DNA from: an uncultured Flavobacteriales bacterium
GTDB lineage: Bacteria; Bacteroidota; Bacteroidia; Flavobacteriales_E; Vicingaceae
Direction of reading: 5' to 3'
NCBI GenBank assembly: GCA_905479995.1
Contig: CAJQON010000010.1
Location: 1 to 64,000 of the forward strand
Length of the DNA stretch: 64,000 bases
Position numbers and translations under genes: made by a program. Numbering within the stretch: position 1 is the stretch's first letter; every line of letters begins with the position of its first letter. Below, one piece after another: positions 1 to 64,000 of this stretch. The notes under the pieces are model-generated. The model searched no databases, was not told the DNA's origin, and saw only the letters and a program-made list of their open reading frames with translations.

Positions 1-2256
1 AAAACAACCAAAAGCATCTGTTACTCTAACGGTATAGTTGCCTGCTGTTAAATTAGTTGCTGGATTGGTGAGTTGAACTGGAACAGTGTTCCAAGAATAG
101 CTGTATGGTGCTACACCGCCTTGAGGGGCTACAATAATTTGACCGTCATTTCCTCCATTACATAAAGGATCTGTTGGTGTGTTTGGTACACTCATTAATG
201 AGAAGGTAACGTTAACGGTGTCGTAAGCAATACATCCTGCACCATTGTCTTCCGACCATACTAAGGCATATGTTCCTGCTGCTGTTGCGGTAGCTACTGC
301 TGCAGCGGTATTGTTGGGAACAAGGTTTACTGCTGCAGGACCTGACCATGAACCTGTTCCATAGCTAGCTATTGCAGCAAGGTTGTAAGTAAGTGTACAT
401 GATGTATCATCTACTCCTGCATTGACAATAGGTAAGGCTACAAATGGTCCTCCTGTAATGGTAATTGGACAGCCGTTGGTGTCAACTACATCAAAGGAGT
501 ACATGTCTCCATTTTGTAGTCCATTGATGACAATATCTCCTCCATGTGTACATGTAGTATTTACAAAAGCTGCTGTGGCTGGTAACAGATTAGATGCGGT
601 ATATAAAGAGGCATCAAATTCTGGTAATCCACCAGATATGGTTACCGTTACTGAGCTGTCTTGACAATCGGGTGCTTCTACTGAGGTAATTTCGGTTAAG
701 TATTGAACAGCAAATGGGGTGCCCATATCATAACACAATGTTGTGGTATTGGTGTAACTGTATAAGCCATTAATGGTGTCGTAAAAGGTAATTGGCACAT
801 AATAAATGGTGTTGTTTACCCATGGTCCAGCATAACTAGGTGATCCTAAAAAGTTAGGGTCTATAAAATTGGTTCCAAAGCCTGCTGTACCAACTACACA
901 AGGATCAATAGGTAATCCTGTTACAGGATCCCAAATTGGGTTTTGTGGAAATACTGTTGGTGGACAAGAGTAGATTAGGTAACCTATTCCTGGATTATAA
1001 CCGTAGGGTGCTGGTGCTGAAGGGCTGTTGGCTAAAGCTGGATTGGTTCCATTACCATTGTGAGTGAGTGTAAATTGATCGCCAAAGCAGAGTTTGTCGT
1101 TGTGCAGGGTATTTCCAGTTACTGTTGGGGTAAATGTACCAATGTTGGCAGCACATGGGCAAGGTGCTGTTTGTGGATAACCGTTTAAGGAGATGGTACA
1201 GGTTGGATCGGCTGAAAATACAGCCGTAAGGTTACAGTTTCCGTTTCCTGTTGGTAAGCCATAAATTCCCCAAGTTTGTGGTGAGGCAAATGGTGCATTA
1301 ATAACTGTATCTTGTCCTGTACAGGCATCTGTTATGGTTAAGGTTCCTGTGGTTGGTGGGTTGGTAAAGTATATTGTTCCGGTTAAATCAAAGGTATTGG
1401 TAGAGTTACAGGCTCCTATACTTACTAAAATACTATCAAAGTTACAAGGGTTACAAGGTGGTGGACTAGTAAAAGGAGTGGTTACAGGACAGGTAGTGTC
1501 ACCAGAAAATATAGCTGTAACGTCACAGGGGAGCCCATCGGGAGTAAGTGTATTTAGGTTGTAATTTATAGGGCTAACAAAAGGAAAATTAAATACCTGG
1601 TTGTTCCCATTACAATCAGTAACGGTTAAAGTGCCGGTAGTTGGAGGGTTTGTAAAATATACGGACCCTGATAAATCATATGTATTACTAACAGGATTAC
1701 AAGCTGTTGGGATTGCTGTAACGCTATCTATAGCACATAAAATTGAACAATTTGTTGTTGCTCCACCACCAACATCTGTAAAAGAAATATCAACTGCCGA
1801 GTTAGAAAAATTAGTAATCAACAAGATATATACATCACCAGTATTAGCACCAACAATGTTAGCTTGTTCTGGATAAGTTATTCCTGAATAGCTACAATCA
1901 GATGGCGATCCAAGACTTCCACAATCGCCCATGGCAGTTGTTAAATCTGGAAAAGGGCCCCATAAGGCAAAGTCAATGTCTACTGGTGGTGTGCCATTGT
2001 TTGTAATATCAATATCTAGACTCCCAGGTTGGTCTATTTCTAAAAAATACCAAGCTGGATTGGGAGAGCTGGTTAAGCAACCGTAGTTATTTCCGGGTTC
2101 TGTAACCGAAGCTGCAGCAACATTTGTACTTGCAGGGAAAGTGGAAACAGTTCCAGTACAAAATGGGTCAGAGTTTGCACAGTTTGTACCTTGAGAAAAC
2201 ATTGATCCGCTAAATAATAGCACGAATATGAATAGATAGAATTGTAGTAGTTTCAT
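1..2256 (-). CDS. Large secreted SprB-repeat surface protein, C-terminus outside the window (partial)
   Basis: An open frame of 752 codons runs without a stop from an ATG at 2256 to the window edge, so the 3' part of the gene is missing. The protein starts with a signal peptide (MKLLQFYLFIFVLLFSGSMFSQ) and is rich in Thr, Pro, Asn and Cys. After an N-terminal domain of about 170 residues come two tandem copies of a roughly 90-residue module sharing the string YFTNPPTTGTLT. The last visible segment is a SprB-type repeat with LCNGGNDG, then PYSYSWN, then AGNYTVRVTD. SprB repeats occur in long T9SS-exported adhesins, so a T9SS sorting domain is expected beyond the window. The layout resembles the larger neighbour at 2421-10301. 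The ligand is unknown. Confidence 0.85.
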   Translation of the reverse strand, partial: MKLLQFYLFIFVLLFSGSMFSQGTNCANSDPFCTGTVSTFPASTNVAAASVTEPGNNYGCLTSSPNPAWYFLEIDQPGSLDIDITNNGTPPVDIDFALWGPFPDLTTAMGDCGSLGSPSDCSYSGITYPEQANIVGANTGDVYILLITNFSNSAVDISFTDVGGGATTNCSILCAIDSVTAIPTACNPVSNTYDLSGSVYFTNPPTTGTLTVTDCNGNNQVFNFPFVSPINYNLNTLTPDGLPCDVTAIFSGDTTCPVTTPFTSPPPCNPCNFDSILVSIGACNSTNTFDLTGTIYFTNPPTTGTLTITDACTGQDTVINAPFASPQTWGIYGLPTGNGNCNLTAVFSADPTCTISLNGYPQTAPCPCAANIGTFTPTVTGNTLHNDKLCFGDQFTLTHNGNGTNPALANSPSAPAPYGYNPGIGYLIYSCPPTVFPQNPIWDPVTGLPIDPCVVGTAGFGTNFIDPNFLGSPSYAGPWVNNTIYYVPITFYDTINGLYSYTNTTTLCYDMGTPFAVQYLTEITSVEAPDCQDSSVTVTISGGLPEFDASLYTASNLLPATAAFVNTTCTHGGDIVINGLQNGDMYSFDVVDTNGCPITITGGPFVALPIVNAGVDDTSCTLTYNLAAIASYGTGSWSGPAAVNLVPNNTAAAVATATAAGTYALVWSEDNGAGCIAYDTVNVTFSLMSVPNTPTDPLCNGGNDGQIIVAPQGGVAPYSYSWNTVPVQLTNPATNLTAGNYTVRVTDAFGCF

Positions 2257-2337
2257 GATAGATTTAGAACAATGGATAAAACAGTAGTAGTCAATTGTTT
2301 AACTAAAAATAAAAATACTCAAAAAATAAATATTTAA

Positions 2338-2394
2338 CAAAAAAAAGCCCTTTTGTTATTTTTTAATTAGCATTCTAAAAATAGCAAAAGGGCT
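2338..2394 (-). terminator. Rho-independent terminator of the giant adhesin gene
   Basis: The arms AGCCCTTTTG (2346-2355) and CAAAAGGGCT (2385-2394) are perfect inverted repeats. On the minus strand the hairpin is followed by eight U residues (A-run 2339-2346). It lies 26 bases past the stop codon of the minus-strand gene that ends at 2421. Confidence 0.85.
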
Positions 2395-2420
2395 GGGTGG
2401 TATGTTGTGCTGAAACTATC

Positions 2421-5400
2421 TTAGTTTAGAATGTTAACGTGGCCAGTATATTTATGTAATTTGCCTTGTACATCATATACTTCAACTACCCACACATAGG
2501 TTCCTGTTTGTACTCTTTGACCTTTAAAAGTTCCGTTCCAGCCGTCACTTAAATCATGACCTTCATAAATTAACTCTCCCCATCTATCAAAAACAAAGAA
2601 GGAGTAGTCGTTTTCTGCTGCACCAACTAATGAGCCTGGTAAGAAGATGTCGTTTAATCCATCTCCATTAGGAGTTATTGTGTTTGGTATAGCAAAGAAA
2701 AAGTCTGGTTTAACCTGCACATTTTTAGCAATTGTGTCATAACAATTGAAAATGTTTGATACAATTAATTGGACTTCATAAAAACCAGTGTCAGGATATG
2801 TATGACTTGGGTTTTGTGATAATTCAATTCCTGAATCACCAAAATTCCAATTCCAAGTAATTGCATCAAAAGATAAATCTATAAAATCAAAACTTGGATC
2901 TAACAATGTTACAATAGGCGGATTAGGCTCTGTTGTGAAGTTAGCAATTGGATTAGGGTTTGCAGTTGCTAGACCTAAAGTATAAATACTAGAAACACAA
3001 CCTTCTGCAGTGGTAAGTATTACTCTAACATCATAAGTGCCTGCTGCTGCGTAAGTGTAAGTTGTAGTGGTTGCCAAAGTTGTTTGGTCAATTATTCCAT
3101 CATTCTCAAAATCCCAGTCAAATGTTACACCAATATCTGTGGTTAAAGCAAAATTTTGGGCAAATCCTTGACATGTATCAATAACAGGAACTAGTTGACC
3201 AGTTGCAGTATCATTTACAGTAACTTTTACACCAACAGTGTCTATAGTAGAGCAACCATCGTCAACCCAAACAACATAATTTGTGGTTAAAGCAGGACCA
3301 ACAATTAGTGGGTCAATAGGATTTACTACGCCAGTTGGGGATAGAACATTTCCATTAATTGAATCTATTTCCATCCAAAAGAAGGCAAAAGGATTATTAG
3401 GGTTTCCTCCTGTTATATTATAAGGTGTTAGGGTAACTTGATCTCCTTGACACATCGTAATATCATCAACTAAAAATTGAGGTTGTGCTCTAACAATTAC
3501 TGTTTTGTTTGCATTTGCTTGACAGCCATTGGCATCTTGAACAGCTACTGTGTAAACAGTTGAAACGCTTGGGGTATCTGGAATTGGCCCTTGACCTGTT
3601 TGTAATCCTCCCCATAAGTAGTTGTAAGCAGGTGTTCCTTGATTTGCGTTGGCAAAAAGCTGTAATGGCTCTCCAAAGCAAATTGTGTCTGGCGCATTAA
3701 TTACTACCGACAATTGTCCTGGTTGAGTAATTAAAGCCACAGCGTTAGAGGTACATCCGTTAATATCTTGCACGGTAACTGTATATGCTGCTGGAGAAGC
3801 AGATAAGCCAGTAGCAGTTTGATTGGTTTGAGCAAAAGGGTCATTCCATAAGTATGTAAATGGAGCTGTACCAGAAGCATGAATAGTAGCAGTTCCGTTA
3901 GATCCACCAAAACATCCAACTGGAGTAACTACCATCGAATCAATAATTGGTCCGGCAATATCAATTACTGTTATGTTGGTTGCAATGAAACATCCGTTTG
4001 CATCTGTTACTACAACATTGTAAGTAGCTGCTGCTAAACCTGTAGCTGTAGCTTTTGTTTGGATTGGATTGGTATTCCAAGCATAAGTATAGTTTGGAGT
4101 ACTGTTAACAGTAACATTTACTGTAGCAGTTCCATTTAATTGTCCACAAGTTGAACTTGTCATTAAGGTATCTATAACTAGTTGATTAGGCTCCGTAATT
4201 ACGTAATTTCCTAAAGCGATACACCCTTCTGAATCTGTTATAGTTACATCGTAATTTCCAGCAACAAGACCAGCAGCTGTTGCTCCAGTACTAATATTCG
4301 GTGTCCATGCATAACTATAGCCAGGAGTTCCTCCGGCAACTAAAACATTTAAATAACCATCGCTACCAGCATTACACTTAACGTGAGATATAGAATCGTT
4401 AGTAACAGTTAATAGAGCAGGTTCAGTAATGATGATAGTATCTTTACCAATACAATTGTTGGTGTCAGATACAGTCACTACATATGTGCCAGCAATTAAT
4501 CCGGTAGCATTAGCTGTGTTTTGTACAGGAGCAGAATTCCAAGAAAAGATGTAAGGAGCACCACCACCGGCAGCAATTGCTCCTGCTGTTCCATTATTTC
4601 CACCAAAACAACTTATATTGGTTGAAGCGTTTATAGCTACTGACAATCCTGTGTTTTCCACAATAGTAACAGAAGCAGATGCGGTACAACCGTTACTATC
4701 TATAACTGTTATACTATATACTTGACCACCAAGCCCTGTAACATTTGCTAGGGTATCTCCAGGATTACCAGTGTTCCACGAGTAACTATAAGGAGCTGTT
4801 CCTCCAACAACTAAAGATTGAGCTGTTCCATCATTTGCTCCGTTACAACTAACGTCTGTGCTAGTTGGTATAGTAACAACCGGACTTCCAAGGTCAGTAA
4901 CGTTGGCTGCAACAGAATCTATACATCCTCTTGCATCTGTTACAATAACAGTATAGTTACCTGCCACTATGCCTGAAGCTGTTGCAGTACCTTGAGTAGG
5001 AATTGTGTTCCAATTATAAGTATATGCTGGAGTTCCACCACCAACAACCACACTCGCACTACCATTGTTAGTTCCACAAGTAGAAGATACTGTTGAAGCG
5101 ACCAATGTTAATTGTGTTGGTTCGTTAATCACCACATTGTTTACAGTAAATGTACACCCTAAAGAATCTGTAACAGTAACAGAGTACCCAGGAACAGTAT
5201 TAGCAACTAAACTAAATGCCGTGTCTGTTTGTTGAAGTGCTGGATCATTCCATTGAACGCTATAAGGACCTGTTCCGCCAATAATGGAAACATATGCACT
5301 TCCAGTATTAGCGCCAAAACAATCAGCATCTGTAGGAGTAACCGTTACCAATAAAGGATTAGGTTCTGTAATTACAACGGTAATTTGATCAGTACACCCA

Positions 5401-8400
5401 TTGCTATCAGTTACCGTTAATAGATACGTTCCGGCAACTAAATTGTTGGCAGCTTGGTTGGTAGAAACAATTACAGTATTTAAATCCCAAGTATAACTAT
5501 AAGGGCCTGTTCCGCCAGTAACAACTACGTCAGAAAATCCATCATTACCACCATTACAACTTACATTACCATGTAAATTTTCAACCACAATAAGCGAATC
5601 AGGTTCGGTAATTATAATGGATCCATTGGCAATACAGCCCATAGCATCTGTTACAATTACATTAACTGTAGTGTCACATAAGCCAAATACAGAATCTGTT
5701 ATTTGTAGTGATGGGTCATTCCATTGGTAAGTAAATGGTCCAACTCCATTGGTAAGTGCAGTAACTGCATTACCATCACAAGCACCATTACAACTAACAT
5801 TATTACCAGTTACAACAACACTAAATAAAAGAGGATTAATTAACGTTACCATTGCAGTATCAAAACAGCCGTTAGAATCTACAACTGTTGCAGTGTATGT
5901 TCCTGAAGGTAAGCCGCTAATACTATCTAAGTTTTGTGGAGGGGTAGTATTCCATGAATAAGTATAGGGCATAACTCCTCCAAATGCATTTACACCAACA
6001 GAACCATCATTGTAATTAAAACAAGTAGGATCTACTCCTCCTGCAGTTAATTGTAAAGGTGTTGGTTCATTAATGGTCACAGCTGTAGAAACTACACATC
6101 CAACAGAATCCGTTACGGTAACGGTATAACTGCCTGCTATTAAATTGGTAGCAGAAGGAGTGGTTTGAACAGGAGCTGTATTCCATGCATAAGTATAAGG
6201 GAATGTTCCTCCAGTTATTTGAACTTCGGCATACCCACTGTTACCAGCAAAACACAACACATGTTCTAAGCTATCTATGGCTAAAGTTGGTCCACTTAAG
6301 TTAGGTACAGTAACTGTATCAGAAACAGTACACCCATTACTATCCGTAACAGTTACAAAATAAGTCCCTGCAGCTACATTAGTTAAATTTGCTGTATTTC
6401 CTAAAATATTTACTCCGTCATCCCATTGGAAAGCGAAAGGTGCGGTTCCGTTAGCAACTACTGAAGCTCCAGCAGCTCCATCTGCTTGATTACAGTTGGC
6501 GGGAGTAAATGTATTTGCAAGAATCATTGCTGGCGGTTCTGTTACCGCAACGCTATCTATGAGGATACAACCTTTTCCATCTGTTATAGTAACCGTATAT
6601 GTTCCAGTACAAAGGCCAGTAGCTGTTCCTGTTATTTGAGAGCTAGGGTCATTCCAACTAAAAGAATATGGGAATGTACCTCCAGAACTACTTGCAGCTA
6701 TTGAAGCATTACAAGAATCAGGACATACATTGTCAATTGGAGCGAAATTAACTGCTAATGGTGTTGGCTCAGTAATGGTTATGGCAGCGTTCATTACACA
6801 ACCAAAAGTATCAGTTACCACTACCGAATAATTTCCAGCGGCTAATCCTGTTGCTGGATTTGTTGTTTGATTTCCTGCATTGGCATCCCATAAATATGTG
6901 TAACCAGGGAAAGCTGCACCAACTGAAACGGTTGCTGTTCCATCGTTTCCACCATTACAACTAACATCAGTACTTGTAGGAATAGTTGCTGTTCCGCCAG
7001 GAGCGGCAACCACATTTACTGCAGTATTAAAAGAACACCCATTTCCGTCAACAACAGTTATGTTATAAGTTCCAGGAAACAAACCACTTATAGTATCATT
7101 GGTTCCTATAGGAGCTGCAGCAGTATCCCAAGCAAAAGTGTAAGGAGCCGATCCATTAGTAGGATTTACCCAAACAGACCCTTGGTCGACACCACAATAA
7201 GCATCAATGCTTCCTGTTGTGGCAGCTAAAGCTGCGGGTTGATTTATATTAGCAGTATTTGTTGCAATACATCCATTTGTATCTGTTACTGTAACAGTAA
7301 ATGTACCGAATGGTAACCCAGTTACACCAGATGAGTTTTGTACTGGAGTACTGTTCCATGAATAAGAATATCCTGGAGTTCCGCCAGAAGCGCTAGCAAA
7401 AGCAGATCCATCAGTAAACCCTAAACAGGTTACATCAAAGCTAGAATCTATTGCTACCACTAGTGCTGGTGGTTCATTTATCAAAATTGAGTCAGTAACT
7501 ATACACCCTTCGCTACTTGTAATGGTTACATATTGCATTCCTGCAGATAGTCCATTTGGATCTTCAGCAGCAGAACCACTTGGCGTCCAGTTATAAGTAT
7601 AAGGAGCAGTTCCACCACCAACAGTTAAGTTTGCAGAACCATCATTTCCTCCAAAACAACCAACGTCAGAACCTATTATTGAGGAGGTTAAAGATGGACC
7701 ATTTAATATCGTAATAGTTAAAGTATCAGAACATCCATTCGCATCTGAAACAGTAACAGTATATTGACCTGGCGCTAAACCTGTTGCAGTTTGAGTATTC
7801 TGAACAGGAGCAGTATTCCAAGAATAAGTATAGCCCGGAGTTCCTCCAGCACCTCCTGCAGTTGCATTTCCATCATTTGCTCCATTACATGAAGCATTAT
7901 TAACAGTTGGAACTGATGCCACTACTAGAGTTGGCTCACCAATTGTTACAGTATCAGTTCCCTGACAGCCGTTACCATCTGTAATCGTAACACTGTATGT
8001 TCCTGCAGCAGCAGTAACAGTATCGTTTGTTTGTGCTGGAACAGTGTTCCACAAATAAGTATAAACTGGAGATCCTCCACCCGGAACGGCATAAGCTGTT
8101 CCATCGCTTGAACCATTACAAAGTGTATTTGAAATAAAAGAGGCAGTTGCAGTAATTCCCGAAGTAGTAGTTACAGTTATTGTCGTGTCTTGAGTACATC
8201 CTGTTGTTTGATCAGTAACCGTTACAATATAAATACCTGCTGGAATATTTGAAGCAGTTTGCGTATTTTGAACTGGAGCAGAGTTCCACGAATAAGTAAA
8301 AGGGCCAACGCCTCCAGAAGTTACACTTACAGAAGCACTACCATCAGGTTGTCCACAATTTGCTTGAGTCATTGTTGGATTTAAAACAATTCCGGCAGGA

Positions 8401-10301
8401 TCAATTAACGTTGATGTAACGGTAGTTTGACAGCCATTTGCATCAGTAACAGTACAGATATATGCTCCGGAAGCTAAACCTGTAGCAGTTTGTGTATTTT
8501 GAACAGGAGTAGTATTCCAAGAATAGGTATAACCTGGAGTTCCTCCAGCACCTGTAGCAGTAGCGGTTCCATTAGAAAATCCGTTACAAACTGGATTTAC
8601 ATGCGCTTCTGAAGCCGTTAAAACAGGCGGTTCAAAAACGGTTACTGTAGTCTGACCAGTACAACCTGTAGTTTGATCTGTAACAATTACCGTGTAAGTT
8701 CCTGCAGGTAAATTTGAAGCAGGATTTGTTGCTTGAACTGGGGCAGAATTCCATGAATAGTTAAATGGTCCTGGCCCTGGAGCTATAGGTGTTTCTACTG
8801 TTGCTGTACCTGTTGACCCACCGTTACAAAGTACGCTGTCTGCGGTTGCAATTGGTGCTGGCATTGGGTGGACAGTAACCGTAGCCGTAACCGTATCGGC
8901 ACAAGGAGCATTGGTAACTATTTGAGTAACCGTAAATGTTCCTGCTGTGAGATATGTATGGCTAGGATTTTCAAGCGTTGAATTTCCTCCATCACCAAAA
9001 TTCCAACTATATGTTGCACCGGTTGTTCCTCCGTTTGTAAAATTAAAGCTATTCCCTGTAAGACATTGAGCTGTAGGAGGTGTAAATGCAGCAGTTACTG
9101 TTGCTCCAACAGCAATTGTAACCGTATTTGTTGCGGTACATCCATTCGCATCTGTAATAGTAACTGTATACGTTCCTGGTGCTAATCCAGTAGCAGGATT
9201 AGTTGTTTGAACGGGAGATGTATTCCAAGAATAGGTTAATGGAGCCGCCATAATTGGATCTGGAGTTGCAGTTGCAGTTCCATTACTTAAGCCAATACAA
9301 GTTTCATTGGTGAAAGCCATCGTAGGTGCTGAAGGTAAATTTTTAGTAACACAAATAACATTTGTTGTTAATATTGTTGGGCCACCTACTCCACACCCTG
9401 TTATTTGAGCTCTATAGCAAGTAGCATTTGATATTTGTGCTGGATTATAGGGGCTAGTTGTTGCTCCTGTAATATTTGTCCACGGACCACCAGCATTTGG
9501 TGCTGATTGCCATTGAACAGTTCCTGCATGTCCAGTAACAGTAAGCGTAGGATTAGCAGTAGTACAAAAATTGGTTGGAGTAACGGTTATTGTTCCGTTG
9601 ACAGGTGGCGGAACAACGTTAACAGTAACACAAGCTTGATCTCGAAAACCACTACAGGCTTCAACAATATCAACACAATAGGTTGTGGTTGCAGCAGGAC
9701 AAATTCCTGTTTTGTTTTGTCCAACCCCTAAGCCATTATCCCAAGTATATGTTGCAGCAAGTTGACACCCTTGAGCAACCGTTGCCGCTAAATCTATACA
9801 ATCTCCTGCACAAATTACAGTTTGGGTTGCTGTAGCAGCTGCAACCAATGGCTGAACGACTCCAGGTACAACAAAATTCTGTGTTGCTGTCCATGGGCCA
9901 ACTGCTCCGTTATGGTTTTCTCGCATTCTGTATTGATAAGTTTGTCCTGGGCATAAAGCAGCGTAAGGGATAGTTACCCAAGGATAATCTACAACTGCAC
10001 AATTTGGCTTAAGAAATTGTGCAGATTGGAAATACGGATAAGTTGCCAAAGGCCCATGAAAACCAGGAGCAAAAGGGGCGCCATCAAATGCCTCATTCAA
10101 ACACCGAACCTCTATATCCAACCAGTACTCATCACAACCACACGTTGGTTGATCTGATGCTGCCCTCACCTGAATTCCTCCTGGAACAAGATTCTGTTGA
10201 TTAATGTTAACTAAAGCAATGGCGTGACAGGCGTAGGTTTTTTCTACTGAAAAAGATAAGAATACAGCAAAAATTAGATGGAATAGTAAAAGTTTTTTCA
10301 T
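2421..10301 (-). CDS. Giant secreted adhesin with about 23 SprB-like repeats, PKD domains and a T9SS type B sorting domain
   Basis: About 2,626 residues. I start at 10301 because it gives a clean signal peptide beginning MKKLLLFHLIFAVFLSFS; an ATG nine codons upstream adds a hydrophilic lead. A Cys-rich N-terminal domain (to about residue 320) is followed by some 23 repeats of 75-80 residues (about 320-2195). Their pattern is CNGxxDGxA, then GGTxPYTYSWN, then AGTYTVTVTDxxGC, as in SprB-type gliding adhesins. One PKD domain (motif YSWNFGDGG) interrupts the array near residue 400-480. Two more PKD-like domains lie near 2370-2530. The C-terminus is a CHU_C / gliding-associated type B sorting domain (TPNGDGLNDIF, DRWGELIYEG, GTYVWVVEVYD). 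The family is exported by T9SS and displayed on the cell surface. Calling it SprB itself would be unsafe because repeat proteins of this kind are numerous. Confidence 0.93.
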   Translation of the reverse strand: MKKLLLFHLIFAVFLSFSVEKTYACHAIALVNINQQNLVPGGIQVRAASDQPTCGCDEYWLDIEVRCLNEAFDGAPFAPGFHGPLATYPYFQSAQFLKPNCAVVDYPWVTIPYAALCPGQTYQYRMRENHNGAVGPWTATQNFVVPGVVQPLVAAATATQTVICAGDCIDLAATVAQGCQLAATYTWDNGLGVGQNKTGICPAATTTYCVDIVEACSGFRDQACVTVNVVPPPVNGTITVTPTNFCTTANPTLTVTGHAGTVQWQSAPNAGGPWTNITGATTSPYNPAQISNATCYRAQITGCGVGGPTILTTNVICVTKNLPSAPTMAFTNETCIGLSNGTATATPDPIMAAPLTYSWNTSPVQTTNPATGLAPGTYTVTITDANGCTATNTVTIAVGATVTAAFTPPTAQCLTGNSFNFTNGGTTGATYSWNFGDGGNSTLENPSHTYLTAGTFTVTQIVTNAPCADTVTATVTVHPMPAPIATADSVLCNGGSTGTATVETPIAPGPGPFNYSWNSAPVQATNPASNLPAGTYTVIVTDQTTGCTGQTTVTVFEPPVLTASEAHVNPVCNGFSNGTATATGAGGTPGYTYSWNTTPVQNTQTATGLASGAYICTVTDANGCQTTVTSTLIDPAGIVLNPTMTQANCGQPDGSASVSVTSGGVGPFTYSWNSAPVQNTQTASNIPAGIYIVTVTDQTTGCTQDTTITVTTTSGITATASFISNTLCNGSSDGTAYAVPGGGSPVYTYLWNTVPAQTNDTVTAAAGTYSVTITDGNGCQGTDTVTIGEPTLVVASVPTVNNASCNGANDGNATAGGAGGTPGYTYSWNTAPVQNTQTATGLAPGQYTVTVSDANGCSDTLTITILNGPSLTSSIIGSDVGCFGGNDGSANLTVGGGTAPYTYNWTPSGSAAEDPNGLSAGMQYVTITSSEGCIVTDSILINEPPALVVAIDSSFDVTCLGFTDGSAFASASGGTPGYSYSWNSTPVQNSSGVTGLPFGTFTVTVTDTNGCIATNTANINQPAALAATTGSIDAYCGVDQGSVWVNPTNGSAPYTFAWDTAAAPIGTNDTISGLFPGTYNITVVDGNGCSFNTAVNVVAAPGGTATIPTSTDVSCNGGNDGTATVSVGAAFPGYTYLWDANAGNQTTNPATGLAAGNYSVVVTDTFGCVMNAAITITEPTPLAVNFAPIDNVCPDSCNASIAASSSGGTFPYSFSWNDPSSQITGTATGLCTGTYTVTITDGKGCILIDSVAVTEPPAMILANTFTPANCNQADGAAGASVVANGTAPFAFQWDDGVNILGNTANLTNVAAGTYFVTVTDSNGCTVSDTVTVPNLSGPTLAIDSLEHVLCFAGNSGYAEVQITGGTFPYTYAWNTAPVQTTPSATNLIAGSYTVTVTDSVGCVVSTAVTINEPTPLQLTAGGVDPTCFNYNDGSVGVNAFGGVMPYTYSWNTTPPQNLDSISGLPSGTYTATVVDSNGCFDTAMVTLINPLLFSVVVTGNNVSCNGACDGNAVTALTNGVGPFTYQWNDPSLQITDSVFGLCDTTVNVIVTDAMGCIANGSIIITEPDSLIVVENLHGNVSCNGGNDGFSDVVVTGGTGPYSYTWDLNTVIVSTNQAANNLVAGTYLLTVTDSNGCTDQITVVITEPNPLLVTVTPTDADCFGANTGSAYVSIIGGTGPYSVQWNDPALQQTDTAFSLVANTVPGYSVTVTDSLGCTFTVNNVVINEPTQLTLVASTVSSTCGTNNGSASVVVGGGTPAYTYNWNTIPTQGTATASGIVAGNYTVIVTDARGCIDSVAANVTDLGSPVVTIPTSTDVSCNGANDGTAQSLVVGGTAPYSYSWNTGNPGDTLANVTGLGGQVYSITVIDSNGCTASASVTIVENTGLSVAINASTNISCFGGNNGTAGAIAAGGGAPYIFSWNSAPVQNTANATGLIAGTYVVTVSDTNNCIGKDTIIITEPALLTVTNDSISHVKCNAGSDGYLNVLVAGGTPGYSYAWTPNISTGATAAGLVAGNYDVTITDSEGCIALGNYVITEPNQLVIDTLMTSSTCGQLNGTATVNVTVNSTPNYTYAWNTNPIQTKATATGLAAATYNVVVTDANGCFIATNITVIDIAGPIIDSMVVTPVGCFGGSNGTATIHASGTAPFTYLWNDPFAQTNQTATGLSASPAAYTVTVQDINGCTSNAVALITQPGQLSVVINAPDTICFGEPLQLFANANQGTPAYNYLWGGLQTGQGPIPDTPSVSTVYTVAVQDANGCQANANKTVIVRAQPQFLVDDITMCQGDQVTLTPYNITGGNPNNPFAFFWMEIDSINGNVLSPTGVVNPIDPLIVGPALTTNYVVWVDDGCSTIDTVGVKVTVNDTATGQLVPVIDTCQGFAQNFALTTDIGVTFDWDFENDGIIDQTTLATTTTYTYAAAGTYDVRVILTTAEGCVSSIYTLGLATANPNPIANFTTEPNPPIVTLLDPSFDFIDLSFDAITWNWNFGDSGIELSQNPSHTYPDTGFYEVQLIVSNIFNCYDTIAKNVQVKPDFFFAIPNTITPNGDGLNDIFLPGSLVGAAENDYSFFVFDRWGELIYEGHDLSDGWNGTFKGQRVQTGTYVWVVEVYDVQGKLHKYTGHVNILN
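3718..9340 (-). repeat. Tandem SprB-like coding repeats (about 23 units of 225-240 bp)
   Basis: Each unit encodes a 75-80 residue module with one N-terminal Cys (CNG or CGQ), a central PYTYSWN-like strand and a C-terminal TVTDxxGC. Units are mostly diverged, but some pairs are close even at DNA level, for example the units near 7800-7920 and 8480-8600. The units near 4830-4860 and 6930-6990 both encode PTSTDVSCNG. This suggests duplication or conversion within the array. One PKD unit (about 8860-9100) is inserted. Confidence 0.88.
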
Positions 10302-10437
10302 TGTTTGATAGGGTTTGATAGCAATCAACGAATATAATTTTTTATAGGTTAAAAACCTAAGGAAAAAGACTGTTTTTGTTAAAATATTAGCCTTCTAAAA
10401 CGGTTAAATAAATTAAGTATTTAACATAGGTTCCTTT

Positions 10438-10445
10438 CAAAGTTA
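10438..10445 (-). promoter_or_regulatory. Candidate -7 element (TAACTTTG) of the giant adhesin gene
   Basis: On the minus strand the sequence TAACTTTG matches the Bacteroidota -7 consensus TAnnTTTG. It lies about 135 bases upstream of the start at 10301, within the 263-base divergent gap. No convincing TTG appears 17-23 bases further upstream, so support is partial. Confidence 0.35.
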
Positions 10446-10564
10446 TACCGCTAACTTTAAAGTCGAATCTAATATTAAAAGGTTGCCTTGTGTGGAGTTT
10501 TATTAGCAGATTTGTTCTTTTTTTTTTCGCTCTAGGTTTTAATGACTAAATTTAGATTTCTATT

Positions 10565-12919
10565 ATGCGACTATTACCTATCAAAATCCTATTTTTTTTG
10601 AGTTGTTTTTTCACTACTCAAGTAATGTGTGGACAAAACGGTGTGTTTTTAAAGAATAATGGCCAAATTCTATTAAATTCTGGCGCAGTTTCCAATGAGG
10701 TGCTTTTTACGTTTAAGACCGAAAGTTTTGATGTATTTTTTCAAAAGAACAAGGTTAGTTATGTCTTTAAAAGAAGAAACAGTATTTCTCTTGTTGGACA
10801 AAATCCTACAGATAAAATTGATGTTGAAACAGAAATTTATCGACTAGACTTGGAGTTGTTATCGAGTAATTTGGATGTAAATATAATAGGAAAAAAGCCG
10901 ATAAGTTTAAATCAAAAGTGCTTGAACAGTTATGCATCTTCTATAGAAATTGGAGAAGGACATAAAGAGCTCATTTATAAAAATGTTTACAAGGGTATTG
11001 ACCTAGTTTTTTATGCTGATGATAAAGGGTTAAAGTATGATTTTATTGTTCATCCAAATGCAGACTATCAACAGATTAAGTTTAAATATAACGGAGGTCT
11101 CACAAATTTAATTGATAATCAAAAAATTTTAATTGAAACGCCTTTGGGGAATTTGATGGAAACCATTCCAGAGTCATATCAAACTATATTAGAAAAGAAA
11201 AAACATTGTAATGTTTTTTATGAATTAAATGAAGAACATGAAATAATTTTTAATGTAGGTGATTATGATAAGAATGAAAAGCTTATCATAGACCCTTGGG
11301 CTACTTTTGTTGGAGGAACCGATGTTGATGAAAGTTATAGCATTTACAATGACAGCCAATTTAACACTTATGTTACAGGAATTACTAGCAGCCTTAATTT
11401 TCCGGTAACTGTTGGTGTTTTGCAAACAGTAAAGCAGGGGCAATATGATGCTTTTTTAACAAAGCTTGATGCTACAGGAAATGTATTATGGTCAACTTTT
11501 TATGGAGGAATTGGAGATGAATTTGCTTATAAAATATTGGTAGACTCAGATGATAATCCTTATATAATTGGATATACCAACGGAAATGACATTTTGGTTA
11601 GTTCTTCAGGAGTTGCTCAGTCAAGTTCAAATGGTAGCTACGACTCATTTATTGTGAAATTAAATAGTGCTGGAAATTTTATTTGGGGAACTTATTTTGG
11701 AGGTTCTGGTGGAGAGTTTGTATTTTCAGCAGACATTGATTCTGATAACAATATTTTAGTTGGAGGATATACTTCAAGTACGGATATGCCTACAGTGAAT
11801 TCTTTTCAAGGAATAATGGGTGGTGCGCTTGATGCCTTTGTTGCAAAATTCGATTCTACTGGAAACTTATTATGGTCTACCTACTGTGGAGGAAGTAATT
11901 CTGAAGATGTGCATGCACTCCATGTTGACGACCAAGACAATGTAATTATTGCTGGAGAAACATATTCTTCCGATTTTCCAACAAGTTCGGGAGCTTATCA
12001 GGGATTAAATGCTGGAAATGCAGATGTTTTTGTGGTAAAATATACCAATTTAGGGAACAGAATTTTTGCTACCTATTTTGGTGGAATGAACAGGGAAGAT
12101 GCAAACGGACTGAATACTGATTTAAATGGAAATATTTATGTTGTTGGATATACCGAAAGTGCTAATTTCCCAATGTTAGGAACAACTCCTTATCAAACAA
12201 CCAAAAATGGAATGAAAGATGGTTTTGTTGCAAAATTTACTGGAGCTGGAGTCCCTACAAAATCTACATTTATAGGAGGTACAGATAATGATTGGTTTAC
12301 TGTTGCAGAGGTGAGCTCGGCACAAGAATTATATGTGGCTGGCTATACCAGTAGTTTAGATATGCCAATTATTTCAGTTCCTTATCAATTAAATAATATG
12401 GGTTTAACCGATGGAGTTTATTATAAATTAGACACTAATTTAACCCCTAATTATTCGACTTACTTTGGAGGTGTTTCTGCAGATTATACGCGAGACTTAA
12501 TATTGTCTGGCACTAAACCAACATTAACCTTTTGTGGGTTTACTTCAAGTCCAGATTTTCCAGTTACGACAAATGTTTTTCAAGATACTTTAGCAGGACA
12601 GTCTGACGCTTTTGTGTTTCAAACGGATAGTGTGTTCAATTTTGTTGCATCTGTTTCAGGGAGTTTTAAAACAAACAACTTGGCGACTATACATCCAAAT
12701 CCGTTTCACCAATATTTATATATAAGCATTAATAAGTGGAGTAAAAATGAGGTAGGGAGTATTATTTTTTATAGTGTTGATGGGAAAGAGATTCAACAAA
12801 ACAAACTGACATCAATAAACAATAAGGTTGATCTTAGTCATTTATCAAAAGGAATTTACATAGGAGTAATTCAGCGAGAAAATGGAGAGAGTCAAAGAGT
12901 TAAGTTAATTAAAAAGTAA
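10565..12919 (+). CDS. Secreted SBBP beta-propeller protein with T9SS type A sorting domain
   Basis: 784 residues with a signal peptide ending near residue 23 (FFTTQVMCGQ). Residues about 25-245 resemble the DUF7948-type N-terminal domain common in Bacteroidota (FLKNNGQ, then an IDLVFY stretch, then ending DPWATFVGG). Residues 245-680 hold SBBP-type repeats of about 55 residues with the recurring pattern DAFVAKFDSTGNLLWSTYxGG, expected to form a beta-propeller. The last 75 residues look like a type A T9SS sorting domain (HPNPF, then GKEI, then LSKGIYIGVI, ending KLIKK). The protein is probably secreted and attached to the surface; its ligand is unknown. It is divergent from the giant adhesin gene and convergent with the next gene across a shared terminator. 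Confidence 0.88.
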   Translation: MRLLPIKILFFLSCFFTTQVMCGQNGVFLKNNGQILLNSGAVSNEVLFTFKTESFDVFFQKNKVSYVFKRRNSISLVGQNPTDKIDVETEIYRLDLELLSSNLDVNIIGKKPISLNQKCLNSYASSIEIGEGHKELIYKNVYKGIDLVFYADDKGLKYDFIVHPNADYQQIKFKYNGGLTNLIDNQKILIETPLGNLMETIPESYQTILEKKKHCNVFYELNEEHEIIFNVGDYDKNEKLIIDPWATFVGGTDVDESYSIYNDSQFNTYVTGITSSLNFPVTVGVLQTVKQGQYDAFLTKLDATGNVLWSTFYGGIGDEFAYKILVDSDDNPYIIGYTNGNDILVSSSGVAQSSSNGSYDSFIVKLNSAGNFIWGTYFGGSGGEFVFSADIDSDNNILVGGYTSSTDMPTVNSFQGIMGGALDAFVAKFDSTGNLLWSTYCGGSNSEDVHALHVDDQDNVIIAGETYSSDFPTSSGAYQGLNAGNADVFVVKYTNLGNRIFATYFGGMNREDANGLNTDLNGNIYVVGYTESANFPMLGTTPYQTTKNGMKDGFVAKFTGAGVPTKSTFIGGTDNDWFTVAEVSSAQELYVAGYTSSLDMPIISVPYQLNNMGLTDGVYYKLDTNLTPNYSTYFGGVSADYTRDLILSGTKPTLTFCGFTSSPDFPVTTNVFQDTLAGQSDAFVFQTDSVFNFVASVSGSFKTNNLATIHPNPFHQYLYISINKWSKNEVGSIIFYSVDGKEIQQNKLTSINNKVDLSHLSKGIYIGVIQRENGESQRVKLIKK

Positions 12920-12921
12920 TG

Positions 12922-12955
12922 CAAAAAAAGCCTCGAAATTTCGAGGCTTTTTTTT
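12922..12955. terminator. Bidirectional Rho-independent terminator
   Basis: The 20-base palindrome AGCCTCGAAATTTCGAGGCT (12929-12948) is flanked by an A-run on the left and a T-run on the right. It can therefore terminate both the plus-strand gene ending at 12919 and the minus-strand gene ending at 12954, whose stop codon overlaps the T-run. Confidence 0.9.
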
Positions 12956-14204
12956 ACTTAACTAACTGTATTTTGTCTTGATAGTTGTGGGCATTTCCTT
13001 CAGCATCGGTAACAACCAATTGCCAAATGTAAATGCCTTCAGGCATTAATTGTCCTGTATTATTCATTTTACCATTCCAAGGCTCATATTTGTCTGCCGT
13101 TTTATAAACAACCGTACCAGCTACATTCATTATAGTCATTTCAAATCTTACGTCCCACTCTAATAAAGCTTTTGGAATGAACGTTTCATTATTGCCATCT
13201 TGGTTTGGAGAAAAAGCATCTGTAAGCAGAGTTACTTTATTCTTTATTTTAACCGACTTTTCTATTTTAGTAATACATCCATTTGAGCTTTCAGCACTTA
13301 AAGAAACAATGTGTAAACCTGTATTCTTGTAAATTGTTCTTGCTTTTGGTGATGAAGAACTTTCTCCATTTCCAAATGTCCATTTATACACGTTAGTACC
13401 AACAGCATTTTTAACATTAAATTTAGTAAACGGATATTTTAAGACGTTATCGTCATATTTTTTTGATTCCTCATTGTAGGTAAAATCAACTTTTGGACTA
13501 GGAAGAATACGCACAACATTCTCTTGTTTGCTTGTAAATTCTTGTCCGCTCATATTATCAGTTACAATTAACGAAACAGAATAAGTGTTACTTTCTGTAT
13601 AACGGTGCTTAGGATTTGCTTTGTTCGATGTAATTCCATCACCAAAATTCCATAAGTAAGACACAGATCTTTCATTGTCGCTTGATTCAAAACTTACAGA
13701 TTCTCCTAAACAAATGTTATTGTTGTACACAATAAATTCTGGTGTTATGTTTAATGAGCTAGTTTGATTTTGTATTGGAGCTTTTTCTGAAGTTGTAGTT
13801 TGATGTTCAGTTTCTACATTTTCTATTGATGTGTTTTGTTCAGGTTTTTGCTCATTTTCATTGTTCTCGCTAACTTCTATAACATTTGATTCGCTAATTT
13901 TTACTCTATTGTTTGCTAATACTTCTTCTTCATTAGTTGTTAGTGAGTTATCATTTCCAGCTTCTTCTTTTTGTTGTTCAATAGTTGGTACAACAGCCGT
14001 ATCAGTTGGCGTTGAGTTTGGTAAAATAAAATAGGTAAGTACACTTAAAACGGAAATTACAGCTGCAGCGCTAAAAATTTTCGTTTTAATTTTGGCAGAA
14101 CGAGCTGCATTTAGTTTTCCTTCCATCTCTGCCCAGTGGGCTTCGTTGTAAGGAACTTCAAACTGCTCCAGCTTTTGTTTTAGTATGTCGTTAAATTCAC
14201 TCAT
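12954..14204 (-). CDS. Anti-sigma-like membrane protein with PKD domains and T9SS type B sorting domain
   Basis: 416 residues with no cleavable signal peptide. Residues 1-42 are polar (FNDILKQKLEQFEVPYNEAHW) and predicted cytoplasmic. One membrane segment lies at about 43-62, followed by a long Glu/Asn-rich linker (65-150). Two PKD-like domains follow (YLWNFGDG near 190 and YKWTFGNG near 275). The end is a CHU_C/type B domain (FSPNQDGNNETFIP, then EPWNGK, then GIYIWQLVVTD). The gene overlaps the ECF sigma gene upstream by 8 bases, and a short cytoplasmic N-terminus plus one membrane helix is the usual architecture of anti-sigma factors. That role is inferred; I see no classical ASD or zinc-anti-sigma motif. 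The unusual point is that a membrane-anchored protein carries a T9SS sorting domain on the periplasmic side. Confidence 0.8.
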   Translation of the reverse strand: MSEFNDILKQKLEQFEVPYNEAHWAEMEGKLNAARSAKIKTKIFSAAAVISVLSVLTYFILPNSTPTDTAVVPTIEQQKEEAGNDNSLTTNEEEVLANNRVKISESNVIEVSENNENEQKPEQNTSIENVETEHQTTTSEKAPIQNQTSSLNITPEFIVYNNNICLGESVSFESSDNERSVSYLWNFGDGITSNKANPKHRYTESNTYSVSLIVTDNMSGQEFTSKQENVVRILPSPKVDFTYNEESKKYDDNVLKYPFTKFNVKNAVGTNVYKWTFGNGESSSSPKARTIYKNTGLHIVSLSAESSNGCITKIEKSVKIKNKVTLLTDAFSPNQDGNNETFIPKALLEWDVRFEMTIMNVAGTVVYKTADKYEPWNGKMNNTGQLMPEGIYIWQLVVTDAEGNAHNYQDKIQLVK

Positions 14205-14769
14205 TCTTTAATATACCTTCTTTTTCAAGAAGCATTTTTTTTAAGTTTTTTTTGGCTTTTGCCAGGTTTGATTTTGATGTACCTTCACTAATGTTTAGCT
14301 TTTCAGCAATTTCTTTGTGCTGAAAACCTTCTATAACATTAAGGTTAAAAACAGTTTGGTAAGCAGGGCTTAAAGCTTGAATGCATTCCATTATTACTTC
14401 TTCGCCAAACTGGCTATAAATAGAGTCAGGACTTTCCACTTTACTGTTTTCAAGAATATAGTTGTCTTCATCGTCCACCATAAAAACATTTTTCGTTTTT
14501 CTAAAATGGTCAATGGCAGTATTTACCATTATTCTTCTAATCCAACCTTCCAAAGAACCTTCAAAATTATACTTGTTTAAATTAGTATAAACCTTTACGA
14601 ATCCGTCTTGCAAAATATCTCTCGCATCTTCAGCATTTTTGGTGTATCTGTAACAAACGCCCATCATTTTACTGTAAAAAGTTTTATACAGTTCCTGCTG
14701 AGCCTTTCGATCACCGCTAACACATTTTTTTACAATGTTATCTAAAATATGCTGATCTTTAGGATCCAT
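14197..14769 (-). CDS. RNA polymerase ECF sigma-70 factor
   Basis: 190 residues with the two-domain ECF layout. Region 2 covers about residues 15-95 (QQELYKTFYSKMMGVCYRYT, ARDILQDGFVKVY, GWIRRIMVNTAIDHFRK). Region 4 covers about 125-180 (YQTVFNLNVIEGFQHKEIAE, then the HTH ISEGTSKSNLAKAKKNLKKML). It would direct RNA polymerase to a dedicated promoter set. Translation is probably coupled to the downstream membrane protein, which overlaps it by 8 bases. A perfect inverted repeat lies 40-60 bases upstream of its start. Confidence 0.93.
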   Translation of the reverse strand: MDPKDQHILDNIVKKCVSGDRKAQQELYKTFYSKMMGVCYRYTKNAEDARDILQDGFVKVYTNLNKYNFEGSLEGWIRRIMVNTAIDHFRKTKNVFMVDDEDNYILENSKVESPDSIYSQFGEEVIMECIQALSPAYQTVFNLNVIEGFQHKEIAEKLNISEGTSKSNLAKAKKNLKKMLLEKEGILKNE

Positions 14770-14808
14770 TAATTACATGAAAAGACGATGGTTACTAAAA
14801 TTGGTTGC

Positions 14809-14829
14809 CTTGTAACAAAACATTACAAG
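14809..14829. promoter_or_regulatory. Inverted repeat upstream of the sigma factor gene
   Basis: CTTGTAA (14809-14815) and TTACAAG (14823-14829) form perfect 7-base arms around a 7-base A-rich spacer. The element sits in the 115-base gap upstream of the sigma gene start at 14769. It could be an operator or part of an autoregulated promoter; no protein can be assigned from sequence. Confidence 0.4.
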
Positions 14830-14884
14830 CGAAAAGTAGTAATTCTTTTATGAATAGGAAAGCATTCTACTTACGTTTTAGCCT

Positions 14885-15841
14885 TTAAAATTTATAAGAT
14901 AAACCTACCCCAAGAATCTCTTTAAACTGTGTTCTAGGACCTACGGCATCAACAATGCCATCTCCGTTGTTATCTATGGCTATATTAATGTCGTGATCGT
15001 AAATTAACTGGGTAGAAATAGTCGCTGAAATATACTTGTTCACCTTCATGGCAATTAGTACTTCCCAGTTTACATCAATATGATCTGGTTCTTCCACATA
15101 GTTAGAAAATAGTTCTAATTTCGTTTGTAAATTCACATTTTTCATTACATCTTTTTTTAGCAAAGCCCTTAAGTATCCACCATATTCCGATCGAATAGTT
15201 TTTCCGTTACTTACAAGAACTCCTAAGTCATTAAACTCAGCAGGATCAACACCATATGCTCCGGCATCGGCCAAAGTTTGATCGTTAACTATTGTAATCT
15301 TAGAAGTCAATGGAGAAACAAACATGGTAAAGACTTCACTTGGCTTATAATCTAATCCAATTGCACCTAAGACATAGGCTGGAGCTAAAAAATTAGAAAT
15401 TTCAGTTGAATCATCAGGATAATTATATCCTGCTGTCATTTGAGATTTAAAGTTAATTAGGCCAGCATAATACCAATTTTTAAAAGCTTTTTGACCGTAT
15501 TTTGAGGTGAAATCTATCTTATCATCTGTCTTTCTAATGTCAGCATCTCCTTGCTGGAGAAGTCCGTATGCCAAATCAAGTGAATTGTCCCAAGTAGAGT
15601 TTCCTTTTTTTAAATTGGCAAAAAGACTTACAAGGCCATTTACCGAAACGGAATTTTCTCCACCTGCCGACCAATTGGTTAAACTAGTTTGGGTTAGATT
15701 TAACGAAAACACACCTCCTGTTTTCCAACCATCAAGAGAATCAGTAGTTTGTTTTTTTAAATTCTCTTCAACTTCAGTTGTTTGTGCTTGTGTAACATTG
15801 GTTGTAAAAAGAACAACCATAGCGATAATAAAAACCTTCAT
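14885..15841 (-). CDS. DUF3078 outer-membrane beta-barrel protein
   Basis: 318 residues with a signal peptide (MKVFIIAMVVLFTTNVTQAQ). The segment GWKTGGVFSLNLTQTSLTNWSAGGENS, followed by WDNSLDLAYGLLQQG, is the hallmark of the DUF3078 family, which is restricted to Bacteroidota. The rest alternates aromatic and polar residues as in an outer-membrane barrel and ends in an aromatic residue (YKF), which suits barrel assembly. The function of the family is unknown. The gene follows the MscS gene by 12 bases and is probably co-transcribed with it. Confidence 0.88.
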   Translation of the reverse strand: MKVFIIAMVVLFTTNVTQAQTTEVEENLKKQTTDSLDGWKTGGVFSLNLTQTSLTNWSAGGENSVSVNGLVSLFANLKKGNSTWDNSLDLAYGLLQQGDADIRKTDDKIDFTSKYGQKAFKNWYYAGLINFKSQMTAGYNYPDDSTEISNFLAPAYVLGAIGLDYKPSEVFTMFVSPLTSKITIVNDQTLADAGAYGVDPAEFNDLGVLVSNGKTIRSEYGGYLRALLKKDVMKNVNLQTKLELFSNYVEEPDHIDVNWEVLIAMKVNKYISATISTQLIYDHDINIAIDNNGDGIVDAVGPRTQFKEILGVGLSYKF

Positions 15842-15853
15842 AATAATACGTGC

Positions 15854-16675
15854 TTATTTTTTATGTAAATGAACATCCATTTGGGGATAAGGGATGTTTA
15901 ATCCTTCTTTGTCAAAGGTGTTATATACTTTTTCGTTCATATCAAAAAATACAGCCCAATAATCAGGACTTTTTACCCAGGCTCTAACTGCAAAGTTTAC
16001 AGAGCTATCTGCCAGCTCAGAAACTGCAACAAAAGGAGCGTCAGCATTTGGAGCCTTTAAAATTCTATCATCTTCATTCATTAGTCTTAAAAGCACTTCT
16101 TTAGCATCTTTTGTTTGATCACCATAACCAATTCCAAAAGTCCAATCTACCCTTCTATTTTCTTCAGACGAGTAATTTATCATTGATGAATTAGATAATC
16201 CTCCATTAGGAATAATGATTGTTTTATTATCGGGTGTTTTTAATATGGTATTAAATATTTGAATTTCAGAAACTGATCCAATGTGACCTTGAGCTTCAAT
16301 AACATCGCCATTTTTAAAAGGTTTAAAGATTAGAATCATAACTCCACCAGCAAAATTTTGAAGTGTTCCAGAAAGTGCCATACCAACAGCCAAACCAGCA
16401 GCTCCTAAAATAGCAACAAACGAAGTCATCTCAATGCCAAGCATTCCTAAAACGCTAATGACCAACATTACTTTTAAGAGTGCTCCAATTATTCCTTTTA
16501 AAAACGGTTTTAAAGAGGCGTCAATAGACCTTTTCTCTAGTACTTTTTCAAGCGACTTAACCAAAAGCTTTATTACAAGGCCACCAATAACCCAAACGAG
16601 TATGGCTCCCACCAGTTTTGGCCCGTAGTTAATTATTAAATCAATTCCTTGATCGTAGTATTTATCCCAGTTCAT
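15854..16675 (-). CDS. MscS-family small-conductance mechanosensitive channel
   Basis: 273 residues. Three membrane segments lie at about residues 15-40, 65-85 and 88-115. The pore-lining third helix carries the Gly/Ala pattern GAAGLAVGMALSGTLQNFAGGVMIL. The cytoplasmic beta domain follows (FKPFKNGDVIEAQGHIGSVSEIQIFNT, then IIIPNGGLSNSSMINYS). This is the compact MscS type, which opens under membrane tension to release solutes during osmotic downshock. It lies just upstream of the DUF3078 gene in the same direction. Confidence 0.95.
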   Translation of the reverse strand: MNWDKYYDQGIDLIINYGPKLVGAILVWVIGGLVIKLLVKSLEKVLEKRSIDASLKPFLKGIIGALLKVMLVISVLGMLGIEMTSFVAILGAAGLAVGMALSGTLQNFAGGVMILIFKPFKNGDVIEAQGHIGSVSEIQIFNTILKTPDNKTIIIPNGGLSNSSMINYSSEENRRVDWTFGIGYGDQTKDAKEVLLRLMNEDDRILKAPNADAPFVAVSELADSSVNFAVRAWVKSPDYWAVFFDMNEKVYNTFDKEGLNIPYPQMDVHLHKK

Positions 16676-16771
16676 AAGTTTAAATTTTGAACAAAAATAA
16701 TGCTTTAAACTAACTTGTAAAATGTTTTTGGTTGAAGAAATTCAGTTATTAAATGAAAAGATATTGGAATC

Positions 16772-17698
16772 TTATTTTAGGGTAAACTTAGTTTTGCCAA
16801 TGTCAACACCATCAGCATAAACAACTACATTGTATTCTCCAACAGGAAAATCGGTTGTTTTTTTCCAATCGATAGAGAGTGTTGCGGCTTGGTTTTTATA
16901 GTTTAGTTGTTGTTTACAGCTGAATAACCCTCTAACTCCATTAAAATCAAACTTGTTACTGTCGTCTGTTTTTTCTGACAATACTTTTCCATCAGGAGTT
17001 AAAATCCTTACGTAAATCCACTTCTTACCAGGCACAGTTATAGCATTTTTTTGAATTACAAAATCTGTTCTAATCTTATCGGTTTTTTTAATTCTGTCAG
17101 TTGCTTTACCAGTATTGTTACTCTTTACATGTATTCCATACGATTTTAAACCACTCGTTTTTAAATAAGAGGCCACTGTAACAATGTCATTTAAATCATC
17201 ATTTTTTTCAGTTAAATTTTTGGTTTTGGTTTTTTCAGAAGTAAGTTCTCCTTTCACAACTGTGTTTTCTTCTTTTAAAATGCCATTGGCAGTATTTAAA
17301 GAATCTATTTGAACAACATAACCTTTCATAATTGTTCTTAGGGTTTCTGTTTCTTTACGTAATTTGTGAATGGTCCAGTTTTTACCTCTGGCGGCTTTCA
17401 GTAACTTTTCAATTTCTGCTTTTTGCCCTTCTAATTCTGAATTAAGTACTTCATTGTTGGTTTCCATTTCTTCATATTGTGCCAACATTTTTTCTAAATC
17501 TAAGGTAACTTGGTCTCTTTCGCTGCTTACTTCGTTGTAAGCAATTTCACCAGTATCAATTTGTTTTTGAAGATTTAAGTTTTGCCATATTAAAAACCCA
17601 CAGAAACACAGTAAAAGTAGGGTTACAACAATTAAAAACTTATTGGTTTTGTTTCCGGTGCTTTTTGGCGCAGAAGTATGATCAGCTTGATTATCCAT
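16772..17698 (-). CDS. Single-pass membrane protein with periplasmic coiled coil
   Basis: 308 residues. A short polar N-terminus is followed by one membrane helix (about 22-44, FLIVVTLLLLCFCGFLIW). A long heptad-rich coiled coil spans about 45-175 (LEKMLAQYEEMETNNEVLN and onward). The C-terminal domain of about 130 residues (SGLKSYGIHVKSN to the end VDIGKTKFTLK) has beta-sandwich character. I do not recognise a named family. The topology suggests a periplasmic or envelope-spanning structural or scaffold protein. It has its own candidate promoter at 17722-17755. Confidence 0.8.
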   Translation of the reverse strand: MDNQADHTSAPKSTGNKTNKFLIVVTLLLLCFCGFLIWQNLNLQKQIDTGEIAYNEVSSERDQVTLDLEKMLAQYEEMETNNEVLNSELEGQKAEIEKLLKAARGKNWTIHKLRKETETLRTIMKGYVVQIDSLNTANGILKEENTVVKGELTSEKTKTKNLTEKNDDLNDIVTVASYLKTSGLKSYGIHVKSNNTGKATDRIKKTDKIRTDFVIQKNAITVPGKKWIYVRILTPDGKVLSEKTDDSNKFDFNGVRGLFSCKQQLNYKNQAATLSIDWKKTTDFPVGEYNVVVYADGVDIGKTKFTLK

Positions 17699-17721
17699 TT
17701 TAAAACTTAATTTTATTAATT

Positions 17722-17755
17722 CAAAGTTAGTTGTAAACCAAACTAACTATACAAA
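17722..17755 (-). promoter_or_regulatory. Promoter of the coiled-coil membrane protein gene
   Basis: On the minus strand, TTTG (17755-17752), a 22-base spacer and TAACTTTG (17729-17722) match the Bacteroidota promoter layout TTG-N17-23-TAnnTTTG. The -7 element ends 23 bases before the ATG at 17698. Confidence 0.6.
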
Positions 17756-17776
17756 TACACTTTAAAGTTATACATA

Positions 17777-17790
17777 TATACATGTGTATA
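17777..17790. promoter_or_regulatory. 14-base palindrome in front of comF
   Basis: TATACATGTGTATA has perfect 6-base arms around TG and ends 10 bases before the comF start codon. It could be an operator or simply an AT-rich palindrome. Confidence 0.3.
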
Positions 17791-17800
17791 AAGCGAACTT

Positions 17801-18475
17801 ATGTTAAACGACTTTTTTAACTTAATATTTCCTAGAATATGTGCAGGCTGTTCTAATCCTCTTTTAAAAAGTGAGGCATTAATTTGTTTGCACTGTAAGT
17901 TAACTTTGCCAAAAACCAATTATCATTTGGATGAGACCAACCCTTTGAATGCTATTTTTTGGGGAAGAGTTCAAATAGAAATGATAGCATCAATGTATCT
18001 TTATAGTAAAGAAAGTCGGGTGCAAAGCCTTTTACATGAACTAAAGTATAAAGGAAATGAAGCGCTCGGGAAAGAGTTAGGAGTGCTTTATGGCCAGGAG
18101 TTAAAAGAATCGAATTTATATAAGCAAGTAGCAGTAATTGTGCCTGTTCCCCTTCACAACTCTAAATTAAAACAACGTGGTTATAATCAAAGTGAAAGTT
18201 TTGCAGAAGGTTTGTCTAAAACGTTAAACATTCCAATTGATACCGTTGGACTGTATAGAAAAGTTGCATCTAACACGCAAACTAATAAAACAAGGTACAA
18301 TCGTTGGCAAAATGTGGGAGAAATTTTTGAACTTAAACCCGATCATCAACTGTCAGGAAAGTGCATTTTATTGGTAGATGATGTAATAACAACTGGAGCA
18401 ACAGTTGAAGCCTGTGCCGTAAAGCTGTTGGAGCAGAACTGTACTGTTTTGGTAGCTACAATAGCCTGCGCATAA
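17801..18475 (+). CDS. comF: ComF-family phosphoribosyltransferase-like protein
   Basis: 224 residues. The N-terminus has two CxxC pairs (Cys14/Cys17 and Cys29/Cys32), a probable zinc site typical of ComF. Residues 188-201 form the PRPP-binding motif of type I phosphoribosyltransferases (ILLVDDVITTGAT). The central segment VPVPLHNSKLKQRGYNQSE is also characteristic. ComF proteins are linked to uptake of transforming DNA, but the enzymatic substrate is not established. The gene is monocistronic with a strong terminator after it. Confidence 0.93.
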   Translation: MLNDFFNLIFPRICAGCSNPLLKSEALICLHCKLTLPKTNYHLDETNPLNAIFWGRVQIEMIASMYLYSKESRVQSLLHELKYKGNEALGKELGVLYGQELKESNLYKQVAVIVPVPLHNSKLKQRGYNQSESFAEGLSKTLNIPIDTVGLYRKVASNTQTNKTRYNRWQNVGEIFELKPDHQLSGKCILLVDDVITTGATVEACAVKLLEQNCTVLVATIACA

Positions 18476-18481
18476 AAAAAT

Positions 18482-18509
18482 AGAGACCTCTGGATGAGGT
18501 CTCTTTTTT
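18482..18509 (+). terminator. Rho-independent terminator of comF
   Basis: AGAGACCTC (18482-18490), a 5-base loop and GAGGTCTCT (18496-18504) form a perfect 9-bp stem that runs into a T-tract ending at 18509. Confidence 0.9.
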
Positions 18510-18586
18510 GCACTAACTAAACAGGTGGGTTTGTTATAGGAGGTAATATTATATTTCAAAAGTAGGTTCGATTATTAGTTTAGATT

Positions 18587-18622
18587 GTTAAATGCACGTT
18601 AACAAATGTTAAAAAGTGTTAA
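18587..18622 (+). promoter_or_regulatory. Four helically phased GTTAA direct repeats (candidate response-regulator box)
   Basis: GTTAA begins at 18587, 18598, 18608 and 18618, spaced 11, 10 and 10 bases, so all copies face the same side of the helix. The array lies about 40-75 bases upstream of the sensor kinase gene and just upstream of its candidate -7 element. OmpR-family regulators typically bind tandem direct repeats with 10-11 base spacing. Autoregulation by the OmpR-type product of the second gene is the likely explanation. Confidence 0.55.
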
Positions 18623-18649
18623 CATACCGCTATGCCTTATGTTTAAATG

Positions 18650-18657
18650 TATTTTTG
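18650..18657 (+). promoter_or_regulatory. Candidate -7 element (TATTTTTG) of the two-component operon
   Basis: TATTTTTG matches TAnnTTTG and ends 6 bases before the ATG at 18664. This would give a very short or absent 5' leader. No TTG is seen at the proper distance upstream; the GTTAA array occupies that region, as expected for an activator-dependent promoter. Confidence 0.45.
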
Positions 18658-18663
18658 TTATGA

Positions 18664-20196
18664 ATGAAAAAAAACTACATCTATCTACTTATTGGTATTA
18701 TTACTGCAGCCTTAATTGGTTTGGTAGTTATTCAGCTTTATTGGATTGATAATGCTGTTACTTTAAAAGAGGAGGATTTTAAACGAAATGTTCGAGCGGC
18801 ATTGTTCTCTGTTACAGGAAAATTAGAAAAAATTGAAGGAGAAGAACGATTAAAAGAGATTAACAATCAAGAACATATTTTTCATCAACATAGGGTTATT
18901 ACGAATAATCAACTCAGCCAAAATGGGACAGACTCTACATCATACATTAATAGAGATGGGGTAAGATATAAAGTAAATGAAAAGAAGTCTTCTGATGGGC
19001 AAACGTATCAGAAGTTAGTGCAATCGGTTTCTCCTAATGGACAGGTTGGAATTGAGGTGAGTATTGAGAGTCAGAATAATGGCCAGGTTGGATCAATAAA
19101 TAACATGTTTAACAATCTATTTCAAACAAATAGATTTAAAACCATTGAGGAACGGATTAATGAAAAGGTATTGGACTCTCTTATTAGGCTAGAATTAAAA
19201 GCAAATGGAATAAATGCTAAATACCAACATGGTGTTTTCGATTACAACGGACATGAAGTTTTAGTGGACTCGGTAAGTAATATTGATAAAATAAGGCAGT
19301 CAGGGTATTATACACAGTTATTTCCTAGCGACATGATGAGTCCGCCTCACTTTTTGAGTGTTTACTTCCCATTTCAGAAAGGCTATTTATTAAAAACAAT
19401 GTGGATGATGCTACTAACCTCAGTATTGTTGTTGGTAACCATCGTATGGGCGTTTACTTTTACTATAAAAACAATCTTTAAACAGAAAAAATTATCGGAA
19501 GTAAAAAATGACTTTATTAGCAATATGACTCATGAACTAAAAACGCCTATTGCAACAATTTCATTAGCATGCGAAGCTTTAACAGATAAGGATATGTCGA
19601 GTGATGAAAATGTCAGAAATAATTATGTTGGTATGATTAGTCAGGAAAATAAGCGGCTGGGCCTTTTGGTGGAAAGCGTTTTAAAAAGTGCTACATGGGA
19701 CAAGGGAGATTTAAAGCTTAAAAAAGAAGAGTTCGATTTGCATCAAACTATTAGAACTGTAGTTGAGAATATTTCGATACAAGTACAAAGTAAATCAGGA
19801 ACAATAGTGGAGGATCTGATGGCAGAAAATGCAATGATTAATGGGGATTTAGTGCACCTTACCAATTTGATTTACAACTTACTGGACAATGCCAATAAGT
19901 ATTCTCCGGAAGTGCCAAAGATTAAAGTTTTGACGAAGAATTACAAAAGTGGAATCCTGCTTACAATTCAAGATGAAGGACAAGGGATTAAACGAGAAAA
20001 TTTAAACAAGATTTTCGACAAATTTTATCGAGTGCCTACAGGCAATGTACATAATGTTAAAGGGTTTGGTTTAGGATTAAATTATGTACGAGCAATTGCC
20101 GAAAAACATGGTGGTGAAATAAGTGTGGAAAGCGATTTTGGAAAAGGCGCTAGTTTTAAGATATATTTACCGTTTCAAGACAATGAAAACTCATAA
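18664..20196 (+). CDS. Sensor histidine kinase, RprX-like
   Basis: 510 residues. Membrane helices at about 5-27 and 246-268 bracket a periplasmic sensor domain of about 215 residues with no recognisable fold and no HAMP domain. The kinase core has the H-box FISNMTHELKTPIATIS with phospho-acceptor His290. The N-box (NLLDNANKYSPE) and G-boxes (DEGQGIKRENL, GFGLGLNYV) follow. The organisation resembles RprX of Bacteroides. The response regulator starts 2 bases after its stop, so the pair is one transcription unit. The stimulus is not known. Confidence 0.92.
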   Translation: MKKNYIYLLIGIITAALIGLVVIQLYWIDNAVTLKEEDFKRNVRAALFSVTGKLEKIEGEERLKEINNQEHIFHQHRVITNNQLSQNGTDSTSYINRDGVRYKVNEKKSSDGQTYQKLVQSVSPNGQVGIEVSIESQNNGQVGSINNMFNNLFQTNRFKTIEERINEKVLDSLIRLELKANGINAKYQHGVFDYNGHEVLVDSVSNIDKIRQSGYYTQLFPSDMMSPPHFLSVYFPFQKGYLLKTMWMMLLTSVLLLVTIVWAFTFTIKTIFKQKKLSEVKNDFISNMTHELKTPIATISLACEALTDKDMSSDENVRNNYVGMISQENKRLGLLVESVLKSATWDKGDLKLKKEEFDLHQTIRTVVENISIQVQSKSGTIVEDLMAENAMINGDLVHLTNLIYNLLDNANKYSPEVPKIKVLTKNYKSGILLTIQDEGQGIKRENLNKIFDKFYRVPTGNVHNVKGFGLGLNYVRAIAEKHGGEISVESDFGKGASFKIYLPFQDNENS

Positions 20197-20198
20197 TT

Positions 20199-20900
20199 AT
20201 GCAAAAAAATATTAAGATATTATTAGCAGAAGACGACACTAATTTAGGCAATTTGCTATGTGATTACCTCAAAGCAAAAGGGTTTCATACGGTGCTGGCA
20301 GCAAATGGAGAAGAGGCGTTTAACCTGTTTGCAAAAGGAACTTACAACCTTTGTTTGTTAGATGTTATGATGCCGATAAAGGATGGGTTTACTGTAGCTA
20401 AAGAAATACGTAAAATAAACGATAAAATTCCCATTGTATTTTTAACTGCTAAGTCAATGAAAGAGGATACTCTGCAAGGGTTTCAGGTTGGTGCAGATGA
20501 TTATATAACTAAACCTTTTAGTATGGAAGAGCTACTGGCAAGAATAAATGCTGTAGTGAGAAGGACAATGGGAGATACAGAAGAGCAAGAACAAAATCAA
20601 TTTACGCTAGGTGCGTATCAATTTGATTATGAGAAAAGAGAGTTGGTTTATGGGAAGGATATAGTAAAGCTAACCTCCAAAGAGAATGATTTATTGCGGT
20701 TGTTGTGTTTAAATCAGGGTAAAGTTTTAGAACGAACCTATGCGCTGAAAGCTATTTGGGAGGATGATAATTATTTTAATGCCAGAAGCATGGATGTGTA
20801 TATTGCAAAACTGAGAAAGCACCTTAAATTAGACGAATCTATTGAAATAATGAATGTGCATGGAAGAGGTTTTAGATTTATTATACATAAAGAGAATTAA
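20199..20900 (+). CDS. OmpR-family response regulator, RprY-like
   Basis: 233 residues. The receiver domain (about 1-120) has the acidic pair Asp12/Asp13, the phospho-acceptor Asp55 (LLDVMMP), Thr in FLTAK and Lys in DDYITKPF. The C-terminal winged helix (about 135-230) has LTSKENDLLRLLCLNQGKVLERT and the recognition helix region ARSMDVYIAKLRKHL. It should be phosphorylated by the kinase encoded just upstream and bind DNA as a dimer. The GTTAA array at 18587-18622 is its best candidate site in the window. Confidence 0.94.
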   Translation: MQKNIKILLAEDDTNLGNLLCDYLKAKGFHTVLAANGEEAFNLFAKGTYNLCLLDVMMPIKDGFTVAKEIRKINDKIPIVFLTAKSMKEDTLQGFQVGADDYITKPFSMEELLARINAVVRRTMGDTEEQEQNQFTLGAYQFDYEKRELVYGKDIVKLTSKENDLLRLLCLNQGKVLERTYALKAIWEDDNYFNARSMDVYIAKLRKHLKLDESIEIMNVHGRGFRFIIHKEN

Positions 20901-20927
20901 AAGTTTTACAAACTCAAATAAGCTCCT

Positions 20928-20935
20928 TATCTTTG
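20928..20935 (+). promoter_or_regulatory. Candidate -7 element (TATCTTTG) of the ferritin gene
   Basis: TATCTTTG matches TAnnTTTG and ends 17 bases before the ferritin ATG. The -33 region has only TTTTAC at the expected distance, so the promoter is partial. Confidence 0.5.
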
Positions 20936-20952
20936 AAAAAACTACTTGAATT

Positions 20953-21468
20953 ATGTTAAAGCAAATAATAGAAGACGCATTAAATAAACAAATTAAAGTT
21001 GAGGCAGAATCGTCACAAATATACTTGGCAATGGCCTCATGGGCAGAAACTGAAGGTTTAGGCGGAACAGCTCAATTTTTATATAAGCACTCTGATGAAG
21101 AAAGGATGCACATGCTTAAGCTGGTTCAGTATGTAAATGAAAGAGGTGGAAAAGCAATAATTCCAGAATTGGTTCAGCCAGCGAAAAATTATAAGTCATT
21201 GCCAAATTTGTTTCAAACATTATTGGACCATGAAATAATGGTTTCAGGAGACATTAATAACTTGGTAGATATCTGTTTAACCGAAAAAGATTACACTACA
21301 CACAACTTTATGCAATGGTATGTTGCTGAGCAAATTGAAGAAGAGGCTTTGGCAAGAACCATTATGGACAAGTTAAATATGATTGGGTCAGATAAGGGAG
21401 GTTTGTATTTATTTGATAGGGACATTGAGAGTATTTCGGTTACAACCGGAGCGACTGGAAAGGTGTAG
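20953..21468 (+). CDS. ftnA: Ferritin (non-haem iron storage)
   Basis: 171 residues, the normal length for bacterial ferritin. The ferroxidase ligands are all present at the positions seen in E. coli FtnA: Glu17, Tyr24, Glu50, His53, Glu94, Gln127 and Glu130. It would oxidise Fe(II) and store ferric iron in a 24-subunit cage in the cytoplasm. It has its own -7 element and lies after the two-component pair; nothing shows it is controlled by that pair. Confidence 0.95.
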   Translation: MLKQIIEDALNKQIKVEAESSQIYLAMASWAETEGLGGTAQFLYKHSDEERMHMLKLVQYVNERGGKAIIPELVQPAKNYKSLPNLFQTLLDHEIMVSGDINNLVDICLTEKDYTTHNFMQWYVAEQIEEEALARTIMDKLNMIGSDKGGLYLFDRDIESISVTTGATGKV

Positions 21469-21579
21469 TTTATTAACAATGTAGAGCTCTCTGTTAATAA
21501 CTATTTGGGCTATTCCCCAAGAATGAGGCTTCAACTTATTACATTTACCTTGAATTTATAAGGAATTTGCTGTAGAATT

Positions 21580-21587
21580 TACTTTTG
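21580..21587 (+). promoter_or_regulatory. Candidate -7 element (TACTTTTG) of the small basic protein gene
   Basis: TACTTTTG matches TAnnTTTG. Transcription would begin near 21593, which leaves a leader of about 40 bases before the ATG at 21635 and supports that start over the ATG at 21596. Confidence 0.4.
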
Positions 21588-21634
21588 ACTTTGGAATGAT
21601 TTTTGTTTCAAGGGCTAAAGTCTTTTTATTTTTT

Positions 21635-22024
21635 ATGAGGTATTTGCTATATATTATTATTAGTTTTTTTATCATTTGCGCAGGAGCAACTGATAGTCAT
21701 GCTCAATTTTGGAAAAAAAAGAGTAGTGGAGCTTCAGCAACAAATAAAACTTCTGGAGGAGGAAAGCACAGAGATTCTTTTGCTGGAAAATCAAAAAAAG
21801 GTCCAAATATTACTTCTTCAAAACCACCAAGATCTAAATCTAAAGGAAAATTATACGCTCATTCTATTTCAAGGAAAAAGATGAAAGGCGGAGGCGGTGG
21901 TTCTTTCTCGTCTAAAAAAAGACGATATAAAATGATTAACACTAAGCCTAAAGGAAAAGGCGATTCTGGAGCAAAAAGCTCTTCAGGAGGTAGAAAATCA
22001 GGTAAAGGAAGAAAGAAAGATTAA
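21635..22024 (+). CDS. Small, very basic secreted Gly/Ser/Lys-rich protein
   Basis: 129 residues from the ATG at 21635, which gives a clear signal peptide (MRYLLYIIISFFIICAG, ending near HAQ). The mature part of about 100 residues is low-complexity and strongly basic. It has KKK, SKKK, GGGGG and RKSGKGRKK blocks and almost no acidic residues. I know no family. Such composition suggests binding to nucleic acid, polysaccharide or the acidic cell surface. The frame has proper start, stop and signal peptide and a promoter element, so it is probably a real gene. Confidence 0.7.
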   Translation: MRYLLYIIISFFIICAGATDSHAQFWKKKSSGASATNKTSGGGKHRDSFAGKSKKGPNITSSKPPRSKSKGKLYAHSISRKKMKGGGGGSFSSKKRRYKMINTKPKGKGDSGAKSSSGGRKSGKGRKKD

Positions 22025-22137
22025 TTTTCCTTCCATCTGTGTATTGGTTTAGTCGCCACATCTTTTTTAGAACAATCTTTTTTTTAGTAATTTGCGTCAA
22101 AATCATTTTGGCCCAATAATTGGTTTCAAACAAAAAG

Positions 22138-22656
22138 GTGAAAAAAACAATACTAATATTAATCGCTTCATTGATTCTGTTTTCAGGATTTAAGATGGTA
22201 TCTGTAGATACCAACTCTAAGATGAAAGCTATTTTTATTATGAATTTCACGAAACTAATAGAGTGGCCACAACCTTACAGACAAGGGAATTTTGTGGTTG
22301 GAGTAATTGGTGATTCCCCCTTATATCCTGAATTGGTTAAAATGTCCAAAACTAAAAAAGTAGCCAATCAATCCCTTCAAGTTGTTAAGTTTAACTCTTC
22401 TTCAGAAATTCAAAAGTGTCACATCATTTATGTAAGTAGAAACAAAAGTGAGAACATGAATGCTGTATTGGAGAAAGTAAAACAAAATAGCACGCTAATT
22501 ATTACAGAAAAAAATGGGCTTGTTGATAAAGGTGCTGGTATAAACTTTATAGTTAAAGACAATAGACAAAAGTTTGAATTGAATAAAAAAAATGTAGAAA
22601 AATATAAATTAAAGGTTAGTTCTAACTTAGTTTCATTAGCCTTTACTGTTAAATAA
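22138..22656 (+). CDS. YfiR-family (DUF4154) periplasmic protein
   Basis: 172 residues starting from GTG at 22138, which yields a normal signal sequence (KKTILILIASLILFSGF); a TTG six codons upstream is possible, and no ATG is available nearby. The mature protein has KMKAIFIMNFTKLIEWP, then VGVIGDSPL, then a C-terminal INFIVKDNRQKFELN. This is the pattern of YfiR/HmsC-like proteins. In Pseudomonas YfiR is a periplasmic repressor of a membrane diguanylate cyclase. Here the downstream partner is a HAMP/SpoIIE phosphatase, so it may act on that sensor instead; that is inference. The next gene starts 1 base after the stop. Confidence 0.82.
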   Translation: MKKTILILIASLILFSGFKMVSVDTNSKMKAIFIMNFTKLIEWPQPYRQGNFVVGVIGDSPLYPELVKMSKTKKVANQSLQVVKFNSSSEIQKCHIIYVSRNKSENMNAVLEKVKQNSTLIITEKNGLVDKGAGINFIVKDNRQKFELNKKNVEKYKLKVSSNLVSLAFTVK

Positions 22657-22657
22657 G

Positions 22658-23545
22658 ATGATTAAAAAATTGTACATATTATGTTTTGTTTTTGTGTTTA
22701 GCAGTAATGCTTTTGCACAATTTGTGGGCAAAGATAACTTGTCGATTGCGTTGTTTTATATGCAAAAAACAGAACTAGATAGTGCTCAAAAATTTATTGA
22801 CTTATCCATTAATGATGCTGAGTTAAATACACAGGCAAAAACATGGTATTACAGAGGTTATATTTACAAAGATTTATACAAAGCTAGAGAGAAAACGAAC
22901 AAACAATCTCCTTATAGACTAACAGCTATTGAATCATTACACAAGATGCAGGCTATTGGTGGAGAAGAGTTTAAAGAGAGCTCAAGTAATATGTTGAAAT
23001 ACTTAGCCTCTACATTATATAATGATGCTGTTCGGTCATTAAATCCAAAAGATTATAAGGTAGCTATTTCAAGTTTTGAGCTGTATAAAGGAAGTATGAA
23101 ATCATCCAACCCTTCTGCTACTTTTAAAACTCAGGATGTTAAATTTAAGATGGCCTTGGCTTCTATGTTAAATAAGCATACAGAAGCATCAGCTGTTATA
23201 GATACAGTACAAGTACTTTACATAAAAGAGCTTTATGTTGAGATATTGGCTATTGATGGAGAAACCCCTGGAGCAAATTATAACTTGGCAACGATTTACT
23301 ATAATGAAGCCGTTGAGCTTATCAAGAACATGGACTATGATTCGGACATTATTGAGTTAAATAAAGTTCAAGATTATTGTATAGACATTTTTCTAAAAAG
23401 CTTACCATATATGAAGAAAGCTTATGACCTGAACTATAAAAGAAAAGAAACGCTGTTGGGTCTTTCTAACATCTATTATGGATTAAACGACATTGAAAAA
23501 TCCGACCAATACAAGAAAGAATTAGAAGAATTAGAAAAAGAATAG
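22658..23545 (+). CDS. Secreted TPR-like repeat protein
   Basis: 295 residues with a signal peptide (MIKKLYILCFVFVFSSNAFAQ). The rest is almost wholly helical and shows tetratricopeptide-like periodicity (DSAQKFIDLSINDAEL, TWYYRGYIYKDL, NYNLATIYYNEAVELI, ETLLGLSNIYYGLNDIEKS). TPR proteins bind partners. It sits between a YfiR-like gene and a SpoIIE-type phosphatase gene, so it may bridge or modulate them in the periplasm. Confidence 0.82.
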   Translation: MIKKLYILCFVFVFSSNAFAQFVGKDNLSIALFYMQKTELDSAQKFIDLSINDAELNTQAKTWYYRGYIYKDLYKAREKTNKQSPYRLTAIESLHKMQAIGGEEFKESSSNMLKYLASTLYNDAVRSLNPKDYKVAISSFELYKGSMKSSNPSATFKTQDVKFKMALASMLNKHTEASAVIDTVQVLYIKELYVEILAIDGETPGANYNLATIYYNEAVELIKNMDYDSDIIELNKVQDYCIDIFLKSLPYMKKAYDLNYKRKETLLGLSNIYYGLNDIEKSDQYKKELEELEKE

Positions 23546-23565
23546 TAGTTTAGTAAGTTCAAACA

Positions 23566-25353
23566 ATGGCTTTTAGACTTACCATAGGAAAAAAATTAGG
23601 CTCAGGCTTTGGAGTTCTTTTGTTCTTTATTGTCATTGTATTCTTTTCTACCTACCAAACCCTTAACGAGAGTATAAAAATAAATGAAGAAATTACTTCA
23701 ATTAATAACCCTTCTGTTGCATCATTAGAAGAACTGAAGTTGCTGACCGTTCGGTCTAAAATGCTCATTTTTAATTGGATATATTTTCAATCTCATGCGG
23801 ACCATCCTGATAAAGAAAAGCTGAATAGGCTTACCAATAGAGATTATCCTCATTTGGAAAAAACCATTCGGAATCTCTCTTCAAATTGGGCAAAGGCTGA
23901 TAAGGAAAAGATTGAGCAAGTATTTGAGTTGTTGCATGAAATGTTTGATTTACACGGAGAGGTAAAATTACTGCTTCCAGACTGGGCGAGTTATGAGGAT
24001 TCTCAGAATAAGTTTTTGGCTAATTTTTTAATTGGTGATGATGGCGACATTTACCTAAAAACATCAGACATTCTTTTTCAGCTGGACGATTTAATCAGCA
24101 ATCAAAAATTTCAAACGGGAAAAGTTACCGAAGAGATGCAAGAATCATTTAGCGACCTGCAATGGTGGTCTAAATATTTGGGGATAGCGCTCGTTATTTT
24201 TGGAGTATTGGTTGCCTTTTATACCACGAGGAGTATTGTTAAGCCGGTTCAAAAGTTGAAAGACATATTATTGACATTGAGTTTAGGAATTATTCCAAAC
24301 CATTCTATAAAAGCCAAAAAAGATGAAATAGGTGAAATGACGAATGCCTTGAATCGTGTAATTTCTGGATTAAAAAGCACAAAAGATTTTGCTATTTCGG
24401 TTGGTGCCGGAAAATTTAATGCGCACTACGAACCATTGAGTTCGGATGATGCCTTAGGGAAAACATTGATAAAAATGCGGGATGACCTTGCTGAAAATGA
24501 GCGAATGTTGGAACAAAAGGTGCAAGAGCGTACTGCTGAGGTTGTTCAAAAGAAAGAAGAAATTGAGCAGCAAAATGAAAAAATAAGTGAGCTCTACGAA
24601 GAAGTAACAGATAGTATTAAATATGCAAAAGGGTTGCAGGAGGCTATTTTACCGCCAGATAGTTTTATTGCAGAAAATTTGAAAGAAGCCTTTATTTTAT
24701 ATAAACCAAAAGACATTGTAAGTGGAGATTTCTATTGGGCTGAAAAGAAAAACGATAAAATTTATTTTGCAGCTGTAGATTGTACAGGACATGGTGTTCC
24801 TGGAGCCTTTATGAGTATTGTGGGATACAATGCTTTAAATGAAGCGCTGAGAACAGATGATACTCCGGGTAAAATTTTAGACTCATTAAACAAAGGAGTG
24901 AGTAAAACCTTACACAATAATGCAATGGGTTCTACCACAAAAGATGGAATGGATTTGGCACTATGTTCTTATGATTCTAAAACGAGAGAGCTGCAGTTTG
25001 CTGGTGCCTATAATCCACTTTACCTAGTAAGAGATGGAGAAGTAACTCAAATTACTGCTGATAAATTTGCTATTGGAAGTTATTACGAAGATTCATCGAA
25101 ACAATATACTAATCATACAATTCAGCTTCAGCCAAAAGATTATATCTATATATTCTCTGATGGATATGCCGATCAATTTGGTGGGCCAAAAGGGAAAAAA
25201 TTTATGTATAAAAGATTTAGAGATTACTTACTAACGCTTAATGGTAAAAGTATGGTGGCTCAAAAAGAATTTTTGGATAATACGATAGAAGACTGGAAAG
25301 GGCCTTTAGAGCAAATAGATGATATTCTTGTAATAGGGATGGAAGTAGCTTAA
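23566..25353 (+). CDS. Membrane sensor with HAMP linker and SpoIIE/PP2C phosphatase domain
   Basis: 595 residues. The first membrane helix is at about 13-30. A helical periplasmic domain of about 170 residues follows, resembling four-helix-bundle chemoreceptor sensors, and the second helix is near 204-225. A HAMP linker (SIVKPVQKLKDIL, about 225-280) and a coiled coil (about 310-350) lead to a SpoIIE-type PP2C domain (about 365-595). Metal-binding acidic motifs are present: SGDFYW, VDCTGHGVPGAF, DGMDLALC and FSDGYADQFGG. It should dephosphorylate Ser/Thr, typically on an anti-sigma-antagonist (STAS) protein. No classical partner-switch genes are adjacent. It is the third gene of the YfiR-TPR operon. 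Confidence 0.9.
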   Translation: MAFRLTIGKKLGSGFGVLLFFIVIVFFSTYQTLNESIKINEEITSINNPSVASLEELKLLTVRSKMLIFNWIYFQSHADHPDKEKLNRLTNRDYPHLEKTIRNLSSNWAKADKEKIEQVFELLHEMFDLHGEVKLLLPDWASYEDSQNKFLANFLIGDDGDIYLKTSDILFQLDDLISNQKFQTGKVTEEMQESFSDLQWWSKYLGIALVIFGVLVAFYTTRSIVKPVQKLKDILLTLSLGIIPNHSIKAKKDEIGEMTNALNRVISGLKSTKDFAISVGAGKFNAHYEPLSSDDALGKTLIKMRDDLAENERMLEQKVQERTAEVVQKKEEIEQQNEKISELYEEVTDSIKYAKGLQEAILPPDSFIAENLKEAFILYKPKDIVSGDFYWAEKKNDKIYFAAVDCTGHGVPGAFMSIVGYNALNEALRTDDTPGKILDSLNKGVSKTLHNNAMGSTTKDGMDLALCSYDSKTRELQFAGAYNPLYLVRDGEVTQITADKFAIGSYYEDSSKQYTNHTIQLQPKDYIYIFSDGYADQFGGPKGKKFMYKRFRDYLLTLNGKSMVAQKEFLDNTIEDWKGPLEQIDDILVIGMEVA

Positions 25354-25390
25354 GTAGCTCTGAACCAAAAAATTACCCATAAAAATAAAC

Positions 25391-25421
25391 TTGTCGTTAA
25401 AGCATTACTTTTTTAAATTTG
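25391..25421 (+). promoter_or_regulatory. Promoter of the first fibre gene
   Basis: TTG (25391-25393), a 20-base spacer and TAAATTTG (25414-25421) match the Bacteroidota consensus very well. The leader to the ATG at 25450 is about 20 bases. Confidence 0.65.
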
Positions 25422-25449
25422 TTAGATCACTTTTTTAAGACTCTATCAA

Positions 25450-28400
25450 ATGAAAAACACCCTAACACTATTCATTGCCCTATTTTTAATTAGTTATACC
25501 CTTTTGGGACAAGCACCAGATTTAGTTAATTACCAGGCCGTTGCTCGAGACTTAACAGGTATTCCCCTAGAAAATGTTTCAGTTTCAGTTCAATATGATA
25601 TTAGATCGGGAAGTTCAGCAGGAACCATTATTTATAGTGAAAGTCATGCTACTACAACCAATCAGTTTGGATTGTTTACTGCTCAAATTGGAGGAGGATC
25701 GGTATTGTCGGGTAATTTTTCGACAATAAATTGGGGCACAAATTTACATTACCTACAAGTTACCATTAATGGAGATGTTATGCCGGCTGCACAATTACTC
25801 TCAGTTCCTTATGCTCTACATGCAAATACGGCTACAAGTGGAGTTCCTGGAGCAAATGGGCATAATAATTTAGCCGATTCAGTTGCTGAAGCACCTGGAG
25901 CAAACTGCGTAAATGGTGGATATCGAATTAACATGGGAGTTGATGACAATGATGATGGAGTGCTGCAAACAGGTGAAATAGACATTAGCTATTACATTTG
26001 TAATGGATTAAATGGAGCAGTAAACAACAATGATACAAGTGCTACCAATGAATTACAAACTTTATCGATATCTAACGACACCGTATTTTTAAGCAATGGT
26101 GGTTTTGCAGTTTTGCCTACTGCAATAGGAGATAATGATTGGCAAGTAACCGCTAATGATATTACAAGTATGCCTATAGGAAATGTTGGAATAGGAATTC
26201 CTACTCCAGGCCATAAATTATCGGTTGGTTCTTCAGATACAGTAATTGCTAGTTTTGTAGGTACAGATCCAAATGCGGCAATTTTATCTGTGTATGGTGT
26301 AAATTCGAATGCTGCTGTTGGAGCCATATTTTTAAACGGATCAGATTCTGGAGTGGTATTATTAGATCCCTCACAGAATGCTTTTTATTTAATGAATACA
26401 ACTGTAAATGGGAATTTGGGGATTGTTACAGACAGCACAATCGTACTTAATTCAACTGTTATTGCCAACGAATCTGACCTTACATATAATTTGGTTGACT
26501 CTATTTTTACTTATTCAGGAAGTGCAAATCCAGTAGTTCATGTTAATCAGGGAATGTTTATAACAGATTCACTGTATGTTATAGGCAACAATTTTAATCA
26601 ACCTAATTGGGTATTAGCTAATGATGGTATTGGTCAAGCAAAATGGACCGACCCAAGCACTTTGTTTAGTGGTGGGTTGTGGACTCAAGGAACGGGAGAT
26701 GTTTATAATACAACAGACAGTATAGGTATAGGTGTTGTTAATCCAATAGCGCCACTTCATGTTGCAGGTGGCGGATTAGGAAACCCAATTGCTTTGTTTG
26801 AGAAAGGTGGTTTTTTATCCGCAAATATTCATGTTAATAATACAGGTAGTAATGGGTCAGGAATTGTTTTTCAAAATGGAGGAACAAATACAGGGAGTAT
26901 TTCTTCTACAACATCAAATGTTTTAAACTTAAATGCACAAGTTGTTGAGGTTGGAATATCGCCTCAAACTGCTAAATTTAATGTTGCACATAGTTCATCT
27001 ACTTCTTCCCCTACAATGGAGTTGCATGAAAGCACCGCGGGGTTTTCTAGAATTAAACACACCAATTCTGTAGCAAATAAATATTGGATTACTGAAGCTG
27101 GAATTAATGCGAACGATGCAAACTCAGGTTACAGTATAGGGTATGAAAATGGTAGTGGAACAGTATTGCCTTTTATTGTTTATGGCGATAGCAAGGTAGG
27201 TGTAAATAATCTTGCTGCACCCTTGGCTTCTTTCCATGTGATGGATACTAATGCAACAGGAGGTGGAGTTGTTTCTGAAGGATTTGATCAGGCAGGATTG
27301 CTTGTTGCTGCTCGAAATAATTTTTCCTCCCCAAATAGGGGCGCAATAATTTCTGGTGATCAAATAGGTAAAGTAATATTTCCTGGATATGCTGGTGGTG
27401 CTTATGGCGATGGCCCACAGATTAGGGCAAATGCTACAGAAAACTACACCAGTGCAGCGAATGGTAGTGAATTGGTTTTTCAAACCATTCCTAATGGGAG
27501 TGTGAGTCATGTTGATGCTTTGAGGTTAACAAATGACGGGAAAGCTGAAATACCAGTCGGATTATTAATTCCAACCGGAGCAGCAAATAATTATGTTTTA
27601 ACGTCTGATGCAGTTGGTAATGCTTCCTGGAAAACAGCAGTTTCTACTTCTCTTTGGTCTACCAATGCAGGAAATGTTTACCCAACAACATTAGCAGATA
27701 GGGTTGGTATTGGGACAAACTCTCCATCAGGAAAGTTAGAGATATTCAATACTACAGAAGATTCTGCATTAGTTGTAAATAGTTCAGCTAGCAAAACGAG
27801 TCTTACTCAATTAATTGTTGGAACAAATTCAGGAACTGGATCTGGAGATAAGTATGGAGCTAGATTAACAACAAATGGTTTAGGAGGTTCTAATAATTAT
27901 GGAGGTTATTTTTCTGTTTCTGGTGGAGCTGTTTCAAATGCTGCATTGGGAGCATTTGCTTCGGGTAACTTAGGAAATAGAATGGGATTGTATGCCACTG
28001 TAGGTGGTGCTGGAACAGGGACTACTTACGGAATTTATGGCCAAAATTCATCCTCTACTTCGGGAGTGGTTTATGGTGGATATTTTCAAACATTGAGCAA
28101 TACTGGAAGTGTGATTTATGGTGTCCGATCTGACGTAAACTCCTCTTCATCAAGTAATCAATATGGGTTTTATACGAGCATTAACACCTCTTCTGGGGGA
28201 ACAAAATATGGCGTTTATGCTTATGTAGATCAAGGATCAACAAATTGGGCAGCATATTTTGCTAAAGGAGATGTTTACATAGCTGACAATTTAGTAATCC
28301 CTACTGGAGCTGGTGCAGGTAAAGTGTTAACATCAGATGCATCAGGAACTGCATCGTGGAAAACTGGTCACATAGCATTTGAGGCTCATCCAGCATCAGC

Positions 28401-28794
28401 TACTCAAGCTTTTACAAATGCCACCCAGCAATTGGACTTGTCTGTAGCGGGGTTAAATCATGGAGGCGGATATGCCACTGCTTCTAGCGAATTTATTGCT
28501 CCTGTAACTGGAGTATATTCATTTCAGTCGAGCGTTACACTAAAAGATTTGACGACCTCTCCAGATTTGGATTTTGTGATGGAAATGCTAAAAAATAATG
28601 TAGTAGTAAAGTCTTCTACAGAAATCTTAACTTCAACGAGTATAATAACAATAACCATAAACTCCACATTGGAGTTAACCGCTGGAGATATAGTTAAATT
28701 ACAAGCTTACCATAATATTGCTGGAGGATATTCTGCTGCTGTTACATCAATAGAAGGTACTTGGTTTAGTGGCCATTTAGTTTATGCAAATTAG
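25450..28794 (+). CDS. Fibre-like surface protein with C1q-like C-terminal domain
   Basis: 1,114 residues with a signal peptide ending near LLGQ. Residues about 23-190 form a conserved N-terminal module (APDLVNYQAVARDLTGIPLE, then VPYALHANTA). It is followed by an Asp-rich, possibly calcium-binding segment (VDDNDDGVLQTGEIDISYY). A long stalk of Gly/Asn/Ser/Thr-rich repeats includes several VGIGT-type segments (GNVGIGIPTPGHKL, RVGIGTNSPSGKLEI), as in phage-tail-like fibres. The last 135 residues (FEAHPASATQAF, then APVTGVYSFQSSV) resemble a C1q/TNF-like jelly-roll that would form a trimeric tip. No T9SS sorting domain is recognisable. It is a tandem paralogue of the next gene. Confidence 0.8.
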   Translation: MKNTLTLFIALFLISYTLLGQAPDLVNYQAVARDLTGIPLENVSVSVQYDIRSGSSAGTIIYSESHATTTNQFGLFTAQIGGGSVLSGNFSTINWGTNLHYLQVTINGDVMPAAQLLSVPYALHANTATSGVPGANGHNNLADSVAEAPGANCVNGGYRINMGVDDNDDGVLQTGEIDISYYICNGLNGAVNNNDTSATNELQTLSISNDTVFLSNGGFAVLPTAIGDNDWQVTANDITSMPIGNVGIGIPTPGHKLSVGSSDTVIASFVGTDPNAAILSVYGVNSNAAVGAIFLNGSDSGVVLLDPSQNAFYLMNTTVNGNLGIVTDSTIVLNSTVIANESDLTYNLVDSIFTYSGSANPVVHVNQGMFITDSLYVIGNNFNQPNWVLANDGIGQAKWTDPSTLFSGGLWTQGTGDVYNTTDSIGIGVVNPIAPLHVAGGGLGNPIALFEKGGFLSANIHVNNTGSNGSGIVFQNGGTNTGSISSTTSNVLNLNAQVVEVGISPQTAKFNVAHSSSTSSPTMELHESTAGFSRIKHTNSVANKYWITEAGINANDANSGYSIGYENGSGTVLPFIVYGDSKVGVNNLAAPLASFHVMDTNATGGGVVSEGFDQAGLLVAARNNFSSPNRGAIISGDQIGKVIFPGYAGGAYGDGPQIRANATENYTSAANGSELVFQTIPNGSVSHVDALRLTNDGKAEIPVGLLIPTGAANNYVLTSDAVGNASWKTAVSTSLWSTNAGNVYPTTLADRVGIGTNSPSGKLEIFNTTEDSALVVNSSASKTSLTQLIVGTNSGTGSGDKYGARLTTNGLGGSNNYGGYFSVSGGAVSNAALGAFASGNLGNRMGLYATVGGAGTGTTYGIYGQNSSSTSGVVYGGYFQTLSNTGSVIYGVRSDVNSSSSSNQYGFYTSINTSSGGTKYGVYAYVDQGSTNWAAYFAKGDVYIADNLVIPTGAGAGKVLTSDASGTASWKTGHIAFEAHPASATQAFTNATQQLDLSVAGLNHGGGYATASSEFIAPVTGVYSFQSSVTLKDLTTSPDLDFVMEMLKNNVVVKSSTEILTSTSIITITINSTLELTAGDIVKLQAYHNIAGGYSAAVTSIEGTWFSGHLVYAN

Positions 28795-28859
28795 TAAAGT
28801 TTTGCACCCACAAACATCCGTATAACTACTGAAAATAGGGGGTTGGTGCAAAAATATAC

Positions 28860-28891
28860 TTGCATATAAAGTTTAAAAAGAGTTATATTTG
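28860..28891 (+). promoter_or_regulatory. Promoter of the second fibre gene
   Basis: TTG (28860-28862), a 21-base spacer and TATATTTG (28884-28891) give a full match to TTG-N17-23-TAnnTTTG, 19 bases before the ATG at 28911. Confidence 0.65.
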
Positions 28892-28910
28892 ATTTATAAA
28901 TTCCTATCGT

Positions 28911-31532
28911 ATGCAAAGTTTTATAAAATATTTAGTTGTTTTAATGGCCTTATTGTCAGTAAGTTATTCGGTTCATGGACAAGCACCAAATCTTGTTAAC
29001 TATCAGGCTGTAGCTCGAGATCTAACAGGAATCCCCTTAGAAAATACTTCAGTTGCAATACAATATGATATTAGATCGGGAAGTGCTGTAGGAACTATTG
29101 TTTATAGTGAAACACATACTACCACAACAAACCAGTTTGGTTTATTTAGTGCGCAAATTGGTGGAGGGTCGGTATTGTCTGGTAATTTTTCTACAATAAA
29201 CTGGGGAACCAATTTACATTATCTACAAGTGACAATAAATGGAGACGTTATGCCTTCAACACAATTGCTTTCTGTACCCTATGCGTTGCATGCAACTACC
29301 GCAGCAAGTGGAGTTCCTGGTGTAGATGGGCACTCAACTTTGGCTAACTCTACAGCAGATAGTACAACTTGCCCTAATAGAGGTTATTTAATTGATATGG
29401 GAGTTGATGACAATGATGATGGGACACTACAGGCTGGAGAAATTGACATAAGCTATTACATTTGTAATGGATTAGATGGGACAGCTAACACAAATGATAC
29501 AAGCGCAACTAATGAAATTCAAACGCTTTCTAGCTCAGGAGGTTTAATTTCACTTTCGAATGGAGGAGGATCGGTAATAGACTCTGTAAATGATGCAGAT
29601 GCTGATCCTAACAATGAACGAATTACAGCTTTTGCATTAAACACAGCCAGTGATAGTTTGATAATAACTGAATCAGCTGTAAGACATTCTTTTCCTTTAT
29701 CAAAATTAAGCGATGGAGATTGGACTAAAGGAGCTGTTGGAAATGATATTTATAATTTAACTGATAGCGTTGGAATAGGAACCAACAATCCAAAATCACC
29801 ATTACAGCTTGGAGATAAAATGCATTGGTTTCATTATATTGCAGCTCCTATGGATTATGGTGTAAGCACATATAATGTAATTGATGATGGAGCAACATTA
29901 AGAACTACTCAATCGGGAACTTCGGGATTATTATTTATGGGGGAAGATTCTGGAACCCCGCATTTCGGAGTAAATTTATTCCCTACACTACCCGCTGGAA
30001 CTGATATCCTTGCTCTATCTCCTAGACTAAAAATAAATTTAGGAGATAAAGGGCTGGCAATTAATGCTGATAATGCCGATGCAGGGTTAGAAATTGCCCC
30101 AATTGATTCAGCGGCTATTTTAATTGAAGTGCCAGATGATTTTAGTCAAGCTACGGTATTATTTTCGGGTCAAAATGGGAATCATTTGGGGATTAGACCT
30201 ACAACTACTTTCCCTGCAGGAAGTTTTAATTTAACTCTTCCAGATCGATTGCCAAGTAGCAATGGAAGTAGCTTGGTGTCGGATTTGTCGGGAAACCTAA
30301 ATTGGGCTATACCTACAGGAGGTCAATGGGTTACGAATGGACTAAATATTTACAATTCCAATACTGGTAATGTTGGAGTTGGTGTAATTTCTCCAACACA
30401 GAAATTTGAAGTAGAAGACAATTCTTCTGGGTTTGCAGCATTGATTAAGCAAGTCTCTGCTACAGGAAATGGATTAAGTGTTTATTCAAATACTTCTTCT
30501 AGTGCTCAAACAATTTTTCAGGCAACAGGCAATAGTGGAGGTGTTTACATTAAAGGAAACGGAGATGTAGGAATTGGAACATCTTCGCCATTAGTTGGAC
30601 TTAACATGGCAGGAAGTGAGTCACTAACAACGCTTAACTCGAATGGAGGGTCTCCAAAAACAACATTTAGAATACATAACAGTAGCCAAACCAACCACAA
30701 TTTTTCAAGTCTATCATTTACTACGCTTTTATCTAATAATGGAAACACAGAAATGGGAAAAATTGCAGTGGAGAATGTTAACCATACACTCGGTTCTCAA
30801 CAAGGAGATATGGTGTTTTTAACTAGAAACTCATCAAACCTTAACGAGGCGATGAGAATTGATGGCAATGGTCATGTGGGGATAGGGATAGCTACTCCAG
30901 ATTTGAAAATACACGTAGACATTTTAAATGCTATTGAAGTTCCTACTACTGGTAATGTTGCTCGTGGTTCTCAACGATTTTCTGCTGATGATTCTCCTTT
31001 GGTGATGGATATGGGTGTTGCAGATGACACCTATTTTGGCGGTTGGATTCAATCACATATGGGATCAAATATGAGTGTACAATATCCCTTGTTGCTTAAC
31101 CCAAACGGTGGAAATGTTGGAATTGGAACAACAGCACCTTCTGCAATGTTGTCGGTAAATGGAGCAGCCAACAAACCAGGAGGTGGAGCTTGGACAGTAT
31201 TTAGTGATGCAAGATCTAAAGAGAATGTTACGAATTACCAGAGTGGGTTAAAAGAATTATTAAAAATGCGTCCAGTAAGCTTTAACTATAAAAGTGAATT
31301 TGGTTGGGGAGATAAGACTTATGTAGGTTTAATTGCACAGGAAGTGGAAAAAATAGTACCAACTATGGTTCAGAAAAAGGAAGTAAATGGGATATCAGAT
31401 TTTAGAGAAGTTGATCCTAATGAGATTACTTACATGCTAATTAATGCAGTTAAAGAGCAACAACAATTGATTGATGTGTTAAAAGAGAATCAACTAAAAT
31501 TAGAAGAAGAAATAAAGGCGTTAAAGAAATAA
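28911..31532 (+). CDS. Fibre-like surface protein with S74 endosialidase-chaperone C-terminus
   Basis: 873 residues with a signal peptide ending near VHGQ. Its first 190 residues are nearly the same as those of the preceding gene (APNLVNYQAVARDLTGIPLE, then VDDNDDGTLQAGEIDISYY). A stalk with VGIGTxxP-type repeats follows. The last 115 residues match the Peptidase_S74 intramolecular chaperone of endosialidase tail spikes (TVFSDARSKENVTNYQSGL, YVGLIAQEVEKIVPTMV, ITYMLINAVKEQQQLI), ending in a coiled coil. In phage proteins this domain drives trimerisation and then cleaves itself off near the Ser-Asp motif. The protein is probably a trimeric surface fibre; the export route is not evident. Confidence 0.85.
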   Translation: MQSFIKYLVVLMALLSVSYSVHGQAPNLVNYQAVARDLTGIPLENTSVAIQYDIRSGSAVGTIVYSETHTTTTNQFGLFSAQIGGGSVLSGNFSTINWGTNLHYLQVTINGDVMPSTQLLSVPYALHATTAASGVPGVDGHSTLANSTADSTTCPNRGYLIDMGVDDNDDGTLQAGEIDISYYICNGLDGTANTNDTSATNEIQTLSSSGGLISLSNGGGSVIDSVNDADADPNNERITAFALNTASDSLIITESAVRHSFPLSKLSDGDWTKGAVGNDIYNLTDSVGIGTNNPKSPLQLGDKMHWFHYIAAPMDYGVSTYNVIDDGATLRTTQSGTSGLLFMGEDSGTPHFGVNLFPTLPAGTDILALSPRLKINLGDKGLAINADNADAGLEIAPIDSAAILIEVPDDFSQATVLFSGQNGNHLGIRPTTTFPAGSFNLTLPDRLPSSNGSSLVSDLSGNLNWAIPTGGQWVTNGLNIYNSNTGNVGVGVISPTQKFEVEDNSSGFAALIKQVSATGNGLSVYSNTSSSAQTIFQATGNSGGVYIKGNGDVGIGTSSPLVGLNMAGSESLTTLNSNGGSPKTTFRIHNSSQTNHNFSSLSFTTLLSNNGNTEMGKIAVENVNHTLGSQQGDMVFLTRNSSNLNEAMRIDGNGHVGIGIATPDLKIHVDILNAIEVPTTGNVARGSQRFSADDSPLVMDMGVADDTYFGGWIQSHMGSNMSVQYPLLLNPNGGNVGIGTTAPSAMLSVNGAANKPGGGAWTVFSDARSKENVTNYQSGLKELLKMRPVSFNYKSEFGWGDKTYVGLIAQEVEKIVPTMVQKKEVNGISDFREVDPNEITYMLINAVKEQQQLIDVLKENQLKLEEEIKALKK

Positions 31533-31547
31533 GCAAAACGTATTCTT

Positions 31548-32051
31548 ATGAAAAAAATGAACTACATATCTTTAGTCTTACTGTTTTTAATAAGCAGCTT
31601 TAGCATTGCTCAGGTTAGCATTTCGCGTCAAGTAATTGGTAGCACGGGAACTTTTTATATAGGTTCAAGTACTTCTATATCTTCAACTGTTGGAGAACCT
31701 GTAATTCTTACTTTCTTCTCACCTAATAGTATTATTACACAAGGATTTCAGCAACCCGAAACGCTTATAGAGGTTGATACAGCATTGACCTTTTACAAAG
31801 GAATTACGCCTAATGGTGATGGTAAAAATGATTCGTGGATTATTGATGACATTGAGTTTTTCCCAAATAATTCTGTAAAAATATTTAACCGATGGGGGGA
31901 AATACTATGGAAACGAGAAAGTTATGACAACAATGAAGTTGTTTGGGCAGGAGAACATGACAATGGAGAAAATTTGCTTACAGGAACTTATTTTTATGTG
32001 GTAATAGTAGAAGGAAAATCTTATAAAGGCTGGGTTGAATTAACAAGATAA
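31548..32051 (+). CDS. Small secreted protein with T9SS type B sorting domain
   Basis: 167 residues with a signal peptide (MKKMNYISLVLLFLISSFSIAQ). A short domain (30-85) shows the pattern ISSTVGEPVILTF, then TQGFQQPE, often seen in Bacteroidota proteins that end in this sorting signal. A CHU_C type B domain makes up the rest (FYKGITPNGDGKNDSW, IFNRWGEILW, GTYFYVVIVEG). The protein is almost only sorting domain. It lies 9 bases before a PorP/SprF gene, and SprF-like proteins are needed for export of particular type B cargo, so it is a probable client of that neighbour. Confidence 0.88.
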   Translation: MKKMNYISLVLLFLISSFSIAQVSISRQVIGSTGTFYIGSSTSISSTVGEPVILTFFSPNSIITQGFQQPETLIEVDTALTFYKGITPNGDGKNDSWIIDDIEFFPNNSVKIFNRWGEILWKRESYDNNEVVWAGEHDNGENLLTGTYFYVVIVEGKSYKGWVELTR

Positions 32052-32060
32052 GTAAGAAAA

Positions 32061-32978
32061 ATGAAAAAGTGTACCTTAATATTTTTGCTGTTTTTGTTGT
32101 CCTCGGTTGGATTTGGACAACAAGACCCGCAATACAGTTTATACATGTTTAATCCTCTTGGCGTTAATCCTGGTTATGCTGGAAGTAGAGAAGTGTTAAG
32201 TGCAATTCTCATTCATAGAAGCCAGTGGATTGGATTGGATGGTGCACCAGAAACTCAAGTATTATCTTTAAACAGCCCATTAAAAAATAAAAAAATGGGA
32301 GTTGGCCTCCAAATTGTAAATGACAAAATAGGGCCTAGAACTTCACAACACTTATCGGGATCTTATGCTTATCGTATAAAATTAGGCGGAGGTAAATTAG
32401 CCTTTGGATTAAGAGCTGGAATTATTAACCACAATTTCAATTGGGGAGATATAACCTATAAAGATCAAGAAGATGCTATTCCAACAACAGGTGCCGAAAA
32501 TGTTATGGTTCCTACTTTTGATTTTGGAATATATTACAACACAAAAACTTTTTATGCTGGGGTAGCAATAGATCATTTAAATGAAGCTAAGTACAACCTT
32601 ATTAACTCAGACACTACTTTTTCTGATGCTGCTCAAAATGCGAGTTTTACAGGAACTATTGGAAAGGCATTTGTTTTAAACGAAAATTTTGTATTAAAAA
32701 GTTCACTGTTGATGCGAGCAGCAAATACGGGCGGGAATATTGATTTAAATGGAAGTGTTTTAATAAAAAATAAAGTGTTATTTGGCGTAACCTTGCGTTC
32801 ATCTCAAGTAATAGTGTTAATGACAGAGTTTAACCTAACTAAAAATTTGCGTTTAGGCGTAGGATATGATTTTGATGGTTCTGATGTTGCTTCGTCAACA
32901 TCTGGATCATTTGAAGTATTTTTGGGTTACGATGTGGGGCTGTTTAAATCAAAAATTGTTTCACCGAGGTATTTTTAA
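32061..32978 (+). CDS. PorP/SprF-family type IX secretion membrane protein
   Basis: 305 residues with a signal peptide ending VGFGQ. The family signature directly follows: QQDPQYSLYMFNPLGVNPGYAGSRE, then RSQWIGLDGAPETQVLS. The remainder is an outer-membrane barrel. PorP/SprF proteins associate with the T9SS and assist secretion or anchoring of specific cargo. The gene is flanked by a type B cargo gene (9 bases upstream) and a PorE-like gene (1 base downstream), an arrangement typical of T9SS accessory operons. Confidence 0.93.
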   Translation: MKKCTLIFLLFLLSSVGFGQQDPQYSLYMFNPLGVNPGYAGSREVLSAILIHRSQWIGLDGAPETQVLSLNSPLKNKKMGVGLQIVNDKIGPRTSQHLSGSYAYRIKLGGGKLAFGLRAGIINHNFNWGDITYKDQEDAIPTTGAENVMVPTFDFGIYYNTKTFYAGVAIDHLNEAKYNLINSDTTFSDAAQNASFTGTIGKAFVLNENFVLKSSLLMRAANTGGNIDLNGSVLIKNKVLFGVTLRSSQVIVLMTEFNLTKNLRLGVGYDFDGSDVASSTSGSFEVFLGYDVGLFKSKIVSPRYF

Positions 32979-32979
32979 A

Positions 32980-35283
32980 ATGGTAAAGGATAATTTAATA
33001 AAGTTGATGGTAGTATCATTCCTGTTTATGGGAATAACTACAAATTCTTTGGCTCAACTTTCTAAAGCTAATAAATACTATGCAAAAGGATTTTATGCCA
33101 ATGCCATTACCTATTACCAAAAAAAGCTCAAAAAAGACCCAAATAATGCAATCGCCAATCAAAAAATTGCCGACTCTTACCGCAAGTTAAAAGATTATCC
33201 TAACGCAGAACTTTTTTATGAAAAAGCGTTAGCTATGAATCCGGAAGAAAACGCGAACTATTTATATTATGGTCAGGCCTTAAAAAACAACAATAAAATT
33301 AACGAGGCTCGAATGCAATTTGATCAATACGTTGCTAAAAATCCTGAAAGCTTTATTGGTCGTTTAATGGTACAATCTTGTGGAGATATTATTGAGTGGA
33401 GTTCTGAAGAAAAGGCATTTAAAGTTGCTATTGTAGAAAACATAAACTCTAAAAATGCGGATTTCTGTCCAATGGAATATGAAGATGGACTTATCTTTGT
33501 TTCGGAAAGAGGGTTGGATTTGGTTAACGAAAGCAACTTTGATATGTCTAACAAGCCTTATTTATCTATTTTTTTAGCGCAAAAGAGTAAACAGTATAAC
33601 AAGCCAAAGAAGTTTTCTAATAAACTAAACTCTTTTTATCATGATGGACCTGGAACTATTTCTGCTGACAAAAAGACAATTTATTTTACAAGAGTAGATA
33701 AAAAAGAACATGGAAAAACCTATGTGAATCGGCCTAAAATATACCAGGCCACATTAGATGGTAAAAAGTGGAAAAACATTACCCCTTTTAAATATAACAA
33801 CAATCAGTATTCAGTAGCTCACCCATGGATATCTGAAGATGGTACAAAATTGTTTTTTGCTTCAGATAAAGAAGGTGGTTATGGAGGTATGGATATTTAT
33901 GTTTGCCACAGAGAAGGGGAAGAGTGGGGAGAGCCTATTAACCTTGGAGAAGGGGTGAACACTTCAGAAACCGAAGCTTTTCCATACTTTAGGAGTGGAG
34001 TACTTTATTTTGCTTCAGAAGGGCACTCGGGATATGGAGGCTTAGATATTTTTTCGGTAAATGAACGCGATAAATGGACTAGCCCTAAAAACTTAAAAGC
34101 ACCGTTAAACTCTGCTAAAGATGATTTTGGAATATTTTACAAAGACGATGAGAATGGCTATTTTTCATCTAATAGAGATGGGGGTATTGGAAGTGATGAC
34201 ATTTACAGTTTTAATTGGCATCCTCTTATTCCACAAACAACTATAAGCGGATTGTTAGAATACGAAAAGCTTGCTGCTGCTGGTACCACCATAAATCTTT
34301 TAGATGAAAACGACAATATTCTTCGAACAATAACAACAGATTCAACGGGGAAGTTTGTTTTTAATAAATTGAATTTGGATCAAAACTACTTATTGGCAAT
34401 AGATGCAGAAGACGATAGCTTTTTAGACAATGCAAAACTTTTTTTAACCAACTCTAACGGAGAAAAAGTAATGTTAGCCAATAGAATTGCTAAGGGAAAA
34501 TATAAGTTTGAAGCGCTTCCATATGAATATTATGATGAGTTAGAATTATTAAAAGAAACAGATGAAAGTTTATTTACCGTTAAAGTGAACGGTCAAATTT
34601 ATGATAAGTTACCAGGAGATTATTCTGGAGAAATGGAGATTTGGCTAGTTAATGATAAAGGAAATATAATTAGGAAGGCTAAAGCAGACAAAAATGGTAA
34701 ATTTATATTTGACAAGTTATCACCAGATGAACAGTATTTATTTATGCTGTCTGAAGATGATGCTAATTTAAATATGATTATACTTGATGAAAACGGAAAC
34801 ACCCTTGAGTCGGCTACTCGTTTAAATGACAAGAAGTACAAATATAAAAGGTTGGATGCCGATGAGAATATGATTACCCTAATTAATGAAGTGGATGAAG
34901 TAATTAAGATTGCTGAAAATGAAAACTTTATTATTTCTAAAGTCCTTTATGCTTACCGTTCATCTGCAATTGGAGAGGAGGCAGCCAAAGAGTTAGACAA
35001 ATTGGTTTTAATTCTTAAAAAGAATAAAGATATTGGAATGGAATTAAGTTCCCATACCGATTCTAAAGGAAGTGATTCATATAACCTACAACTGTCTCAA
35101 AAAAGAGCCAACAAAGCAGTAGAATATGTTTTGGGACAAGGAGTAGATAAAAGAAAAATAATAGCAAAAGGATATGGAGAAACACGCCCTGTAGCTCCAA
35201 ATACTTTACCAAATGGGAAAGATAACCCAGAAGGGAGAGCTAAGAATAGAAGAACAGAATTTAAAGTTATAAAGTTAAACTAG
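32980..35283 (+). CDS. PorE-like OmpA-family protein (TPR, propeller, regulatory-like domains, OmpA_C)
   Basis: 767 residues from the ATG at 32980; upstream in-frame codons belong to the PorP gene in another frame and are not used. A signal peptide ends at SLAQ. TPR units cover about 25-120. A PD40/WD40-type propeller covers about 165-425 (KKTIYFTRVDKKEH, TKLFFASDKEGGYGGMDIYV, FPYFRSGVLYFAS). Carboxypeptidase-regulatory-like segments cover about 425-630. A C-terminal OmpA domain (about 650-767) carries the peptidoglycan-binding Asp and Arg of SSHTDSKGSDSYNLQLSQKR. This order matches T9SS PorE, which ties the secretion complex to peptidoglycan. Paralogues of this architecture are common, so orthology with PorE itself is not certain. 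Confidence 0.88.
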   Translation: MVKDNLIKLMVVSFLFMGITTNSLAQLSKANKYYAKGFYANAITYYQKKLKKDPNNAIANQKIADSYRKLKDYPNAELFYEKALAMNPEENANYLYYGQALKNNNKINEARMQFDQYVAKNPESFIGRLMVQSCGDIIEWSSEEKAFKVAIVENINSKNADFCPMEYEDGLIFVSERGLDLVNESNFDMSNKPYLSIFLAQKSKQYNKPKKFSNKLNSFYHDGPGTISADKKTIYFTRVDKKEHGKTYVNRPKIYQATLDGKKWKNITPFKYNNNQYSVAHPWISEDGTKLFFASDKEGGYGGMDIYVCHREGEEWGEPINLGEGVNTSETEAFPYFRSGVLYFASEGHSGYGGLDIFSVNERDKWTSPKNLKAPLNSAKDDFGIFYKDDENGYFSSNRDGGIGSDDIYSFNWHPLIPQTTISGLLEYEKLAAAGTTINLLDENDNILRTITTDSTGKFVFNKLNLDQNYLLAIDAEDDSFLDNAKLFLTNSNGEKVMLANRIAKGKYKFEALPYEYYDELELLKETDESLFTVKVNGQIYDKLPGDYSGEMEIWLVNDKGNIIRKAKADKNGKFIFDKLSPDEQYLFMLSEDDANLNMIILDENGNTLESATRLNDKKYKYKRLDADENMITLINEVDEVIKIAENENFIISKVLYAYRSSAIGEEAAKELDKLVLILKKNKDIGMELSSHTDSKGSDSYNLQLSQKRANKAVEYVLGQGVDKRKIIAKGYGETRPVAPNTLPNGKDNPEGRAKNRRTEFKVIKLN

Positions 35284-35287
35284 AAAA

Positions 35288-38200
35288 GTGAAGAAGGCCT
35301 TATTTGTGCTATCCGTAGCACTACTATCTAATTTTGTTGTTGCCCAACAAAGTAATATAAAGTTCAGACATTTAACCATTAAAGATGGGTTGTCTCAAAG
35401 TGGAGTTAGCTCTATTGTACAAGACTCTAAAGGGCTTATTTGGTTTGGAACACAAGATGGATTAAATGCGTTTAACGGGTTTAATTTCGAAATTTTTTCA
35501 CACGATTTATCCGATCCAAAATCTATTTCAAACAACCACATAAGAGCTATACACCAAGATAAAAATGGATTAATTTGGCTAGCTACAGAAAATGGATTAA
35601 ATGTTTTTAATAGAGCATCGTACAATTTTGAATCCATTATAAAATCAAAAAAGAAAGAAAACATATGGGCTTTAGCAGAAAGTGAAAAGTACATATGGGT
35701 AGGAACCGAAAGAAAGTTGCTTAAGGTAAACAAAAGTACATTTAAGGTTGATCGAATTGAACTTCAGGTAAGCACTTCTCTGCATAAACTTAAAGCCAGA
35801 AAGCTCCTTTTTATTAAGGATACTCCAAGCCTATTAATAGTTACGGAAGGAAATGGAATAATAAAGTATGACATTAAGAATAATAATACCGAACAGTTTT
35901 ATCAAGACAATAGTTTATTAAAAAGTGATATTGTTTGGGATGCTATTCAAGACAGTGAAGGTAAAATTTGGATTGCGACCAATAAAGGGATTAATTTTTA
36001 TGATCCAAAAAATGGGAAAGTCTCTTCAAAATTTGAGCTAGACCATAAAATTGGGAATCAAATTGTGAAATCGATTTATGAAGATAAATCGGGTATTATG
36101 TGGGTGGGTACAGACGAAAGTGGACTTTACCGAATAAATTCTTTTACCAATATTAATCACTATTTATACAGTGCTAATGTTTCTACAAGCATAAGTAGTA
36201 ACAGAATAAATGTAATTTATGAAGATAACACTGGAATAATATGGGTGGGAACACAATCTGGAGTAGATAAGTTTGATCGACAAAAACAATTTTTTAAGCA
36301 TTATCAGCATTGGCCAAATCAAACAAATACCATTAATAGTAATATGGTTTGGTCCATTTTTATGGAAAATGATGAATCTTCTACCTTATGGGTAGGAACT
36401 GATTTAGGTATAAATGTATTTGACAAACATACTGGTAAGGTCAGCCATATTACACCAAACTTCTCTCATGAACTAGAAAACAGGAACAAGAGTATTTATG
36501 CTATTTATAAAAATAGTAAAGGACAAATTTTGGTTGGTACAGATGGAGGTGCTTTTTATATTGATGGCGAAAAGCTAAAGCCATTAGGGGATCGTCAAAA
36601 TAAAGAAAATAGAAATAGAACCTATACCATATTAGAAGATGAAAAACAACGATTGTGGTTAGGAACCAAAGAAGGGGTAGTAATTGTTTCTCCAGATTGT
36701 CAAAGCTATCAGCAAATTAAAAGCTCAGACTCATTAGGCGGTTTAACAAGCGATGTTGTACGGGTAATAAAGCAAACTAAAAATGGGCAAATTTGGCTAG
36801 GAACAGATCTGGGTGGTCTTTGTAAAGTAATAGAAGAATCGGATGGAAATATTAAATTTAAGAGTTTTGTAAAAGATCAAGATAACCCAAACTCATTAAG
36901 CAATAATACTGTTTTATCAATTTATGAAGACAAGAAGGGAATACTTTGGATTGGAACTTTTGGAGGAGGATTAAATCGTTTTGATCCCAAAACGGAAAAC
37001 TTTACAGTTTTTACCGAAAAAGAAGGGTTATCTAACAATGTAATTTATGGTGTTTCAGGAGATAAAAATGGAAATCTATGGATGAGTACAAATAAGGGGA
37101 TTTCTCAATTTTTTATTGATAGAAATAAGTTTAGAATCTTTGAAGAAAGTGATGGACTACAAAGTAATGAGTTTAATACTGGGGCTTATTTTAAAAGTAA
37201 AACAGGACAACTTTTTTTTGGAGGAATAAATGGGTTTAATACATTTTTCCCTGAAGATATTCATATTAATAAATCAAAACCTAAGCCTTTAATTACCAAT
37301 TTCTATTTGTTTAATAAACCTGTAAAAATTGGGGAAAATGAGATCTTAAAGAAGCACATTTCCGAATTAGATGAGATTGTATTAAAACATAAACAGAATG
37401 TAATATCTTTTGAATTTGCATCCCTTCATTATTCATATCCTTTAAAAAACTTACACAAATACAAGCTAGAAAACTTTAATGAAGACTGGGTTGAAATTGG
37501 GAATAGTAGAATAGCAAACTATACTAACCTAGATCCAGGAGAATATATTTTTAAAGTTAAAGTAGCAAATAGTGATGGAATCTGGAGTGAAGAAACATCA
37601 GAAATTAGAGTAATTGTGGAACCACCATTTTGGAGGAGTTTGTTTTTTATTTTAATGGTATATGTATTAATTCCATTGTTTTTAATTTATGGTATTATAA
37701 AATATAGAATAAGTCAAGTAAAACGACAAAAGCAGTTACTAGAAGTACAAGTTAGAGAAAGAACACATGAGGTAATAAGGCAAAAAGAATTGTTGGAAGC
37801 AGAAAAGGAAAAAACAGAAAAACTGTTGTTAAATATTTTGCCTGCTGAAACGGCAGAAGAATTAAAAGCCAAAGGTAGGGCAACAGCTAGGCAATATAGA
37901 TTAACCTCAATAATGTTTACCGACTTTAAAAGCTTTACTCAAATAGCAGAATCTACAAAACCGGAAACCTTGGTTAAGGAGTTGGATAATTACTTTAAAA
38001 AGTTTGATGAAATTATTGAAAGGTATGACGTTGAAAAGATTAAAACGATTGGAGATGCTTATATGTGTGCAGGAGGAATTCCTATAAGAAATAATAGTAA
38101 TCCAATTGACATTGTTCTTGCTGGTTTGGAGATTCAGCGGTTTATGAAAGTTTACAATCAAGGAAAAATTGATCAAGGAGAAAAAGGGTGGGGCCTTAGA

Positions 38201-39112
38201 ATAGGAATTCATACAGGATCGGTAATTGCAGGAGTTGTAGGAATAAAACGTTTTGCTTATGATATTTGGGGCGACAGTGTAAATGTTGCAAGTAGAATTG
38301 AAGCTGCGAGTGATGTGGATAGAGTAAATATATCTGGAGCTACATATGAATTGGTGAAAGAATTTTTTACCTGTGAATATAGAGGGGAAATAAAAGCCAA
38401 AAATAAAGGGAAAATAGACATGTACTTTGTGCATTCTATTAAGCCAGAACTTTCTGTAAATGGTGAAGGAGCTTTACCGAATGACTTGTTTCAAAAGTAT
38501 GTTGATTTGCATATTTACAGTAGTATAAATTATAGAAAAGCAGAGAGATATATTGTTGACAGACTAAAAAAGGAACTACCAGATAATTTATATTATCATG
38601 ATTTAAGACATACCACAGATGTTTGTGCGGCTGTTGAGCGATTGGCTTTAATGGAGGGGATTGAAGGGGATGACATCTTTTTATTGAAAACAGCAGCGTT
38701 ATATCATGATGCAGGTTTTGTGCATCAATATGCTAATAACGAAGATTTAGGAGCTGCTCTGGCTCGGGAGGTTTTACCAAGATTTGGCTACTCTGAAAAT
38801 CAATTAAATATAATATGCAGGTTAATTCAGGCAACCAAAGTACCGCAAAAACCGCAAGATCATTTGGAGCAAATTATTTGTGATTCGGACTTAGATTATT
38901 TAGGAGGAGATGAGTTTCATTTTATTGCAAATAAGTTGAAACGAGAACTTATGGAAAGAGACATTATTGAAACAGATAAACAATGGGACGAACTTCAGGT
39001 TAAGTTTTTAGAGGCTCATACTTATTTTACCAAAACTGCAATAGAGTTAAGGCAAAGCAATAAGCGCGATCGAATAAATGAGATTAATGAAAGGTTAAAA
39101 ACATATAAGTAA
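35288..39112 (+). CDS. Transmembrane receptor fusing Reg_prop propellers, Y_Y_Y, adenylate cyclase and a PDE-like HD domain
   Basis: 1,274 residues starting from GTG at 35288 with a signal peptide (MKKALFVLSVALLSNFVVAQ). About 13 Reg_prop blades (pattern GxIWxGTxxGL) fill residues 25-680, enough for two seven-bladed propellers. A Y_Y_Y domain follows (to about 780), then one membrane helix (about 784-806) and a coiled coil. The class III cyclase domain has both metal Asp residues (Asp879, Asp923) and the adenine-selecting Lys919 and Asp992. Transition-state Asn999 and Arg1003 are also present, so adenylate cyclase is favoured. The C-terminal HD domain has YHDLRHTTDV (His1104, His1108), His1140-Asp1141 and Asp1199/Asp1201, resembling class I cyclic-nucleotide phosphodiesterases. 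The protein would sense a periplasmic ligand and set cAMP level. It is the last gene of the PorP/PorE operon. Confidence 0.9.
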   Translation: MKKALFVLSVALLSNFVVAQQSNIKFRHLTIKDGLSQSGVSSIVQDSKGLIWFGTQDGLNAFNGFNFEIFSHDLSDPKSISNNHIRAIHQDKNGLIWLATENGLNVFNRASYNFESIIKSKKKENIWALAESEKYIWVGTERKLLKVNKSTFKVDRIELQVSTSLHKLKARKLLFIKDTPSLLIVTEGNGIIKYDIKNNNTEQFYQDNSLLKSDIVWDAIQDSEGKIWIATNKGINFYDPKNGKVSSKFELDHKIGNQIVKSIYEDKSGIMWVGTDESGLYRINSFTNINHYLYSANVSTSISSNRINVIYEDNTGIIWVGTQSGVDKFDRQKQFFKHYQHWPNQTNTINSNMVWSIFMENDESSTLWVGTDLGINVFDKHTGKVSHITPNFSHELENRNKSIYAIYKNSKGQILVGTDGGAFYIDGEKLKPLGDRQNKENRNRTYTILEDEKQRLWLGTKEGVVIVSPDCQSYQQIKSSDSLGGLTSDVVRVIKQTKNGQIWLGTDLGGLCKVIEESDGNIKFKSFVKDQDNPNSLSNNTVLSIYEDKKGILWIGTFGGGLNRFDPKTENFTVFTEKEGLSNNVIYGVSGDKNGNLWMSTNKGISQFFIDRNKFRIFEESDGLQSNEFNTGAYFKSKTGQLFFGGINGFNTFFPEDIHINKSKPKPLITNFYLFNKPVKIGENEILKKHISELDEIVLKHKQNVISFEFASLHYSYPLKNLHKYKLENFNEDWVEIGNSRIANYTNLDPGEYIFKVKVANSDGIWSEETSEIRVIVEPPFWRSLFFILMVYVLIPLFLIYGIIKYRISQVKRQKQLLEVQVRERTHEVIRQKELLEAEKEKTEKLLLNILPAETAEELKAKGRATARQYRLTSIMFTDFKSFTQIAESTKPETLVKELDNYFKKFDEIIERYDVEKIKTIGDAYMCAGGIPIRNNSNPIDIVLAGLEIQRFMKVYNQGKIDQGEKGWGLRIGIHTGSVIAGVVGIKRFAYDIWGDSVNVASRIEAASDVDRVNISGATYELVKEFFTCEYRGEIKAKNKGKIDMYFVHSIKPELSVNGEGALPNDLFQKYVDLHIYSSINYRKAERYIVDRLKKELPDNLYYHDLRHTTDVCAAVERLALMEGIEGDDIFLLKTAALYHDAGFVHQYANNEDLGAALAREVLPRFGYSENQLNIICRLIQATKVPQKPQDHLEQIICDSDLDYLGGDEFHFIANKLKRELMERDIIETDKQWDELQVKFLEAHTYFTKTAIELRQSNKRDRINEINERLKTYK

Positions 39113-39143
39113 CAAAAAAGCCCCAAAATTTGGGGCTTTTTTG
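39113..39143. terminator. Bidirectional Rho-independent terminator
   Basis: AGCCCCAAA and TTTGGGGCT pair around a single A (39119-39137), flanked by an A-run to the left and a T-run to the right. It serves the plus-strand cyclase gene and the convergent minus-strand peptidase gene. Confidence 0.88.
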
Positions 39144-39159
39144 TTACTTGAAGTGGGTG

Positions 39160-40209
39160 TTAAAATGCCCAACTTCCTTGGTCTAACTCAGATAAGCAAG
39201 CAGTTAATAAATCAATGCTTCCTCGAATGTCATTTTTATCAGCCATTTCGATAGACTGATGAATGTGTCTTGTTGGAATTGATATCGCACCAGCAATAGA
39301 TCCACCTGGTGTCATTCGTTGAATTCCTGCAGTATCTGTTCCACCAGCAGTTAAAATTTCTTTTTGGTAAGTGATGTCGTTTCGTCCAGCAACTTCTTCC
39401 ATGTATTTAACCATGCGGTAATCACAAATGGTAGAGCTGTCCATTATTTTTATGGCCGTACCTTCTCCTAATTTCGTAATCATTTCTTCTGGTTTTGCAC
39501 CTGGAACATCAAAAGCAATGGTAGTATCTAAACCAAATCCAAAATCAGGATTAATAGCTAGTGCCGAAACATTAGCACCTCTTATTCCAACTTCTTCTTG
39601 TACCGTAAATACACCGTAAACATCATAAGGTACCGTTTTGTCTTTTAATGCTCTTAACGATTCAATAAGGATGAAAACAGCCAGTCTATTATCCAATGAT
39701 TTACAGTTTACACAGGAGCCCATTTCTATAAGCCCTCTATCTCTTGTAATTGGATTTCCAACTGCAACAATTTTTTCTACTTCTTCCTTTTTCATCCCTA
39801 AATCGATAAAAAAGTCGGTAGTTTTAAGTGTTTTAGTTCTTTCTTCAGGAGTCATTACATGAATGGGTTTAGATCCCATCACTCCAATTACATCTTCCGT
39901 TCCGTGAATAATTACACGTTGTGCTGTTAGCGTTTTTGGATCAAAACCACCCAAGGTATGAAACCGAACAAAACCATTGTCATCAATGTGTGTAACAATA
40001 AAGCCTATTTCATCCATGTGAGCACCAACCATAACACGTTTATCATTCGTGCCTTTTTTAATGGCATAGACATTTCCCATGTTGTCAATGGTTATTTCAT
40101 CTACCAATGGTTTTACTTCTCTTAATACTATTTCTCTAACGCGTTGCTCGTGTCCTGGAGCTCCAGCAACTTCAGCAATCTCTTTTAATAATTCTACATT
40201 TATTGGCAT
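39160..40209 (-). CDS. M42-family aminopeptidase (FrvX-like)
   Basis: 349 residues, the usual size. Metal ligands are visible in order: His64 and Asp66 (GAHMDEIG), bridging Asp173 (SLDNR), catalytic Glu205 and Glu206 (VQEEVG), Asp228 (GLDTT) and a C-terminal His in PTRHIHQ. M42 enzymes are cytoplasmic, tetrahedral dodecamers with di-zinc or cobalt centres that trim short peptides; glutamyl aminopeptidase is the closest annotated activity. It follows pyruvate kinase by 12 bases on the same strand. Confidence 0.93.
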   Translation of the reverse strand: MPINVELLKEIAEVAGAPGHEQRVREIVLREVKPLVDEITIDNMGNVYAIKKGTNDKRVMVGAHMDEIGFIVTHIDDNGFVRFHTLGGFDPKTLTAQRVIIHGTEDVIGVMGSKPIHVMTPEERTKTLKTTDFFIDLGMKKEEVEKIVAVGNPITRDRGLIEMGSCVNCKSLDNRLAVFILIESLRALKDKTVPYDVYGVFTVQEEVGIRGANVSALAINPDFGFGLDTTIAFDVPGAKPEEMITKLGEGTAIKIMDSSTICDYRMVKYMEEVAGRNDITYQKEILTAGGTDTAGIQRMTPGGSIAGAISIPTRHIHQSIEMADKNDIRGSIDLLTACLSELDQGSWAF

Positions 40210-40221
40210 AGTTTCTTTTTT

Positions 40222-41649
40222 TTATTCAATAGAACTTAGTTTCATCATGTTCGATTGACCTTTTTCAGTAATAGGCATACTTGCTATGTTAATGATGAGG
40301 TCATCTGTTTTTAGGTATTCACCTTTTTTTAAGAGGTATTTAATGTCTGCTATAGTGTGATCTGTACTAATAAATTTATCGTAATAAAACACCCTTACAC
40401 CCCACACTAAGCTAAGCATATTTAGGATAGCCTCGTTACCAGTAAATACAAAAATGCCGGCTTTAGGTCTAAAACTAGCTACTTTAAAACCGGTGTATCC
40501 AGAAAATGTCATAGTAACAATTCCTTTGGCATCAACTCTTTGTGCTAAACGACACGAATTAAAACAAACACTGTCAGTAATAAATCGATCTTTATTGTCT
40601 ACTTCTGGCGGGTACTCTTTGTGGTATAATGAATCATCTTTTTCCACATCTTTAATTATACTAGCCATTGCCTCTATTACTTGTACAGGATATTTACCTA
40701 CAGAAGTTTCACCACTTAGCATTACAGCGTCAGCTCCATCTAAAACCGCATTGGCAACATCATTTACTTCAGCTCTAGTAGGTGTAATATTATCAATCAT
40801 ACTCTCCATCATTTGCGTAGCAATAATAACCGGCTTGGCTGCTTTCATGGATTTCCGTACAATCATTTTTTGTGTTAATGGCACTTCATGAAAAGGTATT
40901 TCTACACCTAAATCACCCCTAGCAACCATTAAAGCATCTGTGGCCTTTATAATGTTATCTATATCTGTAACAGCCTCAGGTTTTTCAATTTTTGCAATCA
41001 CCTTCGCAGTGCTTTTTTTCTTGGCAATAATTTCTTTTAGCAATACAATGTCTTGCGCATTCCTTACAAAAGATAGCCCTATCCATGCAATGTTCATCGT
41101 TAAAGCAAACTCAAGATCAATAAGATCTTTTTCAGTTAAAGAAGGCAATGATATTTTGGTGCTAGGTAAGTTTACCCCTTTATTAGAAGAAAGAATTCCA
41201 CCATGTCTAACAATCGCGACAACTTCATCCTTTTTGTTGGAGCTCTTAATTTCGAGGTTTAATTTACCATCATCTAGTAAAATATTCTCACCAGGAACTA
41301 CGTCTTTTGGAAAATTTTGATAGCTAATATAAGCTCTGTTTTGATCTCCAATGCATTCATTTGTTGTAAGGATAATTTCTTCACCATTTACAATTTCAAC
41401 GCCATTATCTTTAATTTTTCCCACTCGAATTTTTGGGCCTTGTAAATCCCCTAAAATTGCAGTGTGTTGACCTTTTTCTTTATTAATTTCTCTAATTAAA
41501 TTAATCACGCTTCGGTGATCTTCATGTGAACCATGAGAAAAATTAATTCGACAAACATTAACTCCACTATCAATTATTTTTTCCAACATTTCTTTAGAAG
41601 AAGTTGAAGGTCCAATGGTGGCAACTATTTTTGTTTTTTTATAACTCAT
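40222..41649 (-). CDS. pyk: Pyruvate kinase
   Basis: 475 residues, complete. Diagnostic segments: TKIVATIGPSTSSKEML and RINFSHGSHEDH at the N-terminus, the catalytic Lys motif VIAKIEKPEAV, then MVARGDLGVEIP and MLSGETSVGKYP. It converts phosphoenolpyruvate and ADP to pyruvate and ATP at the end of glycolysis. The start codon overlaps the stop of the IPExxxVDY gene by one base (TAATG), so the two are translationally coupled. Confidence 0.97.
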   Translation of the reverse strand: MSYKKTKIVATIGPSTSSKEMLEKIIDSGVNVCRINFSHGSHEDHRSVINLIREINKEKGQHTAILGDLQGPKIRVGKIKDNGVEIVNGEEIILTTNECIGDQNRAYISYQNFPKDVVPGENILLDDGKLNLEIKSSNKKDEVVAIVRHGGILSSNKGVNLPSTKISLPSLTEKDLIDLEFALTMNIAWIGLSFVRNAQDIVLLKEIIAKKKSTAKVIAKIEKPEAVTDIDNIIKATDALMVARGDLGVEIPFHEVPLTQKMIVRKSMKAAKPVIIATQMMESMIDNITPTRAEVNDVANAVLDGADAVMLSGETSVGKYPVQVIEAMASIIKDVEKDDSLYHKEYPPEVDNKDRFITDSVCFNSCRLAQRVDAKGIVTMTFSGYTGFKVASFRPKAGIFVFTGNEAILNMLSLVWGVRVFYYDKFISTDHTIADIKYLLKKGEYLKTDDLIINIASMPITEKGQSNMMKLSSIE

Positions 41650-42050
41650 TAAAAAAGTAGGTTTTGTTTAGATTTAAGGAGATTAGGATCAATTTTAAAA
41701 GAAGTTAAAACTACTGATACCGAATTGATTTTACAAATAAACTCATTGGTTAAATCATCCGAAATATTGCCTTTTGACAATAAAAAATAGTCTACTTTTT
41801 TTTGCTCAGGAATCAAAAAACCACCAGAACCCCTATTCGCAAAAAAGTAGTGCTCTAAGTAATTAGCATCATCTATATATTCGTAAAAAGAGTAATGAGC
41901 TTCATCAATTATATAGTCTTCAACTCTAGTTAAATCTAGATTAAGCACATTATTAAGTTCCCAACAAAGGCGATAATCTTTATTGTGGCAACTAATTCCA
42001 ATTAAATGAAAATCATATTCTTCCTCTACCTCGAGTACAAACTTCGACAT
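41649..42050 (-). CDS. IPExxxVDY-family protein
   Basis: 133 residues from the ATG at 42050 (a GTG one codon upstream is possible). It carries the family's defining string, here LIPEQKKVDYFLL, near residue 80. The family is a short, probably cytoplasmic Bacteroidota protein usually found next to pyruvate kinase, as here. Its role is unknown; the conserved linkage hints at an effect on pyruvate kinase or its expression. Confidence 0.9.
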   Translation of the reverse strand: MSKFVLEVEEEYDFHLIGISCHNKDYRLCWELNNVLNLDLTRVEDYIIDEAHYSFYEYIDDANYLEHYFFANRGSGGFLIPEQKKVDYFLLSKGNISDDLTNEFICKINSVSVVLTSFKIDPNLLKSKQNLLF

Positions 42051-42199
42051 CACCCAAAGTTATATAGAACTGGGGTAACTATTGTTTTTTTTTCAAATTT
42101 TTATTTGAAGACAATTGTAACATTACTTAGTTAAACAAATGCTTGGCGTTTATTGTAAATATCTTAATTTGTTGGCTATAAATACCCGTATTTTAATAG

Positions 42200-42207
42200 T
42201 AACTTTG
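42200..42207 (+). promoter_or_regulatory. Candidate -7 element (TAACTTTG) of the second cargo/PorP operon
   Basis: TAACTTTG matches TAnnTTTG and ends 4 bases before the ATG at 42212, which would produce a leaderless or nearly leaderless mRNA. The nearest TTG upstream (42172-42174) is 25 bases away, slightly beyond the usual spacing. Confidence 0.4.
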
Positions 42208-42211
42208 TGTA

Positions 42212-43042
42212 ATGAAGAGTTTTATTGGGGCTATAATTCTTACCTTAGGTAGTTGCTGCAGTTTTTTTGCGCAATGCCCTAGTTCTATCGAGATTATCAG
42301 ATCTGTTGAGAATCCCGTTTGTAAAAATTCACCAGTAACATTTTCTGTTTTACCTAAAGCTGGTGCAATTACTGATTATATTTGGGTTGTAAATGGAGAC
42401 ACAATTAGTAATGCTGCTACGTTAACCACAAGTATAAATTTTGCTCACGTAGAAGTTTATGCCGTTTCAGATACTTGTAATTTGGACACTCTTTTTAGTG
42501 ATAGTTTTATTCTTAATACCGAATTTACTGTTGATTATACTGTAATTGTTGAAGAGTGTAATCAACCCGTTGCAGATGTTCAAATTAACAACATTAGTGG
42601 AGGTTTAGCACCTTATACCTATAGCTTATTTGTTGAAGATGTGGATAATGGTCAGGCTGACTTGTATCCGGATTTATCAGTTTCAAGTTATCCTTTGGTC
42701 GTTCAAGATGCCAATAATTGTATAGATACTTTTTGGATAAATATTGAAGTAACCAATTGTCCATTGCCTGATCCTAAGGAGGTTTTTACTCCCAATGAAG
42801 ATGGGTTTAATGATGGCTGGATTATTAGTTACATTCATTTATACCCAGATAATGAAGTGTTTATTTACGATAGATGGGGACAGAGAGTTTACCACAAAAA
42901 AGGCTATGAGAATAATGATCCATGGAAAGCCCAGTACGTAGGAGCTAATATGCCAGTTTCTACTTATTACTATATTCTAAAAGTTAATTTTGAGAAGCAA
43001 GATCAAATAGTTTACAATGGTGCAATTTCTATTTTTAGATAA
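42212..43042 (+). CDS. Secreted protein with T9SS type B sorting domain
   Basis: 276 residues with a signal peptide ending CSFFAQ. Residues 22-105 resemble an Ig/PKD-like domain (PVCKNSPVTFSVLPKAGAI). Residues 110-185 carry one SprB-like module (ISGGLAPYTYSLF, then YPLVVQDANNCIDTFW). The C-terminus is a CHU_C type B sorting domain (EVFTPNEDGFNDGW, IYDRWGQRVYHK, PVSTYYYILKV). It overlaps the following PorP/SprF gene by one base, which makes it a likely cargo of that protein, like the pair at 31548-32978. Confidence 0.88.
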   Translation: MKSFIGAIILTLGSCCSFFAQCPSSIEIIRSVENPVCKNSPVTFSVLPKAGAITDYIWVVNGDTISNAATLTTSINFAHVEVYAVSDTCNLDTLFSDSFILNTEFTVDYTVIVEECNQPVADVQINNISGGLAPYTYSLFVEDVDNGQADLYPDLSVSSYPLVVQDANNCIDTFWINIEVTNCPLPDPKEVFTPNEDGFNDGWIISYIHLYPDNEVFIYDRWGQRVYHKKGYENNDPWKAQYVGANMPVSTYYYILKVNFEKQDQIVYNGAISIFR

Positions 43043-43977
43043 TGAAAAAGGCTCTATTCATATTATTTACAATAGTTTCGTTGAGCGTATTTTGTCAGCA
43101 ATCTGTCCAATATTCTCAATATTCATTTAATAATTTTGGGTACAATCCGGCTTTTGCAGGAACAACTAAATGCATTAATTTTAAACTTGGAACTAGGATG
43201 CAGTGGATGGGTTTTGAAGGAGCTCCCCGATCATCTTTTGTAAGCGTTCACTCTAGATTAGGGCAAAAAAAGTTTAGTGGAAGAGGAGGGAAACATGCTG
43301 TTGGTTTATATGTAGAGCAAGACGAGGTACATCTTACAACTAGAAATGCATTTAAACTTGGTTATGCTTACCATACCAAAGTATCTATGAAATATACTAT
43401 GGGCTTAGGTGTTTTTGCTGGATTACAACAGTATTCTACCGATGACATTTTTGGTGGTGAAAACAATCCAGACCCAGTTTTGGCAAATGCAGCAGGATCG
43501 GTAATTAGGTATCCAGATATTATGCCTGGAATATTGTTGTACAGTAAAAAAATGTACTGGAGCTTTTCCATAAACCAACTCTATTTTAAGAACATCAATT
43601 TAGGACAAGAAGAAAAGCAGGTTAACCAGTATTATTTTGGTGCTGGACATAAATCGGTAAATGGGCATTGGACCATTTTTAAATCATTTTTATTGAAACA
43701 AAACATTATGGGGCCACCAGCTATAGATTTAAATATGGCATGGGTTTATTATGGAGCTATTACAATGGGAGTAGGTTATCGGGTAGGAGAATCGATTATC
43801 CCTCAAGTAAAATTACAGTTGGGTAAATTTGGTATTGCCTATGCGTTTGATTACCCACTTAATCAGTTAAGAGGAAATTTTGGGCATGAAATTATGATCA
43901 GTTTCAGTCGTTGTAAAGGAGGGGGAATTGGTGATGGAAGTCCAGGGAAAGACTATGAATGTCCTGCTTATAATTAA
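43042..43977 (+). CDS. PorP/SprF-family type IX secretion membrane protein (second copy)
   Basis: 311 residues with a signal peptide ending VFCQ. The signature is QQSVQYSQYSFNNFGYNPAFAGTTK, then RMQWMGFEGAPRSSFVSVH; the rest is barrel-like. The last 20 residues are Gly-rich with two Cys. As for other family members, a role in secretion or surface attachment of the adjacent type B protein is likely. It starts within the stop codon of that gene and is convergent with the thioredoxin-like gene, overlapping its 3' end by four bases. Confidence 0.92.
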   Translation: MKKALFILFTIVSLSVFCQQSVQYSQYSFNNFGYNPAFAGTTKCINFKLGTRMQWMGFEGAPRSSFVSVHSRLGQKKFSGRGGKHAVGLYVEQDEVHLTTRNAFKLGYAYHTKVSMKYTMGLGVFAGLQQYSTDDIFGGENNPDPVLANAAGSVIRYPDIMPGILLYSKKMYWSFSINQLYFKNINLGQEEKQVNQYYFGAGHKSVNGHWTIFKSFLLKQNIMGPPAIDLNMAWVYYGAITMGVGYRVGESIIPQVKLQLGKFGIAYAFDYPLNQLRGNFGHEIMISFSRCKGGGIGDGSPGKDYECPAYN

Positions 43978-44201
43978 GCAATCATAAAATGGCCTAAAAT
44001 ATCGCTATTGCCATAACTAATTAGTTTGTTTTTCTTAACCAAAGCTGGTAGTATTCTTATTGGGAAAGGGAGCTCATACCTATCAACATCTACATTAACA
44101 GTTTTAATATGAATACCGTCTTTTTCAAGATTTTTTAAAACCTCAACACATGCAACGCATTTGTCGCTTATAAAAAGCTGATATTCAGTAATCTTGTTCA
44201 T
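43974..44201 (-). CDS. Thioredoxin/glutaredoxin-like mini-protein
   Basis: 75 residues. An N-terminal strand (EYQLFISD) is followed by a CVAC redox pair at residues 15-18 and a helix (VEVLKNLEKDG). A second strand (IKTVNVDVD) and a cis-Pro-like segment (IRILPALV) follow, as in a glutaredoxin-like fold. It could be a disulfide reductase or redox sensor. Its start overlaps the Crp/Fnr stop by one base (TAATG), so the two are translationally coupled; a redox link to that regulator is conceivable but unproven. Confidence 0.75.
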   Translation of the reverse strand: MNKITEYQLFISDKCVACVEVLKNLEKDGIHIKTVNVDVDRYELPFPIRILPALVKKNKLISYGNSDILGHFMIA

Positions 44202-44881
44202 TAATTTAATTGAGTTATATCGCGTATTAAAAATTGATTTCTTTCCAAATAAATTAAATCCTTTTCTTTTAGTTCGTTCAAAACAGTTGTAACTGTTTGT
44301 CGTGATGTTGCAGTTAAATTAGCAATGTCTAAATGGGTTAAATTGTGTTTAACCAAAATTTCAGTTCCAATTTTTTTGCCTTTTTCTGTTCCTAGGTCAA
44401 TTATAAAATCAATAATTCTAGTCCTTGCATCTTTAAATACCAAAGCTTCTAACCGTCTTTCTACCTTTTGAAGTCGAAAACCAATTAATTTAGTCACTTT
44501 TAAACCTAGCATAGAGTTTGCTCCCATCATAGCTTCCATATCGTTAATGCTCATTGCGCACAATTTAACGTTATTGTCTAATGCAATAGCAAAATCTTTA
44601 CGTTTACCTTCATCAACAAGACTTAGCTCACCGAAAATTTCGCCAGGGCCTAAAATTGTTTTTATAATCTCTTTACCATTGTCGGAATAAGAACCAATTT
44701 TTACCCTTCCCTTTTTTAAAAAATAAATAGATGAAGAAGGATCTTCTGGAAAGTAGATGTATTCATTCTTTTCTACTTTACTGTCTTTAATTTTTTTGGC
44801 CATTTTCATCTTTTCCATCAAAGACAAAGCTTTTAAAATGTTAAAGTTTTCTAGGTGCCAAAGTTTGGTTTCTGTAGACAT
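44201..44881 (-). CDS. Crp/Fnr-family transcription regulator
   Basis: 226 residues. An N-terminal cyclic-nucleotide-binding-type barrel (about 25-140) includes YIYFPEDPSSSIYFLKKGRVKI and the cassette GPGEIFGELSLVDEGKRKDFA. A long dimer helix follows, then a winged HTH (about 165-220, LTHLDIANLTATSRQTVTTVLNEL). The Arg-Ser pair that binds the cAMP phosphate in E. coli CRP is replaced by Lys-Asp here, so cAMP may not be the ligand. There is no Fnr-type Cys cluster. A perfect inverted repeat upstream could be its own operator. Confidence 0.9.
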   Translation of the reverse strand: MSTETKLWHLENFNILKALSLMEKMKMAKKIKDSKVEKNEYIYFPEDPSSSIYFLKKGRVKIGSYSDNGKEIIKTILGPGEIFGELSLVDEGKRKDFAIALDNNVKLCAMSINDMEAMMGANSMLGLKVTKLIGFRLQKVERRLEALVFKDARTRIIDFIIDLGTEKGKKIGTEILVKHNLTHLDIANLTATSRQTVTTVLNELKEKDLIYLERNQFLIRDITQLN

Positions 44882-44895
44882 GTTTTCTTTTTTTT

Positions 44896-44910
44896 ATTAC
44901 CGAGGGTAAT
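44896..44910. promoter_or_regulatory. Inverted repeat in the leader of the Crp/Fnr gene
   Basis: ATTACC-GAG-GGTAAT is a perfect 6-base inverted repeat (44896-44910), 15 bases upstream of the start codon at 44881. The adjacent TGTGA (44910-44914) resembles a CRP half-site. It may be an autoregulatory operator or an mRNA hairpin. Confidence 0.35.
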
Positions 44911-44952
44911 GTGAGACAAAGTAAATGATACAATTTTGCTAAATATGTCTAT

Positions 44953-46833
44953 TTAATGACGTTGTGCATTTTTTTTATGTGACTTTTGATTGGCTTTCCC
45001 AGGCAAAAGTTTAGCCAAAAGGTCTTTTCTATCCGCTTTAGTTAGCGTATTTCTAATCCATGATTGATTCTCTTTTTTATACCAAAAGAAAAACCTGTTT
45101 TGCTCCTTTTTTTCCGCTGGATTTATTGGAGTTTTAATTTCTTTCAAGGTATAAGGATGGTAGCCTGAGTAATAAATAACAGTAGCAACCGTCATAGGTG
45201 TTGGCGTAAAATCATTTACTTGTTCCAGTTGAAACCCCATGTCTTTTGTTTCGGCTGCTAAGTTGGCCATGTCTTCCAGTTTACAAGCAGGATGGCTCGA
45301 TATAAAATATGGAATTAGCTTTTGATTGAGGTTGTATTTTTTATTGATGGATTCGAAAGTCTTTTTAAAAGAATGAAAATACTTAAACGAAGGCTTACGC
45401 ATCACTTTCAATACATCGTCTGAAGTATGCTCTGGCGCAACTTTTAATCGGCCAGAAACATGGTTTTTTACAACTTGCTCCGTATATTCAAGCAAATCAT
45501 TAGGGTCAGCTTTTTTGTTGAATTCAGGAACTAACATATCGTATCTAATTCCACTTCCAACAAATGCTTTTTTTACCTTTGGGTTGTTGTTTACTGCTTT
45601 GTAAATTTCGGTTAATGGTTTATGTGAGGTGTCTAAGTTATGGCATATTGTAGGCGAAATACAAGAAGGACTAACACACTTATCGCATATAGATTGAACC
45701 TTACCTTTCATTTTGTACATGTTAGCCGATGGACCTCCAAGATCACTTAAATAACCTTTAAAACCATCCATTTCAGTTACCTTTTCTACTTCTTTTAAAA
45801 TAGAGTTTTGAGATCTGCTGGCAATAAATTTTCCTTGATGTGCTGAAATGGTACAAAAACTACATCCGCCAAAACAGCCTCTATGCATGTTTACAGAAAA
45901 CTTAATCATTTCAAAAGCGGGAATTGCACCTCTTTTATTGTATTTAGGGTGTGGCAATCTGGTATACGGAAGGTCGAATGAAGCATCAATTTCCTTTTCA
46001 GTCATTGTTTGAAAAGGAGGATTAATGACCAATTTTTGGCCATTAAAATTTTGGAGTAATCTATTGGCAAAAAGTTTGTTCGACTCTTGCTCAACGTATT
46101 TAAAATTGGCAGCAAATTTTTTCTTGTCTTTTAGGCAAACCTCATGAGACGACAACTCTAAATCTTCCCAATTCTTGTTTTTGGGCAAGGTTTTAGCTGT
46201 AGGCTGTAAATATGCTGTTTGATTAATGGTTTTTAGTGAGTCAAAAGGAACTCCTTTTTCAAGCAGAGTAATGATTTCTCTGAGTGGTTGCTCACCCATT
46301 CCATAAATAAGTAAATCGGCTTTAGAATCGTGTAATATTGATGGCTTAAGGGTGTTGCTCCAATAATCGTAGTGTGTTACTCTTCTTAAAGAGGCTTCAA
46401 TTCCACCAATAACAACAGGTACATCTGGAAAAAGTTCTTTAAGAATATTGGAGTAAACAGAAGTAGCATAATCTGGTCTAAAACCGGCTTCTCCTCCAGG
46501 AGTATAAGCATCGTTAGATCTTCTTCTTTTTCCAGCAGTATAATGGTTTACCATTGGATCCATACAACCCGCAGTAACACCAAAAAATAGATTAGGTTTT
46601 CCTAATTTTTTAAAATCTCTTAAATCATCTGTCCAATTAGGTTGAGGTACAATGGCAATTTTTAATCCCATGCTTTCTACTATTCTGCCTATAACAGCAG
46701 CACCAAAAGCAGGATGATCTACATAGGCATCTCCACTAAAGAGGATAATGTCTAAATTATCCCAGCCTCTTAACTTTAGCTCTTTTTTTGTAGTAGGAAG
46801 CCATTCAGAAATGTGATGTGTACCTTTGTCCAT
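44953..46833 (-). CDS. ygiQ: YgiQ-family radical SAM protein
   Basis: 626 residues from the ATG at 46833 (MDKGTHHISEWLPTTK); six more codons upstream are possible but unlike the family. The N-terminal domain has FSGDAYVDHPAFG and VIGGIEASLRRV, typical of YgiQ. The radical SAM cluster is RGCFGGCSFCTIS (CxxxCxxC). A Cys-rich stretch with CDKCVSPSCISPTICHN follows, suggesting an additional metal site. The C-terminus ends in a basic tail. YgiQ proteins are widespread, but their reaction is not known. It is 71 bases downstream of nothing on its own strand except the SPOR-like gene, 29 bases away. Confidence 0.92.
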   Translation of the reverse strand: MDKGTHHISEWLPTTKKELKLRGWDNLDIILFSGDAYVDHPAFGAAVIGRIVESMGLKIAIVPQPNWTDDLRDFKKLGKPNLFFGVTAGCMDPMVNHYTAGKRRRSNDAYTPGGEAGFRPDYATSVYSNILKELFPDVPVVIGGIEASLRRVTHYDYWSNTLKPSILHDSKADLLIYGMGEQPLREIITLLEKGVPFDSLKTINQTAYLQPTAKTLPKNKNWEDLELSSHEVCLKDKKKFAANFKYVEQESNKLFANRLLQNFNGQKLVINPPFQTMTEKEIDASFDLPYTRLPHPKYNKRGAIPAFEMIKFSVNMHRGCFGGCSFCTISAHQGKFIASRSQNSILKEVEKVTEMDGFKGYLSDLGGPSANMYKMKGKVQSICDKCVSPSCISPTICHNLDTSHKPLTEIYKAVNNNPKVKKAFVGSGIRYDMLVPEFNKKADPNDLLEYTEQVVKNHVSGRLKVAPEHTSDDVLKVMRKPSFKYFHSFKKTFESINKKYNLNQKLIPYFISSHPACKLEDMANLAAETKDMGFQLEQVNDFTPTPMTVATVIYYSGYHPYTLKEIKTPINPAEKKEQNRFFFWYKKENQSWIRNTLTKADRKDLLAKLLPGKANQKSHKKNAQRH

Positions 46834-46862
46834 GCAGACAAAAGTACACAAAGATAGTTGGC

Positions 46863-47600
46863 TTATTTAGCGGCAAGCTCATTTACCACCGATTTAATGC
46901 TCGATGCTAGTTTATTTGCATCTTCTCCATCCAGTCTATCATCTGTTATTTGAGCCATAATAAACACATCATAGATTTCACTTTGAATGAATTTTTTTCT
47001 AGCTGCAATTACTTCATTAAACGATTGGTATTTTCCGATGGAGTAAAGGTTTTCATCTAAACTAATTTCTATAATTTGTTCATCATCCAACTCTTCTAAT
47101 ATCTTGTCAACTGTTTCTATAGAAGTTACAGGAATTGCCAAAGAATAGTAATGTTCTAAACCAGATTGTTGAACTTGAATTAAGTAGTTTACCTCTTTAG
47201 TAGTTATAATTTTAGCCTCTTTTGTGTGAGATGTTAATTGAGGAACCATGTCTTCTTTATATTGTATTGAAATGGCTTCGGCCAATGAAATGGCAACATG
47301 ATCGCTGTATGCTAAAACTTCAATATCTTTTACACCAACATTTAAAAGTAAAGTTTTTACAGAATCTGCGATAGTGTAATGAGTGTATTTTCCAAACTGA
47401 TAAAAAAAGCCTTTATTCGTCATCACTTTACGTAAATAGTGGTATTCATTTATTACTTTTTTAGATTTAACAATGTCTGTACTTTTTATTGATAGTTGAT
47501 AAACTATTCCTTTTGGTATTGATTTGTTGTTTGCATTTACTGCAAATGAACTTAATAAGAAAAGGGCAATTACGATTGAGGAAGTATATAGTGCTTTCAT
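46863..47600 (-). CDS. Secreted protein with two SPOR-like segments
   Basis: 245 residues with a signal peptide (MKALYTSSIVIALFLLSSFAVNA). Two segments resemble SPOR repeats: GFFYQFGKYTHYTIADSVKTLLLNVGV (about 64-90) and LYSIGKYQSFNEVIAARKKF (about 185-205), each with the aromatic-GKY core. A similar but weaker strand pattern lies near 135. SPOR domains bind peptidoglycan stripped of side chains, so a periplasmic, cell-wall-associated role is possible. No named family is recognised. Confidence 0.72.
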   Translation of the reverse strand: MKALYTSSIVIALFLLSSFAVNANNKSIPKGIVYQLSIKSTDIVKSKKVINEYHYLRKVMTNKGFFYQFGKYTHYTIADSVKTLLLNVGVKDIEVLAYSDHVAISLAEAISIQYKEDMVPQLTSHTKEAKIITTKEVNYLIQVQQSGLEHYYSLAIPVTSIETVDKILEELDDEQIIEISLDENLYSIGKYQSFNEVIAARKKFIQSEIYDVFIMAQITDDRLDGEDANKLASSIKSVVNELAAK

Positions 47601-47844
47601 GGTTTCTAGGGTTTTGGTTTATAAATTAATGTTAACTTGGTCTTTTATTTCGGACTAAAAATACTTGTCCAACTAAATGTCGAAAAACTAGTTTCGGAGC
47701 GCTGTATAATTTTACTACACACCGCCTTTGTTTGTTTCATTATTTGGCAAAATATTACAAATACGATACATAGTATTGAATATTCCGAATTATAAACACT
47801 ATGTTTTGACATTTAAACTGTAATCGAAATTAAATTTCAAATTG

Positions 47845-48483
47845 TTACACCAAACCTTTTTTAACTGCTAAAACAATGAGTTCTGCCGTGGTAGATATTT
47901 TTAATTTTTTTAAAATATTGTGCCGATGAGATTCAACTGTTCTTCTACTTAACAAAAGATATTCAGCCATTTGGCTGTTGGTTTTACCTCTACTTATATA
48001 ATACATAACTTGTAGTTCTCTTTTTGAAAGACCATATTGGCCGGTTACATGATTCTTGTTGTCTAATAAAGAGTTGATGAGTTTAACTGATATATCATTA
48101 CTAAAGTATTTTGTTCCCTTATGGGTTGCAACAATAGCTTTAATTAAACCTGCCTTGTCTGTATCTTTTAAGACATAACCCATTGCTCCCGCCTTTATCA
48201 TTTTAAGAATGTATGATTCTTCGTTGTGCATTGTTAATGCTAAAATTTTTATTTTTGGGAAAAGCTTAATAAGAATTTCTGTTACTTTAATGCCATTTAA
48301 ACTAGGCATAGTAATGTCTAGCAAAGTTATGTCAATCTTGTCATAGTTTTCTTTCAAGTATTCGATTGCTCCTTCGCCATTACTAGTTTCAGCAACAACT
48401 TCGATGTTTTGTTCAGGTTGAAGTATTAATTTTATTCCATCTCGAACCATTTTATGGTCATCTACCAAAAGTATTTTTATCAT
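47845..48483 (-). CDS. NarL/LuxR-type response regulator
   Basis: 212 residues. The receiver domain has Asp8/Asp9, phospho-acceptor Asp56 (LLDITMP), Thr in ALTMHN and Lys in GYVLKD. The C-terminal LuxR-type HTH (about 147-210) reads LSKRELQVMYYISRGKTNSQMAEYLLLSRRTVESHRHNILKKL. It lies 12 bases after a REC-PAS-histidine kinase with the HisKA_3 domain that normally phosphorylates NarL-type regulators, so it is the probable output of the operon. Likely targets include the duplicated element at 55460 and 56548. Confidence 0.94.
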   Translation of the reverse strand: MIKILLVDDHKMVRDGIKLILQPEQNIEVVAETSNGEGAIEYLKENYDKIDITLLDITMPSLNGIKVTEILIKLFPKIKILALTMHNEESYILKMIKAGAMGYVLKDTDKAGLIKAIVATHKGTKYFSNDISVKLINSLLDNKNHVTGQYGLSKRELQVMYYISRGKTNSQMAEYLLLSRRTVESHRHNILKKLKISTTAELIVLAVKKGLV

Positions 48484-48495
48484 ATTATTTGTTAT

Positions 48496-50271
48496 TTAGG
48501 TATTCGTAAATTGTTTGGCCCAAAGAATAGCATCATATTTATTATCGAAGCTATTTATAGGCGAATTAGGGTGTAATTTTTTAATGCTGTCTTTTCCGTT
48601 ATCTGACTCATAAACATATGCCATTGCGGTTGAAATGCATTCAAAGTGATTGTGGATTTTTTGTACCTCTTCATTGTTATAATGAGTTGGAATAAATGTT
48701 ATAATCGGCTTTTTTATGCCTCCCATAATTGATGTTTCAATAACGGAGTCCTCATGAATTTGAGTGGTAGAATAAACGTCTTCATTTGTTTTTTTGGGGT
48801 CAATAAATATTATTCCATCTTCACTTAGCTGTATTTGAAGTTCTGATTTGCCAATTTTTTTTGTAAAAATATGGTCTATATTCTCTAGTAGTTGAAATTG
48901 AAGAGGTATCGATAGCCTAAAGCAAGTTCCATTTCCTTCGCTGCTTATAATTTCAAGGGTGCCGTTAAGCGACTCAACTCTAGAAATAATATTATTTAAT
49001 CCGAGGCCTTTTTGTACTTCTTCATAATCAAATCCTACTCCATTGTCCTTTAGTGTCATTTCAATCTTTTGCATTGAATTAACGTTGATTTGTATTTTGG
49101 AACACTTGGAATACTTAATAGAGTTGTTAACGAATTCTTGTACTATTCTGTAGAGTGCTAGCTTTAAATCATTGCCTAATACAGGAAGGTTTTCGTCTAT
49201 AGATACTTCTACTTCAATATTGCCTCTTCTAATGCTTTCGGCAAGTCTGTTTATGGCAAACTCTAGGTTGTTGTCCATAATAGCAGGTGGAAGAATCTCA
49301 TAGCATAGTTTTCTCAACTGAGCAATTATGATACTTACGTCATTAGAAAAAGCATTTAAAAGATCTTTTCTTTTGTCAAATGATTTTTCATTTTTTAAAG
49401 GTTCTATTTGAAGTTTTAGTACAACTAATTTTTGCCCTAAATTGTCGTGTAATTCTCTTGAAATTCTTACGCGTTCTTCCTCCTGCGTTTTAATTGTATT
49501 TTTTAATATGAGTTGTTTGGTTTTAGTGCGTTCAGTTATATCTTTAATTAATACTTGATAACTCGTTATTTGGTTATATTCATTTACAATAGGGTTAGCA
49601 GAAATTAAGACTGTTTTTAGTTTACCGTCTTTTGTTTTTACTTTGCATTCATGGTTAGTTATTTCAGCGTTTTTACGCATTAGTGCTATAAGGCGGTTTT
49701 TATCTGAGGGATTATATAGAAGTGCACTAAAATGTAAAGCTGCCAATTCTAGGGTGTCGTAATTGGTAAAATCTATAGCGGCTTGGTTGTAATAATATAA
49801 TTTACCTTGTGAGCTCATTATAATTATGGGGTCGTTTGTAGAGTCAAAAATCTTCTTGTATTGCTGGTTTAATTTATCTACTTCTTCTTGTAGCGAATAA
49901 AATTTGTATGCATTTTCTATGGTTAGTTCTAATTCAGCTTCGTTCCATGGTTTGGTAATGTAGCGGTAAACATGTCCTCTATTAATCGATTCAATTACAG
50001 TTTCAATATTTGAATATCCAGTAAGCAAAATTCTTATTGGTTTGGGGTGTATAGTTAATATAGATTCAAAAAAATCAATGCCTGTTTTTCCGGGCATTTT
50101 TTGGTCAGAAATGATTACTTGAATGTGGTGTTTTTCTAATATTTTCATTCCTTCATCGACTGATATCGCTGTAAAAACTTCAAAAGTTCTTCTAAAACAG
50201 GCATTAAAAGCGTTTAAGTTCAACACTTCATCATCAATGTACATTACGTTTATTTTTTGTTCAATTTTCAT
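48496..50271 (-). CDS. Soluble hybrid: receiver, PAS, HisKA_3 histidine kinase and extra C-terminal domain
   Basis: 591 residues with no membrane segment. An N-terminal receiver (Asp13, Asp14, phospho-acceptor Asp56 in ISDQKMP) is followed by a PAS domain (about 137-245). The NarL-type kinase core has the H-box RISRELHDNLGQKLVVLKL and ATP-binding boxes (VQEFVNNSIKYS, DNGVGFD, GLGLNNI). The last 120 residues (from about 470) are not part of the kinase. They have GIIFIDPK, then KKPIITFIP, then DAILWAKQF, faintly like STAS-like/DUF7793 domains. An N-terminal receiver implies input from another kinase, plausibly the 7TMR-DISM kinase encoded 1 base upstream. Confidence 0.9.
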   Translation of the reverse strand: MKIEQKINVMYIDDEVLNLNAFNACFRRTFEVFTAISVDEGMKILEKHHIQVIISDQKMPGKTGIDFFESILTIHPKPIRILLTGYSNIETVIESINRGHVYRYITKPWNEAELELTIENAYKFYSLQEEVDKLNQQYKKIFDSTNDPIIIMSSQGKLYYYNQAAIDFTNYDTLELAALHFSALLYNPSDKNRLIALMRKNAEITNHECKVKTKDGKLKTVLISANPIVNEYNQITSYQVLIKDITERTKTKQLILKNTIKTQEEERVRISRELHDNLGQKLVVLKLQIEPLKNEKSFDKRKDLLNAFSNDVSIIIAQLRKLCYEILPPAIMDNNLEFAINRLAESIRRGNIEVEVSIDENLPVLGNDLKLALYRIVQEFVNNSIKYSKCSKIQINVNSMQKIEMTLKDNGVGFDYEEVQKGLGLNNIISRVESLNGTLEIISSEGNGTCFRLSIPLQFQLLENIDHIFTKKIGKSELQIQLSEDGIIFIDPKKTNEDVYSTTQIHEDSVIETSIMGGIKKPIITFIPTHYNNEEVQKIHNHFECISTAMAYVYESDNGKDSIKKLHPNSPINSFDNKYDAILWAKQFTNT

Positions 50272-50272
50272 A

Positions 50273-52393
50273 TCATTTAATTGGAATTTTAATAATTATG
50301 CTTGAGCCTTTTCCTGGGGTTGTATAAACCGATGTAGATCCTTTGTGCTGTTTTACAACTATACCATATACAATAGAAAGTCCTAGGCCGGTGCCTTGAC
50401 CAACGTCTCTAGTGGTAAAAAAGGGCTCAAACATTTTGTCTTTAGTTACTTTATCCATTCCTACTCCATTGTCTTTAATTTTAAAAACAACGTCATTGTT
50501 TTGAACAAATGTGGTTATATTAATTAGTGGTTTTTTGTCGGTATTATTACTTACTGCGTTAATAGCATTATCAATAAGATTCATAAAAACCTGGTTTAAT
50601 TTGCTCGGGTAGCAGTTAATTAAGGGTAAATCGCAAAGTTCTGTAGTTAGTGTAATGTTATCTAACTTAGAGTTTATTAGCATTAAGGTTGACTCTACCC
50701 CTAAATTGATGTTTGTTTTTTGATAGTCGGCTTCATCTAATCTCGAAAAATTTTTGAGTCCAGAAACTATTTTTATAGTTCGATCTGCACCTTCTTTTAT
50801 CCCTGCTATAATATCGCCTATTTCAATTTTTAAATAATTAAATTGAAGTTTCTTTTTTAGCGCATTTATTTCTTCTAGATTTTCGCTAAGATTACTGGCT
50901 TCATCTAGTTCTTCATATTTATTAAGAACAAGGTACAGCTCGTTTAAATCTTGTTCTAAGGGATTTATGTTGGAAGAAACAAAATTAATAGGGTTGTTAA
51001 TTTCATGAGCAATACCAGCTGTTAGCTGTCCTAAAGTGGACATTTTGGCTGACTCAATCAACTGAACTTGGGTGTCTTTTTGGTGTTTTAGCGCCTCTTG
51101 AAGCGCCTTTGTTTTTTCTTGTACTTTTTGCTCGAGCATCTCGTTTTGCTCGTTAATAATCTTTTCATTTTCTTGCAATGCATGAAGCGTTTTTTCTTGA
51201 GCCTCTTCTTTTTCTTTTTTATATACATTAATTCGTGCTGCTAATGCAAAAGAGAGCAATACAGTTTCTATAGCCGAACCAATTTGCATGGTGTAACGGG
51301 TATAGTTATTGTATGGCAAGATTTCTAAATCTTTTAAGATAAAAATGATAACACCTATTAAAAAGATAACCCAAGCTGCTAAAAAATATTTGGCGGGGTT
51401 ATAATTTCTTGAAATTCTAAAGACAACATAAAGCATAAAGAGTGAGACAATCATTGCGTTAAACTCCATTAAGGAGAAGCTTAATTTATATTTTTGAAAT
51501 AAAGCTGCAATAATTGAAACGATATAAGGAACAAAAAGGAAGATTGATATTTTGAAAAAGGTTTGATTGTGATTTTTAACCTTTAAAAAAACATTCATAA
51601 AGACCAATGAGGCTATTCCTACTAGAGAGGGGAAAACAAATAAACTATATTTTGCAATTATTGGAAAGTTTGGCCATAAATATTGGTAGGGGTAGCCTTG
51701 TAGACTGGTTTGTGTTAGGAGAATAAGAATAATATAAAGAACATAATAAAGATAACTCTTATCTTTTACTGAGAAATAAATAAATAAATTATAAAGAATC
51801 ATAACGAACATAATACCAAAATAGATTCCTGATAGAAGGTCTCGATTCCTTATTTGTTTATTGATTTGTTCGGTTGTGCCTATGAAAATTGGTAGTTGAA
51901 CCCCTTCAGTACTTCGAATTTTCAGATAGAAATCTTTTGATTGTCCATTGGGTATATCTAAATCAAAAAGGAAGTATGGATCGGAGTGTTTTCTGTTTGC
52001 AAAAGGAATTTCTTCTCCTGAAATGGTTTTAGAGAATTGACTGTCTGAGGTAGGGTGAAAAAATTCTACATAATCTATTATTGGGAGTGACAGATTTAGT
52101 ATGAGAAAATTGGATTTGCTTTTATTAGTAACTGGAATTTTCACCCAAAATGTAGATTTTGTAATACCTAAATTGGGTACTTCACTTTTGCTAGGGATAA
52201 AATCTTTTTTTAGTATTTGATTTATAGAAAGGTTATTTGTTGAGTCTTCATAGATAAGAAGATTGGGGATAGAAACCAACTGTTCTATTTCTGAGATATG
52301 AGCATTCGATTGAGAACAGCAATTCGATTGCTGAATTAATAAAGATAAAGTTATGATGACATTGGTTAATATTGAAGAGGCTTTAATTGTCAT
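50273..52393 (-). CDS. 7TMR-DISM sensor histidine kinase
   Basis: 706 residues from the ATG at 52393, chosen because it overlaps the GNAT stop as ATGA and begins a signal peptide; an ATG 12 codons upstream is less likely. The periplasmic DISMED2-type jelly roll covers about 25-170 (LGITKSTFWVKIPVTN, FYLKIRSTEG). Seven membrane helices (about 180-385) and a coiled coil follow. The HisKA domain has the H-box TAGIAHEINNPINFVSS and the ATPase boxes NLIDNAINAVSNN, DNGVGM and GTGLGLSIV. DISMED2 domains are thought to bind carbohydrates or other small ligands. There is no attached receiver, so phosphate probably passes to the REC-PAS kinase or the stand-alone receiver nearby. Confidence 0.92.
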   Translation of the reverse strand: MTIKASSILTNVIITLSLLIQQSNCCSQSNAHISEIEQLVSIPNLLIYEDSTNNLSINQILKKDFIPSKSEVPNLGITKSTFWVKIPVTNKSKSNFLILNLSLPIIDYVEFFHPTSDSQFSKTISGEEIPFANRKHSDPYFLFDLDIPNGQSKDFYLKIRSTEGVQLPIFIGTTEQINKQIRNRDLLSGIYFGIMFVMILYNLFIYFSVKDKSYLYYVLYIILILLTQTSLQGYPYQYLWPNFPIIAKYSLFVFPSLVGIASLVFMNVFLKVKNHNQTFFKISIFLFVPYIVSIIAALFQKYKLSFSLMEFNAMIVSLFMLYVVFRISRNYNPAKYFLAAWVIFLIGVIIFILKDLEILPYNNYTRYTMQIGSAIETVLLSFALAARINVYKKEKEEAQEKTLHALQENEKIINEQNEMLEQKVQEKTKALQEALKHQKDTQVQLIESAKMSTLGQLTAGIAHEINNPINFVSSNINPLEQDLNELYLVLNKYEELDEASNLSENLEEINALKKKLQFNYLKIEIGDIIAGIKEGADRTIKIVSGLKNFSRLDEADYQKTNINLGVESTLMLINSKLDNITLTTELCDLPLINCYPSKLNQVFMNLIDNAINAVSNNTDKKPLINITTFVQNNDVVFKIKDNGVGMDKVTKDKMFEPFFTTRDVGQGTGLGLSIVYGIVVKQHKGSTSVYTTPGKGSSIIIKIPIK

Positions 52394-53145
52394 ATCATTT
52401 TGTTTAGAGATTTTCTGGATTTTGTACAAAAATTTACAACTGATACATTTTTGTACAATAAGTTATATTTTATTTCACAGGATAAGCTTTTGTTTTTTTC
52501 AATTCTAGATTGATAAGGCTTGGCTCTTAGTGAAAGCATAATTGATTTATCGTCTTTACTTGCTGTTTTTAAGGTTATGGCATTTAGTATCCCTATAACA
52601 TGAGCTGTATATTTTTCATTAGGATAAGGGAAATTGCCCTGCGCACCAAGAGACTTATCTATTTCAAAACCAATTTCACTAAAAAGTTTTAAAGTATATC
52701 CAGCACAAATTCCCAGCATTGTTTCAAAATTTAGTTGGTTTGCTGATGAGATAGATGCCCACATTAAATACCGACTAATTCCTAAACCTTTTACTTCTTT
52801 AGAAATCCATAGTCCACATGACTCTCCTATACCTCCATTTAGTGCATACTTTTTTACTTTGTCATGAATATTAGCATCCATTTTTCCGATTGCTAATTCT
52901 ACTGGTAAAGGATGTATCCCATCGGCAATTTGAATTCTAACTCCCCCAATAAGAGATAATGTATCTTTATCTTGGGCTACTACACAATAAATATTAGGAT
53001 TATTAGTCCAAGTTTTATTATTTGTAGTAATGTTGGCGATGCCGTAATCAGTTAAAACTTTTACATGACCTTCAATGTATTGCACACAAAGTTCTGGCTC
53101 GTCAATTGCTCTAAAAGCAAATATGTTAAATTTGTTTGAAATCAT
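52390..53145 (-). CDS. GNAT-fold acyltransferase-like protein (copy 1)
   Basis: 251 residues. The N-terminal segment FAFRAIDEPELCVQYIEGH is shared with the paralogue at 55609-56313. The core looks like a GNAT fold: LPVELAIGKM, then GGIGESCGLWI leading to the acyl-CoA loop KEVKGLGISRYLM, then LKLFSEIGFEI. A C-terminal extension of about 60 residues is unlike ordinary acetyltransferases. The shape recalls N-acyl amino acid or autoinducer-synthase-like members of the superfamily, but the substrate cannot be read from the sequence. It overlaps both neighbours by 4 bases (ATGA), so it is tightly coupled to the E1/nitroreductase gene and the sensor kinase gene. Confidence 0.72.
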   Translation of the reverse strand: MISNKFNIFAFRAIDEPELCVQYIEGHVKVLTDYGIANITTNNKTWTNNPNIYCVVAQDKDTLSLIGGVRIQIADGIHPLPVELAIGKMDANIHDKVKKYALNGGIGESCGLWISKEVKGLGISRYLMWASISSANQLNFETMLGICAGYTLKLFSEIGFEIDKSLGAQGNFPYPNEKYTAHVIGILNAITLKTASKDDKSIMLSLRAKPYQSRIEKNKSLSCEIKYNLLYKNVSVVNFCTKSRKSLNKMI

Positions 53146-55454
53146 GAGTTTATTATAAGTACATCTGAAATGAGTCTTCTCAAAGATTTTTTTGGTGGTT
53201 TCTTTGCTTTAGAAATTCTAAAAATGAACATAACTTCATCTTTTTTGTCCAATTCGCAAACTTCATATAAATTAGTTTGTAAGGCTTTTAAATTGCTTTT
53301 AATGGAGGTTAAATCACTTTTGTCAACTTCTTCAAGCCTTGCAAATAAGAAAGAGGCTATTGACATTGGCTGAAAGGATAAATTTTGTTGTGTTGCTTTA
53401 AGCCAAACTCTTTGTAAATATCTGCCTGCTTCAAAATAAGTTGTTGCAGCGTTTTTTGGAAGGTAAATTACTCCAACCGCAGAAGCGCATTCCAGCCCTT
53501 TTTTTGTTAAATTACCAAAGCTTTTACCTAGTTTCCAATTGTTAATATACTTTGTTACGTTCCAATTTTTAGCCACTAAAAAACCGGCTTTTTCTGTTGG
53601 GGTAAGGTCTATTAAATTTAACTCAACGCCATCTTTGGTAGTTTTGGCTTCATCTTTAGTCCACCTAATTTCATTAATAAAATTTTTATGCCCTGCTTTG
53701 TTGGTGTAATAGAGCTGGTCAACTTCGCACAATATTTTACTTATAGCAGTTATTTTATCAGGGTTTGTAAATAATTTTAATTTACAATTTTTTGAGACTA
53801 TTGATTGCAGGGCATTTTCTTCAAGTGGAGTTATTGGTATATATTTGCCTATGTTTCTATTGGTTATACGGTTTTTAATGCTAGCATGTAATTCGAAATA
53901 AGGGTAGGCATTTTTTCTTTCGCTTTTGTGGAACGTAAATGAAGCCACTAAATTTTTATCATGGCCAATAGGAAATTGTGATATATTTACCTTGATTTTT
54001 AAATGATTAGCTTCTAAAATGAGGTTCTCAGAAGCGGCTCCTAAGCTTAGGAGTGATGCTTTATTTTTATAATTAAGAATAGAGGCTGTTCTATTTTTAT
54101 CTAGAAAAAGGAACAAGGAGCTGTCTTTGTAAATCCATTTCCATGGCTGAATATTACCTCCAGAAGGTGCGAGAATTGCTGCGGACACTAATTTTTTAAC
54201 AATTACATTGCTTAAAAGAACTGTGTTTTTTGGATCAGAAGTCATAGATTGTGCCTCTTGTAGTTCTTTTGAATAATCTGTTAAAGTTGTATTTGGAATA
54301 CAGTTAATAGTAGGTTTTAAATTAGATGGATGCGAAATAGGATCAGTAACCTCATTGTTAATTTCATTTTCTAAATCAACAAAATACCTTCCCGATTTTG
54401 TAAATTGGTTTAGCAATATCCTTCTGCAAACATCTGTACATATAGCTCCTCCAAGTACAACTCCTGAAGCCAATTGTGGCCAAGTGGTAATTGATTCTTC
54501 AATTTCCAACATTGATGCTTTTAATTTTTCTGAAGAAGTTTCAATTCCAAGCATGGGCAATAGGTAGGGCACCTTTTCTTCATTGGTTTTGGCTTCCTGA
54601 ACTAAATTTAAATCCAAGTGGTCTATTAAGCCATGCAGTATTGGAAGGTTAGGGTCTAAGTCAAATCGCTCCACATCTGTCGTTCCTCTGTCGCTAGAAT
54701 TCATTACTACTGGAATACCTAAATCTTTGGCTTTTTCTCTTGTAAAAATTTTAGCACTTAGGCCATCACATACTTCAATGCAAATGTCTAGCCTTCCATT
54801 GGATATAAAAAAATCTACAGCATTTTGTTCTGTTATGCCATCGTGTAGGCAGTTTACTTTTATAAAAGGGTCAATTTCGGCTATTTCTCGAGCTACTACT
54901 ACTGTTTTTTTTGTATTAAGGTTATATACGCTCGTTTGTATTCTGTTTAGGTTAGACAATTCTATCAGGTCAAAATCGGCTAAAATTAAGTGACCGCAAA
55001 TGCGCTCCATGGCAATGGTAGTTGCAATAGATTTTCCGACCGAGAGGCCAACAATTCCAATTGTTTTTGTTGCCAAAATCTCTTTTTCCTTGGGCGTAAT
55101 TTTATATTGATTTCTGTTGGTGCGTACTTCTACAAATTCAGCTTCACCTAATAAATGGACAATTTTGTTGAGCCACGGATAATAAACCCAAACACCAATC
55201 TCTTCTTTTGGATCACCAGCGATGTACTCTTCCAATTTTTCCGCTAATTCTTGTTTGGTAAATTTTAGCTTTGGATGACGAAGCGCTATTAATTCACATA
55301 ACTGGCTATCGATCTCATCGCAAATATCGATGTTCAAATTTCCATATAATAGTTTGTCAAACTTTTCTTCATCACCTTGTAGTTTTAAGTTAAATACAAA
55401 TGGGCGATAACAATTGTTGTTATTGTTTAGTGGGACTTTATATCGTTTTCTCAT
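53142..55454 (-). CDS. E1-like (ThiF/MoeB) adenylyltransferase fused to a nitroreductase domain (Rv1355c-like)
   Basis: 770 residues. Residues 128-370 form a Rossmann E1-like domain: GIVGLSVGK (134-141) in place of GxGGxG, then DFD (160-162) and SNLNR (167-171, arginine finger). Lys182/Lys183 and an Asp at 230 (EVCDG) follow. The CxxC zinc pairs and the catalytic Cys of ThiF/MoeB are not evident. Residues about 410-750 are nitroreductase-like (AAILAPSGGNIQPWKW at 425-440, FEAGRYLQRVWL near 680). The fusion matches the Rv1355c-type family annotated MoeY in Mycobacterium, whose function is unknown. It is the first gene of a five-gene operon. ATP-dependent adenylation followed by flavin redox chemistry on a small substrate is the expected reaction class. 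Confidence 0.85.
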   Translation of the reverse strand: MRKRYKVPLNNNNNCYRPFVFNLKLQGDEEKFDKLLYGNLNIDICDEIDSQLCELIALRHPKLKFTKQELAEKLEEYIAGDPKEEIGVWVYYPWLNKIVHLLGEAEFVEVRTNRNQYKITPKEKEILATKTIGIVGLSVGKSIATTIAMERICGHLILADFDLIELSNLNRIQTSVYNLNTKKTVVVAREIAEIDPFIKVNCLHDGITEQNAVDFFISNGRLDICIEVCDGLSAKIFTREKAKDLGIPVVMNSSDRGTTDVERFDLDPNLPILHGLIDHLDLNLVQEAKTNEEKVPYLLPMLGIETSSEKLKASMLEIEESITTWPQLASGVVLGGAICTDVCRRILLNQFTKSGRYFVDLENEINNEVTDPISHPSNLKPTINCIPNTTLTDYSKELQEAQSMTSDPKNTVLLSNVIVKKLVSAAILAPSGGNIQPWKWIYKDSSLFLFLDKNRTASILNYKNKASLLSLGAASENLILEANHLKIKVNISQFPIGHDKNLVASFTFHKSERKNAYPYFELHASIKNRITNRNIGKYIPITPLEENALQSIVSKNCKLKLFTNPDKITAISKILCEVDQLYYTNKAGHKNFINEIRWTKDEAKTTKDGVELNLIDLTPTEKAGFLVAKNWNVTKYINNWKLGKSFGNLTKKGLECASAVGVIYLPKNAATTYFEAGRYLQRVWLKATQQNLSFQPMSIASFLFARLEEVDKSDLTSIKSNLKALQTNLYEVCELDKKDEVMFIFRISKAKKPPKKSLRRLISDVLIINS

Positions 55455-55459
55455 AGTTT

Positions 55460-55573
55460 AATAATTTTATTAAATGAATACGATAGGAAGGATGGTGTAA
55501 TATTAGAGAAAAAATCAAAGCAAAAGTATCCGTATAAATCCTTAATTTTTACTAAGTAATTATACTAGGTTTT
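55460..55573 (+). repeat. Duplicated intergenic element, copy 1
   Basis: About 110 bases that align with 56548-56657 in the same orientation, with small gaps. The best part is 25 identical bases (55492-55516 against 56581-56605), preceded by the shared ACGATAGGAAG. Read on the minus strand it forms the leader and promoter of the E1/nitroreductase operon, starting 6 bases from the ATG at 55454. It contains the 8-base palindrome TAATATTA. Confidence 0.8.
55521..55528 (-). promoter_or_regulatory. Candidate -7 element (TACTTTTG) of the E1/nitroreductase operon
   Basis: On the minus strand TACTTTTG matches TAnnTTTG. It lies 66 bases upstream of the ATG at 55454, inside the duplicated element. The -33 region has no exact TTG at the right distance, which would suit an activated promoter. 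Confidence 0.45.
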
Positions 55574-55608
55574 TTCGGAAACTAATTAAAACTTGATTTT
55601 TTTAAAGT

Positions 55609-56313
55609 TTATATATCATTTTTATATTTTATGTTATAATCAATAGAAACCTCTTTGTTTTTATCGTTTTCTATTCTTGTTTGGGTGTGTTTTCTTTGTA
55701 AAGATTTTATTATTTTTTTGTCATAAATTGCAGTACTATCTAAAGTCGTGACATTTATTAGTCCAATAGTATGTGCAACTAAATCTTTATATGGGTATAA
55801 ATGGTGGCCATTTTTCCCCAATGTTTCTTCAATAACAAAACCAACGTTATGAAAAATGTTCAGGCTTACATCTGCCGAAATGCCTATTAGCGTTTTAACA
55901 TTAAATTGATTTGAAGAGGCTATTGCAGCTCTTGTCATGTACCAACCTATGCCTAAACCTTTTAATCTATTGTCAACCCAAAGGCCAGATACCTCTCCAA
56001 TACCTCCGTTTGAGTAGTAGTGTTGCACCAAAACATTAATTTTTGGTTCCATATAACTAATGGCTAACTCTATAGGCAGTGGAGTTTTTCCATTAGCAAG
56101 TTGTATTTTAATACCGGCAAGAAGCTTATTTTTTTTATTTATTAAGCCAAGGCAATATGAGTTAGGGTTGTTAACCCAAGTATTGTTATCAGCAATAATT
56201 TTAGTAAGGTTATATTCGTTTAAGGTTTTATTATGGCCTTTAATAAATTCGCTGCAGAGTTCAGGTTCGTCTACCGCTCTAAAAGCAATTACTTTATATA
56301 ATGATTTTTTCAT
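55609..56313 (-). CDS. GNAT-fold acyltransferase-like protein (copy 2)
   Basis: 234 residues from the ATG at 56313 (MKKSLYKVIAFRAVDEPELC); an ATG 18 codons upstream adds an unrelated polar lead. It is a clear paralogue of the protein at 52390-53145. Shared parts are FRAxDEPELC, the NNPNxYC segment, LPIELAISYM, and GGIGEVSGLWVDNRLKGLGIGWYM with the RxxGxG acyl-CoA loop. FHNVGFVIEETLG and a late AHTIGLIN are also shared. The nucleotide sequences have diverged well. It is a single gene flanked by both copies of the duplicated intergenic element. Function is unknown; an acyl transfer step related to that of copy 1 is expected. Confidence 0.72.
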   Translation of the reverse strand: MKKSLYKVIAFRAVDEPELCSEFIKGHNKTLNEYNLTKIIADNNTWVNNPNSYCLGLINKKNKLLAGIKIQLANGKTPLPIELAISYMEPKINVLVQHYYSNGGIGEVSGLWVDNRLKGLGIGWYMTRAAIASSNQFNVKTLIGISADVSLNIFHNVGFVIEETLGKNGHHLYPYKDLVAHTIGLINVTTLDSTAIYDKKIIKSLQRKHTQTRIENDKNKEVSIDYNIKYKNDI

Positions 56314-56660
56314 GTTGTATTTAATTTGTTTATTATCATCAATACAGGTGTGCGAAAAATCAAACACCTTTTTCTAGTTTTTGGATAGGTTTCAGATAGT
56401 TATTATCAATCTCATCGTGTAATTGAAGAGAGAAAATAAAAAATTTATTGCGCTTAATATAGGGTGCTTTTAAGGCTAAGCTATATACAATTAATAGGGA
56501 GTGAGGATATTTTTTGAGCTATTTTTTTTCGTATTTAAATAAATATTAATAACTTTATTAATGAACACGATAGGAAGTTCATGGTGTAATATTAGAGAAA
56601 AAATCGGAATAAAAAAATAGGTGTAAATACCATTTTTATGCGCGTTATACTGAGTTTTAC
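56314..56660. other. Divergent intergenic region between GNAT copy 2 and the receiver gene
   Basis: 347 bases without a credible gene. The right third (56548-56657) is the second copy of the duplicated element. The left two thirds are AT-rich, and I see no clear promoter match or terminator there. The region must hold the promoters of both the minus-strand GNAT gene and the plus-strand receiver gene. Confidence 0.6.
56548..56657 (+). repeat. Duplicated intergenic element, copy 2
   Basis: This is the partner of the element at 55460-55573, same orientation. It ends 3 bases before the receiver gene start at 56661 and lies 235 bases upstream of GNAT copy 2 on the minus strand. The stretch 56581-56605 is identical to copy 1. 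The -7 match seen in copy 1 is not conserved here (TATTTTTT instead of TACTTTTG). Confidence 0.8.
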
Positions 56661-57185
56661 ATGAGCTTTATGTCGTCCCCCTTTTTAAATAAACCTTTAG
56701 AAAATATGACAAATATCCCCACCTCCCAAAGTAAAATAAGAATTCTTTATATAGACGATGAGGCAGAAAACCTTAGATCTTTTAAAGCAAACTTTAGAAG
56801 AGATTTTACAATTTTTTTAGCAGACTCAGCAAAAGAAGGATTGCAGATTTTAGAAAAAAATAAAGTAGAAGTAATCTTAACAGATCAAAAAATGCCTGAA
56901 ATGACAGGCGTTGAGTTTTTAAAGATAGCGCTTAAAAAATATCCAGAAACAATACGGATTTTAGTAACTGGATATTCTGATGTTTCTGTTGTTAAAGAAG
57001 CATTAAATACAGGAGAAATTTACAAGTATATAGAAAAACCTTGGACTCCTGATTTTATGAAAATGAATATAGAAAAGGCGTATGAAGTTTATGCATTAAG
57101 AAAAGAGAATAAAAAACTTACTGCCGATTTAATTCGAGTAAATAGGCAGTTAGAGTTTATGCTTCGACAGAAACTAATTTCTTAA
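56661..57185 (+). CDS. Stand-alone receiver-domain response regulator
   Basis: 174 residues (or 159 if the ATG at 56706 is used; the first 15 residues look like a non-conserved lead). A receiver domain follows: RILYIDDEAENL with the acidic pair, phospho-acceptor Asp in ILTDQKMPEMTG, Thr in LVTGYSD and Lys in YIEKPW. A helical tail of about 45 residues follows (MNIEKAYEVYALRKENKKL) with no output domain. It is most like the N-terminal receiver of the REC-PAS kinase at 48496-50271 (both have FRR, DQKMP, TGYS, TKPW or EKPW), so it may be a phosphate shuttle or sink in the same pathway. Confidence 0.88.
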   Translation: MSFMSSPFLNKPLENMTNIPTSQSKIRILYIDDEAENLRSFKANFRRDFTIFLADSAKEGLQILEKNKVEVILTDQKMPEMTGVEFLKIALKKYPETIRILVTGYSDVSVVKEALNTGEIYKYIEKPWTPDFMKMNIEKAYEVYALRKENKKLTADLIRVNRQLEFMLRQKLIS

Positions 57186-57230
57186 AATTACCTTCTTAAT
57201 TCCCAAAAATAAATTGTTTTGAAATTAATG

Positions 57231-57244
57231 GTTGCATATACAAC
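57231..57244. promoter_or_regulatory. Candidate MarR operator 1
   Basis: GTTGCATATACAAC is a 14-base inverted repeat with one mismatched pair. It covers the -33 TTG of the MarR gene promoter and shares TGnATATACAACTA with a second site downstream of the MarR gene. This fits autorepression. Confidence 0.6.
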
Positions 57245-57261
57245 TATTATGATTATGTTTG
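57232..57261 (+). promoter_or_regulatory. Promoter of the MarR-exporter operon
   Basis: TTG (57232-57234), a 19-base spacer and TATGTTTG (57254-57261) match the Bacteroidota consensus. The -7 element ends 4 bases before the ATG, so the transcript is probably leaderless or nearly so. Confidence 0.6.
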
Positions 57262-57265
57262 CTTC

Positions 57266-57703
57266 ATGAAAAATGAGAACGACATAGAATTGAAACTCGA
57301 AGATTGCCACTGTCCGTTGGGAAGCATGATGCTTTTAGCTCGTAAAATGAGCAAGATTTTCCGAAGTCATTTTTGCGATTTGGAGGTTACCAATAGTCAA
57401 GCTGGTCTATTTTTGTTGTTACATAAAAATGGAGAAACTGCTCAAAGTGATATAGGAAAGATGATGGATTTAGAAAAATCTACTATAAGTAGAGACTTAA
57501 GTCGATTGGTAAAACAGGGTTATTTATATAAAGCTAAAGATGGAAAGGTTGCTCGAGTAGGCCTTACCGACAAAGGGAATGAGTTGGCAGTTGAAATTGA
57601 GAAACAATGGAAAAAGGGCTACAATGAATCGAGAGATTTATTAGGAGAAAAAGGAGTTGAAGCTTTAAAAGAGTTAGAAAAAAGATTATTAGATAATAAG
57701 TAA
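57266..57703 (+). CDS. MarR-family transcription regulator
   Basis: 145 residues. The winged HTH core is SQAGLFLLLHKNGETAQSDIGKMMDLEKSTISRDLSRLVKQGYLYKAKDGKVARVGLTDKG, flanked by dimerisation helices at both ends. Cys20 and Cys22 (EDCHCPLG) lie near the N-terminus and could sense oxidants or metals. MarR proteins usually repress efflux genes until a ligand binds. It lies upstream of an MMPL exporter, and matching operators lie before it and between the two genes. Confidence 0.93.
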   Translation: MKNENDIELKLEDCHCPLGSMMLLARKMSKIFRSHFCDLEVTNSQAGLFLLLHKNGETAQSDIGKMMDLEKSTISRDLSRLVKQGYLYKAKDGKVARVGLTDKGNELAVEIEKQWKKGYNESRDLLGEKGVEALKELEKRLLDNK

Positions 57704-57704
57704 G

Positions 57705-57714
57705 TGTATATACA
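57705..57714. promoter_or_regulatory. Candidate MarR operator 2
   Basis: TGTATATACA is a perfect 10-base palindrome, followed by ACTA. It lies in the 32-base gap between the MarR and exporter genes and shares TGnATATACAACTA with operator 1 upstream. Confidence 0.55.
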
Positions 57715-57735
57715 ACTAAATTAAAATTAGATAAA

Positions 57736-60051
57736 ATGAGCGATAACAATAGAATTAAAAATTATGCCGAGTGGGTCATCAAAAGAAGATGGTTCATTAT
57801 CATTGGCACCCTAGTGGTCACTTTTGGCTTTATAGCTGGAATGGGAAATCTTAAATTTAACAATGACTACCATATTTTCTTTGATGAAGGGAATCCACAA
57901 GTAGAAGCTTTTGATGGGCTTCAAGAAAAGTACACCAAAGATGACAATGCATTTATTGTAATTGCACCAGAAAATGGGAATGTATTTACCAAGAAAACAT
58001 TGGCAGCAATAGCAGATTTAGAAGAAAGAGCTTGGCAAGTGCCTTACTCTACTAGAGTAGATGCATTAACCAATTATCAACACACCAGATCGGTTGGTGA
58101 TGATATGTTCGTTGAACCTTTAGCGCCAGATCCTGAAAGCATGACAGATTCTACTATGGCTTACGTAAAAACCATAGCATTAAGAGAACCAACTTTGGTG
58201 GATAGAATTGTGAATAAGAAAGGAGATGTTACAGCTGTTAATGTTACCGTTAATATTCCTACTGATAGTATGAATGCACCTATGGAGGTAATGAACTATG
58301 TAAGAGATATGATGGCTCAATGGGAAAAGGATTATCCAGGACATGACACTTATATATCAGGAATTGTGATGATGAATGGAACTTTTGCTGAAGAGTCTCA
58401 GAATGACATGGTAAAATTTGTATTGCCAATGTTATTAATCATATTAATAACAGTTGGAGTGGTAACTAGAAGTTTGAGTAGTTTTGTTGTCTCCTTTTTT
58501 GTGTTACTCTTTTCAATAATGATTGCTATGGGAATGGCAGGTTGGATGTTTATAGAATTAACGGGACCATCTATTTCTGCACCGACTATGATTATGACCT
58601 TGGCCATTGCCGATAGTATACATATTTTGGTAACAGCGCTACAATTAATGCGTAAGGGAACTGAGAAAAAAGCGGCCATAGTAGAAAGTATAAGAATTAA
58701 CTTTATGCCGGTTTTTATAACCAGTGTTACAACGGTTATAGGGTTTTTAACATTAAACTTTGCCGAAGGTGCTCCTTTCCATGATTTAGGAAACATGACA
58801 GCAATTGGTGTTGCTGCAGCTTTTGCTTTGTCGGTATTGTTTTTACCAGCCTTGGCATCTATTTTACCATTTTGGGTTAAAGTAAAAGTAGTTAAAGAAG
58901 GTAAAACACCATTATTGGATAAACTAGCGAACTTTGTTATTAATAAATACAAAGGGATATTAGTTATCTCTATTTTGGCTGTTATCGGAATTAGTTACTT
59001 GTCGTTAAAAAACGAATTAAACAATCAATTTGTTAAGTTCTTTGATGAAACGGTAACATTTAGAACGGATACTGATTTTATTGCAGAGAATTTAACAGGA
59101 ATATACAATGTAGAATATTCGTTAGGAGCAGGAGAAGCCGATGGAATTAGTGATCCAGCATATTTGAACAAAATGGATGAGTTTGAAAAATGGTTTAAAA
59201 CACAGCCAGAAGTAACACACGTAAATTCATTTGCAACAGTAATGAAGCGAGTAAATGCATCTATGCACGGAGATGATCGGAAGTATTATAAAGTTCCGAA
59301 TACAAAAGAAGAAGCAGCACAATTCTTGTTATTGTATGAAATGTCGTTGCCTTATGGATTGGATTTAAACAACCAAATTAATGTAGATAAATCGGAAACT
59401 AGATTTACGGTTACTACGCAAAATGTTTCGAGTAACGAGATGATGGCATTAACAGAAAGAGCGGAAGAATGGTTGAGACAAAATGCTCCAGAAGAAATGT
59501 TTAGCTATGGAATTAGTACAACATTAATGTTTTCTCACATTACTGCAACAAATATGACGAGCATGTTGCAAAGTGGATTTGGAGCCTTAATTATTATTTC
59601 ACTTATTTTAATATTTGCGTTAAGAAGCTTTAAATATGGAATGTTGAGTTTAATACCTAATGTAGCGCCAATAGCTGTTGCTTTTGGAGTGTGGTACATG
59701 TTGGTAGGAGAAATTAATATGGCTGTAGCTGTAGTATTAGGGATGACGCTGGGAATTGTAGTTGATGATACCATTCACATTTTGGCCAAATACATTAGAG
59801 CCAGAAAAGAATTGGGCAAATCACCGGAAGATGCCATTCGTTATGCATTTAATACTGTTGGACGAGCAGTAATTGTTACTACGGTAGTATTAACCATAGG
59901 ATTTAGTGTGCTAATGCAATCGGCTTTTGGTTTAAATTCTGATATGGGTAAGCTAACGGCAATAACAATTGTAGTAGCACTTATTTTGGACTTATTATTG
60001 CTGCCAGCATTACTATTGGCTATAGATAAGCCTAAATCAAAAAAAGATTAA
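57736..60051 (+). CDS. MMPL/RND-superfamily exporter
   Basis: 771 residues, two-fold repeated. Each half has one helix, a large periplasmic loop and five helices (about 17-38 with 225-395, and 400-420 with 615-765). Proton-relay-type Asp residues sit in equivalent helices: Asp293 (IADSIHILV) and Asp677/Asp678 (GIVVDDTIHILAKY). This matches the hydrophobe/hopanoid-type RND (MMPL) transporters that move lipids or hydrophobic compounds to the outer membrane. Here it is followed by a LolA-like lipoprotein-sorting-type protein and an outer-membrane barrel, a combination known from several phyla. The substrate is unknown. Confidence 0.92.
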   Translation: MSDNNRIKNYAEWVIKRRWFIIIGTLVVTFGFIAGMGNLKFNNDYHIFFDEGNPQVEAFDGLQEKYTKDDNAFIVIAPENGNVFTKKTLAAIADLEERAWQVPYSTRVDALTNYQHTRSVGDDMFVEPLAPDPESMTDSTMAYVKTIALREPTLVDRIVNKKGDVTAVNVTVNIPTDSMNAPMEVMNYVRDMMAQWEKDYPGHDTYISGIVMMNGTFAEESQNDMVKFVLPMLLIILITVGVVTRSLSSFVVSFFVLLFSIMIAMGMAGWMFIELTGPSISAPTMIMTLAIADSIHILVTALQLMRKGTEKKAAIVESIRINFMPVFITSVTTVIGFLTLNFAEGAPFHDLGNMTAIGVAAAFALSVLFLPALASILPFWVKVKVVKEGKTPLLDKLANFVINKYKGILVISILAVIGISYLSLKNELNNQFVKFFDETVTFRTDTDFIAENLTGIYNVEYSLGAGEADGISDPAYLNKMDEFEKWFKTQPEVTHVNSFATVMKRVNASMHGDDRKYYKVPNTKEEAAQFLLLYEMSLPYGLDLNNQINVDKSETRFTVTTQNVSSNEMMALTERAEEWLRQNAPEEMFSYGISTTLMFSHITATNMTSMLQSGFGALIIISLILIFALRSFKYGMLSLIPNVAPIAVAFGVWYMLVGEINMAVAVVLGMTLGIVVDDTIHILAKYIRARKELGKSPEDAIRYAFNTVGRAVIVTTVVLTIGFSVLMQSAFGLNSDMGKLTAITIVVALILDLLLLPALLLAIDKPKSKKD

Positions 60052-60079
60052 AAACGAATTAAATTTAAAATTTTAAAAG

Positions 60080-60874
60080 ATGAAAAAAACGATATTAATA
60101 GCTGCATCTGTGGTTAGTATTGCGCTAACTGCGGCAATATCTCCACAAACAGCTGAAGAAAAAAAAGGATTAGAAATTTCTAAAAAAGCAGAAGCTGCGG
60201 ATAATGGTTGGGGGAATACTTCTCAAACATTAACCATGATTCTTAAAAACAAAAATGGTCAAACAACAACCCGTAAAACACACGGTTTTTCATTAGAAGT
60301 TATTGGCGATGGAGACAAATCGATGACTGTTTTTGATACACCGAAAGATGTGCAAGGAACAGCAAGTATGACTTATACGCATAAAGTTGGTGATGATGAT
60401 CAATGGTTGTATTTACCTGCGTTAAAAAGAGTAAAAAGAATATCTTCAAGCAATAAGTCGGGACCATTTATGGGAAGTGAATTTGCCTTTGAAGATTTGT
60501 CTTCTCAAGAAGTAGAAAAATATACGCACAAATACATCAGTACGGTTAAGTTGGCTGGAGTGGTTGTTTATAAATTAGAAAGAGTTCCTGTTTCAGCTAC
60601 ATCAGGGTATAAAAAGATTACTGTCTACATCAACAAAGAGAACTTACGTCCAGAAAGAATTATTTTTTACGATAGGAAAGCGGCTAAACTCAAAACCTTA
60701 GTTTACTCTGGATATAAAAAGTATGCAGGTAAATTTTGGAGAGCTGATCAAATGAAAATGGTGAATCACCAAAATGGAAAAGAAACAATCTTAAAATTTG
60801 AAGGTTACAAGTTTAACGACCCTACAATTACAGAAGAGAGTTTTACGCAAAACAGTTTGAAAAGAGCAAAATAA
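60080..60874 (+). CDS. LolA-like outer-membrane lipoprotein-sorting-type protein
   Basis: 264 residues with a signal peptide (MKKTILIAASVVSIALTAAI). The mature protein has the features of the LolA_like family found beside MMPL exporters: TASMTYTHKVGDDDQWLYLPALKRVKRISSS, GPFMGSEFAFEDLSS and, towards the end, FWRADQMKMVNHQNGK. The fold is an open half-barrel that can hold a hydrophobic ligand, so it is probably a periplasmic carrier working with the exporter encoded 28 bases upstream. Confidence 0.92.
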   Translation: MKKTILIAASVVSIALTAAISPQTAEEKKGLEISKKAEAADNGWGNTSQTLTMILKNKNGQTTTRKTHGFSLEVIGDGDKSMTVFDTPKDVQGTASMTYTHKVGDDDQWLYLPALKRVKRISSSNKSGPFMGSEFAFEDLSSQEVEKYTHKYISTVKLAGVVVYKLERVPVSATSGYKKITVYINKENLRPERIIFYDRKAAKLKTLVYSGYKKYAGKFWRADQMKMVNHQNGKETILKFEGYKFNDPTITEESFTQNSLKRAK

Positions 60875-62158
60875 ATGTTAAAAGTTAAGTTTGTAATATT
60901 AATCATCATGCTACTAGGATATAGTAGTGTGATGATTTCTCAAGAAATTGAAGAAGAAATTTTTGAAGAGGAGATTTTGGATGAAGATGTGATTTCTGAA
61001 GAAATTGAAGGAGAGCAACAGGAAAAAGTAAAGGTTAAAAAATTAACTTCAGAACTTTCTGGAAACATTAGGGGAGATTACCGTTATTACCCTGATGAAG
61101 GACTATATATAGGCCAGCAACAAGAGTATGTGTCGGCAGTTTTTAATCCAGAAATATACTTAGAATGGGCAAATGGCAAACAACGGATTCAATTTAAAGG
61201 ATTTGGACGCTTAAACCAATATGATAACAAACAAACCCATGTTGATCTTCGAGAATTTTATTATCAGAGAGTATTAAAAAAATGGGAAATTAGTATTGGT
61301 GTAAAACAGATTTATTGGGGCTTTACCGAGTCTAACCATTTGGTTAATGTTATTAATCAAGACGATGTATTGGAGGGGAATGATATTGAAAATAAGTTAG
61401 GGCAACCTATGGGTCACATCTCGGTATCACAAAAATGGGGAACTGTAGATTTTATGGTAATGCCCTATTTTCGAAAAGTTCAATTTCCTGGAATTAGAGG
61501 TAGAGGAAGACCTCCATTTCTTTTAGACGAGGATAACATTTGGTTTGAAAGTGAAAATGAAGAGTATAATCCAGATTTAGCGATTCGGTGGTTTCACAAC
61601 ATTAAGTCAGTAGATATTGGTCTCTCTCATTTTTATGGAACTAGCCGAGTACCATTTTTTGATGTCTCACTTGAAGGTGATTTTACATTAATGCATGAAC
61701 TAATTAATCAAACCGGATTAGAATTTCAAGCGACTACTGGGGCAATGTTGTGGAAATTGGAAGCTATTAATAGAGTTAGTGAACGAAAAACGATAAAAGC
61801 ATTTACGGTAGGAGCAGAATATACTTTTAGCAATGTTTTTAAAACAGACTTAGGGTTTTTACTAGAGTATAATTATGATGATAGAGGAGCAGAATTGATT
61901 AATGGCTTGAACGATGATGTTTTTATGGGAATGCGAATAGGCTTTAATGACAAACAAAGTACTGACTTTTTGGGAGGTATTAATGTTGATGCAGAAACGG
62001 GGACAATGACTTATTTTGCAGAGGCTAACAGACGTTTGGGAGATTCGTGGAAATTAAGCTTTAAAATGTTTGGGTTGAATACGGACACAGAAACCGAATT
62101 TTTCTATTTAATTAGAAAAGATGGCTTTGTAGAAGCTTCACTTTCAAAATATTTTTAA
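60875..62158 (+). CDS. Outer-membrane beta-barrel of the exporter operon
   Basis: 427 residues. The start codon directly follows the previous stop. A signal peptide (to about residue 22) is followed by a very acidic segment of about 30 residues (EIEEEIFEEEILDEDVISEE). Amphipathic strands (GNIRGDYRYYPDEG, WEISIGVKQIYWGFTE, ADSIG-like turns) follow, ending SLSKYF with the C-terminal Phe usual in outer-membrane proteins. In related MMPL/LolA-like clusters this position is held by a DUF1302-type barrel; this one is likely its Bacteroidota counterpart. It would be the outer-membrane exit or acceptor. Confidence 0.8.
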   Translation: MLKVKFVILIIMLLGYSSVMISQEIEEEIFEEEILDEDVISEEIEGEQQEKVKVKKLTSELSGNIRGDYRYYPDEGLYIGQQQEYVSAVFNPEIYLEWANGKQRIQFKGFGRLNQYDNKQTHVDLREFYYQRVLKKWEISIGVKQIYWGFTESNHLVNVINQDDVLEGNDIENKLGQPMGHISVSQKWGTVDFMVMPYFRKVQFPGIRGRGRPPFLLDEDNIWFESENEEYNPDLAIRWFHNIKSVDIGLSHFYGTSRVPFFDVSLEGDFTLMHELINQTGLEFQATTGAMLWKLEAINRVSERKTIKAFTVGAEYTFSNVFKTDLGFLLEYNYDDRGAELINGLNDDVFMGMRIGFNDKQSTDFLGGINVDAETGTMTYFAEANRRLGDSWKLSFKMFGLNTDTETEFFYLIRKDGFVEASLSKYF

Positions 62159-62174
62159 AACTTCTTAATCAATC

Positions 62175-62270
62175 AACATACTGTATGTTAGATTATTAGA
62201 GCTGACAGTTGTTTCTATTAATTTTTTTTTTGAATAAAAAAGGTTACTTTTTCATAATGAGATTGTAACC
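62175..62270. promoter_or_regulatory. Two inverted repeats upstream of the outer-membrane protein gene
   Basis: AACATAC-T-GTATGTT (62175-62189) is a perfect 7-base inverted repeat. GGTTAC (62242-62247) and GTAACC (62265-62270) form a second inverted repeat with a 17-base loop, ending 7 bases before the ATG at 62278. They could be operators or leader hairpins. Neither is followed by a T-run, so they are not terminators. Confidence 0.35.
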
Positions 62271-62277
62271 AAAGTAT

Positions 62278-63192
62278 ATGAAGAAAAAATTAGGGCCTTT
62301 TTTATTTGCAATGTTTGCATTTTGTTTTGTAAACGCTCAAACTCAAGTGTATGAACTTCCGGTTTACTTCGGGCAGTTTTTTAATGATCCACAAATAAAT
62401 GGTATTGGACTATATGATGGTCAAGAGATTGGTTTAACCATGGGTCATAGGCGAAATAGCAATAATTTTGGAGGTGTTAATACTTCATTGTTTTCTGGTC
62501 GTTTTAAACTCAAGTCTAAAAACGATGAAGCTTTTCATTCATTGGGTGTAAACTTTACAAATGATAAAGAGGGTTTTCTGCTTCGTAGAAATCGATTTTC
62601 AATGTCTTATGCACGGCATTTAAAAATTTCAAATCAATTTAATTTAGCGGGTGGTTTTTCTGCAGGATTCTATAACTTTTCAGTAGTTTCTAACGATGCC
62701 ATAGGAGGCCTCTCGAGTTATGCATTTGATGGTTCATTTAGCTTGAGTTTGTATAATAAAACAACAAGAGTTGGCCTTGATGTTAATCAGTTTACCAATT
62801 CTTCCATACAGCCCTTAGATCAAGAAATTATTTTGGCAAGACACCTCAATTTATTAGTAAGCCATCGTTTTAACTTAATTGAAGAAGACCTTAAATTTAC
62901 ACCAACTATAATTGGCCGATATAGTAAAAGTGGGAAATCTGTGTTTTCGGGCCTCGGATTAACATTGGGAGGGCAGTTTTTATTTAAAGATAAATTCATG
63001 GCTGGTTTAAGTCAGGAAAAAAGCAACGGAATGTATTTCTTTTTAGGAATTATAGACATTAACATGGGAAGTTCATTGTTAGATATAGACTTTTCCTACT
63101 TTATTCCAAACCAAGGAAACCTGAGATCTAACGTACAGCTATTCGAAATTTTTGTTTCCTACGATATCAATTTAAATAAAAAGAAAGACTAG
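62278..63192 (+). CDS. PorP/SprF-like outer-membrane protein (divergent)
   Basis: 304 residues with a signal peptide ending CFVNAQ. The pattern QVYELPVYFGQFFNDPQINGIGLYDG, then GHRRNSNNFGGVNTSLFSG, parallels the QYSxYMFN-NPAYAG and RxQW-GAP segments of PorP/SprF proteins but is clearly diverged. The rest is barrel-like (GGFSAGFYNFSV, LGLTLGGQFLFKDKF). It is followed 52 bases later by a secreted protein gene, the same cargo-partner layout as at 32061 and 43042, although cargo order is reversed here. Confidence 0.68.
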   Translation: MKKKLGPFLFAMFAFCFVNAQTQVYELPVYFGQFFNDPQINGIGLYDGQEIGLTMGHRRNSNNFGGVNTSLFSGRFKLKSKNDEAFHSLGVNFTNDKEGFLLRRNRFSMSYARHLKISNQFNLAGGFSAGFYNFSVVSNDAIGGLSSYAFDGSFSLSLYNKTTRVGLDVNQFTNSSIQPLDQEIILARHLNLLVSHRFNLIEEDLKFTPTIIGRYSKSGKSVFSGLGLTLGGQFLFKDKFMAGLSQEKSNGMYFFLGIIDINMGSSLLDIDFSYFIPNQGNLRSNVQLFEIFVSYDINLNKKKD

Positions 63193-63244
63193 GGGTTACT
63201 TTTTGAGAATCACATTGTAGTATAAGCAAAACAACACATTAACT

Positions 63245-64000
63245 ATGAAAACATTCAAAACAACATTAACAATACTAGCTCTAATTTTAGGGTTGACTTG
63301 GAACGCTAGTGCAGCAGCTACTTGCCTCGATTTTCAAGATACGGTAGGTATATTTACTATAGCGCCTAGTCAAACTAATTATGGAGCAACATGGTATACA
63401 AATAGCGGAGTAACACTTCGTGCTAAATACTTTGATTATTCATCTTTTGGTAGCCCTGGTATGATGAACATTGCCGATCATGTAGCTACTGGTTATACTG
63501 GATCTAACGGGAGTTCAAATTATGTAGGTAACATTTATTATCAAGGTAATGCTATTACGGAAATCGATTTCTCATCGCTATCACCTGTATCTAAAAAAGT
63601 CGAGTTTGATGTGAATTACATTTTAAACAATACTTCAGCCAATCCATTTATGGTAAATGGACAGCCATTGAATGCATTACCTGCGGGAATTACCTATACG
63701 GCAACGCCTTTAACCTTTGGGTTTCACATTGAAATAACGGGTAGCATTAATACTATAGAGTTGCATGGCTTTGAAGCTGCAATTGATAATATTTGTATTG
63801 ATTCTACCACTTCAACCCCGCCAAGTGCTTCAAATTGTATTGATTTAACGAATGCTGGAATGACCGGTGTTGTAAATGATTACAACAGCGATTCTACAAC
63901 GCCAATTGGTTCAGCTTATATTTCCAACGGAGATTTACACGTAATCAAAACCTTATCGAGTACTGGACCAGGATTTGAGCAATCGTACATTAATTGGATA
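63245..64000 (+). CDS. Secreted surface protein, C-terminus outside the window (partial)
   Basis: An open frame of 252 codons runs from the ATG at 63245 to the window edge. A signal peptide (MKTFKTTLTILALILGLTWNASA) is followed by two segments starting with ATCLDFQDT and SNCIDLTNAGMTGVVND, which look like repeated beta-sandwich modules of about 180 residues. The first has FGFHIEITGSINTIELHGFEAAIDNICID, typical of lectin-like or carbohydrate-binding modules. More domains and a sorting signal are expected downstream. It is probably a T9SS client of the outer-membrane protein upstream. Confidence 0.82.
   Translation, partial: MKTFKTTLTILALILGLTWNASAAATCLDFQDTVGIFTIAPSQTNYGATWYTNSGVTLRAKYFDYSSFGSPGMMNIADHVATGYTGSNGSSNYVGNIYYQGNAITEIDFSSLSPVSKKVEFDVNYILNNTSANPFMVNGQPLNALPAGITYTATPLTFGFHIEITGSINTIELHGFEAAIDNICIDSTTSTPPSASNCIDLTNAGMTGVVNDYNSDSTTPIGSAYISNGDLHVIKTLSSTGPGFEQSYINWI

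Follow-up and report, generated by a model that had tools for sequence, protein, structure and literature searches.

The gene at positions 35288-39112 of the window (the whole stretch of 64,000 nucleotides analysed here, from an uncultured Flavobacteriales bacterium) encodes one receptor carrying both a class III cyclase and an HD domain, the latter with the predicted fold of class I phosphodiesterases (PDEs). We consider it probable (about 0.62) that this protein is an inner-membrane receptor that works as a dimer and combines two enzymes of opposite action, in which cAMP is made by the cyclase and degraded by the HD domain. A receptor of this kind may control by itself how much messenger is present.

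Domain architecture of the receptor

Translation of the window yielded a 1274 aa open reading frame (ORF) on the forward strand, with a GTG start, which begins with a periplasmic sensor built of Reg_prop and Y_Y_Y domains, crosses the membrane once, continues through a signalling helix into the class III cyclase and ends with the HD domain:

35288..39112, + strand: whole gene (sensor, transmembrane segment, class III cyclase, HD phosphodiesterase-like domain; 1274 aa)
35288..35347, + strand: putative signal peptide, residues about 1-20, ending VVAQ (from reading the sequence)
35348..37630, + strand: periplasmic sensor, Reg_prop propeller repeats and Y_Y_Y, residues about 21-781 (Pfam)
37634..37702, + strand: putative single transmembrane segment, residues about 783-805 (hydrophobic stretch in the translation)
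37703..37876, + strand: signalling helix with an NILP motif linking membrane and cyclase, residues about 806-863 (modelled by AF2 as a long helix; weak HNOBA similarity)
37889..38434, + strand: class III cyclase domain, residues 868-1049, with D879, K919, D923, D992, N999 and R1003 (Pfam, alignment, structure comparison)
38465..39109, + strand: HD domain, residues 1060-1274, with Y1103, H1104, H1108, H1140, D1141, E1152, D1199, D1201, Q1237 and F1240 (Pfam, alignment, structure comparison)

Both sensor families were recognised above their curated Pfam cut-offs, Reg_prop in 9 stretches (3.1e-53) and Y_Y_Y at residues 715-777 (2.5e-17). Sensors of this type usually have a histidine kinase as output.

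The cyclase domain

The Guanylate_cyc family was detected at residues 868-1049 (4.6e-49, above the curated Pfam cut-off), and PF00211 scored 166.9 bits against a cut-off of 21.9. The window protein holds all of D879 and D923, which we take to be the two metal-binding aspartates, K919 and D992, presumably the adenine-selecting Lys/Asp pair, and N999 and R1003, the presumed transition-state Asn/Arg. Among the aligned relatives, K919, D923, D992 and N999 were each present in 79/79 and D879 in 77/77, two further rows being gapped at that position, while R1003 was substituted in 5 of 79. The nearest solved cyclases include mammalian AC8, AC9 and AC5 and mycobacterial Rv1625c; structure comparison gave Z 26.8 against the soluble domain of a bacterial adenylyl cyclase (5o5l) and Z 22.1 against Rv1625c (7yzk). 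PycC models matched only at a weak level. Pfam and the residue alignment agree with the sequence-only reading, which had described a class III cyclase retaining every catalytic residue as well as the adenine-selecting pair, and had placed D879, K919 and D992 where we find them.

The HD domain resembles class I phosphodiesterases in motif and predicted fold

The HD family (PF01966) was found at residues 1107-1201 (2.9e-5; 24.8 bits, cut-off 22), together with the H...HD...D metal motif of the superfamily. The YHDLRHTTDV, His-Asp and Asp motifs lie as had been read from the letters, the first starting at 1103, the second at 1140-1141 and the third at 1199, and Y1103, H1104, H1108, H1140, D1141, D1199 and D1201 each occur in 79/79 relatives. 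A degenerate HD domain was ruled out by this invariance of every metal ligand, and neither Pfam nor NCBIfam gave a match to a c-di-GMP HD-GYP domain. The invariance of the cyclase and HD sites indicates that both domains are under selection, and nothing more. In class I PDEs the His of the YH pair acts as general acid. By motif position, the metal pocket of those enzymes is represented by H1104, H1108, H1140, D1141 and D1199, and probably by E1152; in the alignment the histidines of HDxxH and ExxH are missing, their places being taken by F1144 and G1155. A study of a Giardia PDE lists eight conserved metal-pocket residues, with the HDxxH and ExxH histidines strictly conserved (PMC5617230). Judged by motif and helix position only, Q1237 and F1240 are spaced like the Gln/Phe pair of class I PDEs (QxxF), and matching in the same way found the Gln in 77 and the Phe in 80 of 80 rows from named loci; in PDE9 the pair is Gln453/Phe456 (PMC3069055).

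Sequence searches did not place the domain within PDEase_I. PF00233 gave no match above its cut-off in the 46 genomes of the order or in a scan of 257 genomes, and no true class I PDE was found among the 257 genomes scanned with this model; the best rows, all below the cut-off, included members of the HD family and also frames of about 410-435 aa. A PDB search with the single HD sequence returned no match up to E 10, and a 57-row profile gave only weak matches, the best to the HD hydrolase 2pq7 (E 0.024), with TbrPDEB1 at E 1.4 over the first motif. The AF2 model of the HD domain (pLDDT 94.5), a prediction and not a crystal structure, best matched a class I PDE catalytic domain in VIA-align (Z 17.7 over 197 of 215 residues, rmsd 2.9), and the best 50 matches were all class I PDE catalytic domains (Z 17.7 to 16.6), which assigns the modelled domain to the class I PDE fold. 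The proposed likeness to class I phosphodiesterases therefore extends from motif to fold, as far as the AF2 model and residue rows tell. A model of cyclase plus HD (455 residues) reached pTM 0.86, pointing to a packed unit. Given the fold match, the QxxF motif and the occurrence of unfused HD domains near cyclases (see below), the modelled domain most probably represents a compact phosphodiesterase for cAMP.

Conservation of the fusion

That one receptor carries both domains, as the sequence-only reading had it, was confirmed by the ORF, the Pfam domains and the best named-genome relatives, in 79 of 80 of which cyclase and HD share one ORF at near-constant spacing; at the 80th locus the contig starts inside the HD domain. 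Each of the 46 genomes in the order contained a match to the HD query, and most of the matching frames were 1158-1322 or 510-534 aa long; a few genomes showed shorter or partial HD frames only, and one (G011) a distant match only, of 30% identity. The match in 46/46 genomes, together with the fused loci and their spacing, indicates that the combination did not arise by chance, and the fused loci also exclude an artefact. The sensor is absent from some relatives, in which it is dispensable, the cyclase-HD fusion being kept with or without it.

Unfused HD domains and a glutamine-bearing group

Relatives of the HD domain outside such fusions lay near class III cyclases at 12 of 40 loci against 0.26 expected (one of the 12 being itself fused), and 200,000 simulations of this neighbourhood yielded at most 4 loci; in one unfused example a TPR-cyclase gene is followed by the HD gene. 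These 12 loci correspond to 13 HD rows; among them are L172, which is a fusion, and L173, which lies 5.5 kb from its cyclase. The Gln is absent from 3 of the 13 (L186, L194 and L203), and the cyclases adjoining L186 and L203 are without the Lys. A class III cyclase was present in 16/16 sampled genomes with Gln-type HD domains versus 47/72 genomes with other HD domains, although Fisher values on such comparisons ignore kinship and are not independent evidence. In the HD tree the Gln-type domains form one clade of 28 rows (support 100/98); this single origin makes the Gln-cyclase link one event and does not support repeated co-evolution of the Gln with cyclases.

The same HD family is also found joined to PycTM (PF01966 plus PF18967). 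One such protein is encoded in this genome on contig C19, the sole PycTM match of the genome; no PycTM match was obtained in the receptor gene or the operon proteins scanned. HD-PycTM and the receptor HD share 31% identity (A1). At the position of the Gln, HD-PycTM proteins have Asn, Glu, Ser, Thr or Cys in 15/15 cases, and alignment and tree both set the PycTM-linked domains apart as a non-Gln group. A simple reading in which HD-PycTM erases the product of class III cyclases is weakened, as 21 of the 54 genomes that encode HD-PycTM gave no PF00211 match. We tentatively propose, as a possibility we rate well below even, that Bacteroidota possess a compact class I-like PDE family with an HD sequence, divided into a cyclase-tied Gln type and a non-Gln type often fused to PycTM, of which, should that position determine the base, the former would erase cAMP and the latter another cyclic nucleotide. 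The receptor would then be one case of a general "writer or reader plus eraser" chain, and both second-messenger receptors and Pycsar-type effectors would contain an eraser of their own within a single protein. Finding the HD family joined to PycTM suggests that a defence-type class of effectors may have an integral off-switch. Burroughs and colleagues reportedly described, in 2015, 2TM effectors together with HD domains in nucleotide-based conflict systems.

Proposed mechanism and alternatives

In the preferred model, the periplasmic propeller/Y_Y_Y part would sense a surface or carbohydrate-like cue, which would pass through the membrane segment and signalling helix and alter the pairing of two cyclase domains, the pair that would convert ATP into cAMP. 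The HD domain, as a compact metal-dependent cyclic-nucleotide PDE and short relative of the class I catalytic domain, would hydrolyse this cAMP to AMP where it is made. The output would be the balance of both enzymes, either as a ligand-set switch or with the HD domain permanently removing cAMP nearby, so that the signal stays low, short-lived and near the receptor. The order of the domains, their conserved fusion at steady spacing, the intact sites and the predicted fold are observations; we infer cAMP synthesis by the cyclase and its hydrolysis by the HD domain, cAMP as the shared nucleotide, dimer control, the ligand and the downstream target.

The HD domain might instead cleave another nucleotide, such as an NTP or dNTP, an alarmone or other, its tie to the cyclase having a different reason. 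Foldseek with the HD model gave no match at E <= 0.001, and its top row, tied with PDE5, was Bacillus YpgQ with ADP (E 1.1e-3), an NTP pyrophosphatase and not a PDE; the profile match to 2pq7 and a weak similarity to GlnD point the same way. We nevertheless regard this as unlikely in view of the 50 best VIA-align matches (YpgQ may rank lower), the cyclase fusion and neighbourhood, and the QxxF motif. Somewhat less probable again is a pseudo-PDE that senses the product by binding cAMP and so adjusts the cyclase, with no meaningful hydrolysis: the packed AF2 arrangement and fixed spacing would suit allosteric coupling, but a pure binder would not need the metal ligands and the His of the YH pair, all invariant in 79/79. 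That cGMP or a cyclic pyrimidine, and not cAMP, is the nucleotide of the receptor seems very improbable, since the fusion of HD relatives to PycTM and the weak PycC matches, which would favour it, are set against a Lys/Asp pair retained in 79/79 relatives and the separate grouping of the PycTM-linked domains. Nor was the Pycsar arrangement, a pyrimidine cyclase next to PycTM or PycTIR, found in the receptor gene and the operon proteins scanned, and the cyclase has the adenine pair.

Relation to known systems

CAPE (COMBINED AC with PDE) of Marchantia and other streptophytes likewise unites a class III adenylyl cyclase with a class I PDE in a single polypeptide, and each activity has been measured in vitro on the separate domains (PMC5159850, PMC8115329). 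CAPE is a plant protein with a full class I PDE at the N-terminus and the cyclase at the C-terminus, whereas the receptor is bacterial, has a periplasmic sensor and places after its cyclase a short HD domain that scores under the PF00233 cut-off. Class I PDEs (such as PDE10A, PDE7A, PDE2A and RhoPDE) share with this domain the fold over 197/215 residues, H-x3-H, HD, D and, as far as motif and helix position tell, QxxF, but their catalytic domains have 277-330 residues in most of those listed, against 215, and retain the HDxxH and ExxH histidines. HD-PycTM has the same HD family tied to a cyclic-mononucleotide protein family, though to an effector rather than a cyclase. The hybrid two-component systems of Bacteroidota have the same kind of Reg_prop/Y_Y_Y periplasmic sensor but end otherwise, and Rv1625c and mammalian class IIIa adenylyl cyclases have a similar cyclase domain without HD and with another membrane part. 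Literature searches found no bacterial receptor-coupled HD-type cyclase-PDE fusion and little on cAMP signalling in Bacteroidota. This version of a fusion known in plants appears to be new. A conserved single-chain cyclase-PDE receptor, if real, would provide a cAMP eraser for Bacteroidota, illustrate how a messenger can be kept at its receptor in a bacterial cell, and represent a compact bacterial relative of animal PDE drug targets.

Genomic neighbourhood

The receptor ORF starts 4 bases after the stop of a PorE-like gene, and the surrounding genes of interest are the following:

31548..32051, + strand: small protein with a T9SS type B sorting domain
32061..32978, + strand: PorP/SprF family T9SS protein
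32866..35283, + strand: PorE-like protein (TPR, PD40, OmpA), directly upstream; true start probably past the overlap with the previous gene
44201..44881, - strand: Crp/Fnr-type regulator with a cNMP-binding domain; candidate cAMP receptor outside the operon

No class II PDE was found in the 46 order genomes, nor CpdA in this genome, each by one profile model. Placement in a T9SS accessory operon, from which a tie of cAMP to surface secretion had been drawn, holds for this locus and its close relatives but is limited to a minority of loci. With a PorE-like gene directly upstream in only 9 of the 69 named loci with readable upstream DNA, such a tie is at most a lineage habit. In Brumimicrobium, a ferritin-like gene precedes the receptor gene.

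Architecture of the receptor and integrity of its catalytic sites

The receptor ORF and its parts are as follows (residue numbers are those of the 1274-aa protein).

35288-39112 (+): receptor ORF, with a GTG start 4 bases after the stop of the PorE-like gene
N-terminus: signal peptide, judged by eye
Periplasmic side, before the hydrophobic segment: Reg_prop repeats and Y_Y_Y domain (Pfam)
Residues about 783-805: single hydrophobic segment, judged by eye
Between hydrophobic segment and cyclase: signalling helix
Residues 868-1049: class III cyclase (Pfam)
Residues 1107-1201 in Pfam, about 1060-1274 as judged from relatives: HD domain

The most likely reading, with a probability of about 0.6, is that of a receptor-enzyme for cAMP that carries an eraser of its own. 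The receptor cyclase would make cAMP and the HD domain of the same chain would erase it, and either a ligand would shift the balance between the two or the HD domain would serve as a constant sink. In a plant cyclase-PDE fusion, both activities were measured on separate recombinant domains (PMC5159850; PMC8115329). No study of a bacterial cyclase-HD receptor, or of an HD domain fused to the Pycsar effector domain (PycTM, PF18967), was found among the papers listed from the open literature, subscription papers lying mostly outside the search.

The sequence-only reading had held the catalytic residues of the cyclase to be complete, and the alignment bears this out: K919, D923, D992 and N999 were found in all 79 relatives, D879 in 77 (the remaining two being gaps) and R1003 in 74. 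The HD residues Y1103, H1104, H1108, H1140, D1141, D1199 and D1201 were likewise present in 79/79, and neither half shows decay. The solved structures nearest to the cyclase domain were those of vertebrate membrane adenylyl cyclases and Rv1625c. AF2 confidently modelled the cyclase and the HD domain as a single packed monomer (pTM 0.86), an arrangement that would allow coupling between the two.

The HD domain resembles class I phosphodiesterases in predicted fold

The AF2 model of the HD domain (57 rows) reached a pLDDT of 94.5 and a pTM of 0.88. When candidates selected by Foldseek were compared by VIA-align, all 50 rows listed were class I PDE catalytic domains (Z 17.7 to 16.6), with about 197 of the 215 HD residues aligned and an rmsd mostly near 3; these scores exceed the level, about Z 13, below which caution applies to helical proteins. 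Support from Foldseek itself was lower (best E 1.1e-3, a tie of YpgQ and PDE5), and profile evidence for PDE identity was weaker still, PF00233 passing its cut-off nowhere in profile scans of 46 genomes of the order and 257 of the phylum. Set against the metal-pocket residues listed for a Giardia PDE (PMC5617230), the domain's H-x3-H, HD and D elements agree, but two of the listed His are absent. A QVKF stretch close to the C-terminus sets Q1237 and F1240 the same distance apart as the Gln that is invariant in class I PDEs and their stacking Phe, Gln453/Phe456 in PDE9 (PMC3069055). In the same source, binding depends critically on this Gln, which is nonetheless unlikely to determine the choice of cAMP or cGMP; Gln1237 was therefore not used to choose between purines. 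The earlier description of the HD domain as PDE-like holds for fold and for part of the motif, and we name it a putative compact class I-like PDE rather than a class I member.

The cyclase-HD fusion is conserved among close relatives

The HD query matched in 46/46 genomes of the order, chiefly in long frames; HD paralogues also occur, with lengths near 200 and 400 aa, a few genomes have shorter or partial frames only, and one (G011) gave a distant match. The named-genome scan covered the best 80 of 559 confirmed relatives, which by record titles belong to Vicingaceae, Crocinitomicaceae (Brumimicrobium, Fluviicola, Crocinitomix, Lishizhenia) and their kin. Among these best 80, cyclase and HD shared a single ORF in 79, and in the lone exception (locus L091) the contig starts within the HD. 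By a length rule, 54 ORFs were full-length, 16 were shorter than 1000 aa and 9 ran off a contig end. Some of the 16 are broken frames (e.g. L084, L105, L120) and others have TM, cyclase and HD without the propeller, a type represented by L038 and L040 outside the named set. From cyclase-match start to HD-match end the named loci span 422-429 aa, except for three rows cut by a contig end (L133, L134 and L163).

Glutamine marks one cyclase-linked HD lineage

Position 1237 was surveyed in 137 rows besides the window. Gln occupied it in 77/80 named-locus rows from the best 80 of 559 relatives (Asn in 3/80), in 10/13 rows near a cyclase, in 7/29 HDs alone and in 0/15 fused to PycTM. A 68-row tree, for which one named-locus row in eight was taken and the three Asn rows all fell outside the selection, placed all 28 Gln rows in one clade (100/98), the 40 non-Gln rows having Asn, Thr, Ser, Glu or Cys. 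Gln therefore marks one cyclase-linked lineage: a single event, not repeated co-evolution. A class III cyclase was present in 16/16 sampled genomes with a Gln-type HD versus 47/72 other HD genomes. It was missing from 21/54 HD-PycTM genomes, a figure that speaks against a simple role of the PycTM-linked HD as eraser of a class III product. The genome under study itself encodes a 401-aa fusion of a same-family HD with PycTM (L036 4580-5785, -, contig C19). At L203 (2229-5600, +), a divergent cyclase with TPR, a standalone PycTM and a standalone HD follow one another, possibly a three-gene Pycsar-like locus.

Cyclases around the HD family in the phylum

In the phylum sample of 257 genomes, 88 had the HD (109 matches), 141 a class III cyclase and 98 PycTM. 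Of the 109 HD matches, 55 were fused to PycTM, 5 lay within 3 kb of it, 11 were in other long frames and 38 stood alone. Forty stretches were fetched around part of the HDs without PycTM fusion, and 12 contained a class III cyclase, where cyclase numbers and genome sizes would predict 0.26; over 200,000 simulations the count never exceeded 4. Among the arrangements were:

L185: TPR-cyclase and HD
L165: two cyclases and HD
L174: response-regulator-cyclase and HD-YitT-DUF2179
L172: fusion of 1866 aa

A family HD joined to a YitT membrane part and DUF2179 occurs at L174 (4153-5610, -), directly downstream of the response-regulator cyclase, and at L168 (11647-13143, +). An 880-aa protein with TPR (Pfam) and a C-terminal HD faces a class III cyclase gene (L167 5102-7741, -), and an 863-aa protein also ends in an HD (L169 3375-5963, +).

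Secretion genes and genome neighbourhood

Upstream of the receptor lie genes for a type B sorting-domain protein, a PorP/SprF protein and a PorE-like protein. In P. gingivalis, proteins of these kinds assemble into a single complex (PMC9143113). Among the 69 named loci (from the best 80 of 559) with at least 400 bp upstream, a PorE-like ORF immediately preceded the receptor gene in 9; L084, where it is present but the receptor frame is broken, was left out of the 9. In Brumimicrobium aurantiacum the preceding gene is ferritin-like, as judged by eye. The T9SS accessory operon proposed from the sequence is borne out here but not in most of these named loci: the link is real but lineage-local.

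A second type B sorting-domain and PorP/SprF pair, with no PorE-like gene directly behind, lies at 42212-43977 (+). Two large adjacent paralogues with similar N-termini are encoded at 25450-28794 and 28911-31532 (+); the C-terminus of the latter resembles a tail-spike type S74 chaperone domain. The genome has one further class III cyclase, a weak match (41.9 bits) on contig C8 (L002/L037). Of its four cNMP-binding-domain proteins, one is encoded in the window, 5 kb downstream of the receptor. Two cNMP-binding-domain proteins lie within about 10 kb of the C8 cyclase match on the same contig.

Follow-up and report, generated by a model that had tools for sequence, protein, structure and literature searches.

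Genes for a ThiF-like cyclase, a flavin oxidase and an N-acyltransferase adjoin one another in OxzAB of Pseudoalteromonas rubra, in TyzACB and in TrzAS of M. tuberculosis and its relatives, and in OxzB and TrzS the cyclase and oxidase are fused. TrzS is the M. tuberculosis member of the Rv1355c family, whose characterised members act with an adjacent acyltransferase to make N-acyl oxazolones (PMC12856293, PMC10404671). The clusters for the N-acyl dehydrotyrosines (stieleriacine, thalassotalic and kyonggic acid) likewise combine an N-acyl amino acid synthase with ThiF and nitroreductase proteins, and no kinases are reported for them (PMC12479983). The oxazolone ring is labile in acid (PMC12856293). 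According to the discoverers of the TrzAS pathway, what oxazolone lipids do in bacteria is a major unresolved question (PMC12856293).

The window analysed here, a 64,000-nucleotide stretch of DNA from an uncultured Flavobacteriales bacterium, holds a cassette with the same types of enzyme in adjoining genes, including a cyclase-oxidase fusion. Whereas a histidine kinase is not described for the OxzAB, TyzACB or TrzAS loci, and none is reported for the dehydrotyrosine clusters, this cassette has a conserved kinase relay in its operon, and many of its relatives further differ from those systems in having no oxidase or in having ThiF replaced. Since the enzyme-kinase gene set recurs and the sensor changes with the enzymes, the cassette probably represents a chemical signalling system not described before; the open-access papers searched contained neither a description of such a cassette nor a link of 7TMR-DISM proteins to acyltransferases or quorum sensing.

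Table 1. Features of the cassette in the window.
Feature	Positions	Strand	Basis or remark
NarL/LuxR-type response regulator	47845-48483	-	PF00072, PF00196
REC-PAS-HisKA_3-HATPase kinase, second relay protein	48496-50271	-	domain searches
7TMR-DISM histidine kinase: DISMED2 + 7TM sensor half followed by HisKA-HATPase half	50273-52393	-	PF07695, PF07696, PF02518
GNAT-fold N-acyltransferase A1 (predicted N-acyl amino acid synthase), 251 aa	52390-53145	-	Foldseek
ThiF-like cyclase fused to flavin-dependent oxidase, 770 aa	53142-55454	-	NF005901, PF00899, PF00881
Leader sequence copy preceding fusion gene	55492-55516	-	25/25 bases identical to 56581-56605
Operator-like inverted repeat CCTAGTATAATTACTTAG, upstream of fusion gene	55552-55569	-	degenerate copy of family motif
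Second GNAT paralogue A2	55609-56313	-	ATG start
Leader sequence copy preceding A2	56581-56605	-	25/25 bases identical to 55492-55516
Lone receiver, divergent, conserved cassette member	56661-57185	+	present in 74/84 loci

All genes named in Table 1 are open reading frames of the window at the positions given. For the 7TMR-DISM kinase we place the start at the ATG at 52393, the TTG listed at 52429 being merely the first possible start. A first-pass annotation made from the sequence had described five minus-strand genes joined by 4-base overlaps or by gaps of 1-12 bases, and the re-measured junctions agree: from the NarL regulator through the REC-kinase, the 7TMR-DISM kinase and A1 to the fusion gene they are a 12-base gap, a 1-base gap and two 4-base overlaps. 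The second GNAT and the lone receiver said to follow are both present, although A2 is not tightly joined, lying 154 bases from the fusion gene, and the lone receiver is on the plus strand and so divergent and outside the transcript.

The fusion protein belongs to the Rv1355c family, matching NF005901 over residues 11-767 at 737 bits (cut-off 476 bits), with the oxidase half starting at about residue 386. Among 29-30 aligned homologues the residues of the E1 ATP site, G133-G140, D160, N168, R171, K183 and C229-D230, are invariant or nearly so; they include the ATP loop G133xxGLSVG140, the N168xNR171 motif and K183, and D230, kept in 30/30, is equated with TrzS D217 by motif. When the oxidase half was inspected for the TrzS oxidase residues R540 and Q651, the Q of its QPMS motif was found to be conserved. 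By these matches the fusion is a predicted oxazolone synthase of the TrzS/OxzB kind, and the product of the coupled enzymes is very probably an oxazolone, a small ring compound of acylated amino-acid type. The earlier view that no substrate can be deduced is thereby revised, as the substrate class is deducible, and its suggestion of a reduced small molecule points in the wrong direction, because the "nitroreductase" half acts in this family as an O2-dependent desaturase.

A1, whose gene overlaps that of the fusion by 4 bases, places a fold-predicted GNAT acyltransferase beside this oxazolone-type synthase. The best Foldseek matches of its model (pLDDT 92) are the AHL synthases EsaI, BjaI and RpaI and the N-acyl amino acid synthase FeeM, at 9-15% identity, and on this fold A1 is predicted to be an N-acyl amino acid synthase. 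By sequence, A1 matched no autoinducer-synthase Pfam family and hit Acetyltransf_1 alone, below threshold; a PDB sequence search with the GNAT profile gave no significant match, a comparison with plasmids gave no match, and similarity to the acyltransferase beside a Rhodococcus TrzS is weak. A2 is 45% identical to A1, and the GNATs that it resembles, in sister loci L050/L054-L056/L071, are 58-61% identical to it; it is an extra GNAT of the source genome, and among the loci a similar double occurs in L192 only.

The 7TMR-DISM kinase matches PF07696 at 111.8 bits, PF07695 at 179.8 bits and the HATPase family at 79.4 bits; its HisKA domain scores 24.5 bits, just under the cut-off of 26.9, and its phospho-acceptor H-box is kept in 81/81. 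DISMED2 resembles the RetS periplasmic domain 3jyb (TMt 0.82). A counterpart of the second kinase, REC-HisKA_3 or REC-HisKA, is present in 72/84 loci, and the phospho-Asp D75 of the lone receiver is kept in 74/74. The NarL/LuxR-type regulator occurs mainly in the host's family and is the likely output of the cassette.

The family has an operator-like palindrome motif, CTACGTA-N4-TACGTAG, at the cassette promoter, which in three whole genomes is the sole exact copy. The corresponding site in the window, CCTAGTATAATTACTTAG, matches the motif at 10/14 positions; no exact or 2-mismatch copy was found in the 64-kb window, and no exact copy in the source genome. The leaders of the fusion gene and A2 can be aligned over about 95 columns, and the intergenic regions contain no Bacteroidetes-type -33/-7 promoter pattern.

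A survey of neighbourhoods, which the first-pass annotation had proposed as a check, found enzymes and kinase strictly co-conserved, both in the host's family and across its class. A1-type GNATs occur in 76 of 395 genomes of the class (about one fifth), where they adjoin a 7TMR-DISM histidine kinase in all resolvable loci except one distant case, usually with an added REC-kinase and divergent lone receiver. The gap from GNAT to kinase has a median of 1 base over 70 loci; with the same gene set found in dozens of genomes, chance adjacency is ruled out. Within the host's family the kinase is present in 17/17 genomes with the GNAT, 26 genomes have neither, and 3 have only kinase fragments at contig edges (Fisher p 6.5e-10). 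The finishing enzyme differs among loci, being a ThiF-oxidase, ThiF alone, a methyltransferase or an FAD oxidase, and in 13 ThiF-only genomes no separate FDO was found at E<=1e-5. No transporter lies within the conserved cassette. The sole match outside the host's class (G109:C7) appears to be a contig shared with G409:C48 through misbinning, the match coordinates being near-identical and both contigs 4,675 bases long.

A kinase that senses the product of these enzymes is expected to have a sensor half that tracks the enzymes and a kinase half that does not, and this is the pattern found. Among 84 locus pairs whose kinase halves share 60-85% identity, sensor identity followed GNAT identity (rho 0.60, reached in 0/2000 permutations) and, in an 81-pair subset, ThiF identity (0.58), as against 0.18 for the kinase half, 0.17 for the lone receiver and 0.09 for the REC of the second kinase. 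The kinase half followed the lone receiver (0.58) and the second-kinase REC (0.72). Over all 62 loci, with kinase identity unrestricted, the partial correlation of GNAT with sensor was just 0.23 and that of GNAT with kinase 0.19. The A1 GNAT subclade agrees with the sensor subclade of the adjoining kinase, and the sensor tree unites all eight methyltransferase loci in a single clade (SH-aLRT 99.9), which is recovered from DISMED2 alone and from 7TM alone and rejected by the kinase-half data (AU p=1.8e-5); these loci have their own sensor type, as expected if the receptor changes along with the signal. In the sister loci L180/L162 the GNAT and the kinase half are retained, whereas the finishing enzyme and the sensor are both different, and the same holds for the GNAT sisters L185/L172. 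The sensor does not follow the presence or absence of the oxidase in the fusion (11 vs 12 changes). The finishing enzymes of L143, an O-methyltransferase, and L174, of the ICMT family, both fall outside the methyltransferase sensor clade; the L143 locus is truncated at the end of its contig, so a ThiF may lie upstream. Comparative sequence evidence, namely co-conservation and a co-variation with the enzymes that is seen in the sensor half and not in the kinase half, thus supports the initial idea that the enzymes make the compound sensed by the kinase, which we propose as its receptor.

In the mechanism that we propose, A1 would use acyl-CoA or acyl-ACP as donor to acylate an amino acid, probably an aromatic one by analogy with TrzA, TyzA and OxzA. 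Following TrzS chemistry, the ThiF half would use ATP to activate the carboxylate and close the oxazolone ring, and the flavin half would desaturate the oxazolone. The neighbouring kinase would read the neutral, lipid-like product with its DISMED2-7TM half, as the observed co-variation suggests, and would pass the signal on to the REC-PAS-HisKA_3 kinase, the lone receiver and the NarL regulator, a relay in which domains and phospho-sites are seen and the wiring is putative. The NarL regulator probably feeds back on the operon by binding the promoter palindrome, a site that is present in relatives and weak in the source genome. A self-contained cassette that synthesises and senses its own autoinducer-like signal, which would be an oxazolone or a derivative of an N-acyl amino acid, is on this evidence the best reading and a reasonably probable one. 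Its most likely role would be autoinducer-type cell-cell signalling, the nearest alternative being self-monitoring of a secreted lipid.

Under that alternative the kinase senses an antimicrobial or surfactant lipid so that its production, immunity to it or repair of the envelope can be adjusted, with no cell-cell role. N-acyl tyrosine derivatives from one planctomycete are antimicrobial (PMC12856293) and come from clusters of the same enzyme type (PMC12479983), and the co-variation test cannot separate self-monitoring from quorum sensing; the conserved cassette, however, carries no immunity or transport gene, and its output runs through several relay steps that involve a stand-alone receiver and a receiver-kinase, so that we regard self-monitoring as a serious but doubtful possibility. 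It is unlikely that the oxazolone serves in protection, in the membrane or as an antibiotic and that the kinase switches its production in response to another cue such as stress, sugars or redox. A kinase for outside cues should not swap its sensor half with the finishing enzyme or GNAT while keeping its kinase half, even though sub-inhibitory antibiotics induce oxazolones in gamma-proteobacteria (PMC12856293), the DISMED2 ligands known so far are carbohydrates, not lipids (PMC8544897), and plain regulation fits the operator-like promoter site.

Because the enzymes and the sensor half are neighbours on the DNA, some of the co-variation could be recombination hitch-hiking, and DNA blocks ending near the 7TM-kinase junction might be exchanged with no functional pairing. 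The sensor half is indeed contiguous with the enzymes, and similarity within the kinase switches near residue 390-400. The lone receiver, on the other flank of the enzymes, nevertheless correlates with the GNAT at 0.40, below the value for sensor and GNAT, and with the sensor at only 0.17, and finishing enzyme and sensor differ jointly in both L180/L162 and L185/L172; we judge linkage as the whole explanation improbable. The older annotation of Rv1355c-like proteins (MoeY) would make the cassette an E1-type protein-conjugation or molybdopterin/sulfur-transfer system. The ThiF domain fits such a role, but it is very improbable given the curated Rv1355c match and the published oxazolone chemistry, and we exclude it on that match and the absent partners, since neither the cassette in the window nor the conserved neighbours in the other loci include a ubiquitin-like protein, an E2, a JAB or a sulfur carrier.

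If the cassette does make and sense its own signal, bacterial oxazolones would have a signalling role, with a new class of autoinducer receptor, and a large bacterial class would have a native small-molecule autoinducer system. Chances are about even that this is a class-wide Bacteroidota family of modular cell-cell signalling, in which GNAT-made N-acyl amino acids pass to interchangeable finishing enzymes and the 7TMR-DISM sensor halves are swapped along, giving distinct signal-receptor types on one relay. The sensor-enzyme swaps predict matched signal-receptor pairs that chimeras could test, and the conserved, co-varying receptor offers a direct handle on the role of oxazolones, with kinase output as a reporter for the compound.

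RetS, LadS, SagS and NicD of Pseudomonas share with the cassette kinase a DISMED2 + 7TM or a DISMED2-like periplasmic domain, and we know of no biosynthetic genes linked to them. Characterised 7TMR-DISM sensors answer other cues, carbohydrates in the case of NicD (PMC8544897), whereas in the cassette a lipid-like signal would have a receptor of the 7TMR-DISM type. The AHL synthases LuxI, EsaI and BjaI, and FeeM, are like A1 in predicted fold and in acyl transfer onto an amino-acid-type amine; unlike in the AHL systems, cyclisation would fall to a separate ThiF enzyme and the receptor would be a kinase rather than LuxR. The Phc system of Ralstonia has no GNAT or ThiF and uses the methyl ester of a hydroxy fatty acid as its signal (PMC8578825); the proposed receptor of the cassette is by Pfam a 7TMR-DISM protein. 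Phc encodes the PhcB methyltransferase, PhcS kinase, PhcR REC-kinase and PhcQ receiver in one operon (PMC8578825), PhcQ lacks a DNA-binding part as the lone receiver does, and some cassette loci also use a methyltransferase. The cassette resembles Phc in keeping synthase, sensor kinase, REC-kinase and receiver together in one conserved cluster.

The five minus-strand genes that the first-pass annotation described as a closely packed array are found in the window with the overlaps and gaps it reported. In order of coordinates, the NarL-type regulator gene comes first, 12 bases from the gene for the REC-PAS-HisKA_3 kinase, which is 1 base from that of the 7TMR-DISM kinase (with the ATG at 52393 as its start); the DISM kinase gene overlaps that of the GNAT-like enzyme A1 by 4 bases, and A1 overlaps the E1/nitroreductase (ThiF-oxidase) fusion by another 4. 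The fusion gene has a second GNAT gene, A2, 154 bases upstream of it, and the gene for a lone receiver runs divergently on the plus strand.

NCBIfam NF005901 (Rv1355c family) matches the fusion at 737 bits (cut-off 476) over nearly its full length. Rv1355c is now TrzS, whose ThiF-like half uses ATP to cyclise an N-acyl amino acid into an oxazolone and whose flavin half desaturates the oxazolone with O2; N-acyl tryptophan is made by TrzA, the acyltransferase adjoining TrzS (PMC12856293). Oxazolones also arise through TyzACB (from tyrosine) and OxzAB (from tyrosine and phenylalanine). ATP-site residues of the fusion are retained across 30 aligned homologues, including D230, by motif the counterpart of TrzS D217, and the GNAT model has fold matches with TM-scores of 0.6-0.77 on the target, though only about 0.55 on the query. 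The family match, the kept ATP-site residues and the GNAT fold point to a known kind of pathway: judged by sequence, the cassette's enzymes are of the oxazolone kind, and fusion and GNAT very probably make an oxazolone or a similar compound derived from an N-acyl amino acid. The first-pass annotation held that no substrate could be deduced; this gives way for the compound class, which NF005901 makes probable, and stands for the exact amino acid and acyl chain.

Coordinates of features in the window and at related loci
Feature	Position	Strand
Sensor half of DISM kinase	51215-52393	-
A1, GNAT next to DISM kinase	52390-53145	-
ThiF-nitroreductase fusion	53142-55454	-
Leader repeat before fusion gene	55492-55516	
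Palindrome copy, degenerate	55552-55569	
A2, second GNAT	55609-56313	-
Leader repeat before A2	56581-56605	
156-aa ThiF remnant, middle lost in frame	L125:12816-13286	-
Distant GNAT (78 bits) and ThiF gene, no kinase	L161:8304-10159	-
1250-aa kinase-like protein and NarL-type regulator, second unit adjoining cassette (G419)	L049:13916-18322	+
Exact TACGTA-N4-TACGTA at start of that unit	G419:C163:35895	
Streptomyces plasmid gene sets	L075:5953-7751; L076:5131-8045	+; +

Enzymes and kinases are co-conserved, the point on which the first-pass annotation had staked its reading, both in the window's family and in the class-wide neighbourhood survey, since GNAT loci nearly always carry an adjoining DISM kinase. 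The GNAT is present in 17 of 46 family genomes, all 17 with a cassette-clade kinase (Fisher p 6.5e-10 across the 46); among the 29 genomes without it, three have contig-edge fragments of the cassette kinase only and the remainder none. Cassette kinases score 255-830 bits against the window's kinase, except for a contig-edge fragment in G405 (141 bits, 55% identity), and non-cassette DISM kinases of the family genomes reach 180 bits at most. In a sample drawn evenly from the class, 76 of 395 genomes have the GNAT, and 60 more neighbourhoods were retrieved. The DISM kinase adjoins the GNAT in every resolvable neighbourhood (L167, which ends at a contig edge, is not counted) except L161, from the same class, possibly an ancestral-like oxazolone cluster; the median GNAT-kinase gap is 1 base (n=70 loci). 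Gene order is near-constant (divergent lone receiver, finishing enzyme, GNAT, DISM kinase, REC-kinase), with the GNAT preceding the finishing enzyme at methyltransferase loci. The lone receiver is present at 74, and the REC-kinase at 72, of the 84 loci whose kinase is long. In one family, f66, the cassette is followed by a protein of about 900-909 aa (L140, L145, L151, L159, L169, L187 and L190). L071 (G409:C48) and G109:C7, each 4,675 bases long and almost the same in match coordinates, come from genomes of different classes and are probably one misbinned contig.

The finishing enzyme varies. It is a ThiF-oxidase fusion at 45 of 84 loci and ThiF alone at 24, and no oxidase-half homologue was found at E<=1e-5 in the 13 ThiF-only genomes searched. 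A class I methyltransferase takes the place of ThiF at 8 loci (e.g. L126, L137, L180), an ICMT-family methyltransferase serves at L174 and an O-methyltransferase at the contig-edge locus L143; L164 has no gene between GNAT and kinase. At L125 an FAD-linked oxidase, beside a ThiF gene carrying a large internal deletion, seems to have replaced ThiF. In an N-acyl amino acid, ThiF would mask the carboxylate group, and plausibly, we infer, the methyltransferases would too.

Each kinase was split into a sensor half (DISMED2 + 7TM) and a kinase half, and membership of the methyltransferase group was fixed from gene content ahead of tree building. All 8 loci form one clade in the sensor tree (1 change, SH-aLRT 99.9; in shuffles, mean 7.8 changes, minimum 6), as they do on DISMED2-only and 7TM-only trees. 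On the kinase-half tree they are scattered (5 changes; 6 of the 8 have a full kinase half) and a single clade is rejected (AU p 1.8e-5); they are scattered also on the GNAT (5 changes) and lone-receiver (7 changes) trees. Sister relations link L180 to L162 (GNAT and kinase half) and L185 to L172 (GNAT), and within each pair finishing enzyme and sensor both differ; L143 and L135, of the same genus, share 86% identity in kinase halves and 44% in sensors.

A pairwise test without class labels used 84 locus pairs whose kinase halves share 60-85% identity. In it, sensor identity goes with that of the GNAT (Spearman 0.60, a value that none of 2000 permutations reached) and of ThiF (0.58, 81-pair subset), but not with that of the kinase half (0.18), the second kinase's REC (0.09) or the lone receiver (0.17). 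Kinase-half identity tracks the lone receiver (0.58) and that REC (0.72), so the limited range of kinase identity does not explain the result. Enzymes and sensor half thus form one co-inherited module, kinase half and relay another, and similarity switches near residue 390-400, the 7TM end. Since the enzyme genes adjoin the sensor half, block recombination contributes to the co-variation; a partial control for linkage is the lone receiver, which lies divergently on the far side of the enzymes. When kinase identity is left unrestricted, the GNAT-sensor partial correlation is a modest 0.23, against 0.19 for the kinase half, and the sensor does not track oxidase presence.

Co-conservation and sensor-enzyme co-variation lend comparative support to the proposal that the coupled enzymes make the compound the kinase senses. 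The kinase is likely a receptor for their product, its ligand probably an oxazolone or related N-acyl amino acid derivative; for the proposed role in cell-cell signalling the chances are about even. The window's sensor groups with those of loci whose GNATs group with A1, so A1 is probably the cognate synthase. A2 shares 58-61% identity with sister-locus GNATs, and because a leader of 25 identical bases (in an alignment of about 95 columns) occurs ahead of A2 as well as of the fusion gene, duplication or insertion of A2 is suggested; two GNATs occur elsewhere only in L192.

In its AlphaFold model (pLDDT 85), the sensor half resembles the periplasmic domain of RetS (TMt 0.82). Foldseek also gives a whole-length match to human Wntless (E 2.6e-5, low TM of 0.34). 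Wntless carries acylated Wnt and is itself a 7TM protein; the match is no more than a hint that an acyl chain might fit in a 7TM of this sort.

Phospho-sites of the relay are kept: the H-box of the kinase in 81/81 and the Asp of the lone receiver in 74/74. The stretch from the lone receiver to the first enzyme gene contains, in the window's family, an inverted repeat, CTACGTA-N4-TACGTAG, shaped like a NarL/LuxR-type operator, with a mean best score of 11.4 of 14 (shuffles 8.5, maximum 8.9). In three relatives the exact core occurs once per whole genome, at the cassette promoter. The repeat would fit autoregulation in the family, most weakly in the window itself. Further exact copies lie in G411, G415 and G419 (L198, L199, L200, L204), near genes that by eye from translations are PAS-kinase-like, LytTR-like and NarL-like, hinting at a regulator network using the site.

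Relatives of the enzymes occur in other settings. On Streptomyces plasmids, a ThiF-only gene and a GNAT share a 4-base overlap, and next to a ketoacyl synthase III gene there is one for a longer ThiF protein; these may be additional clusters of the oxazolone type. On mycobacterial plasmids (L072, L073), the neighbours of the Rv1355c-family gene are a cytochrome P450 in divergent orientation, a dienelactone hydrolase gene and a TetR regulator. Kinases of this sort go unmentioned in the papers on TrzAS and stieleriacine, and the open-access literature, to which our search was confined, yielded no link between a 7TMR-DISM system and either quorum sensing or acyltransferases. By layout, the cassette circuit works like the Phc system of Ralstonia (PhcB, PhcS, PhcR, PhcQ), although with other chemistry and another receptor class (PMC8578825).
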